Assembly (NCBI GenBank): GCA_944390865.1
Contig: CALXRC010000013.1
Span: 1-57,616 of the forward strand
Length of the DNA stretch: 57,616 nucleotides
Direction: 5' to 3'
Source: an uncultured Spirochaetales bacterium
GTDB lineage: Bacteria > Spirochaetota > Spirochaetia > Sphaerochaetales > Sphaerochaetaceae
Made by a program: the position numbers and the translations under genes. Within the stretch, counting starts at the first letter, position 1. The number at the start of each line of letters is the position of its first letter. This document shows positions 1-57,616 of the stretch, in pieces. The notes beneath the pieces are model-generated. The model worked only from the letters and a program-made list of their open reading frames with translations, was not told the origin of the DNA and made no database searches.

Positions 1-101
1 TAAAGTTTATTCATGTCCTTACGTTTTTATTTCTCTTGTCCTATCTTTTTTATTGACAGCTTCGGACAAATAAAAAAGCTGCTGATTCAGTTTTATAAAA
101 A

Positions 102-130
102 ATTGGAGAGGACCAGAACAAGTCCTCTCC
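102..130 (-). terminator. Rho-independent terminator after the oxidoreductase gene
   Basis: A 9-bp perfect stem (GGAGAGGAC at 105-113 with GTCCTCTCC at 122-130) closes an 8-nt loop. Read on the minus strand it is followed by AATTTTTTAT. It lies 30 nt after the stop of the minus-strand gene ending at 161. Positions 1-100 are AT-rich and I see no gene there. Confidence 0.8.
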
Positions 131-160
131 CCTGATCTGATATTCACATTCAGATTTAAT

Positions 161-1318
161 TCACTTGAGCTTTGCCCTGATTTCTTCAAAAGGCCGGCCA
201 AGGCCTGACATGGCCACAGAGAAGTTTGCCCTGGAGCCGATCAGCACTGCTGCGGTCAGACTGCCGCCGGCAGTGAACCAGGCTTCCCGCCTTGTCTCAT
301 CTTCGATCACAGTGCATTCAGTTCCCTTGAGGAAGGGATTTCCTATGCTGATCACATCAAGGCCCGCAGCCTTCAGTATGCTTGACTGGCTGGCTGCCTT
401 ATAAGCCTTCTGCTGGCCGGAGAGCACTGAGGCCAGTGTCTTCGCACTGTCCATTGCGACAGCAGCTGTTCCCCTGACCTGTCCGTCAATCTGGGCAACA
501 TCGCCGATTGCATAGATATCCGGGGAACTGGTGCGCATAAACTCGTCGACAATGACGCCGCGGCCCACGTTCAGTCCGGCATCAACAGCCAGGAAAGTGT
601 TGGGGCTGATGCCGACAGACTCAATGACAGTCTGGGCTGGAATGGTGAAGCCGTCGTCACATTTAATGGCGCTCACTTCTCCCTTTGAAGAAAGGAAATT
701 AGAAGTCTTTGCGCTGCACAGCACCTTGATGTTCATTGAACTGAGACGCTTCTGCAGGTATCTGGCACTCTCGCTGTCCAGCTGGCGCGGAAGCAGATAG
801 TCTGCGCTTTCAAGCACAGTCACCTCTCGGGATATGTACCTGGAGATCTCGCTGGCTGCCTCAAGGCCGAGCAGACCGCCTCCGATAACTGCAACAGGCC
901 CTGAATGGCGGTCAAGCCAGAGGGACAGCTGATGCACATCATCAACAGTCCTCAGCGCAAAGATGCCGTCGCTGCGTCCTCCTGGAAGCGGCAGGCGTGA
1001 AGCTCTGGCGCCATTAGCCAGAACAAGCACATCATATTCATGCGCCTTTCCGTCAGATGCATAGATGAGCTTTGCATCAGGATCAATGTTGTCAACATGG
1101 AGGTTGTACTGTCTCACCCGCGGATCTGAAATCACAGGCCTGATTGTCAGGCTGTCAGGATCAGCCTGACTGTCCAGAAGGCTGAGAATCCTGGTCCTGT
1201 AGTAAGGAAGCCGGGCCTCCTCACCATATATCTCAATCTCAACGGAATCCGCCAGCTTGAGCAGATTTGTGACAAAGGTGTGGGCAGCTATGGAGTTGCC
1301 AATAACGACGACTTTCAC
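161..1318 (-). CDS. FAD/NAD-dependent oxidoreductase, NADH:rubredoxin reductase-like
   Basis: 385-residue pyridine-nucleotide disulfide oxidoreductase of the single-chain type that passes electrons from NAD(P)H through FAD to a small acceptor such as rubredoxin. Visible are the N-terminal FAD fold (VVIGNSIAA, a variant of GxGxxG), the NAD-binding motif VIGGGLLGLEAA near 143-155 and the second FAD motif YAIGDVAQ near 269-276. The CxxxxC redox pair of glutathione- or lipoamide-type enzymes is absent, which favours the rubredoxin/ferredoxin reductase group. It is last in a minus-strand run after a lipoprotein gene, with a 13-nt gap. The start is GTG. In an anaerobe a role in oxygen or peroxide reduction is likely, but no rubredoxin gene is nearby, so the partner is unknown. 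Confidence 0.75.
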   Translation of the reverse strand: MKVVVIGNSIAAHTFVTNLLKLADSVEIEIYGEEARLPYYRTRILSLLDSQADPDSLTIRPVISDPRVRQYNLHVDNIDPDAKLIYASDGKAHEYDVLVLANGARASRLPLPGGRSDGIFALRTVDDVHQLSLWLDRHSGPVAVIGGGLLGLEAASEISRYISREVTVLESADYLLPRQLDSESARYLQKRLSSMNIKVLCSAKTSNFLSSKGEVSAIKCDDGFTIPAQTVIESVGISPNTFLAVDAGLNVGRGVIVDEFMRTSSPDIYAIGDVAQIDGQVRGTAAVAMDSAKTLASVLSGQQKAYKAASQSSILKAAGLDVISIGNPFLKGTECTVIEDETRREAWFTAGGSLTAAVLIGSRANFSVAMSGLGRPFEEIRAKLK

Positions 1319-1331
1319 TTTTTCATTACCC

Positions 1332-2045
1332 CTAGTACATCAGGAAGGACACATCAACATCCGCACTGACGCTGAGATCACCCTGATAGTAAGTTGCAGA
1401 GCTTGCCATTTCAGCATCTGCAGCCGCTGCTGTCAGGTACTTAGGCTGCACGCGGTTTACTGCGACACTGCTTCCTGCTTCCTGTATACTGACAGCATTG
1501 CCAAGTGTCAAGCCTGCGCTGCCTGCATAGTCCTCAGCTCTCTTAACAGCATCAGCGACAGCAAGCTTTCTTGCCTCAGACAGAGCCTGGGACTTGTCGC
1601 TTGCATCAAGGCTGATCGAGGAAAGCCTGATTCCAGATACAGAGGAAAGACGGTCAACGATTGGAGCAATATTCTCAAGACTGTAAATCTTCACATTGAT
1701 TGACTGGCTGGCCGTCTGTCCCGTGATTATCTGCTGTCCATCCTGATAGTAACACTCAGGATACAGGCTCATGCCGGTTGTGGTGATGTCCTCATCCCTC
1801 ACGCCGTACTCGTCCTGGAGAATGGAAGCGACTGCATTCATTTTCTCATTGGCCGCTTCCTGCGCCTGGCTGGTCGACTCCCTTGTCTCCTCAACAGAGA
1901 CTGTGAAGCTGGCAATGTCGGCTGTAAGCTTCACAATCGCAGAACCGGACACAGTCACCATGCTTTCTATGGGAGTGCCTGTGCTCTGACAGGACGTCAA
2001 TGCAAGCGCTGCAATTACTAAAGCGGCGATCAGACCTTTTCTCAT
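1332..2045 (-). CDS. SIMPL-domain (DUF541) lipoprotein
   Basis: 237 residues with a lipoprotein signal (lipobox LTSC, Cys at about 19), so it should be anchored in the envelope. The body matches the SIMPL/DUF541 family: an opening like 'VTVSGSAIVKLTADIASFTVSVEETRES', the middle part 'ITTTGMSLYPE' and a later run with Ala-Arg-Lys-Leu-Ala. Members such as E. coli YggE are linked to oxidative stress tolerance, but no biochemical activity is established. Its ATG overlaps the stop of the NUDIX gene by 4 nt (ATGA), with AAGGAG upstream, so the two are translationally coupled. Confidence 0.8.
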   Translation of the reverse strand: MRKGLIAALVIAALALTSCQSTGTPIESMVTVSGSAIVKLTADIASFTVSVEETRESTSQAQEAANEKMNAVASILQDEYGVRDEDITTTGMSLYPECYYQDGQQIITGQTASQSINVKIYSLENIAPIVDRLSSVSGIRLSSISLDASDKSQALSEARKLAVADAVKRAEDYAGSAGLTLGNAVSIQEAGSSVAVNRVQPKYLTAAAADAEMASSATYYQGDLSVSADVDVSFLMY

Positions 2046-2647
2046 ACTTTCTCCTTTTCCAAAGAACGCATCAGAAGCAGCGTGGCTGCCATCATCAATG
2101 CGTTGTCTGCGCTTTCTGTCCCCATCAGGGCGACAGCATCCTCAAGCAGAGGACAGAACACGTCAATCTCTTCATTGGCATCCAGGTCCTGATGACCTGA
2201 CTGCTCAAGATCCAGTGCAAGATAATAATGCTGGTGATTGGACATGAAGGCATTATTGGGGCAGAGAGTGCCGATATGAATAATCCTTCCGGCCTTGAAC
2301 CCGGTCTCCTCAAGCAGTTCACGCTCTGCTGCGGCAGCGGGATCTTCTCCTGCCTCTACCAGTCCAGCAGGATATTCGATGATCACAGAATCGCTGCCAT
2401 GACGGTACTGTTTCTCCACAATGACGCGCAAAGCACCTTCCTCATCCCTGAAGACGGGGATGACTACGATCCAGTCAGGACAGCGCAGGGAGACAAAACT
2501 CCCTTTTTTGCTTCCGTCTCTGCTTTCGCGCTCTACAGTGTCCACAGAGAAAATCGCACAGCGGTAAGCTTCTTTTTTCTCTCCGCTCTTCCACATCAGT
2601 GCATTGTCATCAGCATGCAGGTCTTTTTTCAGAAAATCAGTCATCAT
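2042..2647 (-). CDS. NUDIX hydrolase, ADP-ribose pyrophosphatase-like
   Basis: About 201 residues. The full Nudix box is present (G-x5-E-x7-RELLEETGF), which binds the divalent metals that hydrolyse nucleoside-diphosphate-X substrates. The region before it, including the stretch reading VIPVFRDEEGALRVIVEKQYRHGSD, resembles ADP-sugar pyrophosphatases (NudF-like). A longer reading frame begins upstream, but I choose the ATG at 2647. It is preceded by CCTCCAGGAAAAA and overlaps the stop of the Mrp gene as ATGA. ADP-ribose is an inference; NADH or another ADP-sugar could be the substrate. Confidence 0.8.
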   Translation of the reverse strand: MMTDFLKKDLHADDNALMWKSGEKKEAYRCAIFSVDTVERESRDGSKKGSFVSLRCPDWIVVIPVFRDEEGALRVIVEKQYRHGSDSVIIEYPAGLVEAGEDPAAAAERELLEETGFKAGRIIHIGTLCPNNAFMSNHQHYYLALDLEQSGHQDLDANEEIDVFCPLLEDAVALMGTESADNALMMAATLLLMRSLEKEKV

Positions 2648-3567
2648 TTTTTCCTGGAGGCACAGTTGCTTGTGCATGAAGCACAGGCTGAGGGACTGCA
2701 GTGAGGAGTCCCTAAGAAAGAAGTGTCACGGCCTGTCGAGCAGGCTGTGCCATTGTTGATCTGACGGCAGATCTCCATAAGGGCCTCCCTGGAAGGATGG
2801 CTGGCGCCGGAAGCCATGAAATCGACTCCGTTGTCTTCTGCCTCTCTCAGATCAATCTCCATCGGAACGCGGCCGAGAAATGGAACATGCATATCTGCGC
2901 ACATCTTCTGGCCTCCGCCTATTCCGAAGACCGGAATTTCCTTTCCGCAGTCAGGACAGACCAGACCTGACATATTCTCAATGACACCGATAATCGCACA
3001 GCCGAGCTTGCGAGAGAAGCCCACAGAGCGGCGTGCGTCGAGCACTGCCACCGGCTGCGGCGTCGTGACAATGATAGTGCCGGTAAGAGACTGGATTGAC
3101 TGGCAGACTGTCAGCTGCTCATCGCCTGTTCCGGGAGGAGAGTCGATAAGGAGGTAATCAAGAGTGCCCCACTCCACATCAGCCAGAAACTGTCTGATTG
3201 CCGTATTCTTGAGACTGCCTCTCCAGATAATCGGAGCATCCGGATCCTGAATTGCGAAAGCAAGGGAGACGACATAGAGGTTCTTTCTCACTTCAACCGG
3301 GTAAAGGGTTGTTCCATCCGGAGAAGAAAGCACTCCGTCCTCACAGCCCAGCATCTTTGCCACATTAGGCCCTGTTATATCAGTATCGAGGATGCCTACG
3401 GTGCATCCCATGTCTGCAAGCGCGTTCGCAAGATTGACGGTGATGGTTGTCTTGCCGACCCCGCCCTTTCCGGACATGATCAGGATCTTGCGGCTGATCT
3501 TGTCCATTCTTTCCTGGATCTTCTCTGTCTGAAGATCCCATTCATCCTTTACAGCAGTCTCTGCCAT
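2644..3567 (-). CDS. Mrp/NBP35-family Fe-S cluster carrier ATPase
   Basis: 307-residue P-loop ATPase of the ApbC/Mrp family, which carries and transfers [4Fe-4S] clusters to apo-proteins in the cytosol. The deviant Walker A motif GKGGVGKT is at 33-40, and the cluster-binding CxxC pair is C204-P-D-C207, followed by GIGGGQ. The C-terminus carries four more cysteines (C290-x4-C295-x2-C298-x3-C302), an extension absent from E. coli ApbC. Two in-frame ATGs exist. The one at 3567 has GGAGG at a 6-nt distance, while the upstream one abuts the Shine-Dalgarno. It is first in a four-gene minus-strand run. Confidence 0.85.
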   Translation of the reverse strand: MAETAVKDEWDLQTEKIQERMDKISRKILIMSGKGGVGKTTITVNLANALADMGCTVGILDTDITGPNVAKMLGCEDGVLSSPDGTTLYPVEVRKNLYVVSLAFAIQDPDAPIIWRGSLKNTAIRQFLADVEWGTLDYLLIDSPPGTGDEQLTVCQSIQSLTGTIIVTTPQPVAVLDARRSVGFSRKLGCAIIGVIENMSGLVCPDCGKEIPVFGIGGGQKMCADMHVPFLGRVPMEIDLREAEDNGVDFMASGASHPSREALMEICRQINNGTACSTGRDTSFLGTPHCSPSACASCTSNCASRKK

Positions 3568-3619
3568 AATCATCCTCCGTGGAACAAAACATAATTTGAG
3601 TCAAATCAAAAAGCAAGCT

Positions 3620-4816
3620 TTATGTGTCCTGGCAGTCATCCTGTTCTGCCGGATTCTCACCGACAGGCAGTATAATATCACCATGAGTCTCTCTTTCCGC
3701 TCTTCTCTGTCCTTTTTTCCTTCTGCCTTCCTCCTGCATCCTGTACTCTCTGATATAGCTCTTTCCTGAAGAGAGCAGCACTGCGACAGGTTTAAGAGAA
3801 GGCACAATAGCACAGACAATCTGGATGATGCTCATGATAGGCACAGCCAGGAACATGCCGGGCAGTCCCCAGATATAGCCCCACAGGGAAAGGGAGATGA
3901 GAATCATCAGCGGCGACATGTTGAGCTGCACTCCCTGCAGTCTGGGATCAATGATGTTGCCCAGGACCATTTCTATTGAAATTGTCAGAATGACCACATA
4001 GACAATATTTATCCAGGATGACGGTGCGAACTGTATGATGCTCATGAGTATCGTCATCGCAGTGACAATGATTGAGCCAATCGTCGGAATGAAGTTCAAA
4101 AGCACAGCCAGGACGCCCCACACAAGTGCGAAATCCAGTCCTGTGACAACTGCCGTCAGATAAAACAGCAGTCCTGTGATCAGACTGATCACAGCCTTGA
4201 TCAGCAGGTACTTCGAAATCTGGCGGTTGATCTTTCCCAGCATGGAAGCGAACTTCTGGCTCTTGTCACGGGGGAAGGCAAAGGCAATCTTGGGAAGGAA
4301 GGTCGTCCTCTCAAGCAGGAGAAAAAGCAGGATCACGAAGATGAGCATCGCATCCGAGAAAATTGAAATGACCTTGGATGAGAAGCTTGCAAGCCAGCTT
4401 GTCGCCAGTCCGTACCAGTCAACATTGATATAAGAGAGCACAGAGAAATTTTCCTCATCAGGGAAATACTGTGCCAGCTGCTCCGATATGAGCCTGTCAA
4501 GACTGATCACCCTTTCAGCGTAATACGGCAGCCTGTCAAGCAGCATGTTTGCCATCAGGATCAGGATGTAGATGAAGCCGAAGAATATGACGGCAACCAG
4601 CGCAAGCACAATGATTATGGAAACGATGTTCGGTACCTTGAGCCTTGCAAGACGCTCCATCAGAGGATTCACAAAAGCAAAGATGAAAAGTGCGAGAGCG
4701 ACAGGCAGAGTGACTTCACCCGCAGTTTTGAGCACAAAGAGAAAAAGCACCACCATCGCGAGTGCGCAAATGTTTCTTATCTGTCTTGCATACTGTCCTG
4801 CTGCCTGATCCTTCAT
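3620..4816 (-). CDS. AI-2E family transporter (YdiK/PerM type)
   Basis: Integral membrane protein of about 398 residues with some eight hydrophobic segments, the long central soluble part typical of the AI-2E/DUF20 family, and the conserved late region including VWGVLAVLLNFIPTIGS and PRLQGVQLNMSPLMIL. Family members export autoinducer-2, or act as Na+(Li+)/H+ antiporters or other permeases; the substrate cannot be read from sequence. The C-terminus is a charged tail rich in Arg, Glu and Lys. The reading frame extends upstream, but the conserved part and the divergent neighbour favour the ATG at 4816, preceded by GGAAAGG. Confidence 0.75.
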   Translation of the reverse strand: MKDQAAGQYARQIRNICALAMVVLFLFVLKTAGEVTLPVALALFIFAFVNPLMERLARLKVPNIVSIIIVLALVAVIFFGFIYILILMANMLLDRLPYYAERVISLDRLISEQLAQYFPDEENFSVLSYINVDWYGLATSWLASFSSKVISIFSDAMLIFVILLFLLLERTTFLPKIAFAFPRDKSQKFASMLGKINRQISKYLLIKAVISLITGLLFYLTAVVTGLDFALVWGVLAVLLNFIPTIGSIIVTAMTILMSIIQFAPSSWINIVYVVILTISIEMVLGNIIDPRLQGVQLNMSPLMILISLSLWGYIWGLPGMFLAVPIMSIIQIVCAIVPSLKPVAVLLSSGKSYIREYRMQEEGRRKKGQRRAERETHGDIILPVGENPAEQDDCQDT

Positions 4817-4871
4817 CCTTTCCAGAATAATTCCTTTGTCCTTTCTTCTCAAGCTCAGGCGGGCTGAAGTG

Positions 4872-4900
4872 TGGTCAAAACAGTCCTTCAGCGTTATTAT
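4872..4900 (+). promoter_or_regulatory. Predicted promoter of the trmJ-like gene
   Basis: TGGTCA (4872-4877) and TATTAT (4895-4900) are separated by exactly 17 bp. Transcription would begin near 4907, essentially at the GTG codon at 4908, so the message may be leaderless. Confidence 0.4.
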
Positions 4901-4907
4901 CCTCAGT

Positions 4908-5645
4908 GTGGAAGACAAATCATACCTGAAAAGAATCAATATCGTGCTTGTGGACACTCAGGACGGGGCCAACATCGGTTCTGTCTGCCGTGCCATGAAG
5001 ACAATGGGACTTGAAGATCTGACGCTGGTCACGCAGCGCGAATACGATGAGAACAGGGTGAAGACCCTGGCGCTGCACGCGTATGATCTTTACGAGAACG
5101 CACAAAGAGTCAGCTCTCTTGATCAGGCTCTGAAAGACTCTGTTTTCACCGTAGGGGCGACAAGGCGCAGGGGAAAGTACAGAAAACTGTCAGCCTACTC
5201 TCCGGAGCAGCTTGCCCTGCAGATCAGCAGAATTCCGGAAGGCAGGGTGTCAATCGTGTTCGGACGTGAATCAGACGGACTGAGGGATGAGGAGGTCATG
5301 ATGTGCTCATCAATAGTCACCATTCCTACAAGCGAGGCCTTTCCGTCCCTCAATCTGGCCCAGTCGGTCCAGATCATTGCCTATGTGATGTTCAATCAGG
5401 CACAGGTTTATCCGACAGGTATGACAGCTGTCACGCATGAACGCGTCAGAGCCGCCGTGCAGGAAGCTTCAGCACATCTTTCAGCCATCGGCTATTACAA
5501 GTGGGACGAGGAGAAAAAGTGGACAGAAGCCTTTCTGGGGGACATGCTTGAGCGTGCGGCGCTGAGCGAAAGCGAGATGCAGCGCTTAGACAAGCTCTTC
5601 TCAAAAATCGAAAAGATAAAAATCTACAAGGATGGAGAAAAATGA
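4908..5645 (+). CDS. SpoU-family RNA methyltransferase, TrmJ-like
   Basis: SPOUT-fold 2'-O-methyltransferase. It matches the tRNA (position 32) enzyme TrmJ in its N-terminus (NIVLVDTQDGANIGSVCRAM), in the motif FGRESDGLRDEE and in the SAM-binding knot region IPTSEAFPSLNLAQSVQI. A helical C-terminal extension follows, as in TrmJ. The start is uncertain. The frame is open from ATG 4836, but homologous sequence begins only at about 4926. GTG 4908 fits the promoter, and CTG 4926 has GGAAG at 4910-4914. It is translationally coupled (ATGA) to the next gene. Another SpoU RNA target cannot be excluded. Confidence 0.8.
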   Translation: MEDKSYLKRINIVLVDTQDGANIGSVCRAMKTMGLEDLTLVTQREYDENRVKTLALHAYDLYENAQRVSSLDQALKDSVFTVGATRRRGKYRKLSAYSPEQLALQISRIPEGRVSIVFGRESDGLRDEEVMMCSSIVTIPTSEAFPSLNLAQSVQIIAYVMFNQAQVYPTGMTAVTHERVRAAVQEASAHLSAIGYYKWDEEKKWTEAFLGDMLERAALSESEMQRLDKLFSKIEKIKIYKDGEK

Positions 5646-6451
5646 CAGATTACCCGTTTCTGAATCCAATGCCGCGCGTCATCGCGCACAGGGGCGACAG
5701 CAGGAACTATCCTGAGAACACACTCCCGGCTTTCATCTCGGCAGTGGAAATGGGAATCGATGTCGTAGAGACTGACATACACCTGACCAGGGACGGCCAG
5801 CTCGTCATCTGGCACGATCCGACGCTTGAGCGGAACACTGACGGGAAAGGACGCATTGAGGACCACACTCTTGCTGAACTCAGGACTTATGACGCAGGCT
5901 ACACCTTCACCAGGGACGGCGGCCAGAGCTACCCCTTCAGGGGAAAGGGTGTGAGGATATGCACCCTCAGCGAGGCACTGGAAGCCTGTCCTGACCAGCG
6001 CTTCAACATTGACCTGAAGACAAAATGCCCTGAGATCGTCGACCAGTTCATCCGCGTAATAAGGGATCACGGCGCACGGGACAGGATTGTAGGGGCAAGC
6101 TTTCACCTTTTAAACCTGAAGAGGCTGAGAGCACTGGCTCCTGACTTTCTCACAAGCATCACGACCATGGAGGTTGTGCCCCTGCTTCTGAGGCAGAAGA
6201 CGCATACCCTGCCCTCGCGCTTCGGGAAAAAGATCATTTTCCAGATTCCGAGGCAGGCTTCATTCATCAAGGTGGTCACTCCGTCCTTTGTGAGGGAAAT
6301 GCACAGACGCGGAGCCGTCATAATGGTATGGACAATCAATGATGAGCAGAGCATGAGGGAACTGTTCAGCATGGGTGTGGATTCTGTCATGACAGACGAT
6401 CCGGCTCTGGTCATCAGGGTTGCTGAAGACATGGGCCTGAGAGCAAAATAA
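5642..6451 (+). CDS. Glycerophosphodiester phosphodiesterase
   Basis: 269 residues of GDPD TIM-barrel sequence, which hydrolyses glycerophosphodiesters to glycerol-3-phosphate plus an alcohol. The signature is complete: IAHRGDSRNYPENT (catalytic His and Arg), the metal ligands in VVETDIHLTRDG, and HDPTLERNTDG. MVWTIND, which usually forms the barrel end, is present near 225. There is no signal peptide, so it is probably cytoplasmic and recycles phospholipid head-group diesters (UgpQ-like). It overlaps the upstream methyltransferase gene by 4 nt. Confidence 0.88.
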   Translation: MTDYPFLNPMPRVIAHRGDSRNYPENTLPAFISAVEMGIDVVETDIHLTRDGQLVIWHDPTLERNTDGKGRIEDHTLAELRTYDAGYTFTRDGGQSYPFRGKGVRICTLSEALEACPDQRFNIDLKTKCPEIVDQFIRVIRDHGARDRIVGASFHLLNLKRLRALAPDFLTSITTMEVVPLLLRQKTHTLPSRFGKKIIFQIPRQASFIKVVTPSFVREMHRRGAVIMVWTINDEQSMRELFSMGVDSVMTDDPALVIRVAEDMGLRAK

Positions 6452-6568
6452 GGCGCAGACAAGATCCTCAGAAACCTGCACAGGCTGCCGCTGAAAAAGT
6501 ATTTCTCCATCCCGTGCTATACTTTCTTAAAAAGGGAATAGCCCCAGGGCAGACGGAGGATATTTCTG

Positions 6569-6637
6569 ATGCACTTTTGTCCACTACATGAAAAAAGCGT
6601 GGACAAATCGTGGACAAAACAAATAAAAACAGGCTGA
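6569..6637 (+). CDS. Possible 22-codon small ORF
   Basis: Between the GDPD gene and nagB there is an ATG at 6569 with a good Shine-Dalgarno (CGGAGGA, 6553-6559) at 9 nt. Upstream is a -10-like TATACT (6518-6523). The frame reads MHFCPLHEKS, then VDKSWTKQ, and ends at a TGA inside the stem of the bidirectional terminator at 6625-6658. I cannot assign a function. It could also be the end of a decayed gene or a short untranslated RNA. Confidence 0.25.
   Translation: MHFCPLHEKSVDKSWTKQIKTG
6575..6619. repeat. Inverted and direct 9-10 bp repeats (GTGGACAAA)
   Basis: TTTTGTCCAC (6575-6584) is the exact inverse of GTGGACAAAA (6610-6619). A second direct copy GTGGACAAA lies at 6599-6607, one helical turn (11 bp) from the last. 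Possible readings are an operator, a recombinase core site or an mRNA stem inside the small ORF. Confidence 0.5.
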
Positions 6638-6658
6638 AATCAAATCCAGCCTGTTTTT
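6625..6658. terminator. Bidirectional terminator between convergent genes
   Basis: AAAAACAGGCTG (6625-6636) and CAGCCTGTTTTT (6647-6658) are perfect inverse repeats around a 10-nt loop. There are T-runs on both strands, so it can stop transcription from the GDPD side and from nagB. Confidence 0.9.
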
Positions 6659-6671
6659 ATTTTATTACAAT

Positions 6672-7481
6672 TTAAAGAATTGCTTCAGGATTCAAATACT
6701 TACTCTCAATATCTTTGAAGTATTTGTATGTGTCCACCTTGAGCTCTCCGCAGGCCGGCTCATCGCAGACAATGATAGCCTTCGGATGAAGCTGGAGGGC
6801 TGAGCAGGTCCAGTACTGGGACACAGAGCCTTCCACTGTAGCCTGAAGCGCACGGGCCTTGTTGTGTCCATTGACAAGAATGATGACCTCTTTGCTGTCT
6901 GTGACAGTCTGCACGCCTACTGTAAGAGCTGTTGACGGAACTTTGGAGATATCGTTGTCAAAGAAGCGGGAGTTCATGACCTTGGTATCATAAGTCAGGG
7001 TCTTCTGCCTTGTTCTTGAACTGAGAGAGCTGAAAGGCTCATTGAATGCAATATGTCCGTCAGCGCCGATTCCGCCCAGGAAGAGGTCAATGCCGCCCAC
7101 GCTGGCTATCTTCTCCTCATACCTTCTGCACTCTGCCTCAAGATCATCTGCATTACCATTGAGGATGTTGATGTTCTCAGCCGGGATATCAATATGGTCA
7201 AAGAAGTTGCGGTGCATGAATGACCAGTAGCTTTCCGGATGCGTCTTTGGAAGCCCCACATACTCATCCATGTTGAACGTGATGACATTTTTGAAAGAGA
7301 TATAGCCTTCCTTGCACAGTCTGATCAGCTCTTTATAAGTCCCGATAGGAGAAGAGCCTGTGGGAAGACCAAGAATGAAGGGTCTTGTGTTCTTCTGCTG
7401 GAAGTCTTTGATGGTCCTTGCAATGTAGCGCGCAGCCCAGAGGGACATCTTCTCGTAATCGTTCTGAATAATAACTCGCAT
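6672..7481 (-). CDS. nagB: Glucosamine-6-phosphate deaminase
   Basis: 269 residues, the normal NagB length. The enzyme converts glucosamine-6-phosphate to fructose-6-phosphate and ammonia in the cytosol. The phosphate loop LPTGSSP (39-45), the catalytic D72-E73 in NMDEYVGL, and the [14 protein letters not shown] segment with the catalytic Asp and His are intact. ATG is preceded by AGGAGGAGAAAG. It follows mnmA by 35 nt on the same strand. It supplies the last step for amino sugars released by the mucin-disaccharide locus at 20-31 kb; no nagA or kinase is visible in the window. Confidence 0.95.
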
Positions 7482-7516
7482 AACTTTCTCCTCCTGAGGG
7501 ATTATTCTCTAAAAGC

Positions 7517-8617
7517 TTAGCATGAGACTGCGGCCTTGTCCAACAGAGATTCCTTTATTATGCCGCCGGCGACAACGAGATCATCATCGTAGACGACGCA
7601 GCTCTGGCCTGGAGTCACACCCTTTGAAGGGCTGATGAAACGGACGCGGAAAGATGAATCAGACAGCTTCTCAATCTCAGCGGCTTCGCCCCTGCTTGTG
7701 CTCCTGACTTTCACTGAATAAACCTTTCCCTTCTCAAAGTCAGTGCGTGAGGTCCAGACAACATCTTCGACAAGAGCGGATGACTGTCTGTTCTCGTCGT
7801 CAAAGCCCACAATGACACGGTTGCTGACGCTGTCGAGCTCAAGCACGTAAAGCGGACGCGGGGCGGCAATGCCCAGCCCCTTTCTCTGACCGATTGTGTA
7901 ATGCCAGAAGCCCTTGTGCCTGCCAAGGACAAGCCCGTCAGTCGTCACGATGTCTCCGGGGCGGTCCTCAGCCTGCAGCAGGTCAGAGTAATCGCCTCCA
8001 TAGAAGTCCTGGCTCTCGCTCTGCCCTTCAGAATGAAAGCCCTGCTGGACATCGATCTGCCTCACCTCGCTCTTCAGATAGTCTCCAAGCGGAAAAAGCG
8101 TGAAGCCCAGCTGTTTCTGACTGAGCCGGTACAGAAAGTAGGACTGATCCTTTTTCCCGTCCTTGGCCTTTCTCAGCTCCCAGCGCTCCAGTCCGTCATT
8201 ATATGTGATCCTCGCATAATGTCCGGTCGCGAACTTGTCGAAGCGCAGACCCTGAGCTCTCGCATAATCAACAAGGGCTCCGAACTTGATTTTCTCATTG
8301 CAAAGCACACAGGGATTGGGAGTGCGTGCATTCATGTATTCATTCCTGAATGTCTCAAGCACAGTCGATTCATATAAGTCAGAGCAGTCAAGCACATGAT
8401 ACCTTATGCCGATCTTATCGCAGAAGGCTGCAATGTGGGCCTTGTCCTCTGCCCTTGCCGGAGAATAGCAGCTGTCCGGGCTCACTGGCGCAGGATATGG
8501 AGAATCCTTCTTCCATATCAGCATCGTTGCACCTTCGACCTCATGGCCCGCATTCTTCAGCAGCCAGGCCGCCACAGATGAATCTATTCCGCCGGACAAA
8601 CCAACCAGTATCTTCAA
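7517..8617 (-). CDS. mnmA: tRNA 2-thiouridylase MnmA, variant cysteine pattern
   Basis: 366 residues. MnmA activates U34 of Lys/Glu/Gln tRNAs by adenylation and inserts sulfur. The ATP-binding PP-loop SGGIDSS is at 8-14. The catalytic region reads TPNPCVLCNEKIKFG, so Cys103 and Cys106 replace the Asp/Cys pair of E. coli (D99/C102). The second catalytic cysteine (E. coli C199) should lie in the stretch ESQDFYGGDY near 201-210, where none is found. Family subgroups with a CxxC may use a [4Fe-4S] cluster instead of the two-cysteine persulfide route; that is inference here. The start is TTG with AGGAGG nine nt upstream, inside a hairpin. Confidence 0.88.
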   Translation of the reverse strand: MKILVGLSGGIDSSVAAWLLKNAGHEVEGATMLIWKKDSPYPAPVSPDSCYSPARAEDKAHIAAFCDKIGIRYHVLDCSDLYESTVLETFRNEYMNARTPNPCVLCNEKIKFGALVDYARAQGLRFDKFATGHYARITYNDGLERWELRKAKDGKKDQSYFLYRLSQKQLGFTLFPLGDYLKSEVRQIDVQQGFHSEGQSESQDFYGGDYSDLLQAEDRPGDIVTTDGLVLGRHKGFWHYTIGQRKGLGIAAPRPLYVLELDSVSNRVIVGFDDENRQSSALVEDVVWTSRTDFEKGKVYSVKVRSTSRGEAAEIEKLSDSSFRVRFISPSKGVTPGQSCVVYDDDLVVAGGIIKESLLDKAAVSC

Positions 8618-8623
8618 ATGAAA

Positions 8624-8646
8624 AATCCTCCTGACACAGGAGGATT
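8624..8646 (-). promoter_or_regulatory. Hairpin that contains the mnmA ribosome-binding site
   Basis: AATCCTCCT (8624-8632) and AGGAGGATT (8638-8646) form a perfect 9-bp stem with a 5-nt loop. On the minus strand the stem's 3' arm is the mnmA Shine-Dalgarno itself, and it is followed by TTTTT, so the element can act as terminator for the upstream flavoredoxin gene and as a cover for the mnmA start. Confidence 0.6.
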
Positions 8647-8679
8647 ATGATGGAATATCAGATTATTGACAACAAAGCG

Positions 8680-9234
8680 TCACATCAGCGCCTTTCCGTC
8701 AGAAAAAGCGGCACCTACTCTTGCGCCAAGTGCCACATAATGATGATGCACAGGGTCGTAAGTGATCGGTTTGAGCTTCGTGTAATCGATCTGCCCGTCA
8801 TCTGACAGCACAGATTCATCCGCGCTCACATTGAGAATCCTGCCCACATAGTTCTCGCCTTCAGCAGAGACAAGCTCGCACTCAAGCGTGACAGGAAGCT
8901 CATTGATGACAGGAGCATTGACAAAACTGCTCTTTGCTGCGGTGAAGCCAGCTTTCGCGAACTTGTCAGGCACCTTGTTCCCGCTTGCGATTCCCACATA
9001 GTCGCAGGCGACAAGCTGATCCTGTGTCGCAAATGACACAGTGAAAGCCCTGTCCTTCAGAATATTCTCTGTTGTCTTATGGTTCCTGCTCAGGCAGAGG
9101 TAAAACAGATCATCATTGTAGATGCCGCCCCATGCGGCATTCATGGCATTAGGCTTTCCGTCCTCGTCATAGGTTCCGATGATGAGCACAGGAAGCGGAT
9201 ACATCCAGGCTTTTGAGCCAAAGTCTTTTCTCAT
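8680..9234 (-). CDS. Flavin reductase-like FMN-binding protein (flavoredoxin type)
   Basis: 184 residues of the flavin-reductase/flavoredoxin split-barrel family. It begins MRKDFGSKAWMYPLPVLIIGTYDEDGKPNAM-, followed by NAAWGGI and SRNHKTTENI, the usual FMN-contacting segments. Such proteins bind FMN and move electrons in anaerobes; the physiological partner is not known. AGGAGG lies 5 nt before the ATG. It is a single gene or first before mnmA, with the RBS hairpin/terminator between them. Confidence 0.8.
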   Translation of the reverse strand: MRKDFGSKAWMYPLPVLIIGTYDEDGKPNAMNAAWGGIYNDDLFYLCLSRNHKTTENILKDRAFTVSFATQDQLVACDYVGIASGNKVPDKFAKAGFTAAKSSFVNAPVINELPVTLECELVSAEGENYVGRILNVSADESVLSDDGQIDYTKLKPITYDPVHHHYVALGARVGAAFSDGKALM

Positions 9235-9420
9235 TCAGTCCTCCTTTCTTTTGAATATACTCCAGATGCAGGAAAAGGCAAGAGAAGCATGAATTAAGCT
9301 GATGATCGAGCATGAGGCAGCTGAGAAGCTGGCAAAACGGTAATCAGGGACTGTTTCTCATTGATTCAGTTCATCTCCGTCCCTTCTGTCAGAGCTCAAT
9401 CCCTCAAGAAAACGTGAAGA

Positions 9421-9454
9421 GCAAAAAAAGCCCTGCGGAACCCTGCCGCAGAGC
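9421..9454 (-). terminator. Terminator of fusA
   Basis: On the minus strand GCTCTGCGG and CCGCAGGGC pair (one U-G wobble) and are followed by seven T residues (9423-9429 on the plus strand). The rest of 9235-9420 shows no gene. Confidence 0.85.
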
Positions 9455-9480
9455 TTTCATCCAATATCACGGACTGAGCC

Positions 9481-11589
9481 TTATTTCTTCTCAGCCTTCT
9501 TCTTTTCCTCGTACTTCTTCTTCAGCTCGTCAGAGACAGACTGCGGAACCCTGCCGTATTTGGCGACTTCCATTGTGAACTCTGCCTTGCCCTGAGTGAG
9601 AGAGCGCAGGACTGTTGAATAGCCGAACATCTCTGAAAGAGGAACTTCAGCAATGACCGTGCACTGATTGTTGTCTTCAGTTGAGGAGACGATCATGCCT
9701 CTTCTCTGGTTGATTGAACCGAAGATGTTGCCCTGGAACTCGCTCGGACCTGTGACCTCAACCTTCATGATAGGCTCGAGGATGGCAGGCTTTGCCTTCT
9801 CATATGCCTCGCGGAAAGCACCGATTGCTGCTGTCTGGAAAGCCATATCAGAAGAGTCTACCGGGTGCCAGGCACCATCGTTGACGACACAGCGGACGCC
9901 GACGACAGGGAAGCCGATCTGAGTGCCTTTCTTCATTGCGCTCTGGAAGCCCTTGTCGCAGGACGGGATGTATTCAGTCGGAATTGCACCGCCCTTGACC
10001 TCATCAACAAACTCATAGTCTTTGAGCTCGCCCTCGCCTGTCTGCTCAATCGGCTCGATATAGCCGGCAACACGTGCATACTGGCCGCTGCCTCCGGTCT
10101 GCTTCTTGTGAGTGTAGTTGAAGTCAGCGCGCTGTGTGATTGCCTCTCTGTAGGCAACCTCAGGCTGTCCGACACGGACTTCAGCCTTGTACTCTCTCTT
10201 CATTCTCTCAATGTAGACATCGAGATGGAGCTCGCCCATTCCCTTGATGATTGTCTGTGATGATTCAGGATCAACATAGGTCTGGAATGTCGGGTCTTCC
10301 TTTGTGAATCGGTTGAGGGCTTTGGCCATGTTGTCTGCAGCCTTCTTGTCAACCGGCTCGATGGCAAGTGAGATAACCGGATTCGGGACATACATACTTG
10401 TCATTGAGTAGTTCAGTCCGGCGCCGCAGAAAGTGTCGCCTGATGCACAGTCAATGCCGAAGAGCGCAGCGATCTCGCCGCAGCCTGCCTCATTGATATC
10501 CTCCATGGTCGCAGCATGCATCTTTACCAGACGTCCGACACGGAAGCGCTTTCTGGAGCGTGTGTTGTAAAGCTCATCGCCTTTCTTGATCTTTCCCTGA
10601 TAGACTCTGATGTATGTCAGCTGGCCGAACTGTCCGTCCTCAAGCTTGAATGCAAGGACAACAGGCGGGAGATCAGGATCTGAAGGAAGCTCGACTTCCT
10701 TTTCGTTGTTGTCAAGATCAAGCGCATAGTTATGGACATCTGACGGGCACGGCAGGTAGTCGACAACTGCATCAAGCAGAGGCTGGATACCCTTGTTCTT
10801 GTAGGCAGAACCCATGAAGACAGGGCAGAGTCTGAGAGCAATTGTCTCTTCTCTGACAACCTTCTTGATGAGCTCGACTGAGACATCTTCCATCAGCATG
10901 GCTTCCATAAGCTCTTCTGAGTTCATGGAGATAGTATCAAGCATCTCCTCTCTCTTGCTCTGAGCCTCTTCCATCAGCTCTGCAGGAATCTCGGCGACCC
11001 TGAGGCTCTGGTGATCAGCGCCTGCATCAAAGTAATAGGCTTTCATCTCAACCAGATCGACAACACCCTCAAGCTTGTCCTCAAGCCCGATAGGAATCTG
11101 CATGAGCACTGCGTTCAGGCCGAGCTTCTCAATCAGCTGATCCTTGACGCGGTAAGGATTAGCACCGCTTCTGTCGCACTTGTTGACAAACGCAATGCGG
11201 GGAACATGATATCTCTTCATCTGGCGGTCAACAGTGATTGACTGTGACTGGACGCCGCCTACAGAACACAGAACGAGAATGGCGCCGTCAAGAACACGGA
11301 GGCTTCTCTCAACTTCGATTGTGAAGTCAACGTGGCCCGGAGTGTCGATAACGTTGATTTCATGATCCTTCCAGTAAACATTTGTGGCTGCTGATGCGAT
11401 TGTGATGCCGCGCTCACGCTCCAGTTCCATGGAGTCCATTGTGGCGCCTACGCCGTCCTTTCCTCGTACATCGTGGATGGCATGAATCTTGTTGCAGTAG
11501 TAAAGAATACGCTCGCTGAGCGTTGTCTTTCCTGAGTCGATATGAGCACTGATTCCGATGTTTCTCATATCCTTGAGGTTGTTAACCAT
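9481..11589 (-). CDS. fusA: Elongation factor G, spdEFG1/mitochondrial EFG1-like
   Basis: 702-residue translational GTPase that moves tRNA and mRNA through the ribosome. G1 is AHIDSGKTT (15-23), with Ser where ordinary EF-G has Ala. Also present are RERGITI (switch II approach), DTPGHVDF and NKCD. Domains II-V follow, with a lysine-rich C-terminal tail. The HIDSGKTT form is characteristic of the spirochaete-planctomycete-deltaproteobacteria spdEFG1 and of mitochondrial EFG1, whose partner EFG2 handles recycling. No rpsL/rpsG neighbours are present, unlike the canonical str operon. RBS is GAGAGGATATTA before the ATG. Confidence 0.93.
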
Positions 11590-11821
11590 ATTAATATCCT
11601 CTCAATCAATAAAACTCTTGCTGATTATTTTTCAGGATTCTTTTCATCAGGGAAGAATCTTCCGAACGTGCATATTATTAGTTTTTCTTTTCATATGCAA
11701 GTGCCCTGAGAGAAAATTTCACTCCACTTTTCCATATGTCTTAAGCTTTTAGCACCCTGTCTGTCAGCAAGATGCATCAGCAGGCTGGCATTATCTGCCC
11801 GGTCAGGCTAAGATAACCTGT
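11590..11821. promoter_or_regulatory. Divergent intergenic region, fusA / methyltransferase
   Basis: AT-rich leader of fusA on the left. On the right CTGGCA (11785-11790) and TAAGAT (11809-11814) with an 18-bp spacer form a plausible plus-strand promoter. Its start point would fall at about 11821, directly at the ATG of the methyltransferase gene, which has no Shine-Dalgarno. No gene is seen in the stretch. Confidence 0.35.
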
Positions 11822-12586
11822 ATGGAAAACTATCAGGATATCAACGCAAGAGTGATTTCTTCATGGATCAGCAGCGGCTGGCAATGGGGAATACCTGTTG
11901 AGCATGAGACATTCAAAAGAGCGCAGAACGGAGACTGGGAAGTGCTTCTCACCCCGACAAAACCTGTTCCACGGTCCTGGTTTCCCTCACCGGAAGGGAA
12001 AACCCTGCTCGGCCTTGCCTCAGGAGGCGGACAGCAGATCCCGGTCTTCACGGCCGCAGGCTTCAGCTGCACAGTCCTGGACTACTGCGATGCGCAGCTT
12101 GACAGCGAAAGGCTTGTCGCAGGACGCGAGGGCTATGAAGTGAATATAGTCAAGGCAGACATGACAAAGCCTCTGCCTTTTTCTGATGAGTCGTTCGACA
12201 TCATCTTCAATCCTGTCTCTCTGTGCTATGTGGAATCAGTTGAGCCCATTCTGAAAGAGTGCTTCAGGGTGCTGAAGAAAGACGGCATTCTGCTTATCGC
12301 CTTTGACAACGGACTGAACTTCATCACAGATGAAGGAGATGAGGAACGCATAGTCAGGGGCCTGCCTTTCAACCCGCTGAAAGGCCCCGGGCTTTACAAG
12401 GAAGAAGACGGAATGCAGTTCTCCCACTCCTTCTCTGAGCAGATCGGAGGACTGGTGAGGGCAGGCTTCTCAATCACGGATGTATATGAGGACACTAACG
12501 GATACGGACGGCTGCATGAGCTCGGCATTCCGTCTTTCTGGGCCGTCAGGGCTGAAAAAAGCTTCCGCCGGTCAGCACAATTGTGA
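11822..12586 (+). CDS. Class I SAM-dependent methyltransferase
   Basis: 254 residues with a Rossmann methyltransferase core. Motif I is LGLASGGGQQIPVFTAAG (an A-S-G-G-G variant), the acidic end of motif II is VLDYCDAQL, motif III is ADMTKPLPFSDESFDIIF, and ECFRVLKKDGILLIAF is the typical UbiE-like late motif. The substrate is unknown. It heads a plus-strand run (methyltransferase, HIT, lipoprotein). It lacks an SD sequence and may be leaderless. Confidence 0.8.
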   Translation: MENYQDINARVISSWISSGWQWGIPVEHETFKRAQNGDWEVLLTPTKPVPRSWFPSPEGKTLLGLASGGGQQIPVFTAAGFSCTVLDYCDAQLDSERLVAGREGYEVNIVKADMTKPLPFSDESFDIIFNPVSLCYVESVEPILKECFRVLKKDGILLIAFDNGLNFITDEGDEERIVRGLPFNPLKGPGLYKEEDGMQFSHSFSEQIGGLVRAGFSITDVYEDTNGYGRLHELGIPSFWAVRAEKSFRRSAQL

Positions 12587-12611
12587 TAAATTCAACTGAG
12601 GAAGGTGTATT

Positions 12612-13013
12612 ATGGCAACAGTATTTGAAATGATCATCAGCGGGGACATTCCCTCTGTAAAGCTTTATGAGGATGACAGAGTGCTTGTCATCCTTGACAT
12701 CAACCCCGCAGTCAAGGGGCATGCGCTTGTAATAAGCAAGACAGCCTATCCCAACTTCACAGACTGCCCGGCGGACACGCTTGCCCACATGATGGAGATC
12801 GCTCAGCGTGTGGACAGGAAGATGAGGCAGGCCCTCGGCTGCGACGGAACAAACATCCTGATCAACAACGGGCCCGCATCAGGACAGGAGATCCCTCATC
12901 TTCATATCCATGTCATTCCCCGCTACGAGAACGACGGACAGTCACTCGGCTTCACAAAGACAAAGTATGAAGGCGATGAGATAAGCAAGATGGGTGAAAG
13001 ACTGGCTCTATGA
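12612..13013 (+). CDS. HIT-family (histidine triad) nucleotide hydrolase
   Basis: 133-residue Hint-like protein. The catalytic triad HLHIH is at 96-100 (IPHLHIHVIPRY), and the N-terminal half carries VILDINPAVKGHALVISK, typical of the branch. Family members hydrolyse AMP linked to amines or other leaving groups. GGAAGGTG precedes the ATG. Its stop overlaps the start of the next gene by 4 nt. Confidence 0.9.
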   Translation: MATVFEMIISGDIPSVKLYEDDRVLVILDINPAVKGHALVISKTAYPNFTDCPADTLAHMMEIAQRVDRKMRQALGCDGTNILINNGPASGQEIPHLHIHVIPRYENDGQSLGFTKTKYEGDEISKMGERLAL

Positions 13014-14092
13014 GAAAACTTGTCATCCTCCTCGCCCTTGCCATGACGCTGCTTGCAGGCTGTGCCAGCTACACAGTCAGAGAGGGGCTTGAAGTCATCT
13101 CTGTACCTGAAGAAGGCACGGCTGTGCCGACCAGGCTCGCCCAGATCAATGAAGAAAAGGACAGGCTTGCCGCCATTGAAGCCAGAGAAAGGGAAGCGCA
13201 GAGTCAGAAGGAAGCTGAGAGGCAGGAGCTGCTGGAAGCAAGGGAGAGCTTCAACTCCAGCGTTGAGTCAGCCAGAGTGCTGAACGACTATCCTGAAGAT
13301 CTGACGCTGCTTGACTGTCCTCATGTCTACAGGCCTGCGGACAGCAGCACGTATCTTGATGAGGCTTTCACTGACTTCACCCTGGCCTTCGTTCCTCTCG
13401 GGCAGGAAGAGCTGGACAGCGTATCAGCACAGACAATCGCCTCAGCGCTCAGGCCCTCCGGCTTTGACTTCGTAGTCACGACAGGAAGCAGGGCAAACCA
13501 GGTCCTGCTTGCCAGGGCCCTTGGAATGGATACAGTGACGCTTGAAGGAGGCTCTGTCTCCTTCACAGCGGTGCTGAAAGACGCAGACAGCACGTCTGCT
13601 TCATTCAGTCTCACGGAAGACAAGAACGTGACAATCATACCTGCAGACCAGAGCAGAGAGCTCACTCTCTCATCTGATCTTGACATCGCATCATGGATAC
13701 AGACACTGACAGCAGAAAGCGAGGCGGACATCAGCAGCCTTGAGAGCCTGACGGCCGGCATCAGCGACAGCCAGGTCATACTCGCGCTCTCCGCAGGCCA
13801 GCCGGCCTCCTCTGACTGGACTCCTTTCACGCCGTACAGCTACAGGACAGAGTATTCCTGGCCCGTGAGCGACTACCTGGCCAGGACATTCTCTGACAGC
13901 TATGCCGCCACGCATTATTCCGCCGAGACAGACAGCGGAGTGACGCTGGTCACAGATGTTCTGCACGAGCGCATGGACAGGCTGTACACAAGAGGCCTGA
14001 TAGAAGCAGGCACATCAGTGCTGTCGCTCCCTGTGCTGAGCGATGCAGAGCCCCAGCGCTTCGCCGTCACAGCAGTCTATATCCATCCCTGA
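13010..14092 (+). CDS. Putative lipoprotein of unknown function
   Basis: 360 residues. The signal sequence ends in the lipobox LLAGC (Cys19). Residues about 40-85 are rich in Glu, Arg, Gln and Ala and should form a coiled coil. The remainder contains the segment DFVVTTGSRANQVLLARALG and many Ser/Thr/Asp residues. I recognise no family. ATGA overlap couples it to the HIT gene. Being envelope-anchored and next to AzlCD says little about its job. A divergent spirochaete surface lipoprotein is likely. Confidence 0.75.
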   Translation: MRKLVILLALAMTLLAGCASYTVREGLEVISVPEEGTAVPTRLAQINEEKDRLAAIEAREREAQSQKEAERQELLEARESFNSSVESARVLNDYPEDLTLLDCPHVYRPADSSTYLDEAFTDFTLAFVPLGQEELDSVSAQTIASALRPSGFDFVVTTGSRANQVLLARALGMDTVTLEGGSVSFTAVLKDADSTSASFSLTEDKNVTIIPADQSRELTLSSDLDIASWIQTLTAESEADISSLESLTAGISDSQVILALSAGQPASSDWTPFTPYSYRTEYSWPVSDYLARTFSDSYAATHYSAETDSGVTLVTDVLHERMDRLYTRGLIEAGTSVLSLPVLSDAEPQRFAVTAVYIHP

Positions 14093-14133
14093 GTTGTTCC
14101 AAAAATTCAGGGAAAAAGATATCATTCCTGCTC

Positions 14134-14844
14134 ATGGCGGGAATGATGACAGGAACAAAGACAGCAGCCTTCAAGGCCGCACTGCCCCACACACTTCCGA
14201 TTTGTGCGGGGTTTTTATTTCTCGGGATGAGCTATGGCTTTCTGATGAAGTCAAGCGGCTTTGCGACTGTCTGGACCTTCTTCATGAGCACGCTGATCTT
14301 CGCAGGCTCAATGGAGTTCCTGACAATCAGCCTTCTTCTGTCTTCATTCAATCCGCTCTACTGCTTTCTCCTGACGCTGATGGTCAACGCGCGCCATCTT
14401 TTCTACGGCATCGCCATGCTTGACAAATACAGGGGGACAGGATGGAAGAAGTTTTACCTGATCTTCGGCATGTGCGATGAAAGCTTCACAATCAACTGCA
14501 CAGCCCAGGTGCCTGAGGGCGTCGACAGGACATGGTTCATGTTCTTCGTGACCCTGCTCAACCAGATTTACTGGGTCTCAGGAGCCGTACTGGGCTCCCT
14601 TGCAGGAAATGTGCTGACATTCAACACAGAAGGACTGGACTTCGTGATGACGGCCCTGTTTGCCGTCATGTTCATCAATCAGTGGCGGGAAAGCAAAGAC
14701 CACCGTCCCGCACTGCTGGGACTGGGAGCAAGCCTCATCTGTCTTTTCATCTTCGGGCAGGACATCTTCATTGTCCCGTCAATGGCAGTGATCGTCATTA
14801 TCTTCTACGTGATGATGAAGCTTGAGGAAAGGAGAAAGGCATGA
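14134..14844 (+). CDS. azlC: AzlC-family amino-acid exporter, large subunit
   Basis: 236 residues, about seven membrane segments, with family landmarks FLGMSYGFLMKSSGF, FAGSMEFL and NARHLFYGIAM. With AzlD it exports branched-chain amino acids or related compounds through the inner membrane. The start is unclear: no good SD precedes ATG 14134, and two further ATGs follow at codons 4 and 5. It overlaps azlD by 4 nt. Confidence 0.85.
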   Translation: MAGMMTGTKTAAFKAALPHTLPICAGFLFLGMSYGFLMKSSGFATVWTFFMSTLIFAGSMEFLTISLLLSSFNPLYCFLLTLMVNARHLFYGIAMLDKYRGTGWKKFYLIFGMCDESFTINCTAQVPEGVDRTWFMFFVTLLNQIYWVSGAVLGSLAGNVLTFNTEGLDFVMTALFAVMFINQWRESKDHRPALLGLGASLICLFIFGQDIFIVPSMAVIVIIFYVMMKLEERRKA

Positions 14845-15164
14845 GCACAGCACAGCAGATCATCACAGTCGCCGCCGTTGTGGCTGCGACAGTGCTCACC
14901 AGAGCCCTGCCCTTCATCATCTTCCCGGAAGGCAGGAAGCCCCCGAAGTTCATCAGCTGGCTTGCCGGCGTGCTGCCTTTTGCCGTGATCGGCATGCTTG
15001 TGGTCTACTGTCTGCGCTCTGCTGTCTTCTCAGATCTGCATGCCCTTCCGGAGCTCATGGCCATAGCATTCACGGCAGGTCTTCACCTTTGGAGAAAAAA
15101 CACCCTCCTGAGCATTGCAGGAGGGACCGTCTTCTATATGTTTCTGGTTCAGCAGGTCTTTTAG
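14841..15164 (+). CDS. azlD: AzlD-family small subunit
   Basis: 107 residues, four hydrophobic segments, with the typical AzlD phrase VLTRALPFIIFPEG near 20-34. It partners AzlC in the exporter. AAAGGAG lies before the ATG. Its TAG stop overlaps the TAA stop of the convergent minus-strand gene (plus-strand TTAG at 15161-15164), leaving no room for a terminator. Confidence 0.85.
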   Translation: MSTAQQIITVAAVVAATVLTRALPFIIFPEGRKPPKFISWLAGVLPFAVIGMLVVYCLRSAVFSDLHALPELMAIAFTAGLHLWRKNTLLSIAGGTVFYMFLVQQVF

Positions 15165-15676
15165 AACCTGAGGCCGAGCGCCACAGAAGGAAGCGGGATC
15201 TCAACGGTGAAGTTGACATCCGGATCCGCATTCTTCGGGAAGGATACGATATCCATCAGGGCCCCTGTTCCGATATTGACATAGAAACTGTCTGTGATGT
15301 CAATCAGGAAGTTGACCTTTGCATCCACACCGATTGCGAAATCATTCATGAGCTGGAATGACGGGCCTACGCTGACGATGATGTCAAAGTTGTTCCTGAC
15401 ATCAATCATGTGCGAGTAGTAGACGCCGAGCTCAAGCTCGTTGAAGTTCTGAAGCGCCGTGAGCGAGATGTCAACGCCGGGACCGTTGTCAAAGATCAGA
15501 TTGAAGTCAGCCTGAAGGTCAATATTGAAATCAAAGACCTTGTCCTTCTCAGGCTCAATTGAGAGCACTGAGGAAGTGTTCATCAGACCGATGTTGACCA
15601 TCATGTCAGTGACGGCAGCGAAAGACGGGACAATGATGACTGTCATGAGAATCAGTACAGTCAGAAGTTTTTTCAT
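15161..15676 (-). CDS. Small exported, putative outer-membrane beta-barrel protein
   Basis: About 171 residues from the ATG at 15676, which has AGGAGG eight nt upstream; a longer frame without RBS is less likely. It has a clear signal peptide (KKLLTVLILMTVIIVPSFAA). The mature part alternates polar and hydrophobic residues in short strands (VDISLTALQNF, LGVYYSHMIDV, IIVSVGPSFQL), and the chain ends in Phe (ALGLRF), as many outer-membrane barrels do. I recognise no named family. Function is unknown. Confidence 0.65.
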   Translation of the reverse strand: MKKLLTVLILMTVIIVPSFAAVTDMMVNIGLMNTSSVLSIEPEKDKVFDFNIDLQADFNLIFDNGPGVDISLTALQNFNELELGVYYSHMIDVRNNFDIIVSVGPSFQLMNDFAIGVDAKVNFLIDITDSFYVNIGTGALMDIVSFPKNADPDVNFTVEIPLPSVALGLRF

Positions 15677-15701
15677 ATACACACCTCCTGAATAAAGATG
15701 C

Positions 15702-16877
15702 TTACATATTAGCACTTTCCGTTCTGTTTTTTAAGCTTGTTTTGTCCACTTTCGGGCTGTAGAGGTAACTTGCTATCAGGCTGGTCAGCGGTGTCACCAG
15801 GACAAGACCCGTGCAGCCTGTCAGGGTCTGGACAATCTCGCTGGCAATCATTTTGCCTGTCATGATGTTGAGCACCGGCGTGCTCTGGGCCATGTAGACC
15901 ATCATCACAGTCAGCCAGGAACCCATATACGCAAGCAGCAGAGTCGTGGTCTGAGTGCCCACCCCCGCGCGTCCAACTGCCATTCCGCTCCGTATCAGCT
16001 CTTTCCTGCTGATTGAAGGAGCATGCTCCCTGACTTCAGCCATTGCAACCGCGACATCAATGGACAGATCCATGATGGCTCCGCCTGCAGAGAGAGCTAC
16101 CACTCCAACAAAGAGGCTGGTGAGGTCAAGATTCTGGAAGCCTGAGTAAAGCAGGCTCTCGCTCTGCTCCAGCACAGAGCCGTGTATCCGCATCCAGTGT
16201 GTCATGACAAAGCCTGTCAGCGCGGTCACGAGCGAAGCGCTGACAGCTCCGCAGATTGCGGCAAGCGAGCGCCTGGAGACTCCGCCGACCAGCAGCAGCG
16301 TCGCCACTGTGATCATCATCAGGGCCGCAAGACAGATGAAAAGAGGATTGATTCCATGCAGGGCTGCAGGTATCAGCAGCTTCCAGATGACAAGGAAGGC
16401 AAAGATGAAGGAGGCAATGATCCTGACTCCGGAAAAGCGGGCAAAGGCAATGAGAATCAGGGAAAAGACGGCAGCGGCCGCTGCTTCCTTTGACAGTCTG
16501 TAATAGTCAATCATGTTCACAAAGACAGGCCTGCCTGAGACATCCCTCTCGACAAGGACCCAGGCCAGGTCTCCTTCCTGAAACACCTTGTCGCTGGCCA
16601 GAGAGCCGGAAAGCATGTTTACGCCTTCCAGCACCTGCCCTTTGTGATCTCCAGAGAGGATCTCAACGGTGCAGCTCTGGTCTCCCTGCCTGAAGAGCCC
16701 GGTCTGGATGATATGGCTGTCGTCAGCGGCAAGGACTCTGGCCCTGGCTCCCTGCGCATTCACATATATTGAGCGCTGGAAGCCGGTGGGGATCACAAAC
16801 AGGATCAGGGAGACAGTTATCAGTATGATCGCGAAAACGGTTTCGCTTCTTTTCTTGAAATCATTAATCATAGTCAT
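15702..16877 (-). CDS. YibE/F-like membrane protein
   Basis: 391 residues. An N-terminal anchor is followed by a soluble extracytoplasmic part with beta-rich sequence (ARVLAADDSHIIQTG, then VEILSGDHKGQVLEG). Some eight membrane segments come next, including the family mark SAGGAIMDLSIDVAVAMAE. YibE/F proteins occur widely in Gram-positives and spirochaetes without a proven function; transport is likely. It sits after the alkaline phosphatase gene on the same strand, behind that gene's terminator. Confidence 0.75.
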   Translation of the reverse strand: MTMINDFKKRSETVFAIILITVSLILFVIPTGFQRSIYVNAQGARARVLAADDSHIIQTGLFRQGDQSCTVEILSGDHKGQVLEGVNMLSGSLASDKVFQEGDLAWVLVERDVSGRPVFVNMIDYYRLSKEAAAAAVFSLILIAFARFSGVRIIASFIFAFLVIWKLLIPAALHGINPLFICLAALMMITVATLLLVGGVSRRSLAAICGAVSASLVTALTGFVMTHWMRIHGSVLEQSESLLYSGFQNLDLTSLFVGVVALSAGGAIMDLSIDVAVAMAEVREHAPSISRKELIRSGMAVGRAGVGTQTTTLLLAYMGSWLTVMMVYMAQSTPVLNIMTGKMIASEIVQTLTGCTGLVLVTPLTSLIASYLYSPKVDKTSLKNRTESANM

Positions 16878-16882
16878 AAATG

Positions 16883-16917
16883 AAAAAATCCTGCCCCTGC
16901 ACTTTGGCGGGGGCGGG
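16883..16917 (-). terminator. Terminator after the alkaline phosphatase gene
   Basis: On the minus strand CCCGCCCCCGC pairs with GCAGGGGCAGG (two mismatches), then a run of six T residues. It lies 24 nt after the phosphatase stop codon. Confidence 0.8.
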
Positions 16918-16940
16918 ATACGAAGTGGATTTATCTGCGC

Positions 16941-18404
16941 TTACTGCACATTGCACAGGTCAAAGAGCTTGTGAGCGACTTCAGTGTTGTCATAGGAGCC
17001 GAAGAAAGCCTCTGCGCCTTCACCGTATGCGTACACCGGTACCGGAAGTCCTGTGTGTGCATAGCTTGTCCAGCCGATGCCGGCCTTGTTGTTGATGATG
17101 TGTGTCAGTGTGACGGAGATCGGGTTGTAGCCGCCGTACAGGAGAGACTCTTCATAGCCGTCTGTGTTTCCTGATGCATCATCCTCATATGCCTTCTGCA
17201 GCTTTGCATACTCATACTCGTTCATGACAAGGGCAGGAACTGCATTCTCTGTTCCAGGAGCAGTAAGGCCGAAGTTCTCCTCAACAAGATCCATCAGACG
17301 GTCGAATGTGAGAGTTCCTGCTGCCTTTTCAGCGGCAATAAGCTCATCGAAGGCGACAAAGCTCATCTTCTGGGCCTTGAGGATATCGAAGGCTGTGTTG
17401 TAGCCGGTTGCGGCATAGCCGATTGTCATACCGCCGGTCTCATGGTCTCCTGTAACGATGATCAGAGTCTCATTCGGGTGCTGGAAGGCAAAGTCAAGTG
17501 CGACCTGCACAGCCTCGTCAAGAGCAAGCGTGTCATTGATGTTGGCAACAGCATCATTGGCATGTCCGGCCCAGTCGATCTTTCCGCTCTCGCACATCAG
17601 GAAGAAGCCTGTCTCGTTGTAAAGGACGTCAATGCCCTTCTTCACGAACTGTGCCAGTGTGATGTCATCCTCATCCATGTCAAGAGAATACTTCATGGCA
17701 CCGTCATCCTGGAGCTCAGGGCTTACGGCATATACCTTTCCGCTGTCGCTGTTGAGGGAAAGGATGGTGTCGCGGTCATTTGTGACTGTGTAGCCGGCAT
17801 CCTCAAGAATCCTGTAAAGCTGGTCGTTGTCGTTCTCAAGCAGAGAGCCGCCTGCAAAGTAGTCGAATCCGCTCTCAGCCATCTGCTGTCCGATTTCGAA
17901 GTAGTCATTCCTGCTTGCGATATGGGCATAGTAAGCGGCAGGCGTAGCATGGTTCAGCGTGACAGATGAGATAATGCCGACCTTCCAGCCGAGCTGCTCT
18001 TTCACCTTCTCTGCGATTGTCTCGCCGGCAGTGACCTTGTCAACGCCCATTCCGATGACGCCGGAGTGTGTCTTGAAGCCGGAAGAGAGGCTTGTGGCAG
18101 TGCTGGCGCTGTCAGGGCAGAAAGAAGTGCTGTCCTGTGTGTACTGGACGCCGACCACCGGGAACTGAGTGAAAGTGAGCTCCTCAAGCTCAACAGCACC
18201 AGAGACATTATTGCCGTTGTAGACCTGGGCTGAGTTTGTCTGCGGAGAGCTCATGCCGTCACCGATGAACATAAACACATACTTGGGGCTGGCGTTCTCC
18301 ACGCTGGCGCTGATCATTGATGCTGTCTCGCTGGATCCCTGAGCGAAGAGGGAGAAGGCAGCAAGCGCAATGAGAATACATGAAAGTGTTCTCCTGAAAT
18401 TCAT
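16941..18404 (-). CDS. phoA: Exported alkaline phosphatase
   Basis: 487 residues of alkaline phosphatase, which releases phosphate from monoesters in the periplasm. The metal site begins FMFIGDGMSSPQ. The nucleophile lies in CPDSASTAT (Ser after Asp). SGKIDWAGHANDA and VTGDHETGGMT hold the remaining zinc ligands. The signal peptide ends near LFAQGSSETA, a spirochaete-type exported start without a lipobox Cys. Of two close ATGs I choose 18404, which stands 6 nt after AGGAGG. Repeats upstream suggest phosphate-dependent control. Confidence 0.92.
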   Translation of the reverse strand: MNFRRTLSCILIALAAFSLFAQGSSETASMISASVENASPKYVFMFIGDGMSSPQTNSAQVYNGNNVSGAVELEELTFTQFPVVGVQYTQDSTSFCPDSASTATSLSSGFKTHSGVIGMGVDKVTAGETIAEKVKEQLGWKVGIISSVTLNHATPAAYYAHIASRNDYFEIGQQMAESGFDYFAGGSLLENDNDQLYRILEDAGYTVTNDRDTILSLNSDSGKVYAVSPELQDDGAMKYSLDMDEDDITLAQFVKKGIDVLYNETGFFLMCESGKIDWAGHANDAVANINDTLALDEAVQVALDFAFQHPNETLIIVTGDHETGGMTIGYAATGYNTAFDILKAQKMSFVAFDELIAAEKAAGTLTFDRLMDLVEENFGLTAPGTENAVPALVMNEYEYAKLQKAYEDDASGNTDGYEESLLYGGYNPISVTLTHIINNKAGIGWTSYAHTGLPVPVYAYGEGAEAFFGSYDNTEVAHKLFDLCNVQ

Positions 18405-18454
18405 TTTCATCCTCCTGATAGAGTATCTAACGCTGATTACTTTAGGAGGATGAA

Positions 18455-18494
18455 GTGAAAAGAAAAGCCGGAAAGCAGTGAAACAATTGTGAAA
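18455..18494 (-). promoter_or_regulatory. Pho-box-like direct repeats upstream of the phosphatase gene
   Basis: GTGAAA occurs at 18478-18483 and 18489-18494 (exact 11-bp period), with a third copy at 18455-18460. On the coding strand this reads TTTCAC-5-TTTCAC, the spacing used by PhoB/PhoP-type response regulators. No Pho two-component genes flank it. Confidence 0.45.
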
Positions 18495-18521
18495 GATTGA
18501 CCTGTCTGTGAGAAAAAAATT

Positions 18522-19325
18522 TTACGTCCTGCTGCCGTATGACGGGCCAGCGGCTCCTCTCCTGCCCTTCAGCATCAGCAGAATGGCGGCCAGCAGGATG
18601 AAGACTGACACAAAGAAGCCGAAAGCCGAGCTCATCACTCTCCTGAACAAATAATCATCAGCACCGAAGGTCGTTATCATTGCAGTCTGGAGTATGAACA
18701 TGGAGACAAGCGCTCCTGACATCTTCACTGCACCGGCGCTGATCAGACTTGCATTTCCTGTCTTTCCCGCCCTCACAAGATCGGTTACAGCCGCGCTCAG
18801 ACTGTAGAAAGTCCATGCGGCTATGGCGTAGATGGCAAAGCCCGGATAAGTTATCTCGTGCTCCCTGATCGTGACATAGGAGATGATGGCTGAGGCAAAG
18901 ATATTGAAGACCAGAAGCCTTGAACCTGTCCTGAAGCAGAGCTGCCAGCCTTCCTGATAATGTCTCACAATATAAAAGCGGCACAGGGAAAGCGCGAAAT
19001 AATAAAAGGCCATGAGACAGAGCCAGAGAGACGGAATGTAAAGACCCAGCGCAAGCTTGAAGACGCCGTAGCAGAGGCCTGAGGCAAGGGACAGCCTGAG
19101 AGTCAGCTTCTTTCTCGTCAGACGGTCTTCCGGCAGCCGGAGGACGGGCAGCCTGAAAGTCCTCAGCGCGCAGACAAGCGCCCACACCGTCCCTGTCAGG
19201 GAAAGTGCGCTGACTGCATAGAGAATATAGACAGGCAGCCCCTCATGCTGCCCGGCAAGCACGTATATTAGAAAAGGAATACAGATAATGAATATGATGA
19301 CAGAAATCAGGCCCAGCCGCTTCAT
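18522..19325 (-). CDS. Integral membrane protein of unknown function
   Basis: 267 residues with about seven hydrophobic segments and a basic C-terminus (MLKGRRGAAG). I recognise no family. It overlaps the upstream AraC-type regulator gene by 4 nt (ATGA), so the two form an operon that runs away from the glycan locus. A sensory or transport role linked to that regulator is possible but unproven. Confidence 0.7.
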   Translation of the reverse strand: MKRLGLISVIIFIICIPFLIYVLAGQHEGLPVYILYAVSALSLTGTVWALVCALRTFRLPVLRLPEDRLTRKKLTLRLSLASGLCYGVFKLALGLYIPSLWLCLMAFYYFALSLCRFYIVRHYQEGWQLCFRTGSRLLVFNIFASAIISYVTIREHEITYPGFAIYAIAAWTFYSLSAAVTDLVRAGKTGNASLISAGAVKMSGALVSMFILQTAMITTFGADDYLFRRVMSSAFGFFVSVFILLAAILLMLKGRRGAAGPSYGSRT

Positions 19326-20152
19326 GTCAGTCCTCCATGGCTGTTCTGCCTGAACTCTATCGGGCTCATTCCCGTCACGCTCCTGAAGCGCTGGGAGAAA
19401 TAGCTTGCAGACGAGAAGCCCACAGACTCAGCAATGTCGCTCATGGCGAGCTCTGTGTCCACAAGAAGATTCTTGGCCACGGTTATCCTCTGACCCAGAA
19501 GGTAATCCATCGGACTTGCCCCCAGAGCCTTCTTGAACTGTCTGATGAGATAGTACTTGCTCAATGCGGCAAGAGAAGAGAGGAAACCAAGGGTGATGTT
19601 GTCAGAGTAATGCTCATCAATATATCTCTTCACGTCAGCTATGTTGCTGCGCATGGCCCTTTCCTCGCTCCGGTCTGCTGCTATGATACGGGAGCGGACA
19701 AGGATTACAAGCATCCTGTAAAAATACGCCTTCGCCATCAGCTCATACTCGCTCTGACGGCGCTGCACCTCCCTGTATATCTTCACCATCAGATCGACGA
19801 CAGTGTACTTGTCAGTGCCGAGATCCACTATCGGATCAAAATCATCCGTGCTTTCTGCGACATCCACATTTGAAACCCCTATGCACAGATACTCCAGCGG
19901 GCTGTTCGAGGAAGAAATTTCAGTGTGCATGAGATGCGGAGGAATTATGATGAAATCCCCCCCTTCTATCCTTTTCTGCCTGCTGCCGGTGACGATGCTT
20001 CCCTCCCCTGCGAGGATGTAAAGCATCTCGGCAATTGAATGCGAGTGCTGTATGCTGAGCCACTCATTGTCATAACGTGAATGAGTGATATACCTCAGCT
20101 CAGGGCTGACAGCCGCATCACTCCTGCTGATTTCATAGCGCGCAGTACTCAT
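19322..20152 (-). CDS. AraC-family transcriptional regulator of the glycan locus
   Basis: 276 residues. The N-terminal cupin (HSIAEMLYILAGEGSIVTG, then GGDFIIIPPHLMHTE) binds an effector. The C-terminal double helix-turn-helix is complete (LSSLAALSKYYLIRQFKKALG, then SDIAESVGFSSASYFSQRFR). It is transcribed divergently from the substrate-binding protein gene 136 nt away, so it probably controls the transporter/phosphorylase/sulfatase genes in response to a sugar. Confidence 0.88.
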   Translation of the reverse strand: MSTARYEISRSDAAVSPELRYITHSRYDNEWLSIQHSHSIAEMLYILAGEGSIVTGSRQKRIEGGDFIIIPPHLMHTEISSSNSPLEYLCIGVSNVDVAESTDDFDPIVDLGTDKYTVVDLMVKIYREVQRRQSEYELMAKAYFYRMLVILVRSRIIAADRSEERAMRSNIADVKRYIDEHYSDNITLGFLSSLAALSKYYLIRQFKKALGASPMDYLLGQRITVAKNLLVDTELAMSDIAESVGFSSASYFSQRFRSVTGMSPIEFRQNSHGGLT

Positions 20153-20229
20153 ATACTCATTCTGCCTTATTGTGAGGAAAATGGCAATGAATATAAAAAA
20201 GTGAGCAATTTCCTTGTTGTGCGATACGG

Positions 20230-20262
20230 AAAACCACCCCTAAGATTTACTCAAGTGGTTTT
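20230..20262 (+). promoter_or_regulatory. Candidate operator of the glycan transport operon
   Basis: AAAACCAC (20230-20237) and GTGGTTTT (20255-20262) are perfect inverse repeats with a 17-bp gap, 27 nt before the start of the binding-protein gene, followed by TATAAA (20272-20277). It could be bound by the divergent AraC regulator. Confidence 0.45.
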
Positions 20263-20288
20263 AAGAAAAACTATAAAAGGAGAAACAA

Positions 20289-21566
20289 ATGAAAAAAGCA
20301 ATTTCCTTTGTGATGATTGCGCTCATCGCAGTCACATCAATTTTTGCAACCGGCACCACCGAGACTACGGCAGCCGCTCCTGCAGCCGCTGAAGGCGGAA
20401 AAATCTATGACGGAGTCGAACTGACAATGTGGTCAATGTGGAACGCTGCAGAACCTCAGGGCCAGGCAATCATCGATGCTGCAGCCGCTTTTGAGGAAGA
20501 GACAGGTGCACATGTCAACATCGAGTTCCGCGGACGCGACATCAAGACAATCATCAACACAGCTCTCCAGGGTGGTGAGGATATTGATATCTTTGAGGAA
20601 GCATACGACAGAATCTACCTCCAGTATGCTCCGTTCTGCTATGACATGAGCGCTATGGCAGAAGCTGCTGGCTATGCAGACTTCAGCTATCCTCTGTTCA
20701 ACAACATGACAACTCAGGCAACAGGCGGTAAGCTCGTATCAGTTGCTGAGCAGCCAAATGTCGGCGGCATCTTCTATGACAAGGCAAAGTTCGAAGCTGC
20801 AGGAATCACAGAGACTCCGACAACATGGGATGAGTTCCTCGATGTCTGCCAGAAGCTTGTCGATGCTGGCTTCCAGCCTCTCGCTCTTGATTCAACATAT
20901 GCTGACTTCACATTCGGCTATCACCTGAACAGATATGTTGACGAAGCCTCAACAAGAGAGCTCTCACTCAACGGCGGCTGGTCACAGAACCCAGGCGTCA
21001 TCGCAGCTGCAAATGACATCATCGACTTCATCAACCGCGGCTATCTCGCAGAAGGCGCTCCGGATGAATATCCTGCAGGCCAGAACAAGATCGGCTTCGA
21101 GAACGTCGCAATGATCGTCTGCGCTGACTATGTCACCAGTGAGGTCAACAACAACACCGGCGCCAATATTGAATGGGGTGTCTTCAACTACCCGACAATT
21201 CCTGCTGAAGACGGCGGAAACGGCTCAACAGGTTCTTATGCCGGTGCAAACTCACTTGCAATCACAAGCTACACAGAGAATCCTCAGGCTGCATTTGACT
21301 TTGTCATGATGCTGGTCAGCGGAGATGTCGACCAGAAGAGAGCTGACTCAGTTCCTCAGATTCCGGCAGATCCCAGAAACACCTGTATTTCTCTTGACGG
21401 TGCCGTAGAGTCCCTGATGTCTGCTGACAGCGTTCTCGGCTGGACAATGGGCATCAACGCCAACACCGACCTGACAGCAATGCTCAAGGAAGTCATCATC
21501 CAGCTTTACGAAGGACGCTTCGCCACAGGCGAGCAGTTCGCTGCTGCGATGGATGCTCTTTACTGA
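20289..21566 (+). CDS. Sugar ABC transporter, extracellular solute-binding protein (family 1)
   Basis: 425 residues. The signal peptide ends around IFATGTTETTAAA, the spirochaete pattern without a lipobox Cys. The mature part has the family-1 fold (LTMWSMWNAAEPQGQAI at the start, then GGIFYDKAKFEAAGITETPTTWDEFLDVCQKL). It captures an oligosaccharide, most likely galacto-N-biose or lacto-N-biose possibly sulfated, given the downstream enzymes (inference). AAAGGAG precedes the ATG. A hairpin after the gene separates it from the permeases, as is common where the binding protein must be more abundant. Confidence 0.88.
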   Translation: MKKAISFVMIALIAVTSIFATGTTETTAAAPAAAEGGKIYDGVELTMWSMWNAAEPQGQAIIDAAAAFEEETGAHVNIEFRGRDIKTIINTALQGGEDIDIFEEAYDRIYLQYAPFCYDMSAMAEAAGYADFSYPLFNNMTTQATGGKLVSVAEQPNVGGIFYDKAKFEAAGITETPTTWDEFLDVCQKLVDAGFQPLALDSTYADFTFGYHLNRYVDEASTRELSLNGGWSQNPGVIAAANDIIDFINRGYLAEGAPDEYPAGQNKIGFENVAMIVCADYVTSEVNNNTGANIEWGVFNYPTIPAEDGGNGSTGSYAGANSLAITSYTENPQAAFDFVMMLVSGDVDQKRADSVPQIPADPRNTCISLDGAVESLMSADSVLGWTMGINANTDLTAMLKEVIIQLYEGRFATGEQFAAAMDALY

Positions 21567-21586
21567 GACTCACTTCTGTCAACACA

Positions 21587-21620
21587 GGGGGCCGCGGCGC
21601 AAGCCTCGCCCCCTTGTTTT
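21587..21620 (+). terminator. Attenuator between binding-protein and permease genes
   Basis: GGGGGC (21587-21592) pairs with GCCCCC (21608-21613). An inner GGC-GCAA-GCC stem lies within it, and TTGTTTTTAG follows. Since the permeases share strand and function, partial termination is the probable role. Confidence 0.7.
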
Positions 21621-21697
21621 TAGTTTGGAGTGACTTCTGTCACTTTCTTTTGTCTTCTGACTGCGGCATGCCCGCAGCAAATTAAAAGGAGGCGATT

Positions 21698-22018
21698 ATG
21701 GGAACTGCAGGCTTCATTACAGCTCTGGTCGCTTCGATTCTGAGCCTGATCATTTCCTTCTTCCCAGTCCAGTTCACCAACATTCTGCTGACGCTCTTTC
21801 TGGTCTTCCTCTGCATCATGAGCCGTTTCATGAGTGAGAGGGCAAGCATAAGAGGCTGTCTCATCGGATGTGCGGTGCTCACACTCGTATTCCGCTTCAT
21901 GTACATGACGACGCTCGGAAAAATTCTGTATACGATTCTCATGCTGGCCGTCATAGCCGGAGCGGTTCTCATGCAGACCGGTCTCAGCAGCCGCACCAGA
22001 GGAGGTGATAAAGCATGA
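21698..22018 (+). CDS. Small membrane protein of the sugar transporter operon
   Basis: 106 residues with about four hydrophobic segments and a basic end (SRTRGGDKA). AAAGGAGGCGATT lies before the ATG, a very strong RBS. It overlaps the next permease gene by ATGA, which argues for a role in the same transporter. I recognise no family. The following permease carries an N-terminal extension of similar hydrophobic character, so the two may pack together. Confidence 0.7.
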   Translation: MGTAGFITALVASILSLIISFFPVQFTNILLTLFLVFLCIMSRFMSERASIRGCLIGCAVLTLVFRFMYMTTLGKILYTILMLAVIAGAVLMQTGLSSRTRGGDKA

Positions 22019-23211
22019 TCGCCACAGCTGTCATTTCCATTATCCTGCCGCTTCTGGCATTAGTGCTCCAGTGTATCTTTGCAGGTTTCTCGCTTGCATG
22101 CGTACCTTCAATCGCAGCCGCAGTATTCGCTGTCCTTGCCTTCTGGCGCAAGGGGCCTGTCCTGGCGGTGGTGACTGTCATCCTGTCATTCCTCCAGGTC
22201 TGTATGCTCAATATCCAGCTGACTGCCATTCTGGGTCTTCTTTCATCCGCTGCATCAGTGTTTCTGATGATATCAGTCGAGAAGTACAGAGAAGCCCATC
22301 CGGAGCTTGAGGACCCGAAAGCGGCCACAAAGCAGATGATCATCGGCTTTATCCTGCCGTGCGCCATCACTCTGCTCGTCATGTATGCCTACCCTGTCAT
22401 AAGAACCTTCCTGATGAGTTTCTTTGACATGCCCAACATCACCGCACCTGTTTCCGAATGGACATTCGCCGGACTTGGAAAATACGCTAAGATATTCTCA
22501 AGCCAGTCCTTCATCCGTTCTCTGCAGAACATGCTGATGATCTGGTTCGCAGGCGGCATCATTACACTTGCGCTGGCCCTGCTGTTTGCAATCATCCTGA
22601 CAAGCGGAATCAGATTCAAGAAGTTCTTCCGTGCCGCAATCTACATGCCGAACGTAATCAGCGCCGTCGCACTGGCTACCATGTGGATCCAGTACATCTT
22701 TAACCAGCAGTATGGAATGCTCAACAGCATCATCAGATTCTTCAATGGAACTCCGATCAACTGGCTGGCCACCGACATGAAGTTCTGGGCAATGCTCGGC
22801 TCCTTCATTTTCGGTGCCGTAGGCTACTACATGCTGATCTTCATCAGCGGAATAGAGAAAATCCCGGCAGACTTGTACGAGGCTGCGACAATTGACGGTG
22901 CCAGCAAGGCGCAGCAGGCCTTCAAGATCACCTTCCCTCTGCTTAAGGGAGTGACAAAGACAAACCTGACTTTCTGGACAATCAACACAGCGACCTTCTA
23001 CCTCTGGTCGAAGATGTTCAGTCCTGTCGATACTGAAGCCAGCGTCATCGTCCCTGTCATGTATCTGTACGACACAGCGTTCCCGTCAAAGGGCAACATG
23101 AGGGCGGATGCAGGCGCAGCAGCAGCTGTCGGCATCGTTCTGGCAGTCATCATCCTTGCTGTCTACCTTGTCATGAACAAGCTGATCAAGGATGACGACA
23201 TTGAGCTTTGA
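22015..23211 (+). CDS. Sugar ABC transporter permease with extended N-terminus
   Basis: 398 residues, about 100 more than usual for a MalF/UgpA-type permease. Residues 1-95 hold extra hydrophobic segments. The canonical part begins near 105 (IIGFILPCAITLLVMYAYPVIRTF), and the EAA loop that contacts the ATPase is YEAATIDGASKAQQAFKITFPLL near 285-307. It works with the next permease. No ATP-binding subunit is encoded nearby, so a shared MsmK/UgpC-type ATPase elsewhere is expected. Confidence 0.88.
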   Translation: MIATAVISIILPLLALVLQCIFAGFSLACVPSIAAAVFAVLAFWRKGPVLAVVTVILSFLQVCMLNIQLTAILGLLSSAASVFLMISVEKYREAHPELEDPKAATKQMIIGFILPCAITLLVMYAYPVIRTFLMSFFDMPNITAPVSEWTFAGLGKYAKIFSSQSFIRSLQNMLMIWFAGGIITLALALLFAIILTSGIRFKKFFRAAIYMPNVISAVALATMWIQYIFNQQYGMLNSIIRFFNGTPINWLATDMKFWAMLGSFIFGAVGYYMLIFISGIEKIPADLYEAATIDGASKAQQAFKITFPLLKGVTKTNLTFWTINTATFYLWSKMFSPVDTEASVIVPVMYLYDTAFPSKGNMRADAGAAAAVGIVLAVIILAVYLVMNKLIKDDDIEL

Positions 23212-23228
23212 GGAGGATGGAGAGAATT

Positions 23229-24107
23229 ATGGCAAAGAAAGAAAAACTACCTACAGTCCGCCAGCATATCAACTGGAAAAAAGAAGCCACAATGCTTCCC
23301 GGATACATCATCATCCTCGTGTGGATTGTATTCACCGCAGCCTTCCTGCTGTGGATCCTGGCTGCATCCTTCTCCACTACTCCGGAGATCATGCAGGGAA
23401 ATGTCTTCAAATTTGAAAGCGGAGTACATTTCGAGAACTATGCAGTGGCATGGAGCCAGCAGAATGTCGCCAGATACTTCGGCAACTCACTGCTTTATTC
23501 CATCACCGGCTGTATCTTCACAATCCTGATCAGCGCACCGGCCAGCTACGTGCTCTCGCGCTACAAGTTCATCTGCAACAAGATCATCAAAAACAGCCTC
23601 ATCATCGCAATGAGTGTTCCTGCAGTGATGATCGTCCTGCCGATCTACGCGATCACGGCAAGCTGGAGAAATGCTCCAGACAGACTCATCTTCACAGTTC
23701 TGATGATCTTCTTCCGAGTGCCGTACACGACTGTCTTCCTGCTGAACTTCTTCCAGACGCTGTCAAAGAGCTATGAGGAGGCCGCGGCAATTGACGGATG
23801 TTCTCCGGCAGGCACTTTCTGGAGGATCATGTTCCCTCTGGTGCAGCCGGCTCTGGTCACGGTCACAATCTTCAATTTCCTCGGAATCTGGAATGAGTTC
23901 TTCATGGCACTCATCTTCGCCTCCAGCCAGGAGATCGCTCCTGTCGGCGTCGGACTGCTGCAGATAGTCAACTCAATGAAGTACACAGGACAGTACGGTG
24001 CCCTGTTTGCTGCAGTCATCATCGTTTTCCTGCCGACCTTCCTGCTTTACATCTTCCTGTCAGAGAAGATCATTGCCGGTGTCACGGGCGGCGGCGTCAA
24101 GGGTTGA
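23229..24107 (+). CDS. Sugar ABC transporter permease (MalG/UgpE type)
   Basis: 292 residues with six membrane segments. The EAA loop is SYEEAAAIDGCSPAGTFWRIMFPL near 183-206. The frame is open from TTG 23208, but ATG 23229 has GGAGAG five nt upstream and gives the usual start MAKKEKLPT. It ends with a Gly-rich tail (GVTGGGVKG) typical of the family. Confidence 0.9.
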   Translation: MAKKEKLPTVRQHINWKKEATMLPGYIIILVWIVFTAAFLLWILAASFSTTPEIMQGNVFKFESGVHFENYAVAWSQQNVARYFGNSLLYSITGCIFTILISAPASYVLSRYKFICNKIIKNSLIIAMSVPAVMIVLPIYAITASWRNAPDRLIFTVLMIFFRVPYTTVFLLNFFQTLSKSYEEAAAIDGCSPAGTFWRIMFPLVQPALVTVTIFNFLGIWNEFFMALIFASSQEIAPVGVGLLQIVNSMKYTGQYGALFAAVIIVFLPTFLLYIFLSEKIIAGVTGGGVKG

Positions 24108-24136
24108 TGAAAGCCCTCAGTTTCTGATTATCATTA

Positions 24137-24168
24137 CTGAATGCTGCCGCACATGCGGCGGCATTCAG
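24137..24168 (+). other. Strong intercistronic RNA hairpin
   Basis: CTGAATGCTGCCGC (24137-24150) pairs with GCGGCGGCATTCAG (24155-24168) as a 14-bp stem with one U-G pair and a 4-nt loop. No T-run follows, so it is more likely an RNA-stability or processing element between the permease and phosphorylase genes than a terminator. Confidence 0.65.
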
Positions 24169-24185
24169 AATATTATGGAGAATAT

Positions 24186-26348
24186 ATGAGCAACGATTTA
24201 TTGAAAGGACGAGTTACAATCCCGACAGATGAAGGCATTGTGAAGGAAACTCTGGAAGTTCTTGACAGATGGGGCGCAGATGCAATCCGCGACTGCGACG
24301 GAACAGAGTTCCCTGTTGAGCTCAAAGACAGCGGAGCCAAGATTTATAAAACGTATTATACAACCAGAAAGGATAATGAATGGGCAAAGGCAAACCCGGA
24401 TGAAATCCAGCAGATGTACATCATGACAGGCTTTTCATCCACAGCACAGGGGGCTCTTTCAATCCACCTGATGGACCATCTCTACCCGGATATGCTTGCT
24501 GTCAACCCCAAGGACAGAGAAAGATGGTGGGAAGTCATTGACCGCACTGCAGGCGAAATTGTTCCGCCATCACAGTGGACTTACAGCGAAGAGACAGGAG
24601 ATGTGACAATCCCTGATGCCAAGGCCTTCCATGAGTACACAGTCAGCTTCCTGGCCTTCATAATCTGGGATCCTGTGCATATGTACAATGCTGTTGTCAA
24701 CGGATGGAAGGGTGTTGAGCATCAGATCACCTTTGATGTCCGCCAGCCAAAGACGCAGGCCTTCTCTCTTGAGAGACTGAGAAAGTTCTGCACAGAGCAT
24801 CCCTATGTCGATGTGATCCGATACACGACATTCTTCCACCAGTTCACACTTGTCTTTGATGAACTGGCCCGCGAGAAATTTGTTGACTGGTACGGCTACT
24901 CAGCCTCCGTGTCTCCATATATTCTTGATAAGTTTGAGAAAGAGGTTGGCTACAAGTTCCGCCCGGAGTTCATCATTGACCAGGGCTATCACAACAACCA
25001 GTACCGCATTCCAAGCAGGGAGTACAGGGATTTCCAGGCCTTCCAGATCCGTGAAGTCAGGGCTCTTGTAAGAAAGTTCACCGATATCACTCATGAGTAC
25101 GGCAAGGAAGCAATGATGTTCCTTGGCGACCACTGGATCGGAACAGAGCCTTTTGTCGACGGCTTTGAGGAAGCAGGTCTTGATGCAATTGTAGGTTCTG
25201 TAGGCAATGGTTCCACGCTGCGCCTCATCAGCGACATAAAAGGCGTGAAATACCGCGAAGGACGCTTCCTGCCCTACTTCTTCCCTGATGTCTTCCATGA
25301 AGGAGGAGATCCGGTCAGGGAAGCAAAGGTCAACTGGGTGACAGCCAGAAGAGCCATTCTGCGCTCTCCTATCGACCGTATTGGCTATGGCGGCTACCTC
25401 AAGCTTGCCCTCGAGTTCCCTGAATTCATGGATTACGTGAAGTCAGTCTGCGACGAGTTCCGCCTGCTTTATGAAAACATAAAGGGCACTACTCCTTACT
25501 GCGTCAAGACAGTCGCAGTGCTCAACTGCTGGGGCAAGATGAGAGCCTGGGGAGCCCACATGGTTCACCATGCGCTCTACCAGAAGCAGAATTACAGCTA
25601 TGCAGGCGTCATCGAAGCCCTTTCAGGAGCGCCTTTTGATGTTAAGTTCATCTCATTTGATGATATCAGATCGGATGAGCATCTGCTGGACAGCATCGAC
25701 GTGATTATAAACGTCGGCGGTGCTGACACAGCACACACAGGCGGTGAGAACTGGACTGATCCGGTCATCATCGAGCGCATCCGCTCATTCATCTGGAATG
25801 GCGGAGGCTTCATCGGCATCGGTGAACCGACAGCCCATCAGTATCAGGGACACTTCTTCCAGCTGGCCACAGTGATGGGCGTCGAGAAGGAGACAGGCTT
25901 CACGCTGAACTATGACAAGTACAACTGGCAGGAGCATGAGCATTTCATTACGGCTGACGTAAAGGGAGAGATCGACTTTGGCGAAGACATGAAGAATATC
26001 TACGCACTGCCCGAAGCAGAAGTGCTGGTCCAGAAGGGTAAGGAAGTGCAGATGGCTGTCAACAGCTATGGCAGCGGCCGCACCGTCTATATTTCAGGTC
26101 TGCCCTATTCCTTTGAGAACAACAGAGTGCTTCACCGTGCGGTCCTCTGGTCATCAGGCAGTGAGGACAAGCTCAACAGCTGGTACAGTACAAACTACAA
26201 TGTTGAGGTTCATGCCTATGTGAAGAATGGCAAGTACTGCGTCGTGAACAACACATACGAAAAGCAGTCAACAACAGTATACAGAGGAGACGGATCCTCA
26301 TTCGACGTCGATCTGGATGAGAACGAAATCAGATGGTACAGAATCTGA
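24186..26348 (+). CDS. lnpA: GH112 1,3-beta-galactosyl-N-acetylhexosamine phosphorylase
   Basis: 720 residues from the ATG at 24186 (GGAG five nt upstream); a longer frame adds 15 unlikely residues. It matches galacto-N-biose/lacto-N-biose phosphorylases, which split Gal-beta-1,3-GalNAc or -GlcNAc with phosphate to galactose-1-phosphate and the N-acetylhexosamine in the cytosol. Seen are the start RVTIPTDEG, WGADAIRDCDGTEFP and the catalytic acid Asp315 in MFLGDHWIGTEPF. A C-terminal Rossmann-like part follows (DVIINVGGADTAHTGGENW). Whether it prefers the mucin core (GNB) or milk-type LNB cannot be read here. The usual lnpB kinase gene is not adjacent. Confidence 0.93.
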   Translation: MSNDLLKGRVTIPTDEGIVKETLEVLDRWGADAIRDCDGTEFPVELKDSGAKIYKTYYTTRKDNEWAKANPDEIQQMYIMTGFSSTAQGALSIHLMDHLYPDMLAVNPKDRERWWEVIDRTAGEIVPPSQWTYSEETGDVTIPDAKAFHEYTVSFLAFIIWDPVHMYNAVVNGWKGVEHQITFDVRQPKTQAFSLERLRKFCTEHPYVDVIRYTTFFHQFTLVFDELAREKFVDWYGYSASVSPYILDKFEKEVGYKFRPEFIIDQGYHNNQYRIPSREYRDFQAFQIREVRALVRKFTDITHEYGKEAMMFLGDHWIGTEPFVDGFEEAGLDAIVGSVGNGSTLRLISDIKGVKYREGRFLPYFFPDVFHEGGDPVREAKVNWVTARRAILRSPIDRIGYGGYLKLALEFPEFMDYVKSVCDEFRLLYENIKGTTPYCVKTVAVLNCWGKMRAWGAHMVHHALYQKQNYSYAGVIEALSGAPFDVKFISFDDIRSDEHLLDSIDVIINVGGADTAHTGGENWTDPVIIERIRSFIWNGGGFIGIGEPTAHQYQGHFFQLATVMGVEKETGFTLNYDKYNWQEHEHFITADVKGEIDFGEDMKNIYALPEAEVLVQKGKEVQMAVNSYGSGRTVYISGLPYSFENNRVLHRAVLWSSGSEDKLNSWYSTNYNVEVHAYVKNGKYCVVNNTYEKQSTTVYRGDGSSFDVDLDENEIRWYRI

Positions 26349-26373
26349 GCTGAGGCCTCATCTGGCATTCAGG

Positions 26374-26408
26374 ACGGAGGAAAGCGGAAAAAAGGCCGCC
26401 TCCTCCGT
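26374..26408 (+). other. Intercistronic hairpin, phosphorylase / sulfatase
   Basis: ACGGAGGA (26374-26381) and TCCTCCGT (26401-26408) are perfect inverse repeats, with GCGG/CCGC able to extend the stem inward. No T-run follows. Probably an mRNA-stability element or weak attenuator. Confidence 0.5.
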
Positions 26409-26434
26409 TCTCATTTATGAAGGAAGAAAGAAAA

Positions 26435-27841
26435 ATGGCTGAAAAGAAACCAAATGTCCTGATGATACTGATTGATGACATGGGCTGGAAGGATCTGTCC
26501 GGCTGCGGAAGCTCATTCTATGAAAGCCCGAACATTGATGCGCTGATGCAGCGGGGAATGATGTTTGACAACGCCTATGCAGCCTGCCCTGTCTGCTCTC
26601 CTTCCCGTGCCAGCATACTCACAGGAAAGTATCCGGCGACAGTAGGAGTGACAGACTGGATAGACAACAGCGGAGAATGCCACCCGGTAAAAGGCTTTCT
26701 CATTGATGCTCCATATATCAAGCACCTGCCGCTTGATGAGTACAATCTGGCACGCTGCATGAAAGACAGCGGGTACAGGACATACCATGTCGGAAAGTGG
26801 CATCTGGGAACAAGCAGCTACTATCCTGAACACCAGGGCTTTGACGTGAACATTGCAGGCTGCCATCTGGGACATCCGCATCACGGCTACTTCAGCCCGT
26901 ACCGCATCGAGAATCTTCCTGACGGTCCTGATGGCGAATACCTGACTGACAGGCTGACAGCTGAGGCGGTCAGACTGATCAGGGACAACGGTGACCAGCC
27001 CTTTTTCATGAATCTGTGGCATTATACGGTCCACACTCCGACAATGGCAAAGGAAGAGGACATTGAATACTTCAGAAAGAAAGCGGCGAAAATGGGAATT
27101 GACAAAGTGAACCCCTTCGTTGAAGGAGAGCACTTTCCGACACAGCACAAGAGAGACCAGAGGGTCACAAGGAGAATCATACAGTCAGATGTCGTCTATG
27201 CAGCGATGATCCGCAATCTGGACATGAATGTGGGACGCGTGCTTGATGTGCTTGAGGAGACGGGAAAGCTGGATGACACAGTCATCATCCTGACAAGCGA
27301 CAACGGAGGACTGTCCACTGCTGAAAGCTCACCGACATGCAACTACCCTGCCCGGGAAGGAAAGGGCTGGATGTATGAAGGAGGAACAAGAGTCCCTCTC
27401 TCAATAACTTTCCCCGGGGCTGTAAGGGCCGGAATGCACTCGCAGGCGCCGACTTCAAGCCCGGACCTGTATCCCACAATTCTTGAGCTGTGCGGCTTAC
27501 CGCTGCAAAAGCAGCAGCATGTTGACGGAATAAGTCTTCTGCCTGCCCTGCAGGGACGTGAAATGGCTGACAGGCCGCTGTTCTGGCATTATCCGCACTA
27601 TGGGAATCAGGGAGGAACACCCGGCTCTTCCGTAAGATACGGCAAATGGAAGCTCATCGAATTCTTCGAGGACATGCATACAGAACTGTATGACCTTGAA
27701 GCCGATCCTTCCGAAATCACTGACCTGTCCGGCAGCTGCCCGGATGAATGCAGAAGGCTGAAAGACCTGCTGCACGGCTGGAGAGCATCCATAGAAGCAA
27801 AAATACCGCAGAGGAATCCGGACTGGAACCCAGTCATCTGA
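26435..27841 (+). CDS. Sulfatase (formylglycine type), cytoplasmic
   Basis: 468 residues. The type I sulfatase signature is C54-S-P-S-R-x-S-I-L-T-G, in which Cys54 must be oxidised to formylglycine. The metal-site starts are LILIDDMGW and later TSDNGG. There is no signal peptide (it begins MAEKKPNVLMILIDD), unusual for a glycan sulfatase, so it should act inside the cell on imported sulfated sugars. The ATG at 26435 has GGAAG eleven nt upstream. It lies directly after the GH112 gene; the maturase gene is 2 kb downstream. The exact target (for example a 6-sulfated GlcNAc) is inference. Confidence 0.9.
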   Translation: MAEKKPNVLMILIDDMGWKDLSGCGSSFYESPNIDALMQRGMMFDNAYAACPVCSPSRASILTGKYPATVGVTDWIDNSGECHPVKGFLIDAPYIKHLPLDEYNLARCMKDSGYRTYHVGKWHLGTSSYYPEHQGFDVNIAGCHLGHPHHGYFSPYRIENLPDGPDGEYLTDRLTAEAVRLIRDNGDQPFFMNLWHYTVHTPTMAKEEDIEYFRKKAAKMGIDKVNPFVEGEHFPTQHKRDQRVTRRIIQSDVVYAAMIRNLDMNVGRVLDVLEETGKLDDTVIILTSDNGGLSTAESSPTCNYPAREGKGWMYEGGTRVPLSITFPGAVRAGMHSQAPTSSPDLYPTILELCGLPLQKQQHVDGISLLPALQGREMADRPLFWHYPHYGNQGGTPGSSVRYGKWKLIEFFEDMHTELYDLEADPSEITDLSGSCPDECRRLKDLLHGWRASIEAKIPQRNPDWNPVI

Positions 27842-27930
27842 CCCGCCTTTTTTCCGTCTGTCCCGGCAGACGGACTTACCATTCTGTGCTGATACAGAGG
27901 GGAATCAATGAGGCGGTACATGATCCGGTG

Positions 27931-27958
27931 AGCCGGAGGCGGAGACTTCCGGCTTTTT
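27931..27958 (+). terminator. Terminator after the first sulfatase gene
   Basis: AGCCGGAGG (27931-27939) pairs with CTTCCGGCT (27946-27954, one G-U) and is followed by TTTTT. It ends the transport/phosphorylase/sulfatase transcript only 12 nt before the next start codon. A further 7-bp hairpin (27854-27873) lies upstream. Confidence 0.75.
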
Positions 27959-27969
27959 CTCTTGAAAAG

Positions 27970-28446
27970 ATGAACAGAAAAGAAATAATTGAGTATCTGG
28001 GAAAGGAAAATATAAGCTTTGAACTGATAGAGCATCCTGCAGTTTTCACTGTCGAGGAGGCGGACAGGCTGAAGCTTCCGCACAGGAAAGCCCATGCAAA
28101 GAATCTTTTCATCAGGGATGAGAAGAAGCAGAACTATTTCCTTGTCACAATCAGGGAAGACAAAATGCTGGACCTGAAACAGCTGCGCAGGAGACTGGGC
28201 ACAAAACCCCTTTCCTTCGCATCGGCTGACGCCCTTGAGAAGCTGCTCGGCGTCAAGCCGGGGTCTGTCTCTGCACTTGCACTTATGAATGACAGAGAGC
28301 ATGCCGTGCATTTCTGCCTTGACAGTGAATTCCTGGACGGACTGATCGCGGCCCACCCCATGGAAAACACGGCAACGCTCTTTCTCAGGACGGAGGACCT
28401 GATCGCGCTCATAAGAAAAAACGGAAACGAGGTCACTTTTCTGTGA
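27970..28446 (+). CDS. YbaK/ProX-type aminoacyl-tRNA editing protein
   Basis: 158 residues of the YbaK/prolyl-tRNA-editing fold, which hydrolyses mischarged tRNA in trans. It starts MNRKEIIEYLGKENISFELIEHPAVFTVEEA and has KNLFIRDEKKQNYFLV near 40-55, as in ProX-type deacylases. The substrate is probably Ala-tRNA(Pro), by family. The start has no clear SD and stands 12 nt after a terminator, so expression may depend on read-through. A housekeeping gene inside the glycan locus is odd. Confidence 0.8.
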   Translation: MNRKEIIEYLGKENISFELIEHPAVFTVEEADRLKLPHRKAHAKNLFIRDEKKQNYFLVTIREDKMLDLKQLRRRLGTKPLSFASADALEKLLGVKPGSVSALALMNDREHAVHFCLDSEFLDGLIAAHPMENTATLFLRTEDLIALIRKNGNEVTFL

Positions 28447-28492
28447 CAATCCTATGGCACATTCCACTGATGTGGTCTAAACTTTGCAGTAT

Positions 28493-29941
28493 ATGAACAA
28501 GAAGCCCAACATACTCTTCATCATGACAGATCAGCTGAGAGGCGACAGCCTCGGCTATGCCGGACACAGGGATGTGAAAACACCCTATCTTGATACGCTT
28601 GCCGCAAGGGGCGTCAACTTTGACAGGGCCTACTCTGCCTGTCCAAGCTGCATCGCGGCCCGCGCCGCTCTGATGACAGGACTGGCTCCGCAGCACAACA
28701 AGAGAGTCGGCTATGAGGACAATGTCCCCTGGGACTATGAGAGGACGCTTGCAGGAGAACTCGGGAAGGCCGGCTACTACACTATCTGCGTCGGCAAGAT
28801 GCATGTGTACCCGACACGCCGCTATCTCGGCTTCGACAACGTCATTCTCCATGACGGCTATCTTCATGCAGCACGCTATGAGAACGTGCCATACAGCGAG
28901 AATCAGTTTTACTGCGATGACTATTTCCACTGGCTGAAAAAGGAGCTCGGCGCTGATGCGGACTCGACAGCGACAGGACTGGACTGCAACAGCTGGGTTG
29001 CGCGCTCCTGGTGCTATGATGAGAAATATCATCCGACAAACTGGGTCACGGACAATGTGCTGGACTTCTTCCGCCGCAGGGATCCTGACCAGCCCTTCTT
29101 CCTCATGGCAAGCTATCTCAAGCCGCATCCGCCGCTTGATCCGCCGCAGTACTATCTGGACAGATACATCAGCAAAGAGCTGACAGCACCATATATCGGC
29201 ACCTGGGAGACCAGGGATTTCATTGACAAGGAAGGACGAATCTTCGACAGCAAGACCGGCCCTGCGGATGAAGAGCTGATTCATGAGATGAGGGCTGCAT
29301 ATTATGCGCTAATCACTCACCTTGACCACCAGATCGGGAGAATCATCCAGGCCCTGATTGAGCACAACCTGATGGACAACACTGTCATTGTCTTCACTTC
29401 AGATCACGGAGAGGAACTCGGAGACCACTATATGTTCAGGAAGTCCCGGCCATATGAAGGTTCCTGCCATATTCCGATGCTGTTTGCAAACCTGAAAGCC
29501 GCCGGAATTGAAAACGCTGAGGGAAAAACCATCTCCTGCATCACAGAACTCAGGGACATCATGCCCACCCTTCTTGACATTGCAGGGGCAAGGGATGACA
29601 GCCATTATGACGGCAGAAGCCTGCTTGACACAGTGAAGGATGAAAGCCTGTCCCCAAGAGAATACCTTCATGGAGAGCATTCATACGGCCAGTTTTCAAA
29701 TCACTGGATTGTCACGCCGCATGACAAGTTCATCTGGCATTCAGAGACAGGAAGAGAACAGTATTTCGATCTGTCCACAGATCCGCATGAGCTTGAAGAT
29801 CTCATCAGCAGTCCGCAGCACAAGGCACGCACAGCTCAGCTCAGAAGCCTGCTGATCAGGGAGCTTGAAGGACGGTCTGAAGGCTTCACTGACGGAAAAG
29901 AGCTCATTGCCGGCCGTCCTTATCCTCCGGTGACAAAGTAA
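28493..29941 (+). CDS. Sulfatase (formylglycine type, CxAAR variant), cytoplasmic
   Basis: 482 residues. The metal site reads NILFIMTDQLRGD, and the modified residue is C53 in SCIAARAALMTG; the usual Pro-Ser pair is Ala-Ala here, a form found in some sulfatases matured by anSME. FTSDHGEELGDH is the second metal site. There is no signal peptide. The ATG at 28493 lacks an SD but follows TCTAAA (28476-28481), so it may start a nearly leaderless message. It overlaps the maturase gene by 1 nt (TAATG). Confidence 0.88.
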   Translation: MNKKPNILFIMTDQLRGDSLGYAGHRDVKTPYLDTLAARGVNFDRAYSACPSCIAARAALMTGLAPQHNKRVGYEDNVPWDYERTLAGELGKAGYYTICVGKMHVYPTRRYLGFDNVILHDGYLHAARYENVPYSENQFYCDDYFHWLKKELGADADSTATGLDCNSWVARSWCYDEKYHPTNWVTDNVLDFFRRRDPDQPFFLMASYLKPHPPLDPPQYYLDRYISKELTAPYIGTWETRDFIDKEGRIFDSKTGPADEELIHEMRAAYYALITHLDHQIGRIIQALIEHNLMDNTVIVFTSDHGEELGDHYMFRKSRPYEGSCHIPMLFANLKAAGIENAEGKTISCITELRDIMPTLLDIAGARDDSHYDGRSLLDTVKDESLSPREYLHGEHSYGQFSNHWIVTPHDKFIWHSETGREQYFDLSTDPHELEDLISSPQHKARTAQLRSLLIRELEGRSEGFTDGKELIAGRPYPPVTK

Positions 29942-31077
29942 TGCATTCCGTCTTCCTGATCAAATGCGCAAGCAGTGCCTGCAACATGAAGTGCAGGTAC
30001 TGTTTCTACAATGATGAATGCGACAACCGGACAGTAAGGAATTTCGGCATGATGAGTGACACGACAGCTCACGCCATCATTGACAAAGCGCTCTGCGGAC
30101 GGCGCGACACGGCTTCCTTCGGCTTTCAGGGCGGAGAGCCGACCATGTCAGGACTTCCTTTTTTCAAATCCTTCGTCTCCTATCTTGAGTCAAAGGCCGA
30201 CAGCTCGCGCTGGTCACTGTCTCTTCAGACGAACGGTCTTGCCCTGGACAGGGACTGGGCAGCTTTCTTCAGGCAGAAGCACTTTCTCATAGGCCTGTCG
30301 CTTGACGGCAGCAAGGCAGTCCATGATCTCTACCGTCTTGATCACAGCGGCAAAGGCACCTTCAGCAGAGTCTTCAACAATGCCCGCATGCTGCAGCGTG
30401 AAGGCGTTGAATTCAACATCCTGACCACTGTGACAAGGCAGGCTGCTGACAGCATTTGTGCCCTTTACGATTTTTACAGGCGCAACAGCTTCAGATACCT
30501 GCAGTTCACAGCCTGCATTGACCCTATCCAGAGCGGACGCGGTGAGAACGACTACTCGCTCACGCCTGAGTCCTACGCTGAGTTCCTGACAAAGCTGTTC
30601 AGGCTGTATTACAGAGACTGGAAGAGAGGACAGTACACTTCAATACGGTACTTTGACAACCTTGTCTCGCTCATGCTCACAGGGCATGCGGAAGAATGCG
30701 GGATGAACGGAGTATGCGGCTCTTATTATGTGATAGAAGCTGACGGCTCAGTCTTTCCATGCGACTTCTACGTCCTTGACAGCTACTGCATAGGCAACAT
30801 CAATACTGACAGTCTTGAAGAGATTGAGAAGAAGAGAAAAGAACTTTCCTTCGTGGAAAAATCGAAGTCCGCTGCTCCTGAATGCCTGAACTGCCGCTGG
30901 TTCCGGCTCTGCCGGGGAGGCTGCAGGCGCGACAGGGAGAACTTCGCTACAGGAGAGCTTGAGAAGACGTACCTGTGCGAGGCTTACAGACAGTTCTTCA
31001 GCCAGTGCATCAATGAGCTGACGGAAATAGCTGAGGCAGAGGCCATGGCAATCAGAAGACAGCAGCTGATGCGCTGA
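29941..31077 (+). CDS. Anaerobic sulfatase-maturating radical SAM enzyme (anSME)
   Basis: 378 residues. It makes formylglycine from Cys or Ser of sulfatases without oxygen. The radical SAM cluster motif is C14-x3-C18-x2-C21. GFQGGEPT follows near 62-69. The SPASM-type C-terminal cysteines lie in CGMNGVCGSYYVI, FPCDFY and CLNCRWFRLCRGGC, which bind two further clusters. Its start overlaps the second sulfatase stop by 1 nt. It would act on both neighbouring sulfatases while they are still in the cytoplasm. Confidence 0.93.
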   Translation: MHSVFLIKCASSACNMKCRYCFYNDECDNRTVRNFGMMSDTTAHAIIDKALCGRRDTASFGFQGGEPTMSGLPFFKSFVSYLESKADSSRWSLSLQTNGLALDRDWAAFFRQKHFLIGLSLDGSKAVHDLYRLDHSGKGTFSRVFNNARMLQREGVEFNILTTVTRQAADSICALYDFYRRNSFRYLQFTACIDPIQSGRGENDYSLTPESYAEFLTKLFRLYYRDWKRGQYTSIRYFDNLVSLMLTGHAEECGMNGVCGSYYVIEADGSVFPCDFYVLDSYCIGNINTDSLEEIEKKRKELSFVEKSKSAAPECLNCRWFRLCRGGCRRDRENFATGELEKTYLCEAYRQFFSQCINELTEIAEAEAMAIRRQQLMR

Positions 31078-31836
31078 TCATCTGTGTGCCTTTTTCCAGG
31101 CTGACGGACTGATCTTCATCACTTTTCTGAACACATCCTTAAAATAGCCCGGATCGGAAAAGCCGGCGGCTTCTGCTGCCTCCCTCACGCCGGCTCCGGC
31201 CCTGAGGCAGTCGCAGGCGGCATTCAGCCGCGTCAGGCGGATGAAATCGCTTACCCTCATCCCGCTCCTGCGGTGAAACAGCGCAGAGAAATAGGTCGGG
31301 CTGAGCTGCATCTCGCCTGCCAAACGGCCGAGGCTGAGGTCTCCTTTCAGATTCGACCTGATATAAGCAGTGATGATATCCAGAAAGTCATCACTCTTTG
31401 TCTCCGCATTCCTGTATGCCCTGTATGCACAGACAAGGATCTCACTGACAAGCGCCCTGCACCTGGTTTCAGACAGCTCATCAATGTTGTCGGCCTCAGC
31501 CAGAAGATGCGCGAACATAAGCTCGGCCTCATCAAGGTTCTGCACCACAAAGAACGGAGGCAGTATACCGGCAAGCTCACTGATCCAGTCCAGGGGAACA
31601 TTGGCATAATAGCGTGTATGGCTGCCGCCTCCAAGACTGCTTGTCCTGTGCAGCAGCCCTGCCTTTATGTAGACAAAACCTTTTGCACGGACAGTCAGGA
31701 CCCTGTCCTGAATGAAATAGCGTCTCTCCCCTGTCGAAAGGAAATAGAGCTCGCATTCACTGCTGTGGCTGTGAAGGTCAGGCATACTGTAATAAGATCC
31801 AGCCTTTCTGAAGCTGCATGTCAGCACTTTGTCCAT
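31078..31836 (-). CDS. AraC-family transcriptional regulator
   Basis: 252 residues. The N-terminal cupin part reads HSHSSECELYFLSTGERRYFI, and the C-terminal two-HTH domain has LGRLAGEMQLSPTYFSALFHRRSG and REAAEAAGFSDPGYFKDVFRK. Its stop codon abuts that of the maturase (31077/31078), and it is divergent from the MATE gene. It may serve the sulfatases or the MATE exporter; sequence does not decide. Confidence 0.85.
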   Translation of the reverse strand: MDKVLTCSFRKAGSYYSMPDLHSHSSECELYFLSTGERRYFIQDRVLTVRAKGFVYIKAGLLHRTSSLGGGSHTRYYANVPLDWISELAGILPPFFVVQNLDEAELMFAHLLAEADNIDELSETRCRALVSEILVCAYRAYRNAETKSDDFLDIITAYIRSNLKGDLSLGRLAGEMQLSPTYFSALFHRRSGMRVSDFIRLTRLNAACDCLRAGAGVREAAEAAGFSDPGYFKDVFRKVMKISPSAWKKAHR

Positions 31837-31869
31837 ATGTTCTTGATTGTAGCATAATTTCTCAGCAGT

Positions 31870-31925
31870 TTAAGGCCTTAATCATAGGAAATTCCCTGTA
31901 TACAGCTGAAGTCTTAAGGTATAAA
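31870..31925 (+). promoter_or_regulatory. AraC / MATE intergenic region with palindrome and -10
   Basis: TTAAGGCCTTAA (31870-31881) is a perfect 12-bp palindrome. TATAAA (31920-31925) is a good -10 whose start point would be at about 31932, next to the MATE ATG at 31933. Confidence 0.4.
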
Positions 31926-31932
31926 GACAGAC

Positions 31933-33330
31933 ATGGCAATGATGAATCAGCATGATGAGGAATTTAGGAAAGAAGTGCAGTCAGGCTCAATGTGGGCCGT
32001 AATAGTCAAAGTCTGCCTGCCCCTTGCACTCTATTCCTGGATCAGCCAGCTTTTTGCCGTGCTGGACACGCTCATGGCAAGCCACATCTCTGCAGAAGCG
32101 GTTTCCACTGTCGTCTACATGGTCCAGCTGCAGCACATAGTGCTGGCTGTCGGAGGAGGCCTCAGCGTCGGGGGCTCAATTCTTGTATCGCATGCCTACG
32201 GGCGCGGAGACGGCAGGCAGATCAGGACAATAGTCTCAACGACAATGGCACTGTGCGCCGTCCTTTCGCTGATCATCATCCTGTTTATCCCGTTCACTCC
32301 GGCAGTGCTGCGCCTTGCAGGCACGCCCGAAGTCTTCGTCGCAATGGGATCAACCTACTTCGCCATCACACTGCTTGGCATCATCGCACAGTTTTTCATA
32401 ACCATATACATCTCGTGCGAGCGCTGCCGCGGCAGAAGCCGGAAGATACTGGCCCTCAACATGTCCGTTGTCATTATCAAGCTCTGCCTGACAGCGCTCT
32501 TCGTCTACGTGCTTGACGGCAGCATTGTGTCCATCGCGCTGGCCACACTGCTGAGCTATCTTGTCATTCTGGCATCCGCGCTGAAGAGCTTCACAAGAAA
32601 GGATGATGATTTCAGCTTCTCGCTGCACAGCGTCTCGTTCAGGAAGAACGTCCTGAAGCCGATCTTTGTGCTTTCAGTCCCGTCAATGATAGAAAAAGCC
32701 TCTTTCTCGGCAGGCAAGGCCATGGTCAACAAGATGGCTGCGAATTACGGAACTGAGGTTGTCGGGGCTGCGGGGATATCTAACAACATGTCAGGGCTCC
32801 TGACAGGGATTGAAGTGGGAATTGAGGACGGCGGCTCATCCATTGAAGGACAGCTTTACGGAAGCGGGAATCTTGACAGGGCAGTCAGGGTGTACCACAG
32901 GTTGCTGATCTCAGTCGCGGCAATCGGACTGACAGGCTTTGTTCTGATGCGTCTGCTCTCAAGCCCGATCGCACATCTTTTCTCGCTTTCACGGGGAGGC
33001 TACGATCCGGCATTTCATCAGATGATCATCACATTGTTCCACTATGAGCTCACCGGCTGCGTGATGCTGTCATTCTCCTATGCAGGCTTTGCCCTGCTTC
33101 TGGGACTTGGCAGGACAAAGGCAATTCTTTTCATAAACGCAGCCAGAATCTTCATCTTCAGGCTGCCGGTCATCATGTTCTTTCAGAATATGACAGACAT
33201 AGGATACGAGGCGGTCGGGATGACAATGGCCATATCGAACACATCCACAGGCATACTGACACTGCTGATCTGTGCTCTGGCCATCGCCTCGGAGAGGAAG
33301 AAACTCAGCGCTTCCAGAACTCCCTTGTGA
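31933..33330 (+). CDS. MATE-family efflux transporter
   Basis: 465 residues, twelve membrane segments in two homologous halves. It exports drugs or metabolites with Na+ or H+. Its N-terminal half has SWISQLFAVLDTLMASHISAEAV and the second half GAAGISNNMSGLLTGIEVGIEDG, both at the usual pseudo-symmetric places. The 3' end overlaps the 3' end of convergent trkH by 26 nt. No SD precedes the ATG. Confidence 0.88.
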   Translation: MAMMNQHDEEFRKEVQSGSMWAVIVKVCLPLALYSWISQLFAVLDTLMASHISAEAVSTVVYMVQLQHIVLAVGGGLSVGGSILVSHAYGRGDGRQIRTIVSTTMALCAVLSLIIILFIPFTPAVLRLAGTPEVFVAMGSTYFAITLLGIIAQFFITIYISCERCRGRSRKILALNMSVVIIKLCLTALFVYVLDGSIVSIALATLLSYLVILASALKSFTRKDDDFSFSLHSVSFRKNVLKPIFVLSVPSMIEKASFSAGKAMVNKMAANYGTEVVGAAGISNNMSGLLTGIEVGIEDGGSSIEGQLYGSGNLDRAVRVYHRLLISVAAIGLTGFVLMRLLSSPIAHLFSLSRGGYDPAFHQMIITLFHYELTGCVMLSFSYAGFALLLGLGRTKAILFINAARIFIFRLPVIMFFQNMTDIGYEAVGMTMAISNTSTGILTLLICALAIASERKKLSASRTPL

Positions 33331-34756
33331 AGATTGCATATACTGTAAAGAGTTCCAGACGGCCTACCAGCATCAGCCATGAAAAGCACCACAGCGCCCA
33401 CTGGGGATAGACAGCGAACGTGAAGTCTGTGCCTATTCCCCCAAGCCCCACTCCGATGTTTCCCAGAGTCAGCAGGACTGAAGTATGTATGGCCAGGAAG
33501 TCAATTCCCGTCAGGGAGAGCACCAGAGTACCGATAATGACATTCGTGATATAAAAGCCGACAAAGCCGGCGATTGCCTGCACTGTGGAAGACGAGATAG
33601 TGTCATCCCCAAGGCGGACAACAGTCGTTGCATTCGGATGGAGGCGCTTCACGATTGAGTTCTTGAAAAGCTTCATCATGGCTCCGATCCTGACGACCTT
33701 TATTCCGCCTCCAGTAGAACCGGCACAGCCTCCTACAAAGCACAGGACATACAGCACGGTCTGCGAGAAGAGCGGCCAGGTGCTGTAGTTCGTGCTGGTG
33801 AAGCCTGTTGTCGTTATATAGCTGACGACCTGGAAGGCTGCGTGCCTTATGCTGTCAGACAGGCTGAACACTCCGCTGAAGAAGAGATTTGCAGACACGA
33901 GCAGGACGCTGAGAAGCACTATCTTCCAGTAAAGGCGGTACTCTCCATCTCTGAAGACCTTGCTGAACTTTCTCTGCAGCAGCTTGTAGTAAAGGGCAAA
34001 GTTGCTTCCTGCGATGAACATGAATATCGTACAGATCCAGTCCACATAGGCACTGTCATAGTAGGCAACCGACAGGTCATGCGGCACATAGCCGGCAGCA
34101 CCCATCGTTCCGAACATGACGGTGAAGGCATCAAACAGTCCAAGGCCTCCCAGCATCAGCAGGACGACCTGCAGGAGGGAAATGCCTGTATAGATCAGCC
34201 ACAGGATAAGCGCAGTCTCCTTTATCTTCGGTCTCAGCTTGTCCTTTGTCGGACCGACTGACTCAGCGCCGTACAGCGCAGTTCCCTTGACGCCCAGAGC
34301 AGGGAGTATCGCGACAAAGAGCACGACAATGCCCATTCCGCCCAGCCAGTTGGTCATGTTTCTCCAGAAGAGGATGCCTCTTGAGCGGGAGTCTATGTTG
34401 AGCATGGCTGTTGCTCCGGTTGTCGTGAAGCCGGACATGATCTCGAAATAGCACTGGGCGAAATTCTCCATCACATCTGTGAAATAGAGAGGAAGCGAGC
34501 CGAAAAAAGTGAGGATCACCCAGGTCAGGGTGACAAAAAGATAGCTGTCCTTGACAGATACTTTCATTTCGCTGTCCCTGGTGAACAGGATTCCGGCTAC
34601 TGAGACGGCCAGCATCGGGATTATTGTCCATAAAAAGGCAGAAACAGCATCGCTTTCCCCATAGCAGAACGAAATAGCCAGAGGGATCAGCATGATGAGC
34701 GCCATGAAGACCATGATGAAGCTCAGCAGTCTGACAACAGATTTAGGATGGATCAT
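33305..34756 (-). CDS. trkH: TrkH-type potassium uptake channel subunit
   Basis: About 483 residues from the ATG at 34756; a longer frame upstream runs antisense to nothing conserved. Four M-P-M repeats carry the selectivity Gly residues (SGFTTTGATAM, MGAAGY, TTGFTSTNY, GNIGVGLGG). It forms the membrane channel with TrkA below it. It starts inside the last codons of trkA (14-nt overlap), so translation is coupled. It ends overlapping the MATE gene. Confidence 0.9.
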   Translation of the reverse strand: MIHPKSVVRLLSFIMVFMALIMLIPLAISFCYGESDAVSAFLWTIIPMLAVSVAGILFTRDSEMKVSVKDSYLFVTLTWVILTFFGSLPLYFTDVMENFAQCYFEIMSGFTTTGATAMLNIDSRSRGILFWRNMTNWLGGMGIVVLFVAILPALGVKGTALYGAESVGPTKDKLRPKIKETALILWLIYTGISLLQVVLLMLGGLGLFDAFTVMFGTMGAAGYVPHDLSVAYYDSAYVDWICTIFMFIAGSNFALYYKLLQRKFSKVFRDGEYRLYWKIVLLSVLLVSANLFFSGVFSLSDSIRHAAFQVVSYITTTGFTSTNYSTWPLFSQTVLYVLCFVGGCAGSTGGGIKVVRIGAMMKLFKNSIVKRLHPNATTVVRLGDDTISSSTVQAIAGFVGFYITNVIIGTLVLSLTGIDFLAIHTSVLLTLGNIGVGLGGIGTDFTFAVYPQWALWCFSWLMLVGRLELFTVYAIFTREFWKR

Positions 34757-36116
34757 TTTCATCCCCGCCGAACAGTTCCTGAACGTAGTCGTAGTCCTCA
34801 TGAAGGGCCACAACCAGAACAGTGTCGCCCTCCTTGAAGGCATAGTTTCCGTCAGGAAGGAAGTTGTCATCGCCGCGGCCGACGCCGGCAATCATCACAG
34901 AGCCCTTGAAAGAAATATCCTTCAGGGCCTTTCCGATCAGCTCAAACGAAGGCTTGATGACATATTCATAGACCTCAATCTGTCCGTCGAAGATTGAGTG
35001 GAGAGTTTTGACATTGCCCCTCATGATCCTCATGATGGCATCAACAGTACTCTCCGTCGTCGAGACAGTGGCATCGACACCGATAGCCTTTGCAAGCTTC
35101 ACATAGCTCGTATTTGTCTTGATCAGGGCGATTGAACGCTTGCAGCCCTGGGTCTTCGCATAGCTTGAGATAAGCACGTTCAGCTCATCGTTTTCCGTCA
35201 TGCTGACAAAGAGGTCGCTGCCGCAGATGTCCTCCTCATCCCAGAAATTCTCGTCCGTAATGGCACCGTTGAGGATGAGGATGTCAGGAAATATCTCGCA
35301 GAACTCCCTGCAGATGTCAGGATCCTTCTCAACCAGGATGACACGGCGGCGGAGATGTTCTGACAGGCCCATCAGCAGGAAGCGGCAGATGCGCGTGCCT
35401 CCCACGAGAACAATCTTGTTCAGCCTGAAATTCGAGTTTGACACACCGAAAAACCTGTAGACCACATCGCGCTCATCATCATCAAGGATGATCGCAATCT
35501 CATCCCCTTCCCTCAGCACTGTGTTGCCCTTGGCTGTGGATACCTTTCCCCTGTGGGAGACTCCGGCGATCAGATAACGTCCCGGAAATGTCTTTTTCAG
35601 CTGTATAAGGTTCTGATTTACAAAGATGTCATCCTTGCCGACAAGCTTGGTGGCCACAAGGTAGTGTGCATTCGGGAAGTATGCTATGTCGCTGAAGAGC
35701 CCGGAGAGAATGATGTCCTTAATCCTGTGGCTCGCCTCCTGTTCCGGATTGACGATATGATCAATGCCGAGCAGTGAGAAAGGATTGCCTGACTCTTCGC
35801 TCAGATAGGTCAGTCCTCTTATCGTCGCAATGGTCTTCACCTCAGGATAACGCGAGGTGACAATGCCGCAGCTTACCAGATTGACCTCATCGCTGTCTGT
35901 CACGGCCACCACAATGTCTGCAGAGGCGCAGCCGCACTCCTCAAGCATCTGTATGTCTGTCGCAGAGCCGCACACTGCCATGCAGTCAAGCTTGCTCTGA
36001 GCCATCGCACAGCGCGCAGGGCTGCTGTCAAGGAAGGTCACTGATTTCTGCTCTTCAATCAAATGGCGGGCAAGGCGCAGTCCTCTCCGTCCTGCCCCGA
36101 ATATAATTACATTCAC
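34743..36116 (-). CDS. trkA: TrkA, cytosolic potassium-uptake regulator with two RCK domains
   Basis: 457 residues, two N+C RCK units. The first nucleotide site is IIFGAGRRGLRLARHLIE (1-20) and the second is VLVGGTRICRFLLMGLSEHL near 218-238. C-terminal sensor halves contain KDISFKGSVMIAGVGRGD and similar. It gates TrkH in response to NAD(H)/ATP. Third of four genes in the K+ block, 80 nt after ktrA. Confidence 0.92.
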   Translation of the reverse strand: MNVIIFGAGRRGLRLARHLIEEQKSVTFLDSSPARCAMAQSKLDCMAVCGSATDIQMLEECGCASADIVVAVTDSDEVNLVSCGIVTSRYPEVKTIATIRGLTYLSEESGNPFSLLGIDHIVNPEQEASHRIKDIILSGLFSDIAYFPNAHYLVATKLVGKDDIFVNQNLIQLKKTFPGRYLIAGVSHRGKVSTAKGNTVLREGDEIAIILDDDERDVVYRFFGVSNSNFRLNKIVLVGGTRICRFLLMGLSEHLRRRVILVEKDPDICREFCEIFPDILILNGAITDENFWDEEDICGSDLFVSMTENDELNVLISSYAKTQGCKRSIALIKTNTSYVKLAKAIGVDATVSTTESTVDAIMRIMRGNVKTLHSIFDGQIEVYEYVIKPSFELIGKALKDISFKGSVMIAGVGRGDDNFLPDGNYAFKEGDTVLVVALHEDYDYVQELFGGDENDPS

Positions 36117-36196
36117 GTTATGATTATATCCTTATTGATCCGGTTAATGGAATACGGCGGGGCCTTTTCCCCGCCGCAGTCCAGATCCGCTGCTGT

Positions 36197-36874
36197 TCAC
36201 TCGCTGCGCTTGTCAAACTCTTCCTGCATGTCATCAAGACCGCTGTTCTTTCCTGCGACAACAAGATAATCGCCGCCTTTGATCATGGTCTGAGGGCCGA
36301 TCTGTCCGTCAACCTTGCCGTCACGGACAATCGCGATGATGTTGACTCCGTATTTTCTCCTGAAGTCCAGATCAATGACTGTCTTGTCATTGTAATATGA
36401 CGGGATCTTCACCTGAATGATCGAGAAGTCCTTTGTCAGCGTGAAGATGTCCTCTGTTACATTTGAGGAGAGCCTCATTGCAAGGCGCCGTCCTGTATCC
36501 AGTTCCGGGAAGATGACTTCCACGCCGATTTTCCTCAGGATCTTCGCATGATCCGGATTGATCACTTTGCAGATGACCCTCTCAGCGCCCAGCTCTTTCG
36601 CATTCAGAGCTGCAAGGATGCTGGCCTCAATATCCTTGCCTACGCCGATGATGACGCAGCGGCAGCCTCCAAGCCCGGCCTGCTCGAACGCCTCAAGGCT
36701 GATCTCGTCCACGACGAAGACATCAGCAGAAGTATCCTCAAGCGGCTTGAGACGCTGCGGATTGATATCAATGGCGATCACGTCCTTGCCAAGCGAGAGC
36801 AGCGTCTGTGCAACTGCAAGGCCGAAACGGCCCACGCCTACTACAGCATAAATTTCATTTTTCTTTCTTCCCAT
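36197..36874 (-). CDS. ktrA: KtrA-type RCK regulatory subunit
   Basis: About 225 residues. One Rossmann RCK domain starts YAVVGVGRFGLAVAQTLLSLG; a C-terminal RCK_C ligand domain follows. The start ATG at 36874 lies one base after the ktrB stop (TGATATG). A TTG at 36883 with AAAGGTGG is an alternative. Gates KtrB, which lies just upstream. Confidence 0.9.
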   Translation of the reverse strand: MGRKKNEIYAVVGVGRFGLAVAQTLLSLGKDVIAIDINPQRLKPLEDTSADVFVVDEISLEAFEQAGLGGCRCVIIGVGKDIEASILAALNAKELGAERVICKVINPDHAKILRKIGVEVIFPELDTGRRLAMRLSSNVTEDIFTLTKDFSIIQVKIPSYYNDKTVIDLDFRRKYGVNIIAIVRDGKVDGQIGPQTMIKGGDYLVVAGKNSGLDDMQEEFDKRSE

Positions 36875-36875
36875 A

Positions 36876-38162
36876 TCAGCCAATTACCACCTTTCCTTCA
36901 ATATAAGAGACTCTTGTACGTCTAGATGAGAATATCGCAATGAGAGTGAGAAGCCCCACTCTTCCGAAATACATGAGCAGAGTGATGATGATCTTTCCTG
37001 CTGCGGAAAGCTTTGAGGTGATGCCCATTGTCAGCCCCACTGTCGCAAAGGCGGACACTTCCTCATACAGCAGTTCGACAATGCCGAGCTCTCCGTCCGT
37101 TATGCACAGCAGGAAAAGTGAAATGACAAGCAGGACAAGAGCCATTGAGAAGAAGTTGAAGGATTTCTGGATTGTCTCTCCGCTTATCTTCCTCCTGAAG
37201 GCTGTGGCATCCTTGTTCCTCAGAAGCGAGAAGGCACTCTTGACTGCTACAAAGAACGTCGTAGTCTTGATGCCTCCGCCGGTGCTTCCCGGGCTGGCGC
37301 CGATGAACATCAGCAGAATTGTCAGCACAATTGCAGGAGGCGTGAGCGCTGCCTGGTCATAGGAAAAGAAACCTGCGGTTCTTGTCGTCGTGGCCTGGAA
37401 GAACGCATTTTTCATGTCCATGTCTGTAACAAGGTAGAAAAGCAGTGTGCCGCCGACAAGCAGTGCCGCAGTAGTTGACAGAACGATCTTGGAGTGAAGC
37501 GAAAGCCTTCTTTTCTGCCTTATCCTGACCAGCAGCTCCATCATGAGCACATAGCCGATACCGCCGATTATTATCAGGGCTGCCACAGTGAAAAGCACAA
37601 GAGGACTGTCGTTGTAGCCGAGCAGGCTTGTGGAAAAGAGATCGAAGCCTGCATTGTTGAAGGCTGCAAGCGAAGTGAAAAGTGCGATGTAAAGAGCGCG
37701 CGGCACGCTGTAATTCTGCGAAAACGGGATAAAGAGAAGCACAGTGCCGATCAGCTCAATGATGAATGTCGAAGCCAGAATGAACCTCAGCAGCGTGTTG
37801 AACTTCATGTCATTGTCGGCGCCGAAAGTGTCAAAGAGCATATGATGCTCTGTCAGCGAGCCTCCTTTATGAATCAGGCCCAGAAGCAGGGCAGCAATGA
37901 CTGCGTATCCGAGGCCGCCGACCTGGAAGAGAATCATCAGCACAGTTGAGCCGAATGTGGACAGCGTTATGCTGATGTCCACAGGAGTCAGGCCAGTCAC
38001 ACAGACTCCTGAAGTTGCAAGAAACAGGGCATCAATAAATGGAAGGGACTTGCCTTCCTGGTGGCTGACAGGAAGATAGAGAAGAACCGCTCCGGCAAGT
38101 ATCATGACAAGAAAACCAAGAGCAAGATTTATCTCAACAGGTAAACGCCTTTGTTTTTTCAT
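36876..38162 (-). CDS. ktrB: KtrB-type potassium channel subunit
   Basis: About 428 residues. The four filter loops are ATSGVCVTGLT, AFNNAGFD, TTRTAGFF and AFATVGLTMG. FIGASPGSTGGGIKTTTF is the conserved KtrB/TrkH motif before the last repeats. With KtrA it forms the Na+-dependent uptake system. ATG 38162 lacks an SD; TATGAT (38174-38179) puts the RNA start about five bases before it, hence a nearly leaderless first gene of the block. Confidence 0.9.
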   Translation of the reverse strand: MKKQRRLPVEINLALGFLVMILAGAVLLYLPVSHQEGKSLPFIDALFLATSGVCVTGLTPVDISITLSTFGSTVLMILFQVGGLGYAVIAALLLGLIHKGGSLTEHHMLFDTFGADNDMKFNTLLRFILASTFIIELIGTVLLFIPFSQNYSVPRALYIALFTSLAAFNNAGFDLFSTSLLGYNDSPLVLFTVAALIIIGGIGYVLMMELLVRIRQKRRLSLHSKIVLSTTAALLVGGTLLFYLVTDMDMKNAFFQATTTRTAGFFSYDQAALTPPAIVLTILLMFIGASPGSTGGGIKTTTFFVAVKSAFSLLRNKDATAFRRKISGETIQKSFNFFSMALVLLVISLFLLCITDGELGIVELLYEEVSAFATVGLTMGITSKLSAAGKIIITLLMYFGRVGLLTLIAIFSSRRTRVSYIEGKVVIG

Positions 38163-38297
38163 AACATTAGACAATCATAACTGATATGTTTCAACATTAA
38201 TATAGCAGCAGGCAGGCCTGATGCAGGCCTGAGCGGCATAATCTTTTGACTTTTTCTGCACAGTTTTTAGCCAGGTGCTTCCTTCTTTTGATTTCTG
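38163..38297. promoter_or_regulatory. Intergenic region, ktrB promoter and pectinesterase 3' end
   Basis: Contains a minus-strand -10 TATGAT (38174-38179). A GC-rich inverse repeat at about 38213-38231 (CAGGCCTG-ATG-CAGGCCTG) could end the pectinesterase transcript, although no T-run follows. I see no riboswitch fold. Confidence 0.35.
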
Positions 38298-39212
38298 CTA
38301 TTTTTTTGATATTCTGAATTTTGAGCGAAGGCTGTCAGCAATGGCGGTACATTCCTCACGGCTCATCAGATGCTCCATGCCCCAGCGCGCATCATCGCAG
38401 AAAAAGCCCGCAAGGCCGGCTTCATCCTCCCTTCCCTTCCAGGCAGAAAAGCCTGCCGCGTTGATGTGGCTTCCATAACTGCAGCCGGTGAACAGGGATT
38501 TGCCCTCCGGCCTCCAGGGTCTCATCAGATAGACAGAGGAGTCAGGAACATTGTCGCCGATAAAGCGGCAGGAGTCGAAAACAAAGCCGATATCCTCCTT
38601 CTTTCCGCTTGGAGCCGCCACATAGCCAGCTTCGTTTGAGATAATGTCGACATCCTGAAAAAGTGCATCGGCGCCGCCGAAGATGAAATCAACGCCTCCG
38701 GCTATAGAACCGCCTTTGAAATATACGCTGTTCAGCTTTCTGGGCAGAAAGCAGCGCGGCCCGTAGAAACCGCGCTCTTCCCTTTCCTTTTCAGGAAGGG
38801 GTGCAAGGAAAAGCGTGTCCTGATGGCCGTAAAGCCTGACGTTCTCAAGACAGGCGGAATCAACGTCAAGGTAAAGAGCCAGAGCCTGGCCTGCCGTTCT
38901 GCCGCTGCCAGCCTCATTAACAAACGTCAGGTTCTCAAGGCGGAGCCTGTGTCCAGAAAAGAAGGCTGTATAGGAGCGGAAGGTGCCACGTTTTCTACCG
39001 TCGGCCATGATCGTCCTGGCACTGTCAGCAAAGCAGATTCTCACATCTCCCTTTCCGGTGACAGTCAGATCCGCCTTGTCGCAGAAAAGCTTTTCCCTGT
39101 ATTCCCCTTCACTTATTGTCACTCTTGCACTGCATTCATAAGGAACAGCATCCAGCGCTTCCTGAATCGTGTAATAGTCCTCACCGTTTCTTCCAACTGT
39201 CAGCTCAAGCAT
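38298..39212 (-). CDS. Pectinesterase-family protein (CE8), no signal peptide
   Basis: 304 residues of right-handed beta-helix. Family motifs are intact: GQALALYL, the catalytic Asp in GHQDTLF, the second Asp in GGVDFIFGGADALF, and Arg in LMRPWR. CE8 enzymes remove methyl esters from pectin. It begins MLELTVGRNGEDYYTIQEAL with no export signal, so it should act in the cytoplasm on imported methylated oligogalacturonides, or on another ester. No pectate lyase is nearby. It is divergent from the aldo/keto reductase gene. Confidence 0.85.
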   Translation of the reverse strand: MLELTVGRNGEDYYTIQEALDAVPYECSARVTISEGEYREKLFCDKADLTVTGKGDVRICFADSARTIMADGRKRGTFRSYTAFFSGHRLRLENLTFVNEAGSGRTAGQALALYLDVDSACLENVRLYGHQDTLFLAPLPEKEREERGFYGPRCFLPRKLNSVYFKGGSIAGGVDFIFGGADALFQDVDIISNEAGYVAAPSGKKEDIGFVFDSCRFIGDNVPDSSVYLMRPWRPEGKSLFTGCSYGSHINAAGFSAWKGREDEAGLAGFFCDDARWGMEHLMSREECTAIADSLRSKFRISKK

Positions 39213-39262
39213 TTCTATCGGCCTCTCTTCCTGCTATACTATATCTCAAAGAGGAAAAAAAG

Positions 39263-40363
39263 ATGAGTGCAGATGTATTTTCTGATGTGAAAAACAAACT
39301 CGGTTTCGGCTGCATGCGCTTCCCGCTCAGGGCAGACAAATCTGTTGACACAGAACAGGTGTGCAGTATGGTAGATCTCTTCATCTCTGAAGGCTTCAAC
39401 TACTTTGACACCGCACACGGTTACCTTGACGGTCAGAGCGAGACAGTGCTGAGAACCTGTCTCACATCACGTTATCCGCGCTCAGCCTATCTGCTGGCAG
39501 ACAAGCTGTCCAATGCGTTCTTTGAGAAAGAGGAAGACATACTGCCCCTGTTCCGCTCACAGCTTGAAGCCTGCGGTGCTGAATACTTTGACTACTATCT
39601 GATGCATGCGCTGAACAAAAGCTATTATGAGAAATACAGGGCATGCAATGCGTTCGGCATCGTGAGAGACCTCAGGGCGCAGGGTCTTGTCCGTCATATG
39701 GGCATGAGCTTTCATGACAGTGCAGATGTTCTTGATATGATCCTGTCAGAGGAAAAGGACATTGAGTTCGTGCAGCTGCAGGTCAACTATCTGGACTGGG
39801 AGAGCGAAAAGGTGCAGTCAAGGCTATGCTGCGATGTATGCAGGAAGCACGGTGTGCGCGTCATCATCATGGAGCCGGTCAAGGGCGGAACGCTGTCCCA
39901 GCTTCTTCCCGAGGCCGCCAGCGTGCTGGACAGGCTGCCGGACAGGCAGTCCAATGCTTCATATGCGCTGCGCTTCGCCGCCGGAATCGATGTGGTCTCT
40001 GTCGTGCTGTCAGGAATGAGCACCCTTTCTCAGGTTGAAGAGAACACCAGACTCTTCAAATCAGTTAAGCCGCTGAATGAAGAGGAAATGCAGGCCATAA
40101 AGGAAGTGGCGGAAATCACACAGTGCCATGGCTCGATTGCCTGCACAGCATGCAACTACTGTACAGAGGTCTGTCCGGTAAAGATGCCGGTCAGTTCGAT
40201 TTTCGCGCTGATGAACAGGAATGAAGGCACTTATGCCGGGATAACAAAGGAGACGAAGGCTTCAGACTGTCTGAACTGCGGCCGCTGCGAAGCCGCCTGC
40301 CCGCAGGGCCTGCCTATCCGCAGGTATCTGGGCCAGGCAGTTTTCAGATACGAGACAGAATGA
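39263..40363 (+). CDS. Aldo/keto reductase with C-terminal 2[4Fe-4S] ferredoxin domain
   Basis: 366 residues. The aldo/keto reductase barrel starts LGFGCMRFPL and contains FDTAHGY with Asp/Tyr, and MHALNKSY. The C-terminal part carries two ferredoxin motifs, CTACNYCTEVCPVKMP and CLNCGRCEAACPQGLP, for two clusters. Such fusions are frequent in anaerobes; the substrate is unknown. A longer frame begins upstream, but AGAGG before ATG 39263 fixes the start. Confidence 0.88.
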   Translation: MSADVFSDVKNKLGFGCMRFPLRADKSVDTEQVCSMVDLFISEGFNYFDTAHGYLDGQSETVLRTCLTSRYPRSAYLLADKLSNAFFEKEEDILPLFRSQLEACGAEYFDYYLMHALNKSYYEKYRACNAFGIVRDLRAQGLVRHMGMSFHDSADVLDMILSEEKDIEFVQLQVNYLDWESEKVQSRLCCDVCRKHGVRVIIMEPVKGGTLSQLLPEAASVLDRLPDRQSNASYALRFAAGIDVVSVVLSGMSTLSQVEENTRLFKSVKPLNEEEMQAIKEVAEITQCHGSIACTACNYCTEVCPVKMPVSSIFALMNRNEGTYAGITKETKASDCLNCGRCEAACPQGLPIRRYLGQAVFRYETE

Positions 40364-40432
40364 CAGCACAAGGGGCTGAGAGCCAGACAGCCGGCATCTC
40401 AGCCTTCTGTCTCAGCTGATCCGCTTTTTTTT
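40352..40432 (+). terminator. Nested-stem terminator after the aldo/keto reductase gene
   Basis: Outer arms GAGACAGAA (40352-40360) and TTCTGTCTC (40405-40413) enclose inner arms GGCTGAGA (40374-40381) and TCTCAGCC (40397-40404). A run of T follows at about 40424-40432. Confidence 0.6.
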
Positions 40433-40456
40433 CATGTGTTTTTTTCTTCATGGAGG

Positions 40457-40505
40457 TTGACATGAAATATGTTTCTATCTATAGTAACAACCATCTTGTT
40501 ACTAT
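40457..40505 (+). promoter_or_regulatory. Near-consensus promoter overlapped by a palindromic operator
   Basis: TTGACA (40457-40462), 17 bp, TATAGT (40480-40485). A perfect 10-bp inverse repeat ATAGTAACAA / TTGTTACTAT (40481-40490, 40496-40505; 5-bp centre) covers the -10 and the start point. This is the classic arrangement for repression. It directly precedes the AAGGAG of the binding-protein gene. Confidence 0.75.
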
Positions 40506-40518
40506 AAGGAGAAACGCA

Positions 40519-41487
40519 ATGAAAAAACTTGTTCTCACCCTCACCCTCCTTCTTGCCGCACTTTTCCTTTCCGCACAGGCTGCGCCGGAAAGCACAGATG
40601 ATACAGTGATGATCGGGATCTCTCAGCTGATGGCCCACCCCGCGCTGGACAATATTGAACAGGGCATCAGGGATGCTCTTGAAAGCGAAGGCGTGAATGC
40701 TGTCTTCGATACGCAGAATGCCAACGGTGATGTTTCCACAGCCGCATCCATCGCCCAGCTGTTCAGAACTGAAGACTGCGATATCGTTGTCGGCATAGCC
40801 ACTCCGACAGCCCAGGCCCTGGCAAACGTGTTCGATGACAGGCCAGTTGTCTTTGCAACAGTCACTGATGTGGAAGCTGCCGGACTCTCAGGGCTGTCCA
40901 ATGTATGCGGAAGCTCGGATGCAGTTCCCTTTGAAGAGCACTTTGCCCTGATCGAACGCCTGACTGGAGCGCAGTCAATCGGAATGGTGTACACCGCAGG
41001 AGAGGCCAACGGCCTGGCTTCCATGGAGGCAATGAAGGCCATCTGCGAAGCCGCCGGCGTCGAGCTTGTATCTGCCTCTGTATCCAACTCATCAGAAGTT
41101 AGGCAGGCGGCACAGTCCATCATAAACCGTGTCGATGCGGTCTATGTGGCAAATGACAACACAGTCATATCAGCCGTCTCATCGCTGTCAGACGTCTGCC
41201 TTGAGAACAGCGTCCCTCTATTCAGTGCGGATACAACCTCATCCTTTGACTCAGATGTCTTCATCGCCTGCGGCTTCAACTACTACAAGTCAGGCCTTCT
41301 GACAGGCCAGATCGTCAAGAGGCTCCTTGCCGGTGAGAGCCCGGAGGAAATCGGAACAGTGTATCTCACAGACCTTGAGTACTACATCAACCTTGATGTT
41401 GCTGATGAGCTTGGCATAAGCGTTCCAGAAGACATCATTGAAAATGCCGTCTATCTGATGAGAGACGGTGTCAACACTGCACAATGA
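40519..41487 (+). CDS. ABC transporter substrate-binding protein (ABC_sub_bind/TrpX-like), orphan
   Basis: 322 residues with a signal peptide (KKLVLTLTLLLAALFLSAQAAPES, no lipobox Cys). The body matches the ABC_sub_bind family (VMIGISQLMAHPALDNIEQGIRDAL, then FATVTDVEAAGL and AVYVANDNTVISAV). Relatives bind aromatic amino acids or other small nitrogen compounds. No permease or ATPase gene follows. I choose ATG 40519 with AAGGAG; the upstream in-frame ATG 40462 overlaps the -35 box and cannot be on the message. Confidence 0.85.
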   Translation: MKKLVLTLTLLLAALFLSAQAAPESTDDTVMIGISQLMAHPALDNIEQGIRDALESEGVNAVFDTQNANGDVSTAASIAQLFRTEDCDIVVGIATPTAQALANVFDDRPVVFATVTDVEAAGLSGLSNVCGSSDAVPFEEHFALIERLTGAQSIGMVYTAGEANGLASMEAMKAICEAAGVELVSASVSNSSEVRQAAQSIINRVDAVYVANDNTVISAVSSLSDVCLENSVPLFSADTTSSFDSDVFIACGFNYYKSGLLTGQIVKRLLAGESPEEIGTVYLTDLEYYINLDVADELGISVPEDIIENAVYLMRDGVNTAQ

Positions 41488-41502
41488 CACAAAACCTGAG
41501 GT

Positions 41503-41537
41503 CTGAATGGTCTGAGTACGGAATCCAGATCATTCAG
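41503..41537 (+). terminator. Hairpin after the orphan binding-protein gene
   Basis: CTGAATGGTCTG (41503-41514) pairs with CAGATCATTCAG (41526-41537, one G-U), followed by GCTGTTCTTT, a weak T-run. Confidence 0.5.
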
Positions 41538-41641
41538 GCTGTTCTTTAAGAAAGCTGCCAGCAAATCTGCCTCGAAAACCAGCCTGATGTGCATGGGAAA
41601 CATACAGCCCCGATACAAAATTAAAACATGACTTCTTTGTG

Positions 41642-41680
41642 AAAAAACAGGCTTCACTGTCCGAATGGAGGTGAAGCCTG
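41642..41680 (-). terminator. Terminator of the yhf operon
   Basis: On the minus strand a perfect 10-bp stem (41648-41657 with 41671-41680) is followed by six T residues (41642-41647), ten nt after the yhfW stop. Confidence 0.88.
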
Positions 41681-41689
41681 CCATCATTT

Positions 41690-42904
41690 TCATCTCAGTC
41701 CAAGCTCAGGCAGGAACGAAGTTCCGTTCTGCACTGCTTTCTGACCAAGGTAATCGCACACTGAGGCACCCACATCGGAAAGCGTCTTCCTCAGGCCGAT
41801 GCATTTCCCGCTCAGCCCCTGTTTGTAAATGAGCAGCGGCACACATTCACGCGTGTGCTTGCTGTGTCCGATCAGGGGATCGTTTCCATGATCAGCCATG
41901 ACAGTGAGGATATCATCAGGACCAAGGTGTCCAAGCAGCTCAGCCAGCCCCCTGTCGGCAATTTCCAGAACTGACTTGTACTCAGCCGTTGACTGGGAAT
42001 GCCCTGCCAGGTCCGTTTCCTGAATGTTGGTGCAGATGAATCCAGTATCCATCTTATCAAGTTCCCTGATCGTGTGCTCAAAGCACTCAGCTGTGGGAAC
42101 GCAGGAAATGGACAGTCCCTTGTCGTTTGCCACAATGTCCGCGACCTTGCCTATCAGCACGACGGGAAGGCCGGCTTCAGTGAGTATGGTCGGGGCCTGA
42201 ACTGTCTTGTCGACTCCATAGCCGAGGTGGAGGCAGTGATAGTCCTTCTCGTAAGAGCGGGAGAGTGCTGAGGCAATGCCTATGAACCTGCCTTCCTTCA
42301 CCTGCTCTGCCCTGTACAGGTCGTCCATCGTGTTTCCTCTTCCTCCGAACACAATGACGCGGCCTACCGTGACAACCTGACGCACCAGCTGCGCGATCTC
42401 GACTTCCTTTTCGAAGCTGATGAAATCAAGCGGAGCCGTGACGTTATAGCACATGCCCAGATCGGCTTCCAGGTTGTCTGCCACTGTCACATAGTCATCG
42501 GCAACGACATAGCGCAGTCCCTGTCTTGTGATGATCTCTGTCTTGTGCCCATGAGCTCTCAGAATCGCCTCGACATCGTCAACACGCTCCTGAAACGGAT
42601 GCACATCAGGTTTTTTAGGCAGTGTGCCCATGATCTCCTGATGGCCCATGAATGTGTCAGCTCCGAAGTGCATGAGCTCGCTTTTCCCCCAGTTTGCGGA
42701 AGGAGAGAACTTCATCATGGCACTTTCCGAGCCGAAGGCATTCATCAGGCCCAGCCTTTCCAGCGTCGCAAGCTTCAGCTCCGGCCAGTCTTTCAGTATG
42801 GAGCCGAGCGTGCTGGCCTTCTCGTCTCCGGGTCTCACTATATGGGCATCAGCCATGGCGCCGATGCCAAAGCCGTCAAGCACTATTACGACAAAACGCT
42901 TCAT
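41690..42904 (-). CDS. yhfW: YhfW, phosphopentomutase-like alkaline-phosphatase-superfamily protein
   Basis: 404 residues. Start MKRFVVIVLDGFGIGAMADA holds the first metal Asp. Later ETDLAGHSQS and VMADHGNDPLIGHSKHTRECVPLL carry the further metal ligands, as in DeoB. The context (yhf operon) and divergence make YhfW, of unproven function, more likely than the nucleoside-salvage DeoB. A phosphosugar mutase or phosphoryl transfer on the pathway intermediate is the obvious guess. It overlaps yhfX by 4 nt and is the last gene before the terminator. Confidence 0.85.
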   Translation of the reverse strand: MKRFVVIVLDGFGIGAMADAHIVRPGDEKASTLGSILKDWPELKLATLERLGLMNAFGSESAMMKFSPSANWGKSELMHFGADTFMGHQEIMGTLPKKPDVHPFQERVDDVEAILRAHGHKTEIITRQGLRYVVADDYVTVADNLEADLGMCYNVTAPLDFISFEKEVEIAQLVRQVVTVGRVIVFGGRGNTMDDLYRAEQVKEGRFIGIASALSRSYEKDYHCLHLGYGVDKTVQAPTILTEAGLPVVLIGKVADIVANDKGLSISCVPTAECFEHTIRELDKMDTGFICTNIQETDLAGHSQSTAEYKSVLEIADRGLAELLGHLGPDDILTVMADHGNDPLIGHSKHTRECVPLLIYKQGLSGKCIGLRKTLSDVGASVCDYLGQKAVQNGTSFLPELGLR

Positions 42905-44058
42905 TGTTTTTTTCTCCCGAGGCTGTCATAGACAGCAGCAATGCGCGGCTGTCCGTCTGACAGGCCTTCAACAAGCACAACATCAGATCTTGTGACAAAG
43001 ATCTGGAATCTGTAAGCCATGATGACGCTGTCACCGACATCAGCCTGGCAGTCAAGTCCGAAATGATAGTCAATCGACTCATCTGAGGGAGGAATCACCC
43101 CTGCCTTTTTCATGGAATCAAGTTTTCTTCCGACAAGAGCACTGCTGACATGGCTGCGGCGGTAATGCCCTCCGCCGTATGCATACGAGAGTCCCTGGAA
43201 GCGGTGCGACACTTCACTCAGATAAAGAACGCAGGGTCTCTCCTCAAGATCCTTCTGCGCATGCAGCGGTGTCGTTCCGGTCAGTCCGTGCCCCGGCTCC
43301 CCGCAGTTGCCTCCGCGCTCAGCCATCAGACGCAGCGTCCTGCAGCAGGTGGCACTGGGCGTGTTTGTTATCAGATTGTCATGTCCGGCAGCACAAAGCA
43401 TCCGCTCAGCCTTGAGCACAGTGTTCAGGTTGGCAGTCGGCGCAATGTCGCCGCACTCTGAGTTGTAAAGATAGCAGGGAAAGGACGTGACCCCGCTGAT
43501 TCTTATGTTCTCAAGTGCCTCAAGCTGTCTGACCGTATCTTCAAGTCTGCTGATATGAAAGCCGGCAGACTGCCCGGAATAGAGCATGTCGCAATCATCA
43601 TAGACACGGATGAAGATATTCTGCACGCGACAAAGACGTCCTGCAGCCTCGTTTATTGAACGCGCCTTTTCCAGAGAATACACTGTCATGTTGTCAACGC
43701 CGTAGGAGATGAGGGACGAAAGCATCGACTCAGGTATCTGGACCAGATGCCCGGCATTGCCGATCCTTATTCCGTTTTCCATCATCACGGCAGCTTCCTT
43801 GAAATCAACAACGACAGCACCGTCATAGCCTAGATCATCAAGAAGCCTGGCCAGATAAGGATTTCTGCCAAGCTGCTTGAGCATGTAATACAGTCTGATT
43901 GAGTGACTGTCAGCTTCCTTCTTTATTGCCTCTGCATTGCAAAGGAAAGTGTCGACATCGACAATATAGGAATCAGGCCGGATGAGTCCGTTCTGGTGGG
44001 CATAGACTGCATAGTCTGCCAGTGCACTGTTCTCACGTATGGTCTTTTCAAGAAACAC
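42901..44058 (-). CDS. yhfX: YhfX, alanine-racemase-like PLP enzyme
   Basis: 385 residues of the fold-III PLP (alanine racemase N-terminal) barrel. Probable Schiff-base lysine is in LYYMLKQLGRNP near 56-67, and the second half has VTSFPCYLYNSE and GEPGHGLTGTTPLH. Reaction unknown; family members racemise or eliminate on amino acids. GTG start with AAGGAGG seven nt upstream. It overlaps yhfS by 11 nt and yhfW by 4 nt, so stoichiometric expression is likely. Confidence 0.88.
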   Translation of the reverse strand: MFLEKTIRENSALADYAVYAHQNGLIRPDSYIVDVDTFLCNAEAIKKEADSHSIRLYYMLKQLGRNPYLARLLDDLGYDGAVVVDFKEAAVMMENGIRIGNAGHLVQIPESMLSSLISYGVDNMTVYSLEKARSINEAAGRLCRVQNIFIRVYDDCDMLYSGQSAGFHISRLEDTVRQLEALENIRISGVTSFPCYLYNSECGDIAPTANLNTVLKAERMLCAAGHDNLITNTPSATCCRTLRLMAERGGNCGEPGHGLTGTTPLHAQKDLEERPCVLYLSEVSHRFQGLSYAYGGGHYRRSHVSSALVGRKLDSMKKAGVIPPSDESIDYHFGLDCQADVGDSVIMAYRFQIFVTRSDVVLVEGLSDGQPRIAAVYDSLGRKKQ

Positions 44059-45151
44059 TCACTGCCCTCCTTATGCTCTCAGCCAGTATCCTGAGAATCG
44101 TATCGCTGCCGCTGCGCATCGGATTTATGCGTATCATGCGCTTCTCCAGCAGCGGATCGTATTTGCGGAATGTTCCGGAAATGCGGTAGAACATGGGCAC
44201 TATCTCATACCTGGACTCGGCTCCTACAGGATTGGGAGCCGCGCCGAGCCTTTCAGCCTCCTCCAGGACTCTGTATGCAATATCCTGGTCGAACTCGACA
44301 AGCAGGACCTTGCTCTGGGCATTGGCGATGAAGGCATCGGCAACATGCTCAACCTCACCGCTTTTAAGCCTTCTTACACACTCCTCATTCACTTCAGCCT
44401 GCACCGCAAGGGCTACAGGAGCATAGACAAGACCGTGAAGCACATCCATGGCCTCATGACCCTGCACCTGCATGCCGCCGGAATAGCTCTCCCTTTCCAG
44501 TCTGTCGATGTACTCTGCCTTTCCCGCAATGACTCCTATGCCTTCAGGTCCCAGAAGCTTGAAAGAAGAAAAGCATGACAGGTCTGCACCGCACTGGATG
44601 CCTGTCTTCCTGACTTTCATGACCGCATAGTTGTCATCCGTGATGACAGGAATCTCCTTTATCCTTTTGATGAGCCGGACTACAGTCTCAAGATCATAGC
44701 TGTCATCAGGCTTCTGCCTCGTGTACTGGACAAGGGCGGCTCTGATCTCACTGTGCCGCTCCAGCACTGACTTAAGATCCTCAGGATCATTGAAATCTGC
44801 CTCGACAGTCTTTATTCCCAGCATCTCAAGGCTTGTTGCTGTCGTGTTGTAGACAGGGGCCTTATGCACGAGCAGAGTGTCAAGAGGCTTCAGGACAGCA
44901 TGAAGGGCAAAGCGAATTGCACCTGAGCCGGAACCGCGCACAAGAAGCGCACGTTCGGCTGAGAAGATGTCAGCGATGACTGATTCAGCCTTCTTTGTAG
45001 TCACTGGCTTGTTCAGCCCGGGAACGACGCCCAGATCTCCGCGTGAAAGCATTTCATGGCCGGCAAACACCCTGGTGATGGCATTTACGACCCTGAACTG
45101 CAGCTGTTTTGCTTCATCAACGCTCATTGAATAAAGCGGATATGTATTCAC
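44048..45151 (-). CDS. yhfS: YhfS, fold-I PLP-dependent aminotransferase-like protein
   Basis: 367 residues. Recognisable YhfS motifs: GDLGVVPGLNKP, VRGSGSGAIRFAL, TDDNYAVMKV, the PLP lysine in SSFKLLGPEGIGV, NAQSKVLLVEF and PVGAESRYEI. Mechanism should be transamination or beta/gamma elimination, substrate unknown. I choose the GTG at 45151 with AAGGAGG 5 nt upstream; it yields the start MNTYPLYSMS, equivalent to E. coli. The reading frame from ATG 45241 adds 30 residues that have no RBS and overlap php. Confidence 0.88.
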   Translation of the reverse strand: MNTYPLYSMSVDEAKQLQFRVVNAITRVFAGHEMLSRGDLGVVPGLNKPVTTKKAESVIADIFSAERALLVRGSGSGAIRFALHAVLKPLDTLLVHKAPVYNTTATSLEMLGIKTVEADFNDPEDLKSVLERHSEIRAALVQYTRQKPDDSYDLETVVRLIKRIKEIPVITDDNYAVMKVRKTGIQCGADLSCFSSFKLLGPEGIGVIAGKAEYIDRLERESYSGGMQVQGHEAMDVLHGLVYAPVALAVQAEVNEECVRRLKSGEVEHVADAFIANAQSKVLLVEFDQDIAYRVLEEAERLGAAPNPVGAESRYEIVPMFYRISGTFRKYDPLLEKRMIRINPMRSGSDTILRILAESIRRAVSVS

Positions 45152-45224
45152 AGACACCTCCTTAAGACACGCTCCTGCTATTCTGAGCAGGTCTTGCCAG
45201 GCCCTCTTCCGGCCCTCGTCAGTC

Positions 45225-46106
45225 TCATCCTCTTCTCTCAAGAAGCCTCTCAGGGTTGCTGCACAGCATCATATGGACATCCTCACAGGTAAAACCGGCC
45301 TTGTACAGGGCAGGAATGAAGGAAGTCATGATATATGAATACCCCGGGCCTCCGTTTGCCTTGAGGTGACTCTTGCGCGTGATATCCATGGACAGCACTA
45401 CCTGGCGGCCATAGCCGCGCTGGAAAATCTTCTTCAGCGTCGCGATCCTGTACTCATCACTCTGGTAATTGAGCTTTCCGACTGTATCAAACCCAATGCT
45501 TGCACCGCGGTCGAGAACGGAAAGGATATAGTCAGGATCGCTGTTCAGGTCCATATGCCCGATCACGACACGGGCAGGATCAACGCCCTCAGAAATGAGA
45601 AGGTCAAGCTGCTCATTGGCAAGGGTTCCCAGAGTCGTGTGCGTGGTTATCAGCGCACCTGTCCCGGCTGCGGCCTTTGCAGAAGCCGTGAAGACTTTTC
45701 TCTCTATCTCTGTCATTGCATTTCTTGATGTTCCGATCTCGCCGATGGCACTGGCCTTTATTCCTGTATCCTCAATGCCGGACTCAAGCTCGCTTATCAT
45801 CAGGTCTGCAAGCTCTGAAACCGTTTTTTCATATACATAGTCCGGCAGGAAAGGTTCTTTATAAAAACCGGTGCACATCAGGATGTTCATTCCGCTGGCC
45901 TGTGCCACATCCCTTATGTACGCGGCATTCCTTCCCATGCCGAGGTTGGTGACTTCCAGAATGTTGTGGACACCGAGCTCCTTCAGCGCCATGAACTCCT
46001 CTATCGTCTTTTCCTTCTCGTCCAGACGGCAGTCATCATCTTTTTTCACGCCGGACAGATCAATCGTCACATGCTCATGCATCAGAGTATATCCTGCTAA
46101 CAGCAT
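45225..46106 (-). CDS. php: Php (YhfV), phosphotriesterase homology protein
   Basis: 293 residues of the amidohydrolase-superfamily phosphotriesterase group. Metal ligands visible are H10-x-H12 (MHEHVTIDLSG), Glu in GEIGTS near 126, His in TTHTTLG, His in IGHMDL and Asp in LSMDITRKSHLKANGG. Close to E. coli Php, whose natural substrate is not known; a lactonase or phosphodiesterase role is plausible. GGAGG stands 6 nt before ATG. It overlaps the amidase-like gene by 10 nt. Confidence 0.93.
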   Translation of the reverse strand: MLLAGYTLMHEHVTIDLSGVKKDDDCRLDEKEKTIEEFMALKELGVHNILEVTNLGMGRNAAYIRDVAQASGMNILMCTGFYKEPFLPDYVYEKTVSELADLMISELESGIEDTGIKASAIGEIGTSRNAMTEIERKVFTASAKAAAGTGALITTHTTLGTLANEQLDLLISEGVDPARVVIGHMDLNSDPDYILSVLDRGASIGFDTVGKLNYQSDEYRIATLKKIFQRGYGRQVVLSMDITRKSHLKANGGPGYSYIMTSFIPALYKAGFTCEDVHMMLCSNPERLLERRG

Positions 46107-47053
46107 TGCCAGCCTCCATTTGAAAAATGATTGTCAAGATTGGAAAAATAACGCTCAGCAACAGGGTTGAAGCTGCATGCGAGTTTTTCCGCTTCGCTCA
46201 TGATGGCACTGAAGCCCTCGTCATCCGGGCTGCTGATGAGCAGCGTGCAGCAGGCAAGCCTGTCTGAGGGAACAGAAAGTGCGCTCAGCCCTGCCATGTT
46301 TGCAACACGCATCAGCCCCTTCATCGAAGCTCTCTGGTCAAGCCTCGTGCTTTCATCCCAGGAGCCTGAAATGCTGTCCCCTGTTCCCATAAGGTCAACA
46401 GGACCTTCATGGGAAACAAGGAGCACGCCCGGCCTCACATTCTCCCTGAGCCAGCTAATCAGAGGTCTCCTGGCCCCGAACCGGTCAAGGTCAGCAGGGC
46501 ATTCCACTATCTCATACTCAATGCTCTTAAAGCTGAATGTGAGGGCCAGAGCGCGTTTCAGCACTGCAAGATCCCTTGCGATGAAACCCAGTGACGGAGT
46601 GAACGTGATTCCGTCAGTGGATGTCTTCGCAAAGGTTCTCATTCTCTTCTCATCAAGAGCCGGTGAGATGAAGCCGTAGAGGTTGACGCTTGCAGCCGGA
46701 GCCAGCACGGATCCGCCTCCGTCAGTGCCCAGTGCGATGTCATTGATGTGATAAAGGACATTCAGGGCGCTGCCTGATGAAGAGCCTGTCATGGGCCTCA
46801 TCGTCAGCGGATTGATCAGGGCCGGATCAACAGCCCTTCCGCCCAGGCTGGCGGCATCTATTGTGTGAAGGTATATGCCCGCCCTCTCAAGAGAGCGGAC
46901 ATATTCAGGATCAATTGCATTTGTATCCTTGAGGCCGAGGTACAGACATGAAGGACCTGCATGGTCAATCACAGAGGGAAAGACCCTCTTCACAGTTCCG
47001 TATGGATTCATCATTGCCACAAAGGTCTTCTTGGCAAATACCCCGTCCGTCAT
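46097..47053 (-). CDS. Short amidase-signature-family protein inside the yhf operon
   Basis: 318 residues, shorter than typical amidases (450-500). Core parts are visible: a candidate catalytic Lys in YLGLKDTNAID near 39-49, the cis-Ser region TGSSSGSALNVL near 89-100, and GTDGGGSVLAPAAS with the nucleophile Ser, followed by NLYGF. It may hydrolyse an amide or carry a binding role. I do not know it from the E. coli yhf operon. It overlaps php by 10 nt and follows yhfT by 8 nt, so it is fully integrated in the operon. Confidence 0.8.
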   Translation of the reverse strand: MTDGVFAKKTFVAMMNPYGTVKRVFPSVIDHAGPSCLYLGLKDTNAIDPEYVRSLERAGIYLHTIDAASLGGRAVDPALINPLTMRPMTGSSSGSALNVLYHINDIALGTDGGGSVLAPAASVNLYGFISPALDEKRMRTFAKTSTDGITFTPSLGFIARDLAVLKRALALTFSFKSIEYEIVECPADLDRFGARRPLISWLRENVRPGVLLVSHEGPVDLMGTGDSISGSWDESTRLDQRASMKGLMRVANMAGLSALSVPSDRLACCTLLISSPDDEGFSAIMSEAEKLACSFNPVAERYFSNLDNHFSNGGWQCC

Positions 47054-47061
47054 CTCATACC

Positions 47062-48354
47062 TCAGATCAGGTGAATGACCAGCAGCAGGTTCAGCAGGAT
47101 GCCGAAGATGATACAGGCCACAGGTCCGATTGCCAGATCCACAATAGGCTTCTTGCTCTTTCTGTTGAGCAGGAAGGTTCCGATCACGAACAGAGCGCCG
47201 ATTCCTGAGTATCCGCAGGCTGCGGCAGACATTGCCTCAGCAGCTACAATACCGCCGCCGAGAAGTGCGATCTCGAGAACCTTGTTCATGGAAGTTCTGA
47301 CATACTCGCCCATATCCTTGACGCCGGGGAAGCGGTCCATGAGCTTTGCAAAGAGGTTGATGAGCAGGACTTCGACAATCATGACGGCAGCGCCGGCGAT
47401 GAGGGCAATGAACGGATGTCCGTGAAGCAGAAGTCCGACAACGAAGACAAATGTACATCCGGCGGCGCCATAGACACCTGTTACGATGGCTGTGGTGAAT
47501 ACCAGAGGAATGAATCCGATTGCTCGGGCAAAGGCTGTGAGGGCCGCATTTGTATACTGATGCTCAGCAAGCAGAGCCAGAGATGCAGGGTCGCCTGCAA
47601 GCATTTCAAGGCTTGTGCCCATTGCGATGAGGCCGCCGATGGCTGCCAGGAAGTACCAGTTCTTTCTGATTCTGGCAACATTGCCTTCAAATCCTGCTGT
47701 AAGATCCTGGTTTGTGCTCTCTGTTCCCTTGGTTCTGGTTGCAAACACGATCATCATGATCATGCCGGCCAGCATGGCCATGCCTTCAGCGTTGAGGGAG
47801 ACTGTGCTTGAACCGATTGCGAATGAACCCCACTTCTTGAAGATGAAGTAGACAAGTACGGTCACTGCTGCTGTGATCAGGCCTTTCTTGAATCCATGCT
47901 GATAGGCGACGCCTACTGCAGGGAAGATTGCGAAGGCCACTGTGACGAAGTTGGAGACGGAGCCCAGCTCGTTCGTGAAGTTGTAAGGCATGAGCGCGAA
48001 CAGGTCGACAACGAACTCGAGTCCGACAAGAACCAGCAAGCCATAGACAGCACCGATGACACCGGCTACTATCCAGCCGATCTTTGTGGCAGGACAGAAC
48101 GAACCGATGATATCAGTCGTGAGCAGCAGACAGTGAATGAGAATGATGCTTGCTGCAATTGAGGTCGGAATTCCAAAGCCGATGACAAGACCGAAGCTGA
48201 TGGCAAAGGACATGGCTGCCAGCTCCTTTCTTGATATCTCCTTATTGAAATACTGACCTACGATAGGCCTGAATCCATCATTGAAAACCGCAATACCCTT
48301 ATTGGAGAGTATGGCAGCCAGGCCTCCGATCAGAGCGATAACCACGTACCTCAT
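47062..48354 (-). CDS. yhfT: YhfT, putative membrane transporter
   Basis: 430 residues, about twelve membrane segments. It starts MRYVVIALIGGLAAILSNKGIAVFNDGFRPIVGQ and contains FGIPTSIAASIILIHCLLLTTDIIG, as expected for YhfT. Presumed importer of the pathway substrate. AAGGAGG lies 7 nt before the ATG, which overlaps the yhfU stop as ATGA. Confidence 0.88.
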   Translation of the reverse strand: MRYVVIALIGGLAAILSNKGIAVFNDGFRPIVGQYFNKEISRKELAAMSFAISFGLVIGFGIPTSIAASIILIHCLLLTTDIIGSFCPATKIGWIVAGVIGAVYGLLVLVGLEFVVDLFALMPYNFTNELGSVSNFVTVAFAIFPAVGVAYQHGFKKGLITAAVTVLVYFIFKKWGSFAIGSSTVSLNAEGMAMLAGMIMMIVFATRTKGTESTNQDLTAGFEGNVARIRKNWYFLAAIGGLIAMGTSLEMLAGDPASLALLAEHQYTNAALTAFARAIGFIPLVFTTAIVTGVYGAAGCTFVFVVGLLLHGHPFIALIAGAAVMIVEVLLINLFAKLMDRFPGVKDMGEYVRTSMNKVLEIALLGGGIVAAEAMSAAACGYSGIGALFVIGTFLLNRKSKKPIVDLAIGPVACIIFGILLNLLLVIHLI

Positions 48355-48722
48355 AAAGTACCTCCTTCTTTTTTCCTGAGAATCTCAATGAGCAGCGGAA
48401 CAACCTGGTCCTTGTGCTGCGCAGTAAAGCCGAAGGCTGTCTTCCCGCTTCTCACCTCATCCTCAATTTCTTTCTCGCTAGATATCCTGCCGGGCATGGA
48501 GATTGTGGCACATTTTGCCTTCCCGAGAAGAGCCAGCGCCATTGCCAGGGCTCCTCCGCCTCCAGTGTTGCAGGCTCCAAGATAATAATCGTAAGAGCCT
48601 TTCTTCATGGCCATGGTCGCATCAAGATCATTTTTGATGTCCACAACCGCATCCGGCAGGCCTGCTTTGACCAGAGCAGCAATTTCCTGCTTGTCGATCT
48701 GACCGCCAATGACGATTTTCAT
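48351..48722 (-). CDS. yhfU: YhfU (DUF2620 family)
   Basis: 123 residues, small alpha/beta protein beginning MKIVIGGQIDKQEIAALVKAGLP and carrying a Gly-rich loop NTGGGGALAMALALLG near 52-67. Resembles an EIIB-like or nucleotide-binding fold in outline. Function unknown. It is always found next to YhfT, which suggests a cytosolic partner of the transporter. AGGAGG before ATG. Coupled (ATGA) with yhfT. Confidence 0.88.
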   Translation of the reverse strand: MKIVIGGQIDKQEIAALVKAGLPDAVVDIKNDLDATMAMKKGSYDYYLGACNTGGGGALAMALALLGKAKCATISMPGRISSEKEIEDEVRSGKTAFGFTAQHKDQVVPLLIEILRKKEGGTL

Positions 48723-48740
48723 TTCTGCTCCTCCTTTTGC

Positions 48741-49097
48741 TCACGATAAGAGATTTAGAATATGGACAAGTAAGAACTGTCTCTCACTGTCGCTGAATTC
48801 GATATCACAATGCTCAAGCAGACTGTCCCTTATTTCAAGCGCTGCCTGATAGCCCTCTTCCTCCTTCAGGCTCTCAAGGACGGCCTCATCATAGCCTGCC
48901 TCGGCATCCTTGTTTATTGCTCTCTGGCTCGCCATTGCCAGATGAGTTATGAATGTCTCAAGGCTGTCGCTGTCATAATCCCTGTCGCAGAAGACAGAGG
49001 CGGCATAGCGCGTGAAGTCAGCAGCCTGCTTTGACACGACCCCCGCACTCTCAAGTATTCCGATGCGCTTTAACTGTTCTTCCAGCTGACTCATCAT
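48741..49097 (-). CDS. yhfY: YhfY-like PRD-domain protein
   Basis: 118 residues consisting of one PTS-regulation-type domain: conserved His in FITHLAMASQRAI near 44-56, and FLLVHILNLLS at the end. PRDs are phosphorylated on His by PTS proteins in antiterminators and activators; here there is no DNA-binding part. It follows yhfZ by 9 nt. The role may be to sense PTS state for YhfZ. Confidence 0.83.
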   Translation of the reverse strand: MMSQLEEQLKRIGILESAGVVSKQAADFTRYAASVFCDRDYDSDSLETFITHLAMASQRAINKDAEAGYDEAVLESLKEEEGYQAALEIRDSLLEHCDIEFSDSERQFLLVHILNLLS

Positions 49098-49106
49098 TTT
49101 CCCCCT

Positions 49107-50027
49107 TTAATAAACCGGCACTCTTCGTTCCATTATACATTCATCAATGACGCGCATTGTCTCATCCTTCGTGACTCTGGAAGTAAGCAGTCTGTCAAGA
49201 GTCCAGTTGTCCTTATGTATGACCACCACGGCAGAGGTGAAGGAATCGGTATACTGCTGGCGCGGAAGCTGGATGACAGACAGTTCCTGAAGCGCCGGAT
49301 GATCCATCACGGCATCATAGTTCCAGACACCTGCATCGATTCTGCCCTCAAGCAGCGCACTGACAGTCTGCTGGGTCCTCAGGCTGACAAACTCAACCGG
49401 AACAGAAGCAGTCACTGCCAGCGTGATTGATTTCTGGTCAAGAGAATTCTCATCATAGGCGACTCTCATGCCTTTTCTTATTCTGTCATTGCCCCTGCGC
49501 ATCACCAGCACATGGCTTGACAGATAGCTTTCCGGTCCGAGATCAAGCGAAACCTTCACGTTCATTCCTTCCTGAATGAGCTCAAGAGCCGCATAGCGGG
49601 AGGTTATGGCAAAGTGGCATGTGCGTGAATCAACCAGCCTCACACGGCTCTGAGCGCCGCGTGCATAGGCCATGTTGAAGGAAAGATCGGAAAGCTGGTC
49701 GTAAAAGGCGCTGGCAAGACCTTCATAACGCCTTGAATAAGGAAGAGGCATTATTCCCAGAATTTCCTTTTTTGTGCAGCATCCCTGAAGCTTTCTGTAA
49801 TCGAGGGCCTTGATGTAGCTGCCCTCATGGCCATGGCGGGAAAAACTTGCCGCACCGGTCTTCTCCAGATAATCGAAGGCATTCTTGACTGTGCCGCTGG
49901 ACACGCCGATAAGCTGATGATACTCAATCATCGGCCTTACCCTGTCCCCCGCTTTCTGGGAAAGCAGATCATAGGCTATACACTCCGCTGCATAGGCAAT
50001 CTTCTGCAGACTGAGGCTTTCAGCCAT
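49107..50027 (-). CDS. yhfZ: YhfZ-like transcriptional regulator of the yhf operon
   Basis: 306 residues. An N-terminal winged HTH of GntR character (IEYHQLIGVSSGTVKNAFDYLEKTGAASFSRHGHEG near 33-68) is joined to a periplasmic-binding-protein-like effector domain (LGIMPLPYSRRYEGLASAFYDQL, then MRVAYDENS). It is first in the operon and so probably autoregulates through the palindrome at 50041-50064. AGGAGG lies 4 nt before ATG. Confidence 0.85.
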   Translation of the reverse strand: MAESLSLQKIAYAAECIAYDLLSQKAGDRVRPMIEYHQLIGVSSGTVKNAFDYLEKTGAASFSRHGHEGSYIKALDYRKLQGCCTKKEILGIMPLPYSRRYEGLASAFYDQLSDLSFNMAYARGAQSRVRLVDSRTCHFAITSRYAALELIQEGMNVKVSLDLGPESYLSSHVLVMRRGNDRIRKGMRVAYDENSLDQKSITLAVTASVPVEFVSLRTQQTVSALLEGRIDAGVWNYDAVMDHPALQELSVIQLPRQQYTDSFTSAVVVIHKDNWTLDRLLTSRVTKDETMRVIDECIMERRVPVY

Positions 50028-50040
50028 CTTACCTCCTCAT

Positions 50041-50104
50041 CAATTTTCAACTTTTTGAAAATTGGCTATGAGATTATTGTAAACCCGCCCAAACCTGCTG
50101 TCAA
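50041..50104 (-). promoter_or_regulatory. Promoter and palindromic operator of the yhf operon
   Basis: On the minus strand TTGACA (50104-50099), exactly 17 bp, TACAAT (50081-50076). The RNA start would be near 50069. Just downstream are perfect 10-bp inverse repeats CAATTTTCAA (50041-50050) and TTGAAAATTG (50055-50064), ideally placed for a repressor, probably YhfZ. Confidence 0.75.
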
Positions 50105-50383
50105 ACAAAATTCACAGCAAAATATACGCTCATCAGACCTGCAACCGGAAGGGACTGCAAAATGTCAATTATGATAGGCTGAGGACCTGAAAAGGCCCGC
50201 TGTCTCAGGGGCCGGAAGAGTGAGGGCTTCATAAAAACAGCAGTCATGATTCCAAGCTGCCTCACAGTTGTACATCTTCTGGGAAATGACAGGACTTTGC
50301 GCCTTAAAATGCAGAAAGCAGGACCTGAGCCCTGCTTTCTGATGATTGACCTGGTGCTGTCTCTTTCAAAGAGGCATTCCCGC
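50105..50383. other. Non-coding stretch between yhfZ and the PepSY gene
   Basis: Short overlapping frames here carry no recognisable protein. The only clear structure is the hairpin at 50313-50340, plus a looser GC-rich inverse repeat around 50180-50210. Confidence 0.5.
50310..50340 (-). terminator. Hairpin terminator after the PepSY gene
   Basis: AGAAAGCAGG (50313-50322) and CCTGCTTTCT (50331-50340) form a perfect 10-bp stem with an 8-nt loop. On the minus strand GCATTTTAA follows, a short T-run. Confidence 0.65.
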
Positions 50384-51100
50384 TCAATAGCGTACCCTGT
50401 CTCTCTCCCAGTCTGTGAAGCGGCCTGAAGAGGCATCAAGCTCAAACTCATATTCATAGCCGTCATGATAGAGCTCACCTTCCCAGATCATCCTGCCGTC
50501 GTCATTTGACTGTCCCATGCGGATCGAATCGGCATCAGCACCCTTGACCCTGTCAAGAACAAGCTGGACGGCCTCATCATAAGTGATGACATCATCATCT
50601 GTGTACGGCCTTTCAAAGTAGTCGACACTTGCAGAGAGGATGTGTCCGCAGCGGCTGACCTCATAGTCGTAGTAGGCCTCATTTGTCGTGAACTCGAACT
50701 CATAGATGCGCTGGCCTCTGTCCCTGTCGCTCTTCATTCTGACAGAGATAGGGTCTGTCACGCCGGCATCGGCAAGAGCTGCTGCATAGGCCTCATCTTC
50801 AGTGACCTCTGCACCGGTGCAGTCATTCCAGCTGCGGCGCAGTTCCTTCTTTGCGCTGATAAGGGCACCTGTCTCATGATCAAGCTCGAAATCCCATTCT
50901 GCATCTGAAGTGACCAGCTCAATCTCCCAGACATCCCTTCTGTCCTCACGGTCTCTGTGGACTTCACTGTAGCGGACATCATCAGAACTGACTGCCGCGT
51001 AATCAAGGGCCTCATTGTATGCACTCTCCCTGTCAAGGGGAAGGGCGAAAACTGCAGCAGCTGAAATCAGCAGCACTAAAACTAATCCGATTTTCTTCAT
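50384..51100 (-). CDS. Exported protein with three PepSY domains
   Basis: 238 residues with a signal peptide (KKIGLVLVLLISAAAVFALPL). Three successive PepSY repeats lie at about 24-85, 100-160 and 170-232; each ends in a Tyr/Trp-x-Phe/Tyr-Glu-Phe/Leu-Asp/x-Gly pattern (WDFELDHETGAL, YYDYEVSRCGHI, YEYEFELDASSG). PepSY domains occur in protease inhibitors and in proteins tied to metal or antimicrobial stress sensors. The ATG at 51100 has GGAGAG upstream. It follows the histidine kinase gene by 63 nt and is probably part of that operon. Confidence 0.8.
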   Translation of the reverse strand: MKKIGLVLVLLISAAAVFALPLDRESAYNEALDYAAVSSDDVRYSEVHRDREDRRDVWEIELVTSDAEWDFELDHETGALISAKKELRRSWNDCTGAEVTEDEAYAAALADAGVTDPISVRMKSDRDRGQRIYEFEFTTNEAYYDYEVSRCGHILSASVDYFERPYTDDDVITYDEAVQLVLDRVKGADADSIRMGQSNDDGRMIWEGELYHDGYEYEFELDASSGRFTDWERDRVRY

Positions 51101-51163
51101 TATTTTTTCTCTCCTGTTTGTTTTATCTGTCTTCATTATCTGTCATGAATCATTAAGCGAACA

Positions 51164-52486
51164 TTAAGAAATCTCATTTTTTCCAGAAAAAGTGAAAATG
51201 AATTCTGAGCCCTCCCCCTGCCTGCTGATCAGGCTGACAGAGGCGCCATGAGCTTTCGCGATCGCTTTCACGATAGACAGGCCGAGGCCGCAGGAAGAAC
51301 CGGTTCTGGAGCTGTCTTCCTGAAAGAAGCGGTCAAATACAGCCTGCTGGTTTTCCTCCGCAATCCCGATACCGTCATCCTTCACGCTGAAAGCAGGTCT
51401 GCCGTCATCCGCAAGATAGGTCCGGATCCAGATATGTCCGTTCTCTCTGGAATACTGAATGGCATTTGACACAAGGTTGATAATCACGCGCGTGATCATG
51501 TCCTCATCCGCCTTCACCATCAGCGGCGCAGTACACTCTGATTGTGCCGTGATGCCCTTCTCCTCAAGCTGCGGGCGGAAGGACTCAAGCACTGTCACTG
51601 CACTCTGTGACACATCAAACACACTGAGGTTCAGCGTGAGCCTGTCCTGATCTGAGCGTGCAAGCATCAGGAGCTGGGCTGTGAGCCTTGTCATCCTTCC
51701 GTTCTGGTCTTTTATGGATTCAAGCGCCTGGACGAGCGTGCTGTTGTCGCTGCTGTGCCTCAGAGCGTATTCACATTCCGCATTGATGACAGAAAGCGGC
51801 GTGCGCAGTTCATGCGACACATCGCTTGTGAACTGCTTTTCCTTTCTGAATGCCTCATCCAGACGGTCAATCATCCTGTCAAAGGAGGCTGCCAGAGAAT
51901 GGATCTCATCGTTTCCGCTTTCTATGTTTATCCTGCTGGACAGGTCAGCCGACTGGGAAATTCTGTCTGCTGTTTCTATCATGCGGTCGACAGGACGGAA
52001 ATTCCTCCTTGTGATGAAATAGCCGCCGAGTGCGGAAAGGGCAATGACCACAGGAAGGAGGATGAGTGATATCAGCTCGAGCGCGCCTATGTAGGAAACA
52101 GTCTGGGAGGAACGCATCAGTCCCCTGACTGCATAGCCGTCCTGCTCCTGGGCATAGACATACCAGCCCGCCTGCTGGAGCACAGCGGAAGACACAGAAG
52201 GAGCTTGAGGCACTCCGTCAAGCTCGCTGCCTTTCACCATCATGCCGCTTTCATCAAACACCTGGTAATAGATCCCGTCATCGAACTCGTCAACCTCATC
52301 CAGATCGATCCTTCCGCCGCGGCCGCGCATATCGCCAAGTGCGTCATGGACCCCTTCAATCAGGTCATTGTATGCCTGACGGCGGGCAAGGATATCGCTT
52401 GTCGCGACAATCGTGACGGCGACAACGACAGCAATGACAGCCATCCATGCCGTATACCATATGACAATCTTCTTTTTCAGCGTCAT
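51164..52486 (-). CDS. Sensor histidine kinase (EnvZ/OmpR class)
   Basis: 440 residues: TM1 near 10-28, an extracytoplasmic sensor loop, TM2 near 145-165, HAMP, then H-box FTSDVSHELRTPLS with the phosphorylated His, N-box NLVSNAIQYS, G1 DDGIGI and G2 GLGLSIVKA. ATG at 52486 shares its A with the regulator stop (TGATG). Signal unknown; the surrounding genes suggest a metal or envelope cue. Confidence 0.92.
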   Translation of the reverse strand: MTLKKKIVIWYTAWMAVIAVVVAVTIVATSDILARRQAYNDLIEGVHDALGDMRGRGGRIDLDEVDEFDDGIYYQVFDESGMMVKGSELDGVPQAPSVSSAVLQQAGWYVYAQEQDGYAVRGLMRSSQTVSYIGALELISLILLPVVIALSALGGYFITRRNFRPVDRMIETADRISQSADLSSRINIESGNDEIHSLAASFDRMIDRLDEAFRKEKQFTSDVSHELRTPLSVINAECEYALRHSSDNSTLVQALESIKDQNGRMTRLTAQLLMLARSDQDRLTLNLSVFDVSQSAVTVLESFRPQLEEKGITAQSECTAPLMVKADEDMITRVIINLVSNAIQYSRENGHIWIRTYLADDGRPAFSVKDDGIGIAEENQQAVFDRFFQEDSSRTGSSCGLGLSIVKAIAKAHGASVSLISRQGEGSEFIFTFSGKNEIS

Positions 52487-53163
52487 CAGCAGTTCCTGCA
52501 CTGTAGGATGTAGCCAGAACCGCGCACTGTGTGAATGAGCTTGGGTTCAAAGCCGTCATCAATCTTCTTTCTCAAGATGCTGATGTAGACATCAACAACA
52601 TTCGACTGTCCGTCATAATCCCAGCTCCATATGTGGGAGCGGACTTTTTCCCTGTCCAGCACCTGATTCTTGTTGAGCATAAGGTATTCAAGTATCTGGT
52701 ATTCCTTTGAGCTGAGCTCGATCTCGCGTCCGCTGCGGGTGACTCTGTGGCTTGACAGATCTAGCACAAGGTCAGCCTCAGTGAGCACATTGTTAGCTCT
52801 GGCCGCACTGCGGCGCACCACTGCCCTGATGCGGGCAAGCAGCTCGTCAAAGGAAAAAGGCTTTACAATATAGTCATCTGCTCCGCTGTCCAGGCCCTGG
52901 ACTCTGTCATCTATGCCGTCCCGGGCTGTCAGGAAGAGAGCCGGAGCCTTTCCTCCCCTGCTCCGGTAGTGCTTCAGCACTGAAATCCCGTCCAGCTTTG
53001 GCATCATGATGTCAAGCACGGCAAGATCATACTCGGCCGCTTCAAGATAATCGAGCGCCGCCTCTCCGTCAAAGACGGAATCCACACTGTAGCCGGCCTC
53101 TTCCAGCGTGCGCGTTATCAGCCTGTTGAGCTGTTTTTCATCTTCCGCGACAAGAAGTCTCAT
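52486..53163 (-). CDS. OmpR-family response regulator
   Basis: 225 residues. Receiver domain with phosphoacceptor Asp in AVLDIMMPKLDG near 50-61, switch Thr in FLTARD and Lys in VKPFSF. C-terminal winged helix ends with VVDVYISILRKKIDDGF and IHTVRGSGYIL. The start ATG 53163 has GGAGG at 6 nt. Its own upstream region has OmpR-style 11-bp repeats, implying autoregulation. Confidence 0.93.
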   Translation of the reverse strand: MRLLVAEDEKQLNRLITRTLEEAGYSVDSVFDGEAALDYLEAAEYDLAVLDIMMPKLDGISVLKHYRSRGGKAPALFLTARDGIDDRVQGLDSGADDYIVKPFSFDELLARIRAVVRRSAARANNVLTEADLVLDLSSHRVTRSGREIELSSKEYQILEYLMLNKNQVLDREKVRSHIWSWDYDGQSNVVDVYISILRKKIDDGFEPKLIHTVRGSGYILQCRNC

Positions 53164-53180
53164 CAAACGCCTCCAGACAG

Positions 53181-53248
53181 TTAATCTTCCCTCAGAAAGA
53201 TTAAGGGAAGATTAAGAGAATTATAATCCTCAGCTGTCAGGATGTGAA
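53181..53248 (-). promoter_or_regulatory. Promoter with autoregulatory repeats of the two-component operon
   Basis: On the minus strand TTCACA (53248-53243, inside the last codons of the ATPase gene), 17 bp, perfect TATAAT (53225-53220). Downstream are two direct GATTAAG heptamers (plus-strand 53199-53205 and 53210-53216, 11-bp period). A perfect 12-bp inverse pair TTAATCTTCCCT / AGGGAAGATTAA (53181-53192, 53204-53215) also lies there. Typical for OmpR-class binding; the position after the start point favours repression. Confidence 0.7.
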
Positions 53249-55132
53249 CTTCATTTTCGGAGGAAAGAGCGCCCTGACCGCGTTGAGCACCGCAAGCACC
53301 ATAACTCCGACATCGGCAAAAATTGCAAGCCACATCGACGCCAGACCCAGTGCACCAAGAATCAGGCACAGCAGTTTCACTCCAATCGCAAAGACTATGT
53401 TCTCATGGACGATGGCCATGCACTTGCGCGACATCCGTACGGCCAGCGCGATTTTCCTTGTGTCGTCATCCATCAGCACCACATCAGCCGCCTCAATTGC
53501 AGCATCGCTGCCAAGCGCACCCATTGCAATTCCCGCATCGGCACGTGTGAGGACCGGAGCATCATTGATTCCGTCTCCGGCAAAGCAGAGAGAAGTGCCT
53601 TTCCTCTTTGTCTCAAGCAGGCTCTCGACCTTCTTCACCTTATCCTGCGGAAGCAGGCCGCTGTAATACATTCCGATGCCAAGCTGCTGGGCCACGTCAG
53701 AGGCCGTGCGCTCCTCATCTCCAGTGAGCATGACAATCCTGTCCACGCCGGCAGCCTTCAGTGCATCTACCCCCATCCTGCTGGTGCTCTTGATCCGGTC
53801 TGCAATGATGACATGCCCGTAGTACACGCCGTCAAGCGAGACATGAATGATAGTCCCAGCACTGCGGCAGGGCTTGAAAGGAACGTTCAGCATTTCCATG
53901 AGCCTGTCATTGCCGCAGGCGACAGTATGACCGTCTACGTCAGCGACGACACCCTTGCCGCTGTACTCATGAACATCCTTCACGCGGCTCAGATCAGGAT
54001 CTTTTCCATAAGCCTTTCTCAGAGAACGGCTTACAGGATGTGTTGAAGCGCTCTCCGCCAGAGCCGCATACTCAAGCAGTATCTCATCCTCCACCGGGCA
54101 GTGATGGATGCCTGTCACATTAAAGCTTCCCTCCGTCAGTGTTCCTGTCTTGTCAAAGACAACAGTTCCCGCCTTTGACAGGACTTCAATGAAGTTTGAT
54201 CCCTTGATCAGGATTCCGGCCTTGCCTGCACCTCCAAGCCCGGCAAAGAATGTGAGCGGAACAGAAATGACCAGTGCGCAGGGACAGCTGATGACCAGGA
54301 AGGTCAGGGCCCTGTACAGCCAGTCTCCCCAGACAGGAGCCTGCCCGGCCAGCAGCAGCACGACAGGAGGAAGGACAGCCAGAACGAGGGCACTGATGCA
54401 GACGACAGGAGTATAGATACGGGCAAAGCGGGAGATGAAATTCTCGCTTCTGGACTTTCTGCTGCTCGCATTCTCGACAAGCTCCAGGATCTTCGAGACA
54501 GTCGACTGCCCAAAATCCTTTGTCGTCCTGACAACAAGCCGGCCTGTGAGGTTGATGCATCCGCTTATCACCTCACTGCCCTGGCTGACATCACGCGGAA
54601 GGCTCTCGCCTGTCAGCGCGGCCGTATCCAGCGTGGAGGAGCCTTCAAGCACAATGCCGTCAAGGGGGACCTTCTCTCCGCTCAGCACGACAATCGTGCT
54701 GCCTGCCGGCACAGACGAAGGATCTGTCTTCACAAGCTTTCCGTCTTTCTCGATATTCGCATAATCAGGACGGATATCCATCAGCTGGCTGATATTCCTC
54801 CTGCTCCTGTGAACGGCGATTGACTGGAACAGCTCGCCTGTCTGATAGAAAAGCATTACGGCAACAGCCTCAAGATAATCCTCACTGCCTGAGTAAATGG
54901 CAAGTGCGAAGGCTCCCACAGTGGCGACAGCCATCAGGAAGCACTCATCCATCACCTGTCCGCGGATAATCCCGCTGAATGCCTTCAGCAGAATGTCCCA
55001 GCCGATTATGAGATAGATGGCCAGATAGACAGCAAGCCTGATCCAGCCGGATGTTGGAATGAATGAAAAGGCCAGCGTCAGACAGAAGGCTGCGATAATG
55101 CGGGCCAGCATTTTCTTCTGTCTGGAATTCAT
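53237..55132 (-). CDS. Heavy-metal P1B-type ATPase (Zn/Cd/Pb class)
   Basis: 631 residues. Ion site SCPCAL, phosphorylation site DKTGTLT, ATP region HPVSRSL, hinge GDGINDAPVL. Early DECFLM and the late membrane segment with LCLILGALGLASMW fit the ZntA/CadA group. It pumps divalent soft metals out. It lacks the usual N-terminal HMA domain; that domain is a separate gene overlapping by 4 nt. Predicted to be controlled by the divergent ArsR-type repressor. Confidence 0.92.
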   Translation of the reverse strand: MNSRQKKMLARIIAAFCLTLAFSFIPTSGWIRLAVYLAIYLIIGWDILLKAFSGIIRGQVMDECFLMAVATVGAFALAIYSGSEDYLEAVAVMLFYQTGELFQSIAVHRSRRNISQLMDIRPDYANIEKDGKLVKTDPSSVPAGSTIVVLSGEKVPLDGIVLEGSSTLDTAALTGESLPRDVSQGSEVISGCINLTGRLVVRTTKDFGQSTVSKILELVENASSRKSRSENFISRFARIYTPVVCISALVLAVLPPVVLLLAGQAPVWGDWLYRALTFLVISCPCALVISVPLTFFAGLGGAGKAGILIKGSNFIEVLSKAGTVVFDKTGTLTEGSFNVTGIHHCPVEDEILLEYAALAESASTHPVSRSLRKAYGKDPDLSRVKDVHEYSGKGVVADVDGHTVACGNDRLMEMLNVPFKPCRSAGTIIHVSLDGVYYGHVIIADRIKSTSRMGVDALKAAGVDRIVMLTGDEERTASDVAQQLGIGMYYSGLLPQDKVKKVESLLETKRKGTSLCFAGDGINDAPVLTRADAGIAMGALGSDAAIEAADVVLMDDDTRKIALAVRMSRKCMAIVHENIVFAIGVKLLCLILGALGLASMWLAIFADVGVMVLAVLNAVRALFPPKMKFTS

Positions 55133-55347
55133 AGATAGACCTCACAGTCGCGCTCCACGCGCTTGCACATTTTCCTTACTGTCTTCATGACATCCTGCTT
55201 GTCGGCATTGTCGGCAAACGCCACGTCCATCTTCTGCAGCATGAAGTTCACGCTGCAGTCCTCAACGCCATCAACCTTTCTGGCTGCATTTTCCATTTTC
55301 AGCGCACAGGCGGCACAGTCAACGTCGATACGATAAGAATCTGTCAT
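55129..55347 (-). CDS. Stand-alone HMA metal-binding domain, partner of the ATPase
   Basis: 72 residues, the ferredoxin-like HMA fold: YRIDVDCAACALKMENAARKVDGVEDCSVNF with metal-binding C-x2-C at residues 11-14. Its stop overlaps the ATPase start by 4 nt. In many CadA/ZntA proteins this domain is fused to the pump; here it is split off. Confidence 0.88.
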   Translation of the reverse strand: MTDSYRIDVDCAACALKMENAARKVDGVEDCSVNFMLQKMDVAFADNADKQDVMKTVRKMCKRVERDCEVYL

Positions 55348-55357
55348 ATAAAGCCTC

Positions 55358-55385
55358 CATCAATTAAACATATTTTTAATTGATG
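55358..55385. promoter_or_regulatory. ArsR-type operator between HMA and repressor genes
   Basis: CATCAATTAAA (55358-55368) and TTTAATTGATG (55375-55385) are perfect 11-bp inverse repeats with a 6-bp centre, the AT-rich form used by SmtB/ArsR repressors. It lies just before the HMA-ATPase start. A related half-site (TTTAATCAATG) overlaps the repressor start. Confidence 0.7.
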
Positions 55386-55485
55386 AACTAATAATATACC
55401 CGCTCCTCTTTCATGTCAACATTTTTGATGAAGAATCGGAAAAACAGTTGAAAAGTTTCCATCCGGCTGCTTAATCTTTTAATCA

Positions 55486-55800
55486 ATGGAAAAAGAACGA
55501 CCTTCAGCTGAAGACTTCGCGCTTATCAGCGATACCCTCAAGCAGCTTTGCGATGCGAACAGACTTAAAATCTTCTATCTCCTGTGCCACAGAGAGGAAT
55601 GCGTGACAGAAATCGCGGCACAGCTGGAAATGACAAGCCCTGCAGCCTCGCACCATCTGCGTCAGCTGAGGCTGGCCGATCTGATCACGAGCAGACGCAG
55701 CGGCAAGGAAGTCTATTACAGAGCCGCAGGCACAAAGCAGGCTGAATACCTTCACAAGATGATAGAGGAACTGCTTGACCTCTCCTGCCCTTCCCGGTGA
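55486..55800 (+). CDS. ArsR/SmtB-family metal-responsive repressor
   Basis: 104 residues, winged HTH with ECVTEIAAQLEMTSPAASHHLRQLRLADLI. Candidate metal ligands are Cys34, His35 and Cys39 in LLCHREECV. TTGAAA (55448-55453) and TAATCT (55472-55477) give an RNA start about two bases before ATG 55486, which lacks an SD. An 8-bp hairpin (55785-55807) covers its stop codon. Confidence 0.88.
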   Translation: MEKERPSAEDFALISDTLKQLCDANRLKIFYLLCHREECVTEIAAQLEMTSPAASHHLRQLRLADLITSRRSGKEVYYRAAGTKQAEYLHKMIEELLDLSCPSR

Positions 55801-55833
55801 AGGGCAGAACACTGCGGTGCACCTGAACTCTTC

Positions 55834-56187
55834 TCAGCAGGACTGGGCGCTGTCAGCCAGAGAGGATTTGTAATGCAGGCCCCAGGCCTTCATTGCATCC
55901 AGCACGCCGGACAGGGATCTGCCAAGCTCAGTCAGGGAGTATTCGACGCGGGGAGGAACCTCTGCATACACTTTCCGGCTGACAAGCGCGTCCCTCTCCA
56001 TCTGTCTGAGCTGCTCTGTGAGTACCTTGGTTGAGACAGAGCCCACGCTCTTCCTGAGCTGGCCGAAGCGCTTTGTCCCTTCCATCAGATCTCTCAGTAT
56101 GAGGACTTTCCATTTATCGCCGATGAGCTTGAGTGTTGTCTCCACGGGACACACCGGCAGCTGTGATGCATCTATGATTTCCTCCAA
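55834..56187 (-). CDS. HxlR-family transcriptional regulator
   Basis: 117 residues: CPVETTLKLIGDKWKVLILRDLMEGTKRFGQLRKSVGSVSTKVLTEQLRQME is the diagnostic HxlR winged helix. The N-terminal Cys13 before the HTH is often redox- or aldehyde-sensing. No obvious target is adjacent except the ArsR gene converging on it. Confidence 0.9.
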   Translation of the reverse strand: MEEIIDASQLPVCPVETTLKLIGDKWKVLILRDLMEGTKRFGQLRKSVGSVSTKVLTEQLRQMERDALVSRKVYAEVPPRVEYSLTELGRSLSGVLDAMKAWGLHYKSSLADSAQSC

Positions 56188-56458
56188 AGCTTTATGCCTC
56201 TGGCCTGCATTTTCCGGCAGGAAAGCGGATGCTTATATCTGTATGGACTGCGGCCAGGCATTTGCAATCTGCAAAGTGAAATAATTGCTGCAGCATTCAT
56301 CCCGCAGGGCTGTCAGTTTTTTCAGTTCGATTTGAATCTGATTTTGTTCCAGTTCTTGTATTCTCCCTGCTTTTCTAACCACCTGTTAGCATTGGCGGTT
56401 AGATCAGCTAGAATAGTCACTCGAATTGCTGTAAAAGTTCCGGCTAAACAAAAATGAT
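56188..56458. other. AT-rich non-coding stretch, possible gene remnant
   Basis: No intact gene. On the minus strand a short piece around 56320-56405 reads like a protein C-terminus (with RWLEKQGEYKNWNKIRF) before a stop, without any start or upstream continuation. It may be a decayed mobile or accessory gene. Confidence 0.3.
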
Positions 56459-56539
56459 AATTTAGTTTAGACGAATATATCATTGATATACTGTAAAATC
56501 TTGTCTATAATAAAGTCACAATTTGGTTTAGACGAATAT
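56459..56539 (+). repeat. Two 20-bp direct repeats bracketing a promoter
   Basis: Copy 1 at 56459-56478 and copy 2 at 56520-56539 differ at one base and share GTTTAGACGAATAT; the period is 61 bp. They look like paired binding sites or the edges of an inserted segment. Confidence 0.75.
56483..56511 (+). promoter_or_regulatory. Promoter of the DUF4143 ATPase gene
   Basis: TTGATA (56483-56488), 17 bp, perfect TATAAT (56506-56511). RNA would start near 56518, at the edge of the second direct repeat. Confidence 0.65.
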
Positions 56540-56584
56540 CCTGGATAAAAATTGACTATACTATAACTGAAGAGAGAGATTGTC

Positions 56585-57616
56585 ATGACATATATCAAAC
56601 GAGCTGTGGAAGAGACTATTGCACGGGTATCCAAAATGTTTCCGGTGCTGCTGGTAACTGGTCCAAGGCAGGTTGGGAAAACGACCTTACTGCAAAGAAT
56701 GACAGAGGCACAGCAAAGCGAAGGCATAGAGCGCAAATATGTTACTCTGGATGATCCTGACGTCAGATATCTGGCAAAACACGATCCTGCCCTGTTTTTA
56801 CAGAGGTATTCCCCGCCGGTGCTGATTGATGAAATCCAGTATGCAACAGAGCTGCTGCCATATATCAAAATGAGTGTTGACCGTTCTAGGGAAAAAGGTG
56901 ATTTCTGGATCACAGGCTCGCAGGTGTTTCATCTTATGAAAAATGTCAGCGAAAGTTTGGCCGGACGGGTCGGAATCGTGAACCTGCTGGGACTATCCGA
57001 CGCGGAGATCTACCAGGAACCGAGCGAGCCTTTCCAAACGGAAGCAGCGCATTTGATGAAGCGCTTGTCAGTAAAAAGAAAAAGAGATTTGAATGAGATC
57101 TACCGCAGGATATTCAAAGGTTCCATGCCGGAACTCTATGCAGATGAAAATGTGGATTGGGAGACTTATTACCGCTCCTATGTTGACACCTATCTGCAAA
57201 GGGATATTCGGGATCTGGCACAGGTTGCGGATGAAATGCAGTTTTACAATTTTATGACGATTGCTGCTGCACAGACCTCAAAACCTGTTGTCTATGAGGA
57301 ACTGGCGAGTTCCGCAGGCATTTCAGCTCCAACGGCAAAGAAATGGCTCTCTATTTTGGTGTCGTCTCATATCATTGCACTTGTACAGCCTTATCATAAC
57401 AATGCACTTAAACGGGTTGTAAAGATGCCATTGCTCCATTTCCTGGACACCGGATTGGCAGCGTACCTCTTAAAATGGGGCAATCCTGAAGCACTGGAAA
57501 GAGGAGCCATGTCTGGAGCGTTCTTTGAGAGCTATGTTTTTTCAGAGATTTATAAGAGTTATCTGAACGCAGGAAAAGAGCCGCCTGTTTTCTATTACCG
57601 GGATAAAGACCAGAAA
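56585..57616 (+). CDS. AAA+ ATPase with DUF4143 domain, cut by the window end
   Basis: 344 codons visible, open to the last base. Walker A GPRQVGKTTL near 26-35, Walker B VLIDEIQYA near 78-86, sensor ITGSQ. The C-terminal half has YVDTYLQRDIRDLA, AGISAPTAKKWLSIL and FLDTGLAAYLL, the DUF4143 landmarks. Such ATPases are common accessory genes with unproven roles. Base and codon use (more A/T-ending codons) differ from the left side, and paired repeats precede it, so recent acquisition is likely. RBS GAGAGAG at 56571-56577. Confidence 0.88.
   Translation, partial: MTYIKRAVEETIARVSKMFPVLLVTGPRQVGKTTLLQRMTEAQQSEGIERKYVTLDDPDVRYLAKHDPALFLQRYSPPVLIDEIQYATELLPYIKMSVDRSREKGDFWITGSQVFHLMKNVSESLAGRVGIVNLLGLSDAEIYQEPSEPFQTEAAHLMKRLSVKRKRDLNEIYRRIFKGSMPELYADENVDWETYYRSYVDTYLQRDIRDLAQVADEMQFYNFMTIAAAQTSKPVVYEELASSAGISAPTAKKWLSILVSSHIIALVQPYHNNALKRVVKMPLLHFLDTGLAAYLLKWGNPEALERGAMSGAFFESYVFSEIYKSYLNAGKEPPVFYYRDKDQK

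Follow-up and report, generated by a model that had tools for sequence, protein, structure and literature searches.

The window, a stretch of 57,616 nucleotides from an uncultured Spirochaetales bacterium, carries on its minus strand (41690-50104) nine tightly packed genes in the order yhfZ-Y-U-T-amidase-php-yhfS-X-W. We favour the view that this cluster is the yhf/php operon of E. coli, known but uncharacterised, in an enlarged form. Judged by sequence, the additional gene encodes an amidase of a distinct family that, in the genomes searched, is dedicated to yhf clusters. The same comparisons establish which nine families are present, that their candidate catalytic residues are conserved, and that the families occur together in different phyla although the gene order varies.

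The cluster and its relation to the E. coli operon

The nine minus-strand reading frames of the preliminary description were all confirmed with their coordinates (Table 1), and a Pfam family was assigned to each of the nine proteins. The genes are separated by -17 to +18 bases. A promoter and a terminator had been placed at the two ends, and a promoter-like site in front (consensus match) and a terminator-like hairpin behind (folding) were indeed found. The TTGACA-17-TACAAT site is the top of 11 promoter matches in 41000-51500, where shuffles average 7.6. The hairpin, which came from a separate folding analysis and was not listed by the pattern scan of the region, has a z of -2.98, 2 of 200 shuffles folding equally well or better. 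From their common direction and these two sites, the nine genes are predicted to form, as is likely, one operon. The perfect palindrome CAATTTTCAA-N4-TTGAAAATTG upstream of yhfZ occurs once in the window, where none is expected by chance. It is a possible operator for YhfZ, to be taken as a lead; the palindromes found in other loci are only loosely similar to it, and in several loci none was found.

Table 1. Coordinates and supporting evidence for the features of the cluster
Feature	Coordinates	Strand	Evidence and remarks
Promoter-like site TTGACA-17-TACAAT	50076..50104	-	Consensus match only, 11/12
Palindrome CAATTTTCAA-N4-TTGAAAATTG, between promoter and yhfZ	50041..50064	-	Possible operator
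yhfZ, GntR-type regulator with YhfZ C-terminal ligand-binding-like domain	49107..50027	-	Pfam; NCBIfam NF041241 above cut-off
yhfY, stand-alone PRD protein	48741..49097	-	Pfam; 24% to E. coli
yhfU (DUF2620), RpiB-fold protein	48351..48722	-	Pfam; predicted structure
yhfT (PF10797), predicted membrane protein, probably the permease	47062..48354	-	Pfam
Compact amidase-signature protein	46097..47053	-	Pfam; K42, S91, S115 invariant
php, phosphotriesterase-family metal hydrolase	45225..46106	-	Pfam
yhfS, fold-type I PLP enzyme	44048..45241	-	Pfam; start more likely GTG 45151
yhfX, alanine-racemase-like (fold-type III) PLP enzyme	42901..44058	-	Pfam
yhfW, phosphopentomutase-like enzyme	41690..42904	-	NCBIfam; alignment; Thr84 at nucleophile position
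Terminator-like hairpin and U-run, 3' of yhfW	41642..41682	-	12 pairs

Eight of the genes had been matched to E. coli yhf/php (yhfS-yhfZ, b3376-b3383 in K-12), and BLASTP relates all eight to the MG1655 proteins: YhfS (55% identity), YhfW (51%), Php (49%), YhfX (43%), YhfU (39%), YhfT (33%), YhfZ (32%) and YhfY (24%). All eight E. coli families are thus present in a single cluster on a single strand, as they are in E. coli, with the same neighbours inside the cluster. The two versions differ in gene order, as had been noted (Z-Y-X-W-Php-U-T-S in E. coli), and in the amidase, which the E. coli cluster lacks.

Across Spirochaetota, Bacillota and E. coli, 38 loci keep the cluster together, in seven relative gene orders, and a Fusobacteriota plasmid carries it too. 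A comparison of gene neighbourhoods thus finds it outside the enterobacteria, and the presence of the same families together across phyla despite their varied order supports the proposal of a single co-inherited unit. Since the 38 loci include many close relatives (the YhfT of L017 and L019 are identical), locus counts given here are not independent. Rows L034 and L035, whose contigs match those of L003 and L004 in length, stand outside the counts, as do L037, L067 and the short cluster versions (L001, L023-L025, L043-L055). The marker of the cluster, yhfT, is found in 5022 of the 5426 complete E. coli genomes. In line with the earlier remark that no substrate is established, full-text searches of an open library, which covers a minority of subscription journals, brought up no paper naming one and no published role for the cluster.

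The amidase and the other catalytic enzymes

The preliminary description named eight of the nine genes correctly but left the ninth unnamed and so missed the cluster-specific amidase. The signature region of this 318-residue protein scores 36.3 bits (curated Pfam cut-off, 27). A candidate Lys-cisSer-Ser triad (K42, S91, S115), with known roles in the amidase signature family, is invariant in 31/31 loci and in 29/29 chosen homologs. These features are shared with GatA, malonamidase and FAAH, whereas the cluster protein is shorter than the listed solved relatives (412-636 residues) and belongs to a separate family. In the genomes searched it was found only beside yhf clusters; the centre of searches including that of the amidase family was G290, which was chosen because it carries yhfT. 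The amidase is missing from 7 of the 38 loci, E. coli included, and is therefore not essential to every version of the cluster.

Profile searches and alignment bear out the identities given before for the two PLP enzymes, the metal hydrolase, the phosphopentomutase-like enzyme and the regulators. In Php, the positions H10, H12, E123, H156, H184 and D241, which we take to be metal ligands after E. coli Php, are all conserved (35/35). Php scores under the cut-off of each NCBIfam model matched (phospho-furanose lactonase, 99.1 vs 630 bits; PRK09875, 340 vs 486) and falls outside named subfamilies such as the phospho-furanose lactonases, which leaves several bond types as candidates for it. The lysines K228 and K61 of the two PLP enzymes are invariant (36/36 each). 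After YhfS itself, the nearest relatives of YhfS are lyases of the Cys/Met type. Its start is more likely GTG 45151 than TTG 45241, because its alignment with the E. coli structure begins at residue 32, right after a GTG at codon 31.

YhfW passes PRK12383/NF009049 (561.9 bits, cut-off 254) and aligns full-length with the phosphopentomutase DeoB, whose equivalog cut-off it does not reach (138.7 vs 341.2 bits). Threonine is the phosphopentomutase nucleophile; at this position the 33 aligned rows have T (28) or S (5), and the metal-site residues D10, D298, H302, D338, H339 and H350 are conserved. A loss of the catalytic Thr (TGH to MGH) was considered and rejected: alignment to the solved enzyme puts the nucleophile two residues earlier, where Thr/Ser is kept.

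YhfU, YhfT and the SFCGS operon

Structure predictions covered YhfU and YhfT. YhfU had been described as half of a transporter, a claim not supported as worded, since it is predicted to adopt the RpiB-type fold of sugar-phosphate isomerases. A loop cysteine and an Asp-His motif have known roles in type B ribose-5-phosphate isomerase (RpiB/LacAB). Cys51 of YhfU, placed at the loop-cysteine position by a register obtained via SFCGS, is kept in 38/38 loci and sits after the third strand, as in RpiB. The Asp-His motif after the first strand is present in the separate RpiB that the window genome encodes and absent from all 22 YhfU rows displayed (of 38); YhfU is also shorter (123 vs 146 residues). 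The profile comparison of YhfU with the genome's own RpiB is not significant alone (E 0.11); the sequence tie between them goes through SFCGS. The homology of YhfU and SFCGS spans the whole length: in hhalign it scores 38.2 across 112 columns, while 20 shuffles and one reversal gave no more than 16.5. A single-sequence Pfam scan reached SFCGS for 4 of 15 YhfU rows (best E 0.0045), the row of the window being under the cut-off. An apparent YhfU fusion in L058 was rejected as an over-long upstream reading frame.

The SFCGS operon (PF14272, DUF4310, DUF4311, DUF4312; L078) resembles the yhf cluster in its stand-alone PRD, its RpiB-type relative of YhfU, its orphan membrane proteins, its amidohydrolase-superfamily enzyme and its fold-I PLP enzyme. 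It differs in that its membrane proteins have no detectable kinship to YhfT and that a KDGP aldolase and a HAD phosphatase stand in place of YhfX and YhfW. A grouping of YhfY with the SFCGS-linked PRDs as one subfamily was rejected, YhfY being no closer to them than to regulator PRDs. YhfT shows no detectable kinship to known transporters by fold or profile, so that import through it is a prediction. The genes that YhfU accompanies suggest that it is more probably a helper of YhfT or YhfY than a true ribose-5-phosphate isomerase.

Candidate pathways

The reading that we prefer, which we hold as possible rather than probable, is that YhfT imports a small amide-bearing, phosphorylatable sugar-like compound and that the cluster breaks it down. 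YhfZ would sense this compound or a breakdown product, and YhfY, through its PRD, would report the state of the PTS phosphorelay. The first cut would likely fall to the amidase and release an amine or an acid. Hydrolysis of an ester, lactone or amide bond would be the task of Php, a phosphate shift on a skeleton like that of a pentose the task of YhfW, and inversion of an amino carbon that of YhfX; YhfS would remove the amino group by elimination or transfer, which would give products for central metabolism. The amino-acid-linked phosphosugar or phosphodiester proposed earlier is a possible substrate, though no result of the present analysis supports the phosphodiester. Against the preferred reading stand the absence of the amidase from 7 of the 38 loci, the restriction of each clue from neighbouring genes to one or a few loci, the lack of detected transporter kinship for YhfT and the scores of Php under the cut-offs.

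Pentose or nucleoside salvage is a somewhat unlikely alternative. The substrate would bear ribose, YhfW would interconvert pentose 1- and 5-phosphate, YhfU would be a working isomerase yielding a ketopentose phosphate, and an attached amino acid would be left to the amidase and the PLP enzymes. The nucleophile and metal-site residues of YhfW, the RpiB fold and invariant Cys51 of YhfU, the 5'-nucleotidase-like genes adjoining the cluster in L018 and L036 and the transketolase halves after it in L040 are consistent with this. The absence of the Asp-His motif from the YhfU rows displayed argues against it, as do the RpiB that the genome already has and the operon of the related SFCGS protein, which has no pentose enzyme among its other genes.

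Quite unlikely is a catabolism of amino acids without sugar, in which a D-amino acid, acylated or amidated, would be opened by the amidase and Php and racemised by YhfX, YhfS would eliminate the side chain and YhfW would act on the phosphate of a non-sugar intermediate. The invariant PLP lysines, the lyase kinship of YhfS and the dedicated amidase would fit, but YhfW is a full-length phosphopentomutase relative above its own NCBIfam cut-off with its residues kept, and the PRD and PTS genes indicate sugars.

Very unlikely, finally, is a PTS-like transporter made of YhfY, YhfU and YhfT, with phosphate passing from YhfY His52 to YhfU Cys51 and on to the incoming substrate. In its favour, His52, like Cys51, is kept in 38/38 loci, and U lies beside T in 37/38 and Y beside U in 35/38; in L040 the EI gene and yhfY share 8 bases, in L078 SFCGS, too, has a PRD gene in front of it, and in L077 a PRD-like part shares one frame with SFCGS (weak PRD match, E 0.06). 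Against it, the cysteine of EIIB is usually at the first strand, no resemblance of YhfT to EIIC-GAT was detected in profile comparison, PTS genes are missing from the cluster in E. coli and in most loci, and YhfY is no closer to SFCGS-linked than to regulator PRDs. The long shot would be that YhfY-YhfU-YhfT, like PRD-SFCGS-DUF4310/4311/4312, represents a group-translocation transporter of a new kind, in which a relay from the PTS through His52 to the RpiB-fold Cys51 lets an orphan membrane protein import its substrate while it is phosphorylated.

Under the preferred reading, breakdown of an imported amide-bearing compound, the amidase specific to the cluster offers a chemical handle on what is broken down: in most of the lineages seen, an amide bond would stand at the entry step. 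Through the RpiB fold of YhfU and the link of this protein to SFCGS, two families that carry no annotated function (DUF2620, PF14272) are connected, and with them two operons that are likewise uncharacterised. Together, this handle and this link would make it possible to target metabolite screens and to test directly for a new mechanism of transport.

Layout of the cluster in the window

The source is a spirochaete genome of 1.96 Mb in 44 contigs, 88.5% complete. The nine genes of the yhf cluster follow each other with spacings of -17 to +18 bases. The preliminary description proposed that they are read from one promoter to one terminator, and this reading is sound: packing on the same strand is tight, with a promoter-like site in front and a terminator-like hairpin behind. 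The nine genes likely form one operon. The correspondence of eight of them to E. coli yhf/php, first seen by motif, is borne out by BLASTP against the MG1655 proteins, with identities from 24% (YhfY, the lowest) to 55% (YhfS, the highest). Several other loci also carry palindromes close to the yhfZ start, without an established consensus.

Positions of features in the window and at loci of other genomes (L-numbers)
Feature	Position	Strand	Remarks
Nine-gene run	window 50027 down to 41690	-	yhfZ, yhfY, yhfU, yhfT, amidase-signature gene, php, yhfS, yhfX, yhfW
Promoter-like TTGACA-17-TACAAT	window 50104-50076	-	5' of yhfZ
Perfect palindrome, 24 bases, 10-base arms	window 50041-50064	-	between promoter-like site and yhfZ
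12-pair hairpin and U-run		-	3' of yhfW; terminator-like
PepSY protein, histidine kinase, response regulator	window 50384-53166	-	upstream of cluster, same strand
Pectinesterase, aldo/keto reductase with 4Fe-4S domain, ABC_sub_bind protein	window 38298-41487		downstream of cluster
yhf cluster within PTS set	L040:3824-18950	+	spirochaete
Complete SFCGS operon	L078:3046-11129	-	gene-by-gene scan
PRD-like part and SFCGS in single frame	L077:8134-8883	-	PRD match weak (E 0.06)

Conserved residues of the enzymes and the ninth gene

Php keeps the six expected metal-ligand residues in 35/35 sequences and falls under the cut-off of every NCBIfam model matched. K228 of YhfS and K61 of YhfX are invariant (36/36 each). 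YhfW aligns end to end with a solved phosphopentomutase and retains the nucleophile position (T in 28 and S in 5 of 33 rows). The catalytic roles given to such residues are those generally ascribed to them in these families. Among solved structures, relatives of E. coli or Shigella type (4j8l, 4kbx, 1bf6, 4lef and 2ozz) bear names that state no function, and pathway steps past family assignments and conserved residues are ones that we infer.

The ninth product is an amidase-signature protein of 318 residues, against 412-636 in the solved relatives listed, and its Pfam match is restricted to the signature region. K42, S91 and S115, which we take to be the expected Lys-cisSer-Ser triad, are invariant at 31/31 loci and also kept in 29/29 aligned sequences selected from 120 listed homologs plus three loci. 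With a limit of E 1e-20, the amidase-family profile matches 9 of 398 Bacillota genomes, every one of them among the 12 yhfT carriers; the two genes lie at most about 1.6 kb apart in each (Fisher p 3.5e-16, genomes taken as independent despite kinship). Another set of 12 yhfT genomes shares three with the first. Six of its members have the amidase, always at the cluster, and a search at E up to 1e-10 gives none in the other six. A single reading frame of 768 residues joins yhfT to the amidase in Clostridium citroniae. Since in the genomes searched it is found only at the cluster and is missing in part of the yhfT carriers, the amidase is a dedicated partner of the yhf cluster, though absent from some clusters. 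It is present at two Bacillota loci (L063 and L064) whose YhfT groups with that of E. coli in a midpoint-rooted tree; the E. coli cluster may therefore have lost it.

Co-occurrence, gene order and descent

We scored gene presence by tblastn with reference proteins at 38 loci. Besides the window and E. coli, these comprise 20 named loci found in one genome-collection scan, 5 more spirochaetes and 11 more Bacillota. As loci were picked via yhfT, this gene is present in 38/38 by construction; yhfY and yhfU also reach 38, yhfZ, yhfS and yhfX 36, php 35, yhfW 34 and the amidase gene 31. Contig ends interrupt four loci (L007, L013, L015, L021), which accounts for all absences of yhfS, yhfX and yhfW and for two of the three of php. 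Six of the 12 order strings observed are versions of the main order (whole, cut or without some genes), which leaves seven relative orders; the commonest is the full order of the window (23/38). All nine genes stand in that order on a 705 kb plasmid of Cetobacterium somerae (L079; NZ_CP092520.1, 147118-168347), while a Vibrio halioticoli plasmid (L080; AP024877.1) has Z-Y-Php-U-T-X-W, YhfS and the amidase being without match within the 25 kb inspected. The families thus stay together outside enterobacteria too (spirochaetes, Bacillota and the Cetobacterium plasmid), in agreement with the earlier view that co-occurrence survived rearrangement. At L014, L016 and L064 the yhfW matches are split over two ORFs each, through gene decay or assembly error.

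The distribution of yhfT is patchy: 4/198 sampled Spirochaetota and, above cut-off, 5/101 relatives (own genome counted in both; 3 of these 5 are among the 16 genomes ranked own or same genus) and 12/398 Bacillota. A close match to the K-12 gene occurs in 5022/5426 complete E. coli genomes. In the YhfT tree the window clusters with three spirochaete MAG loci (support 100/99), with Lachnospiraceae as next neighbours, and the five remaining spirochaete loci, including one from the window's own family, fall outside this grouping. Such a placement points to horizontal transfer, in either direction, between Lachnospiraceae and this spirochaete lineage. At three loci titled as Paenibacillaceae MAGs (L015, L021, L022) YhfT is almost identical to that of Lacrimispora, through mis-binning or recent transfer. 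Two xanthine/uracil permeases matched the YhfT profile below cut-off (L037:8060-9451, E 6e-6; L067:8546-9925, E 5e-5); hhalign did not support kinship.

Neighbour genes and the SFCGS operon

A scan of about 45 flanking genes at a few loci leans towards phosphorylated sugars. At the spirochaete locus L040 the cluster is preceded by genes for a Mga/PRD regulator, EIIA and EI, the last overlapping yhfY by 8 bases, and yhfW is followed by EIIB, EIIC-GAT, two transketolase halves, then a SAM_HAT-family gene. Elsewhere yhfW precedes an EI gene (L033) or nagB (L009, with a near-identical N-terminus at L006), 5'-nucleotidase-like genes adjoin the cluster (L018, L036), and a PfkB kinase follows it (L018).

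SFCGS, a family related to YhfU, is above cut-off in 5/348 Bacillota, among whose SFCGS loci L078 alone was scanned gene by gene. Its operon encodes, in order, a Mga/PRD regulator, an amidohydrolase, a stand-alone PRD protein, SFCGS, DUF4312, DUF4311, DUF4310, a SelA-like PLP enzyme, a KDGP aldolase and a HAD phosphatase. Like the yhf cluster, it combines an RpiB-type small protein adjoining a stand-alone PRD protein with orphan membrane proteins, and this shared arrangement argues for the RpiB-type protein (YhfU, SFCGS) as a transport or sensing partner. Two results speak against a shared origin: kinship of its membrane proteins with YhfT is undetectable, and its PRDs do not group with YhfY as one subfamily. 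The likeness may therefore be convergent.

We found no functional account of the SFCGS operon in the open-access literature, nor any paper on yhf cluster function, subscription journals being mostly outside this coverage. Tables of PMC7513527 list, for a Lactobacillus rhamnosus clade, PRD proteins, DUF2620, a membrane protein, a phosphotriesterase-related protein and a YhfX-family enzyme, several with near-consecutive accessions, and the passages concerned assign them no function. The yhf finding is real and its reading as an operon sound; new here are the dedicated amidase, the RpiB fold predicted for YhfU and the likeness between the yhf cluster and the SFCGS operon.
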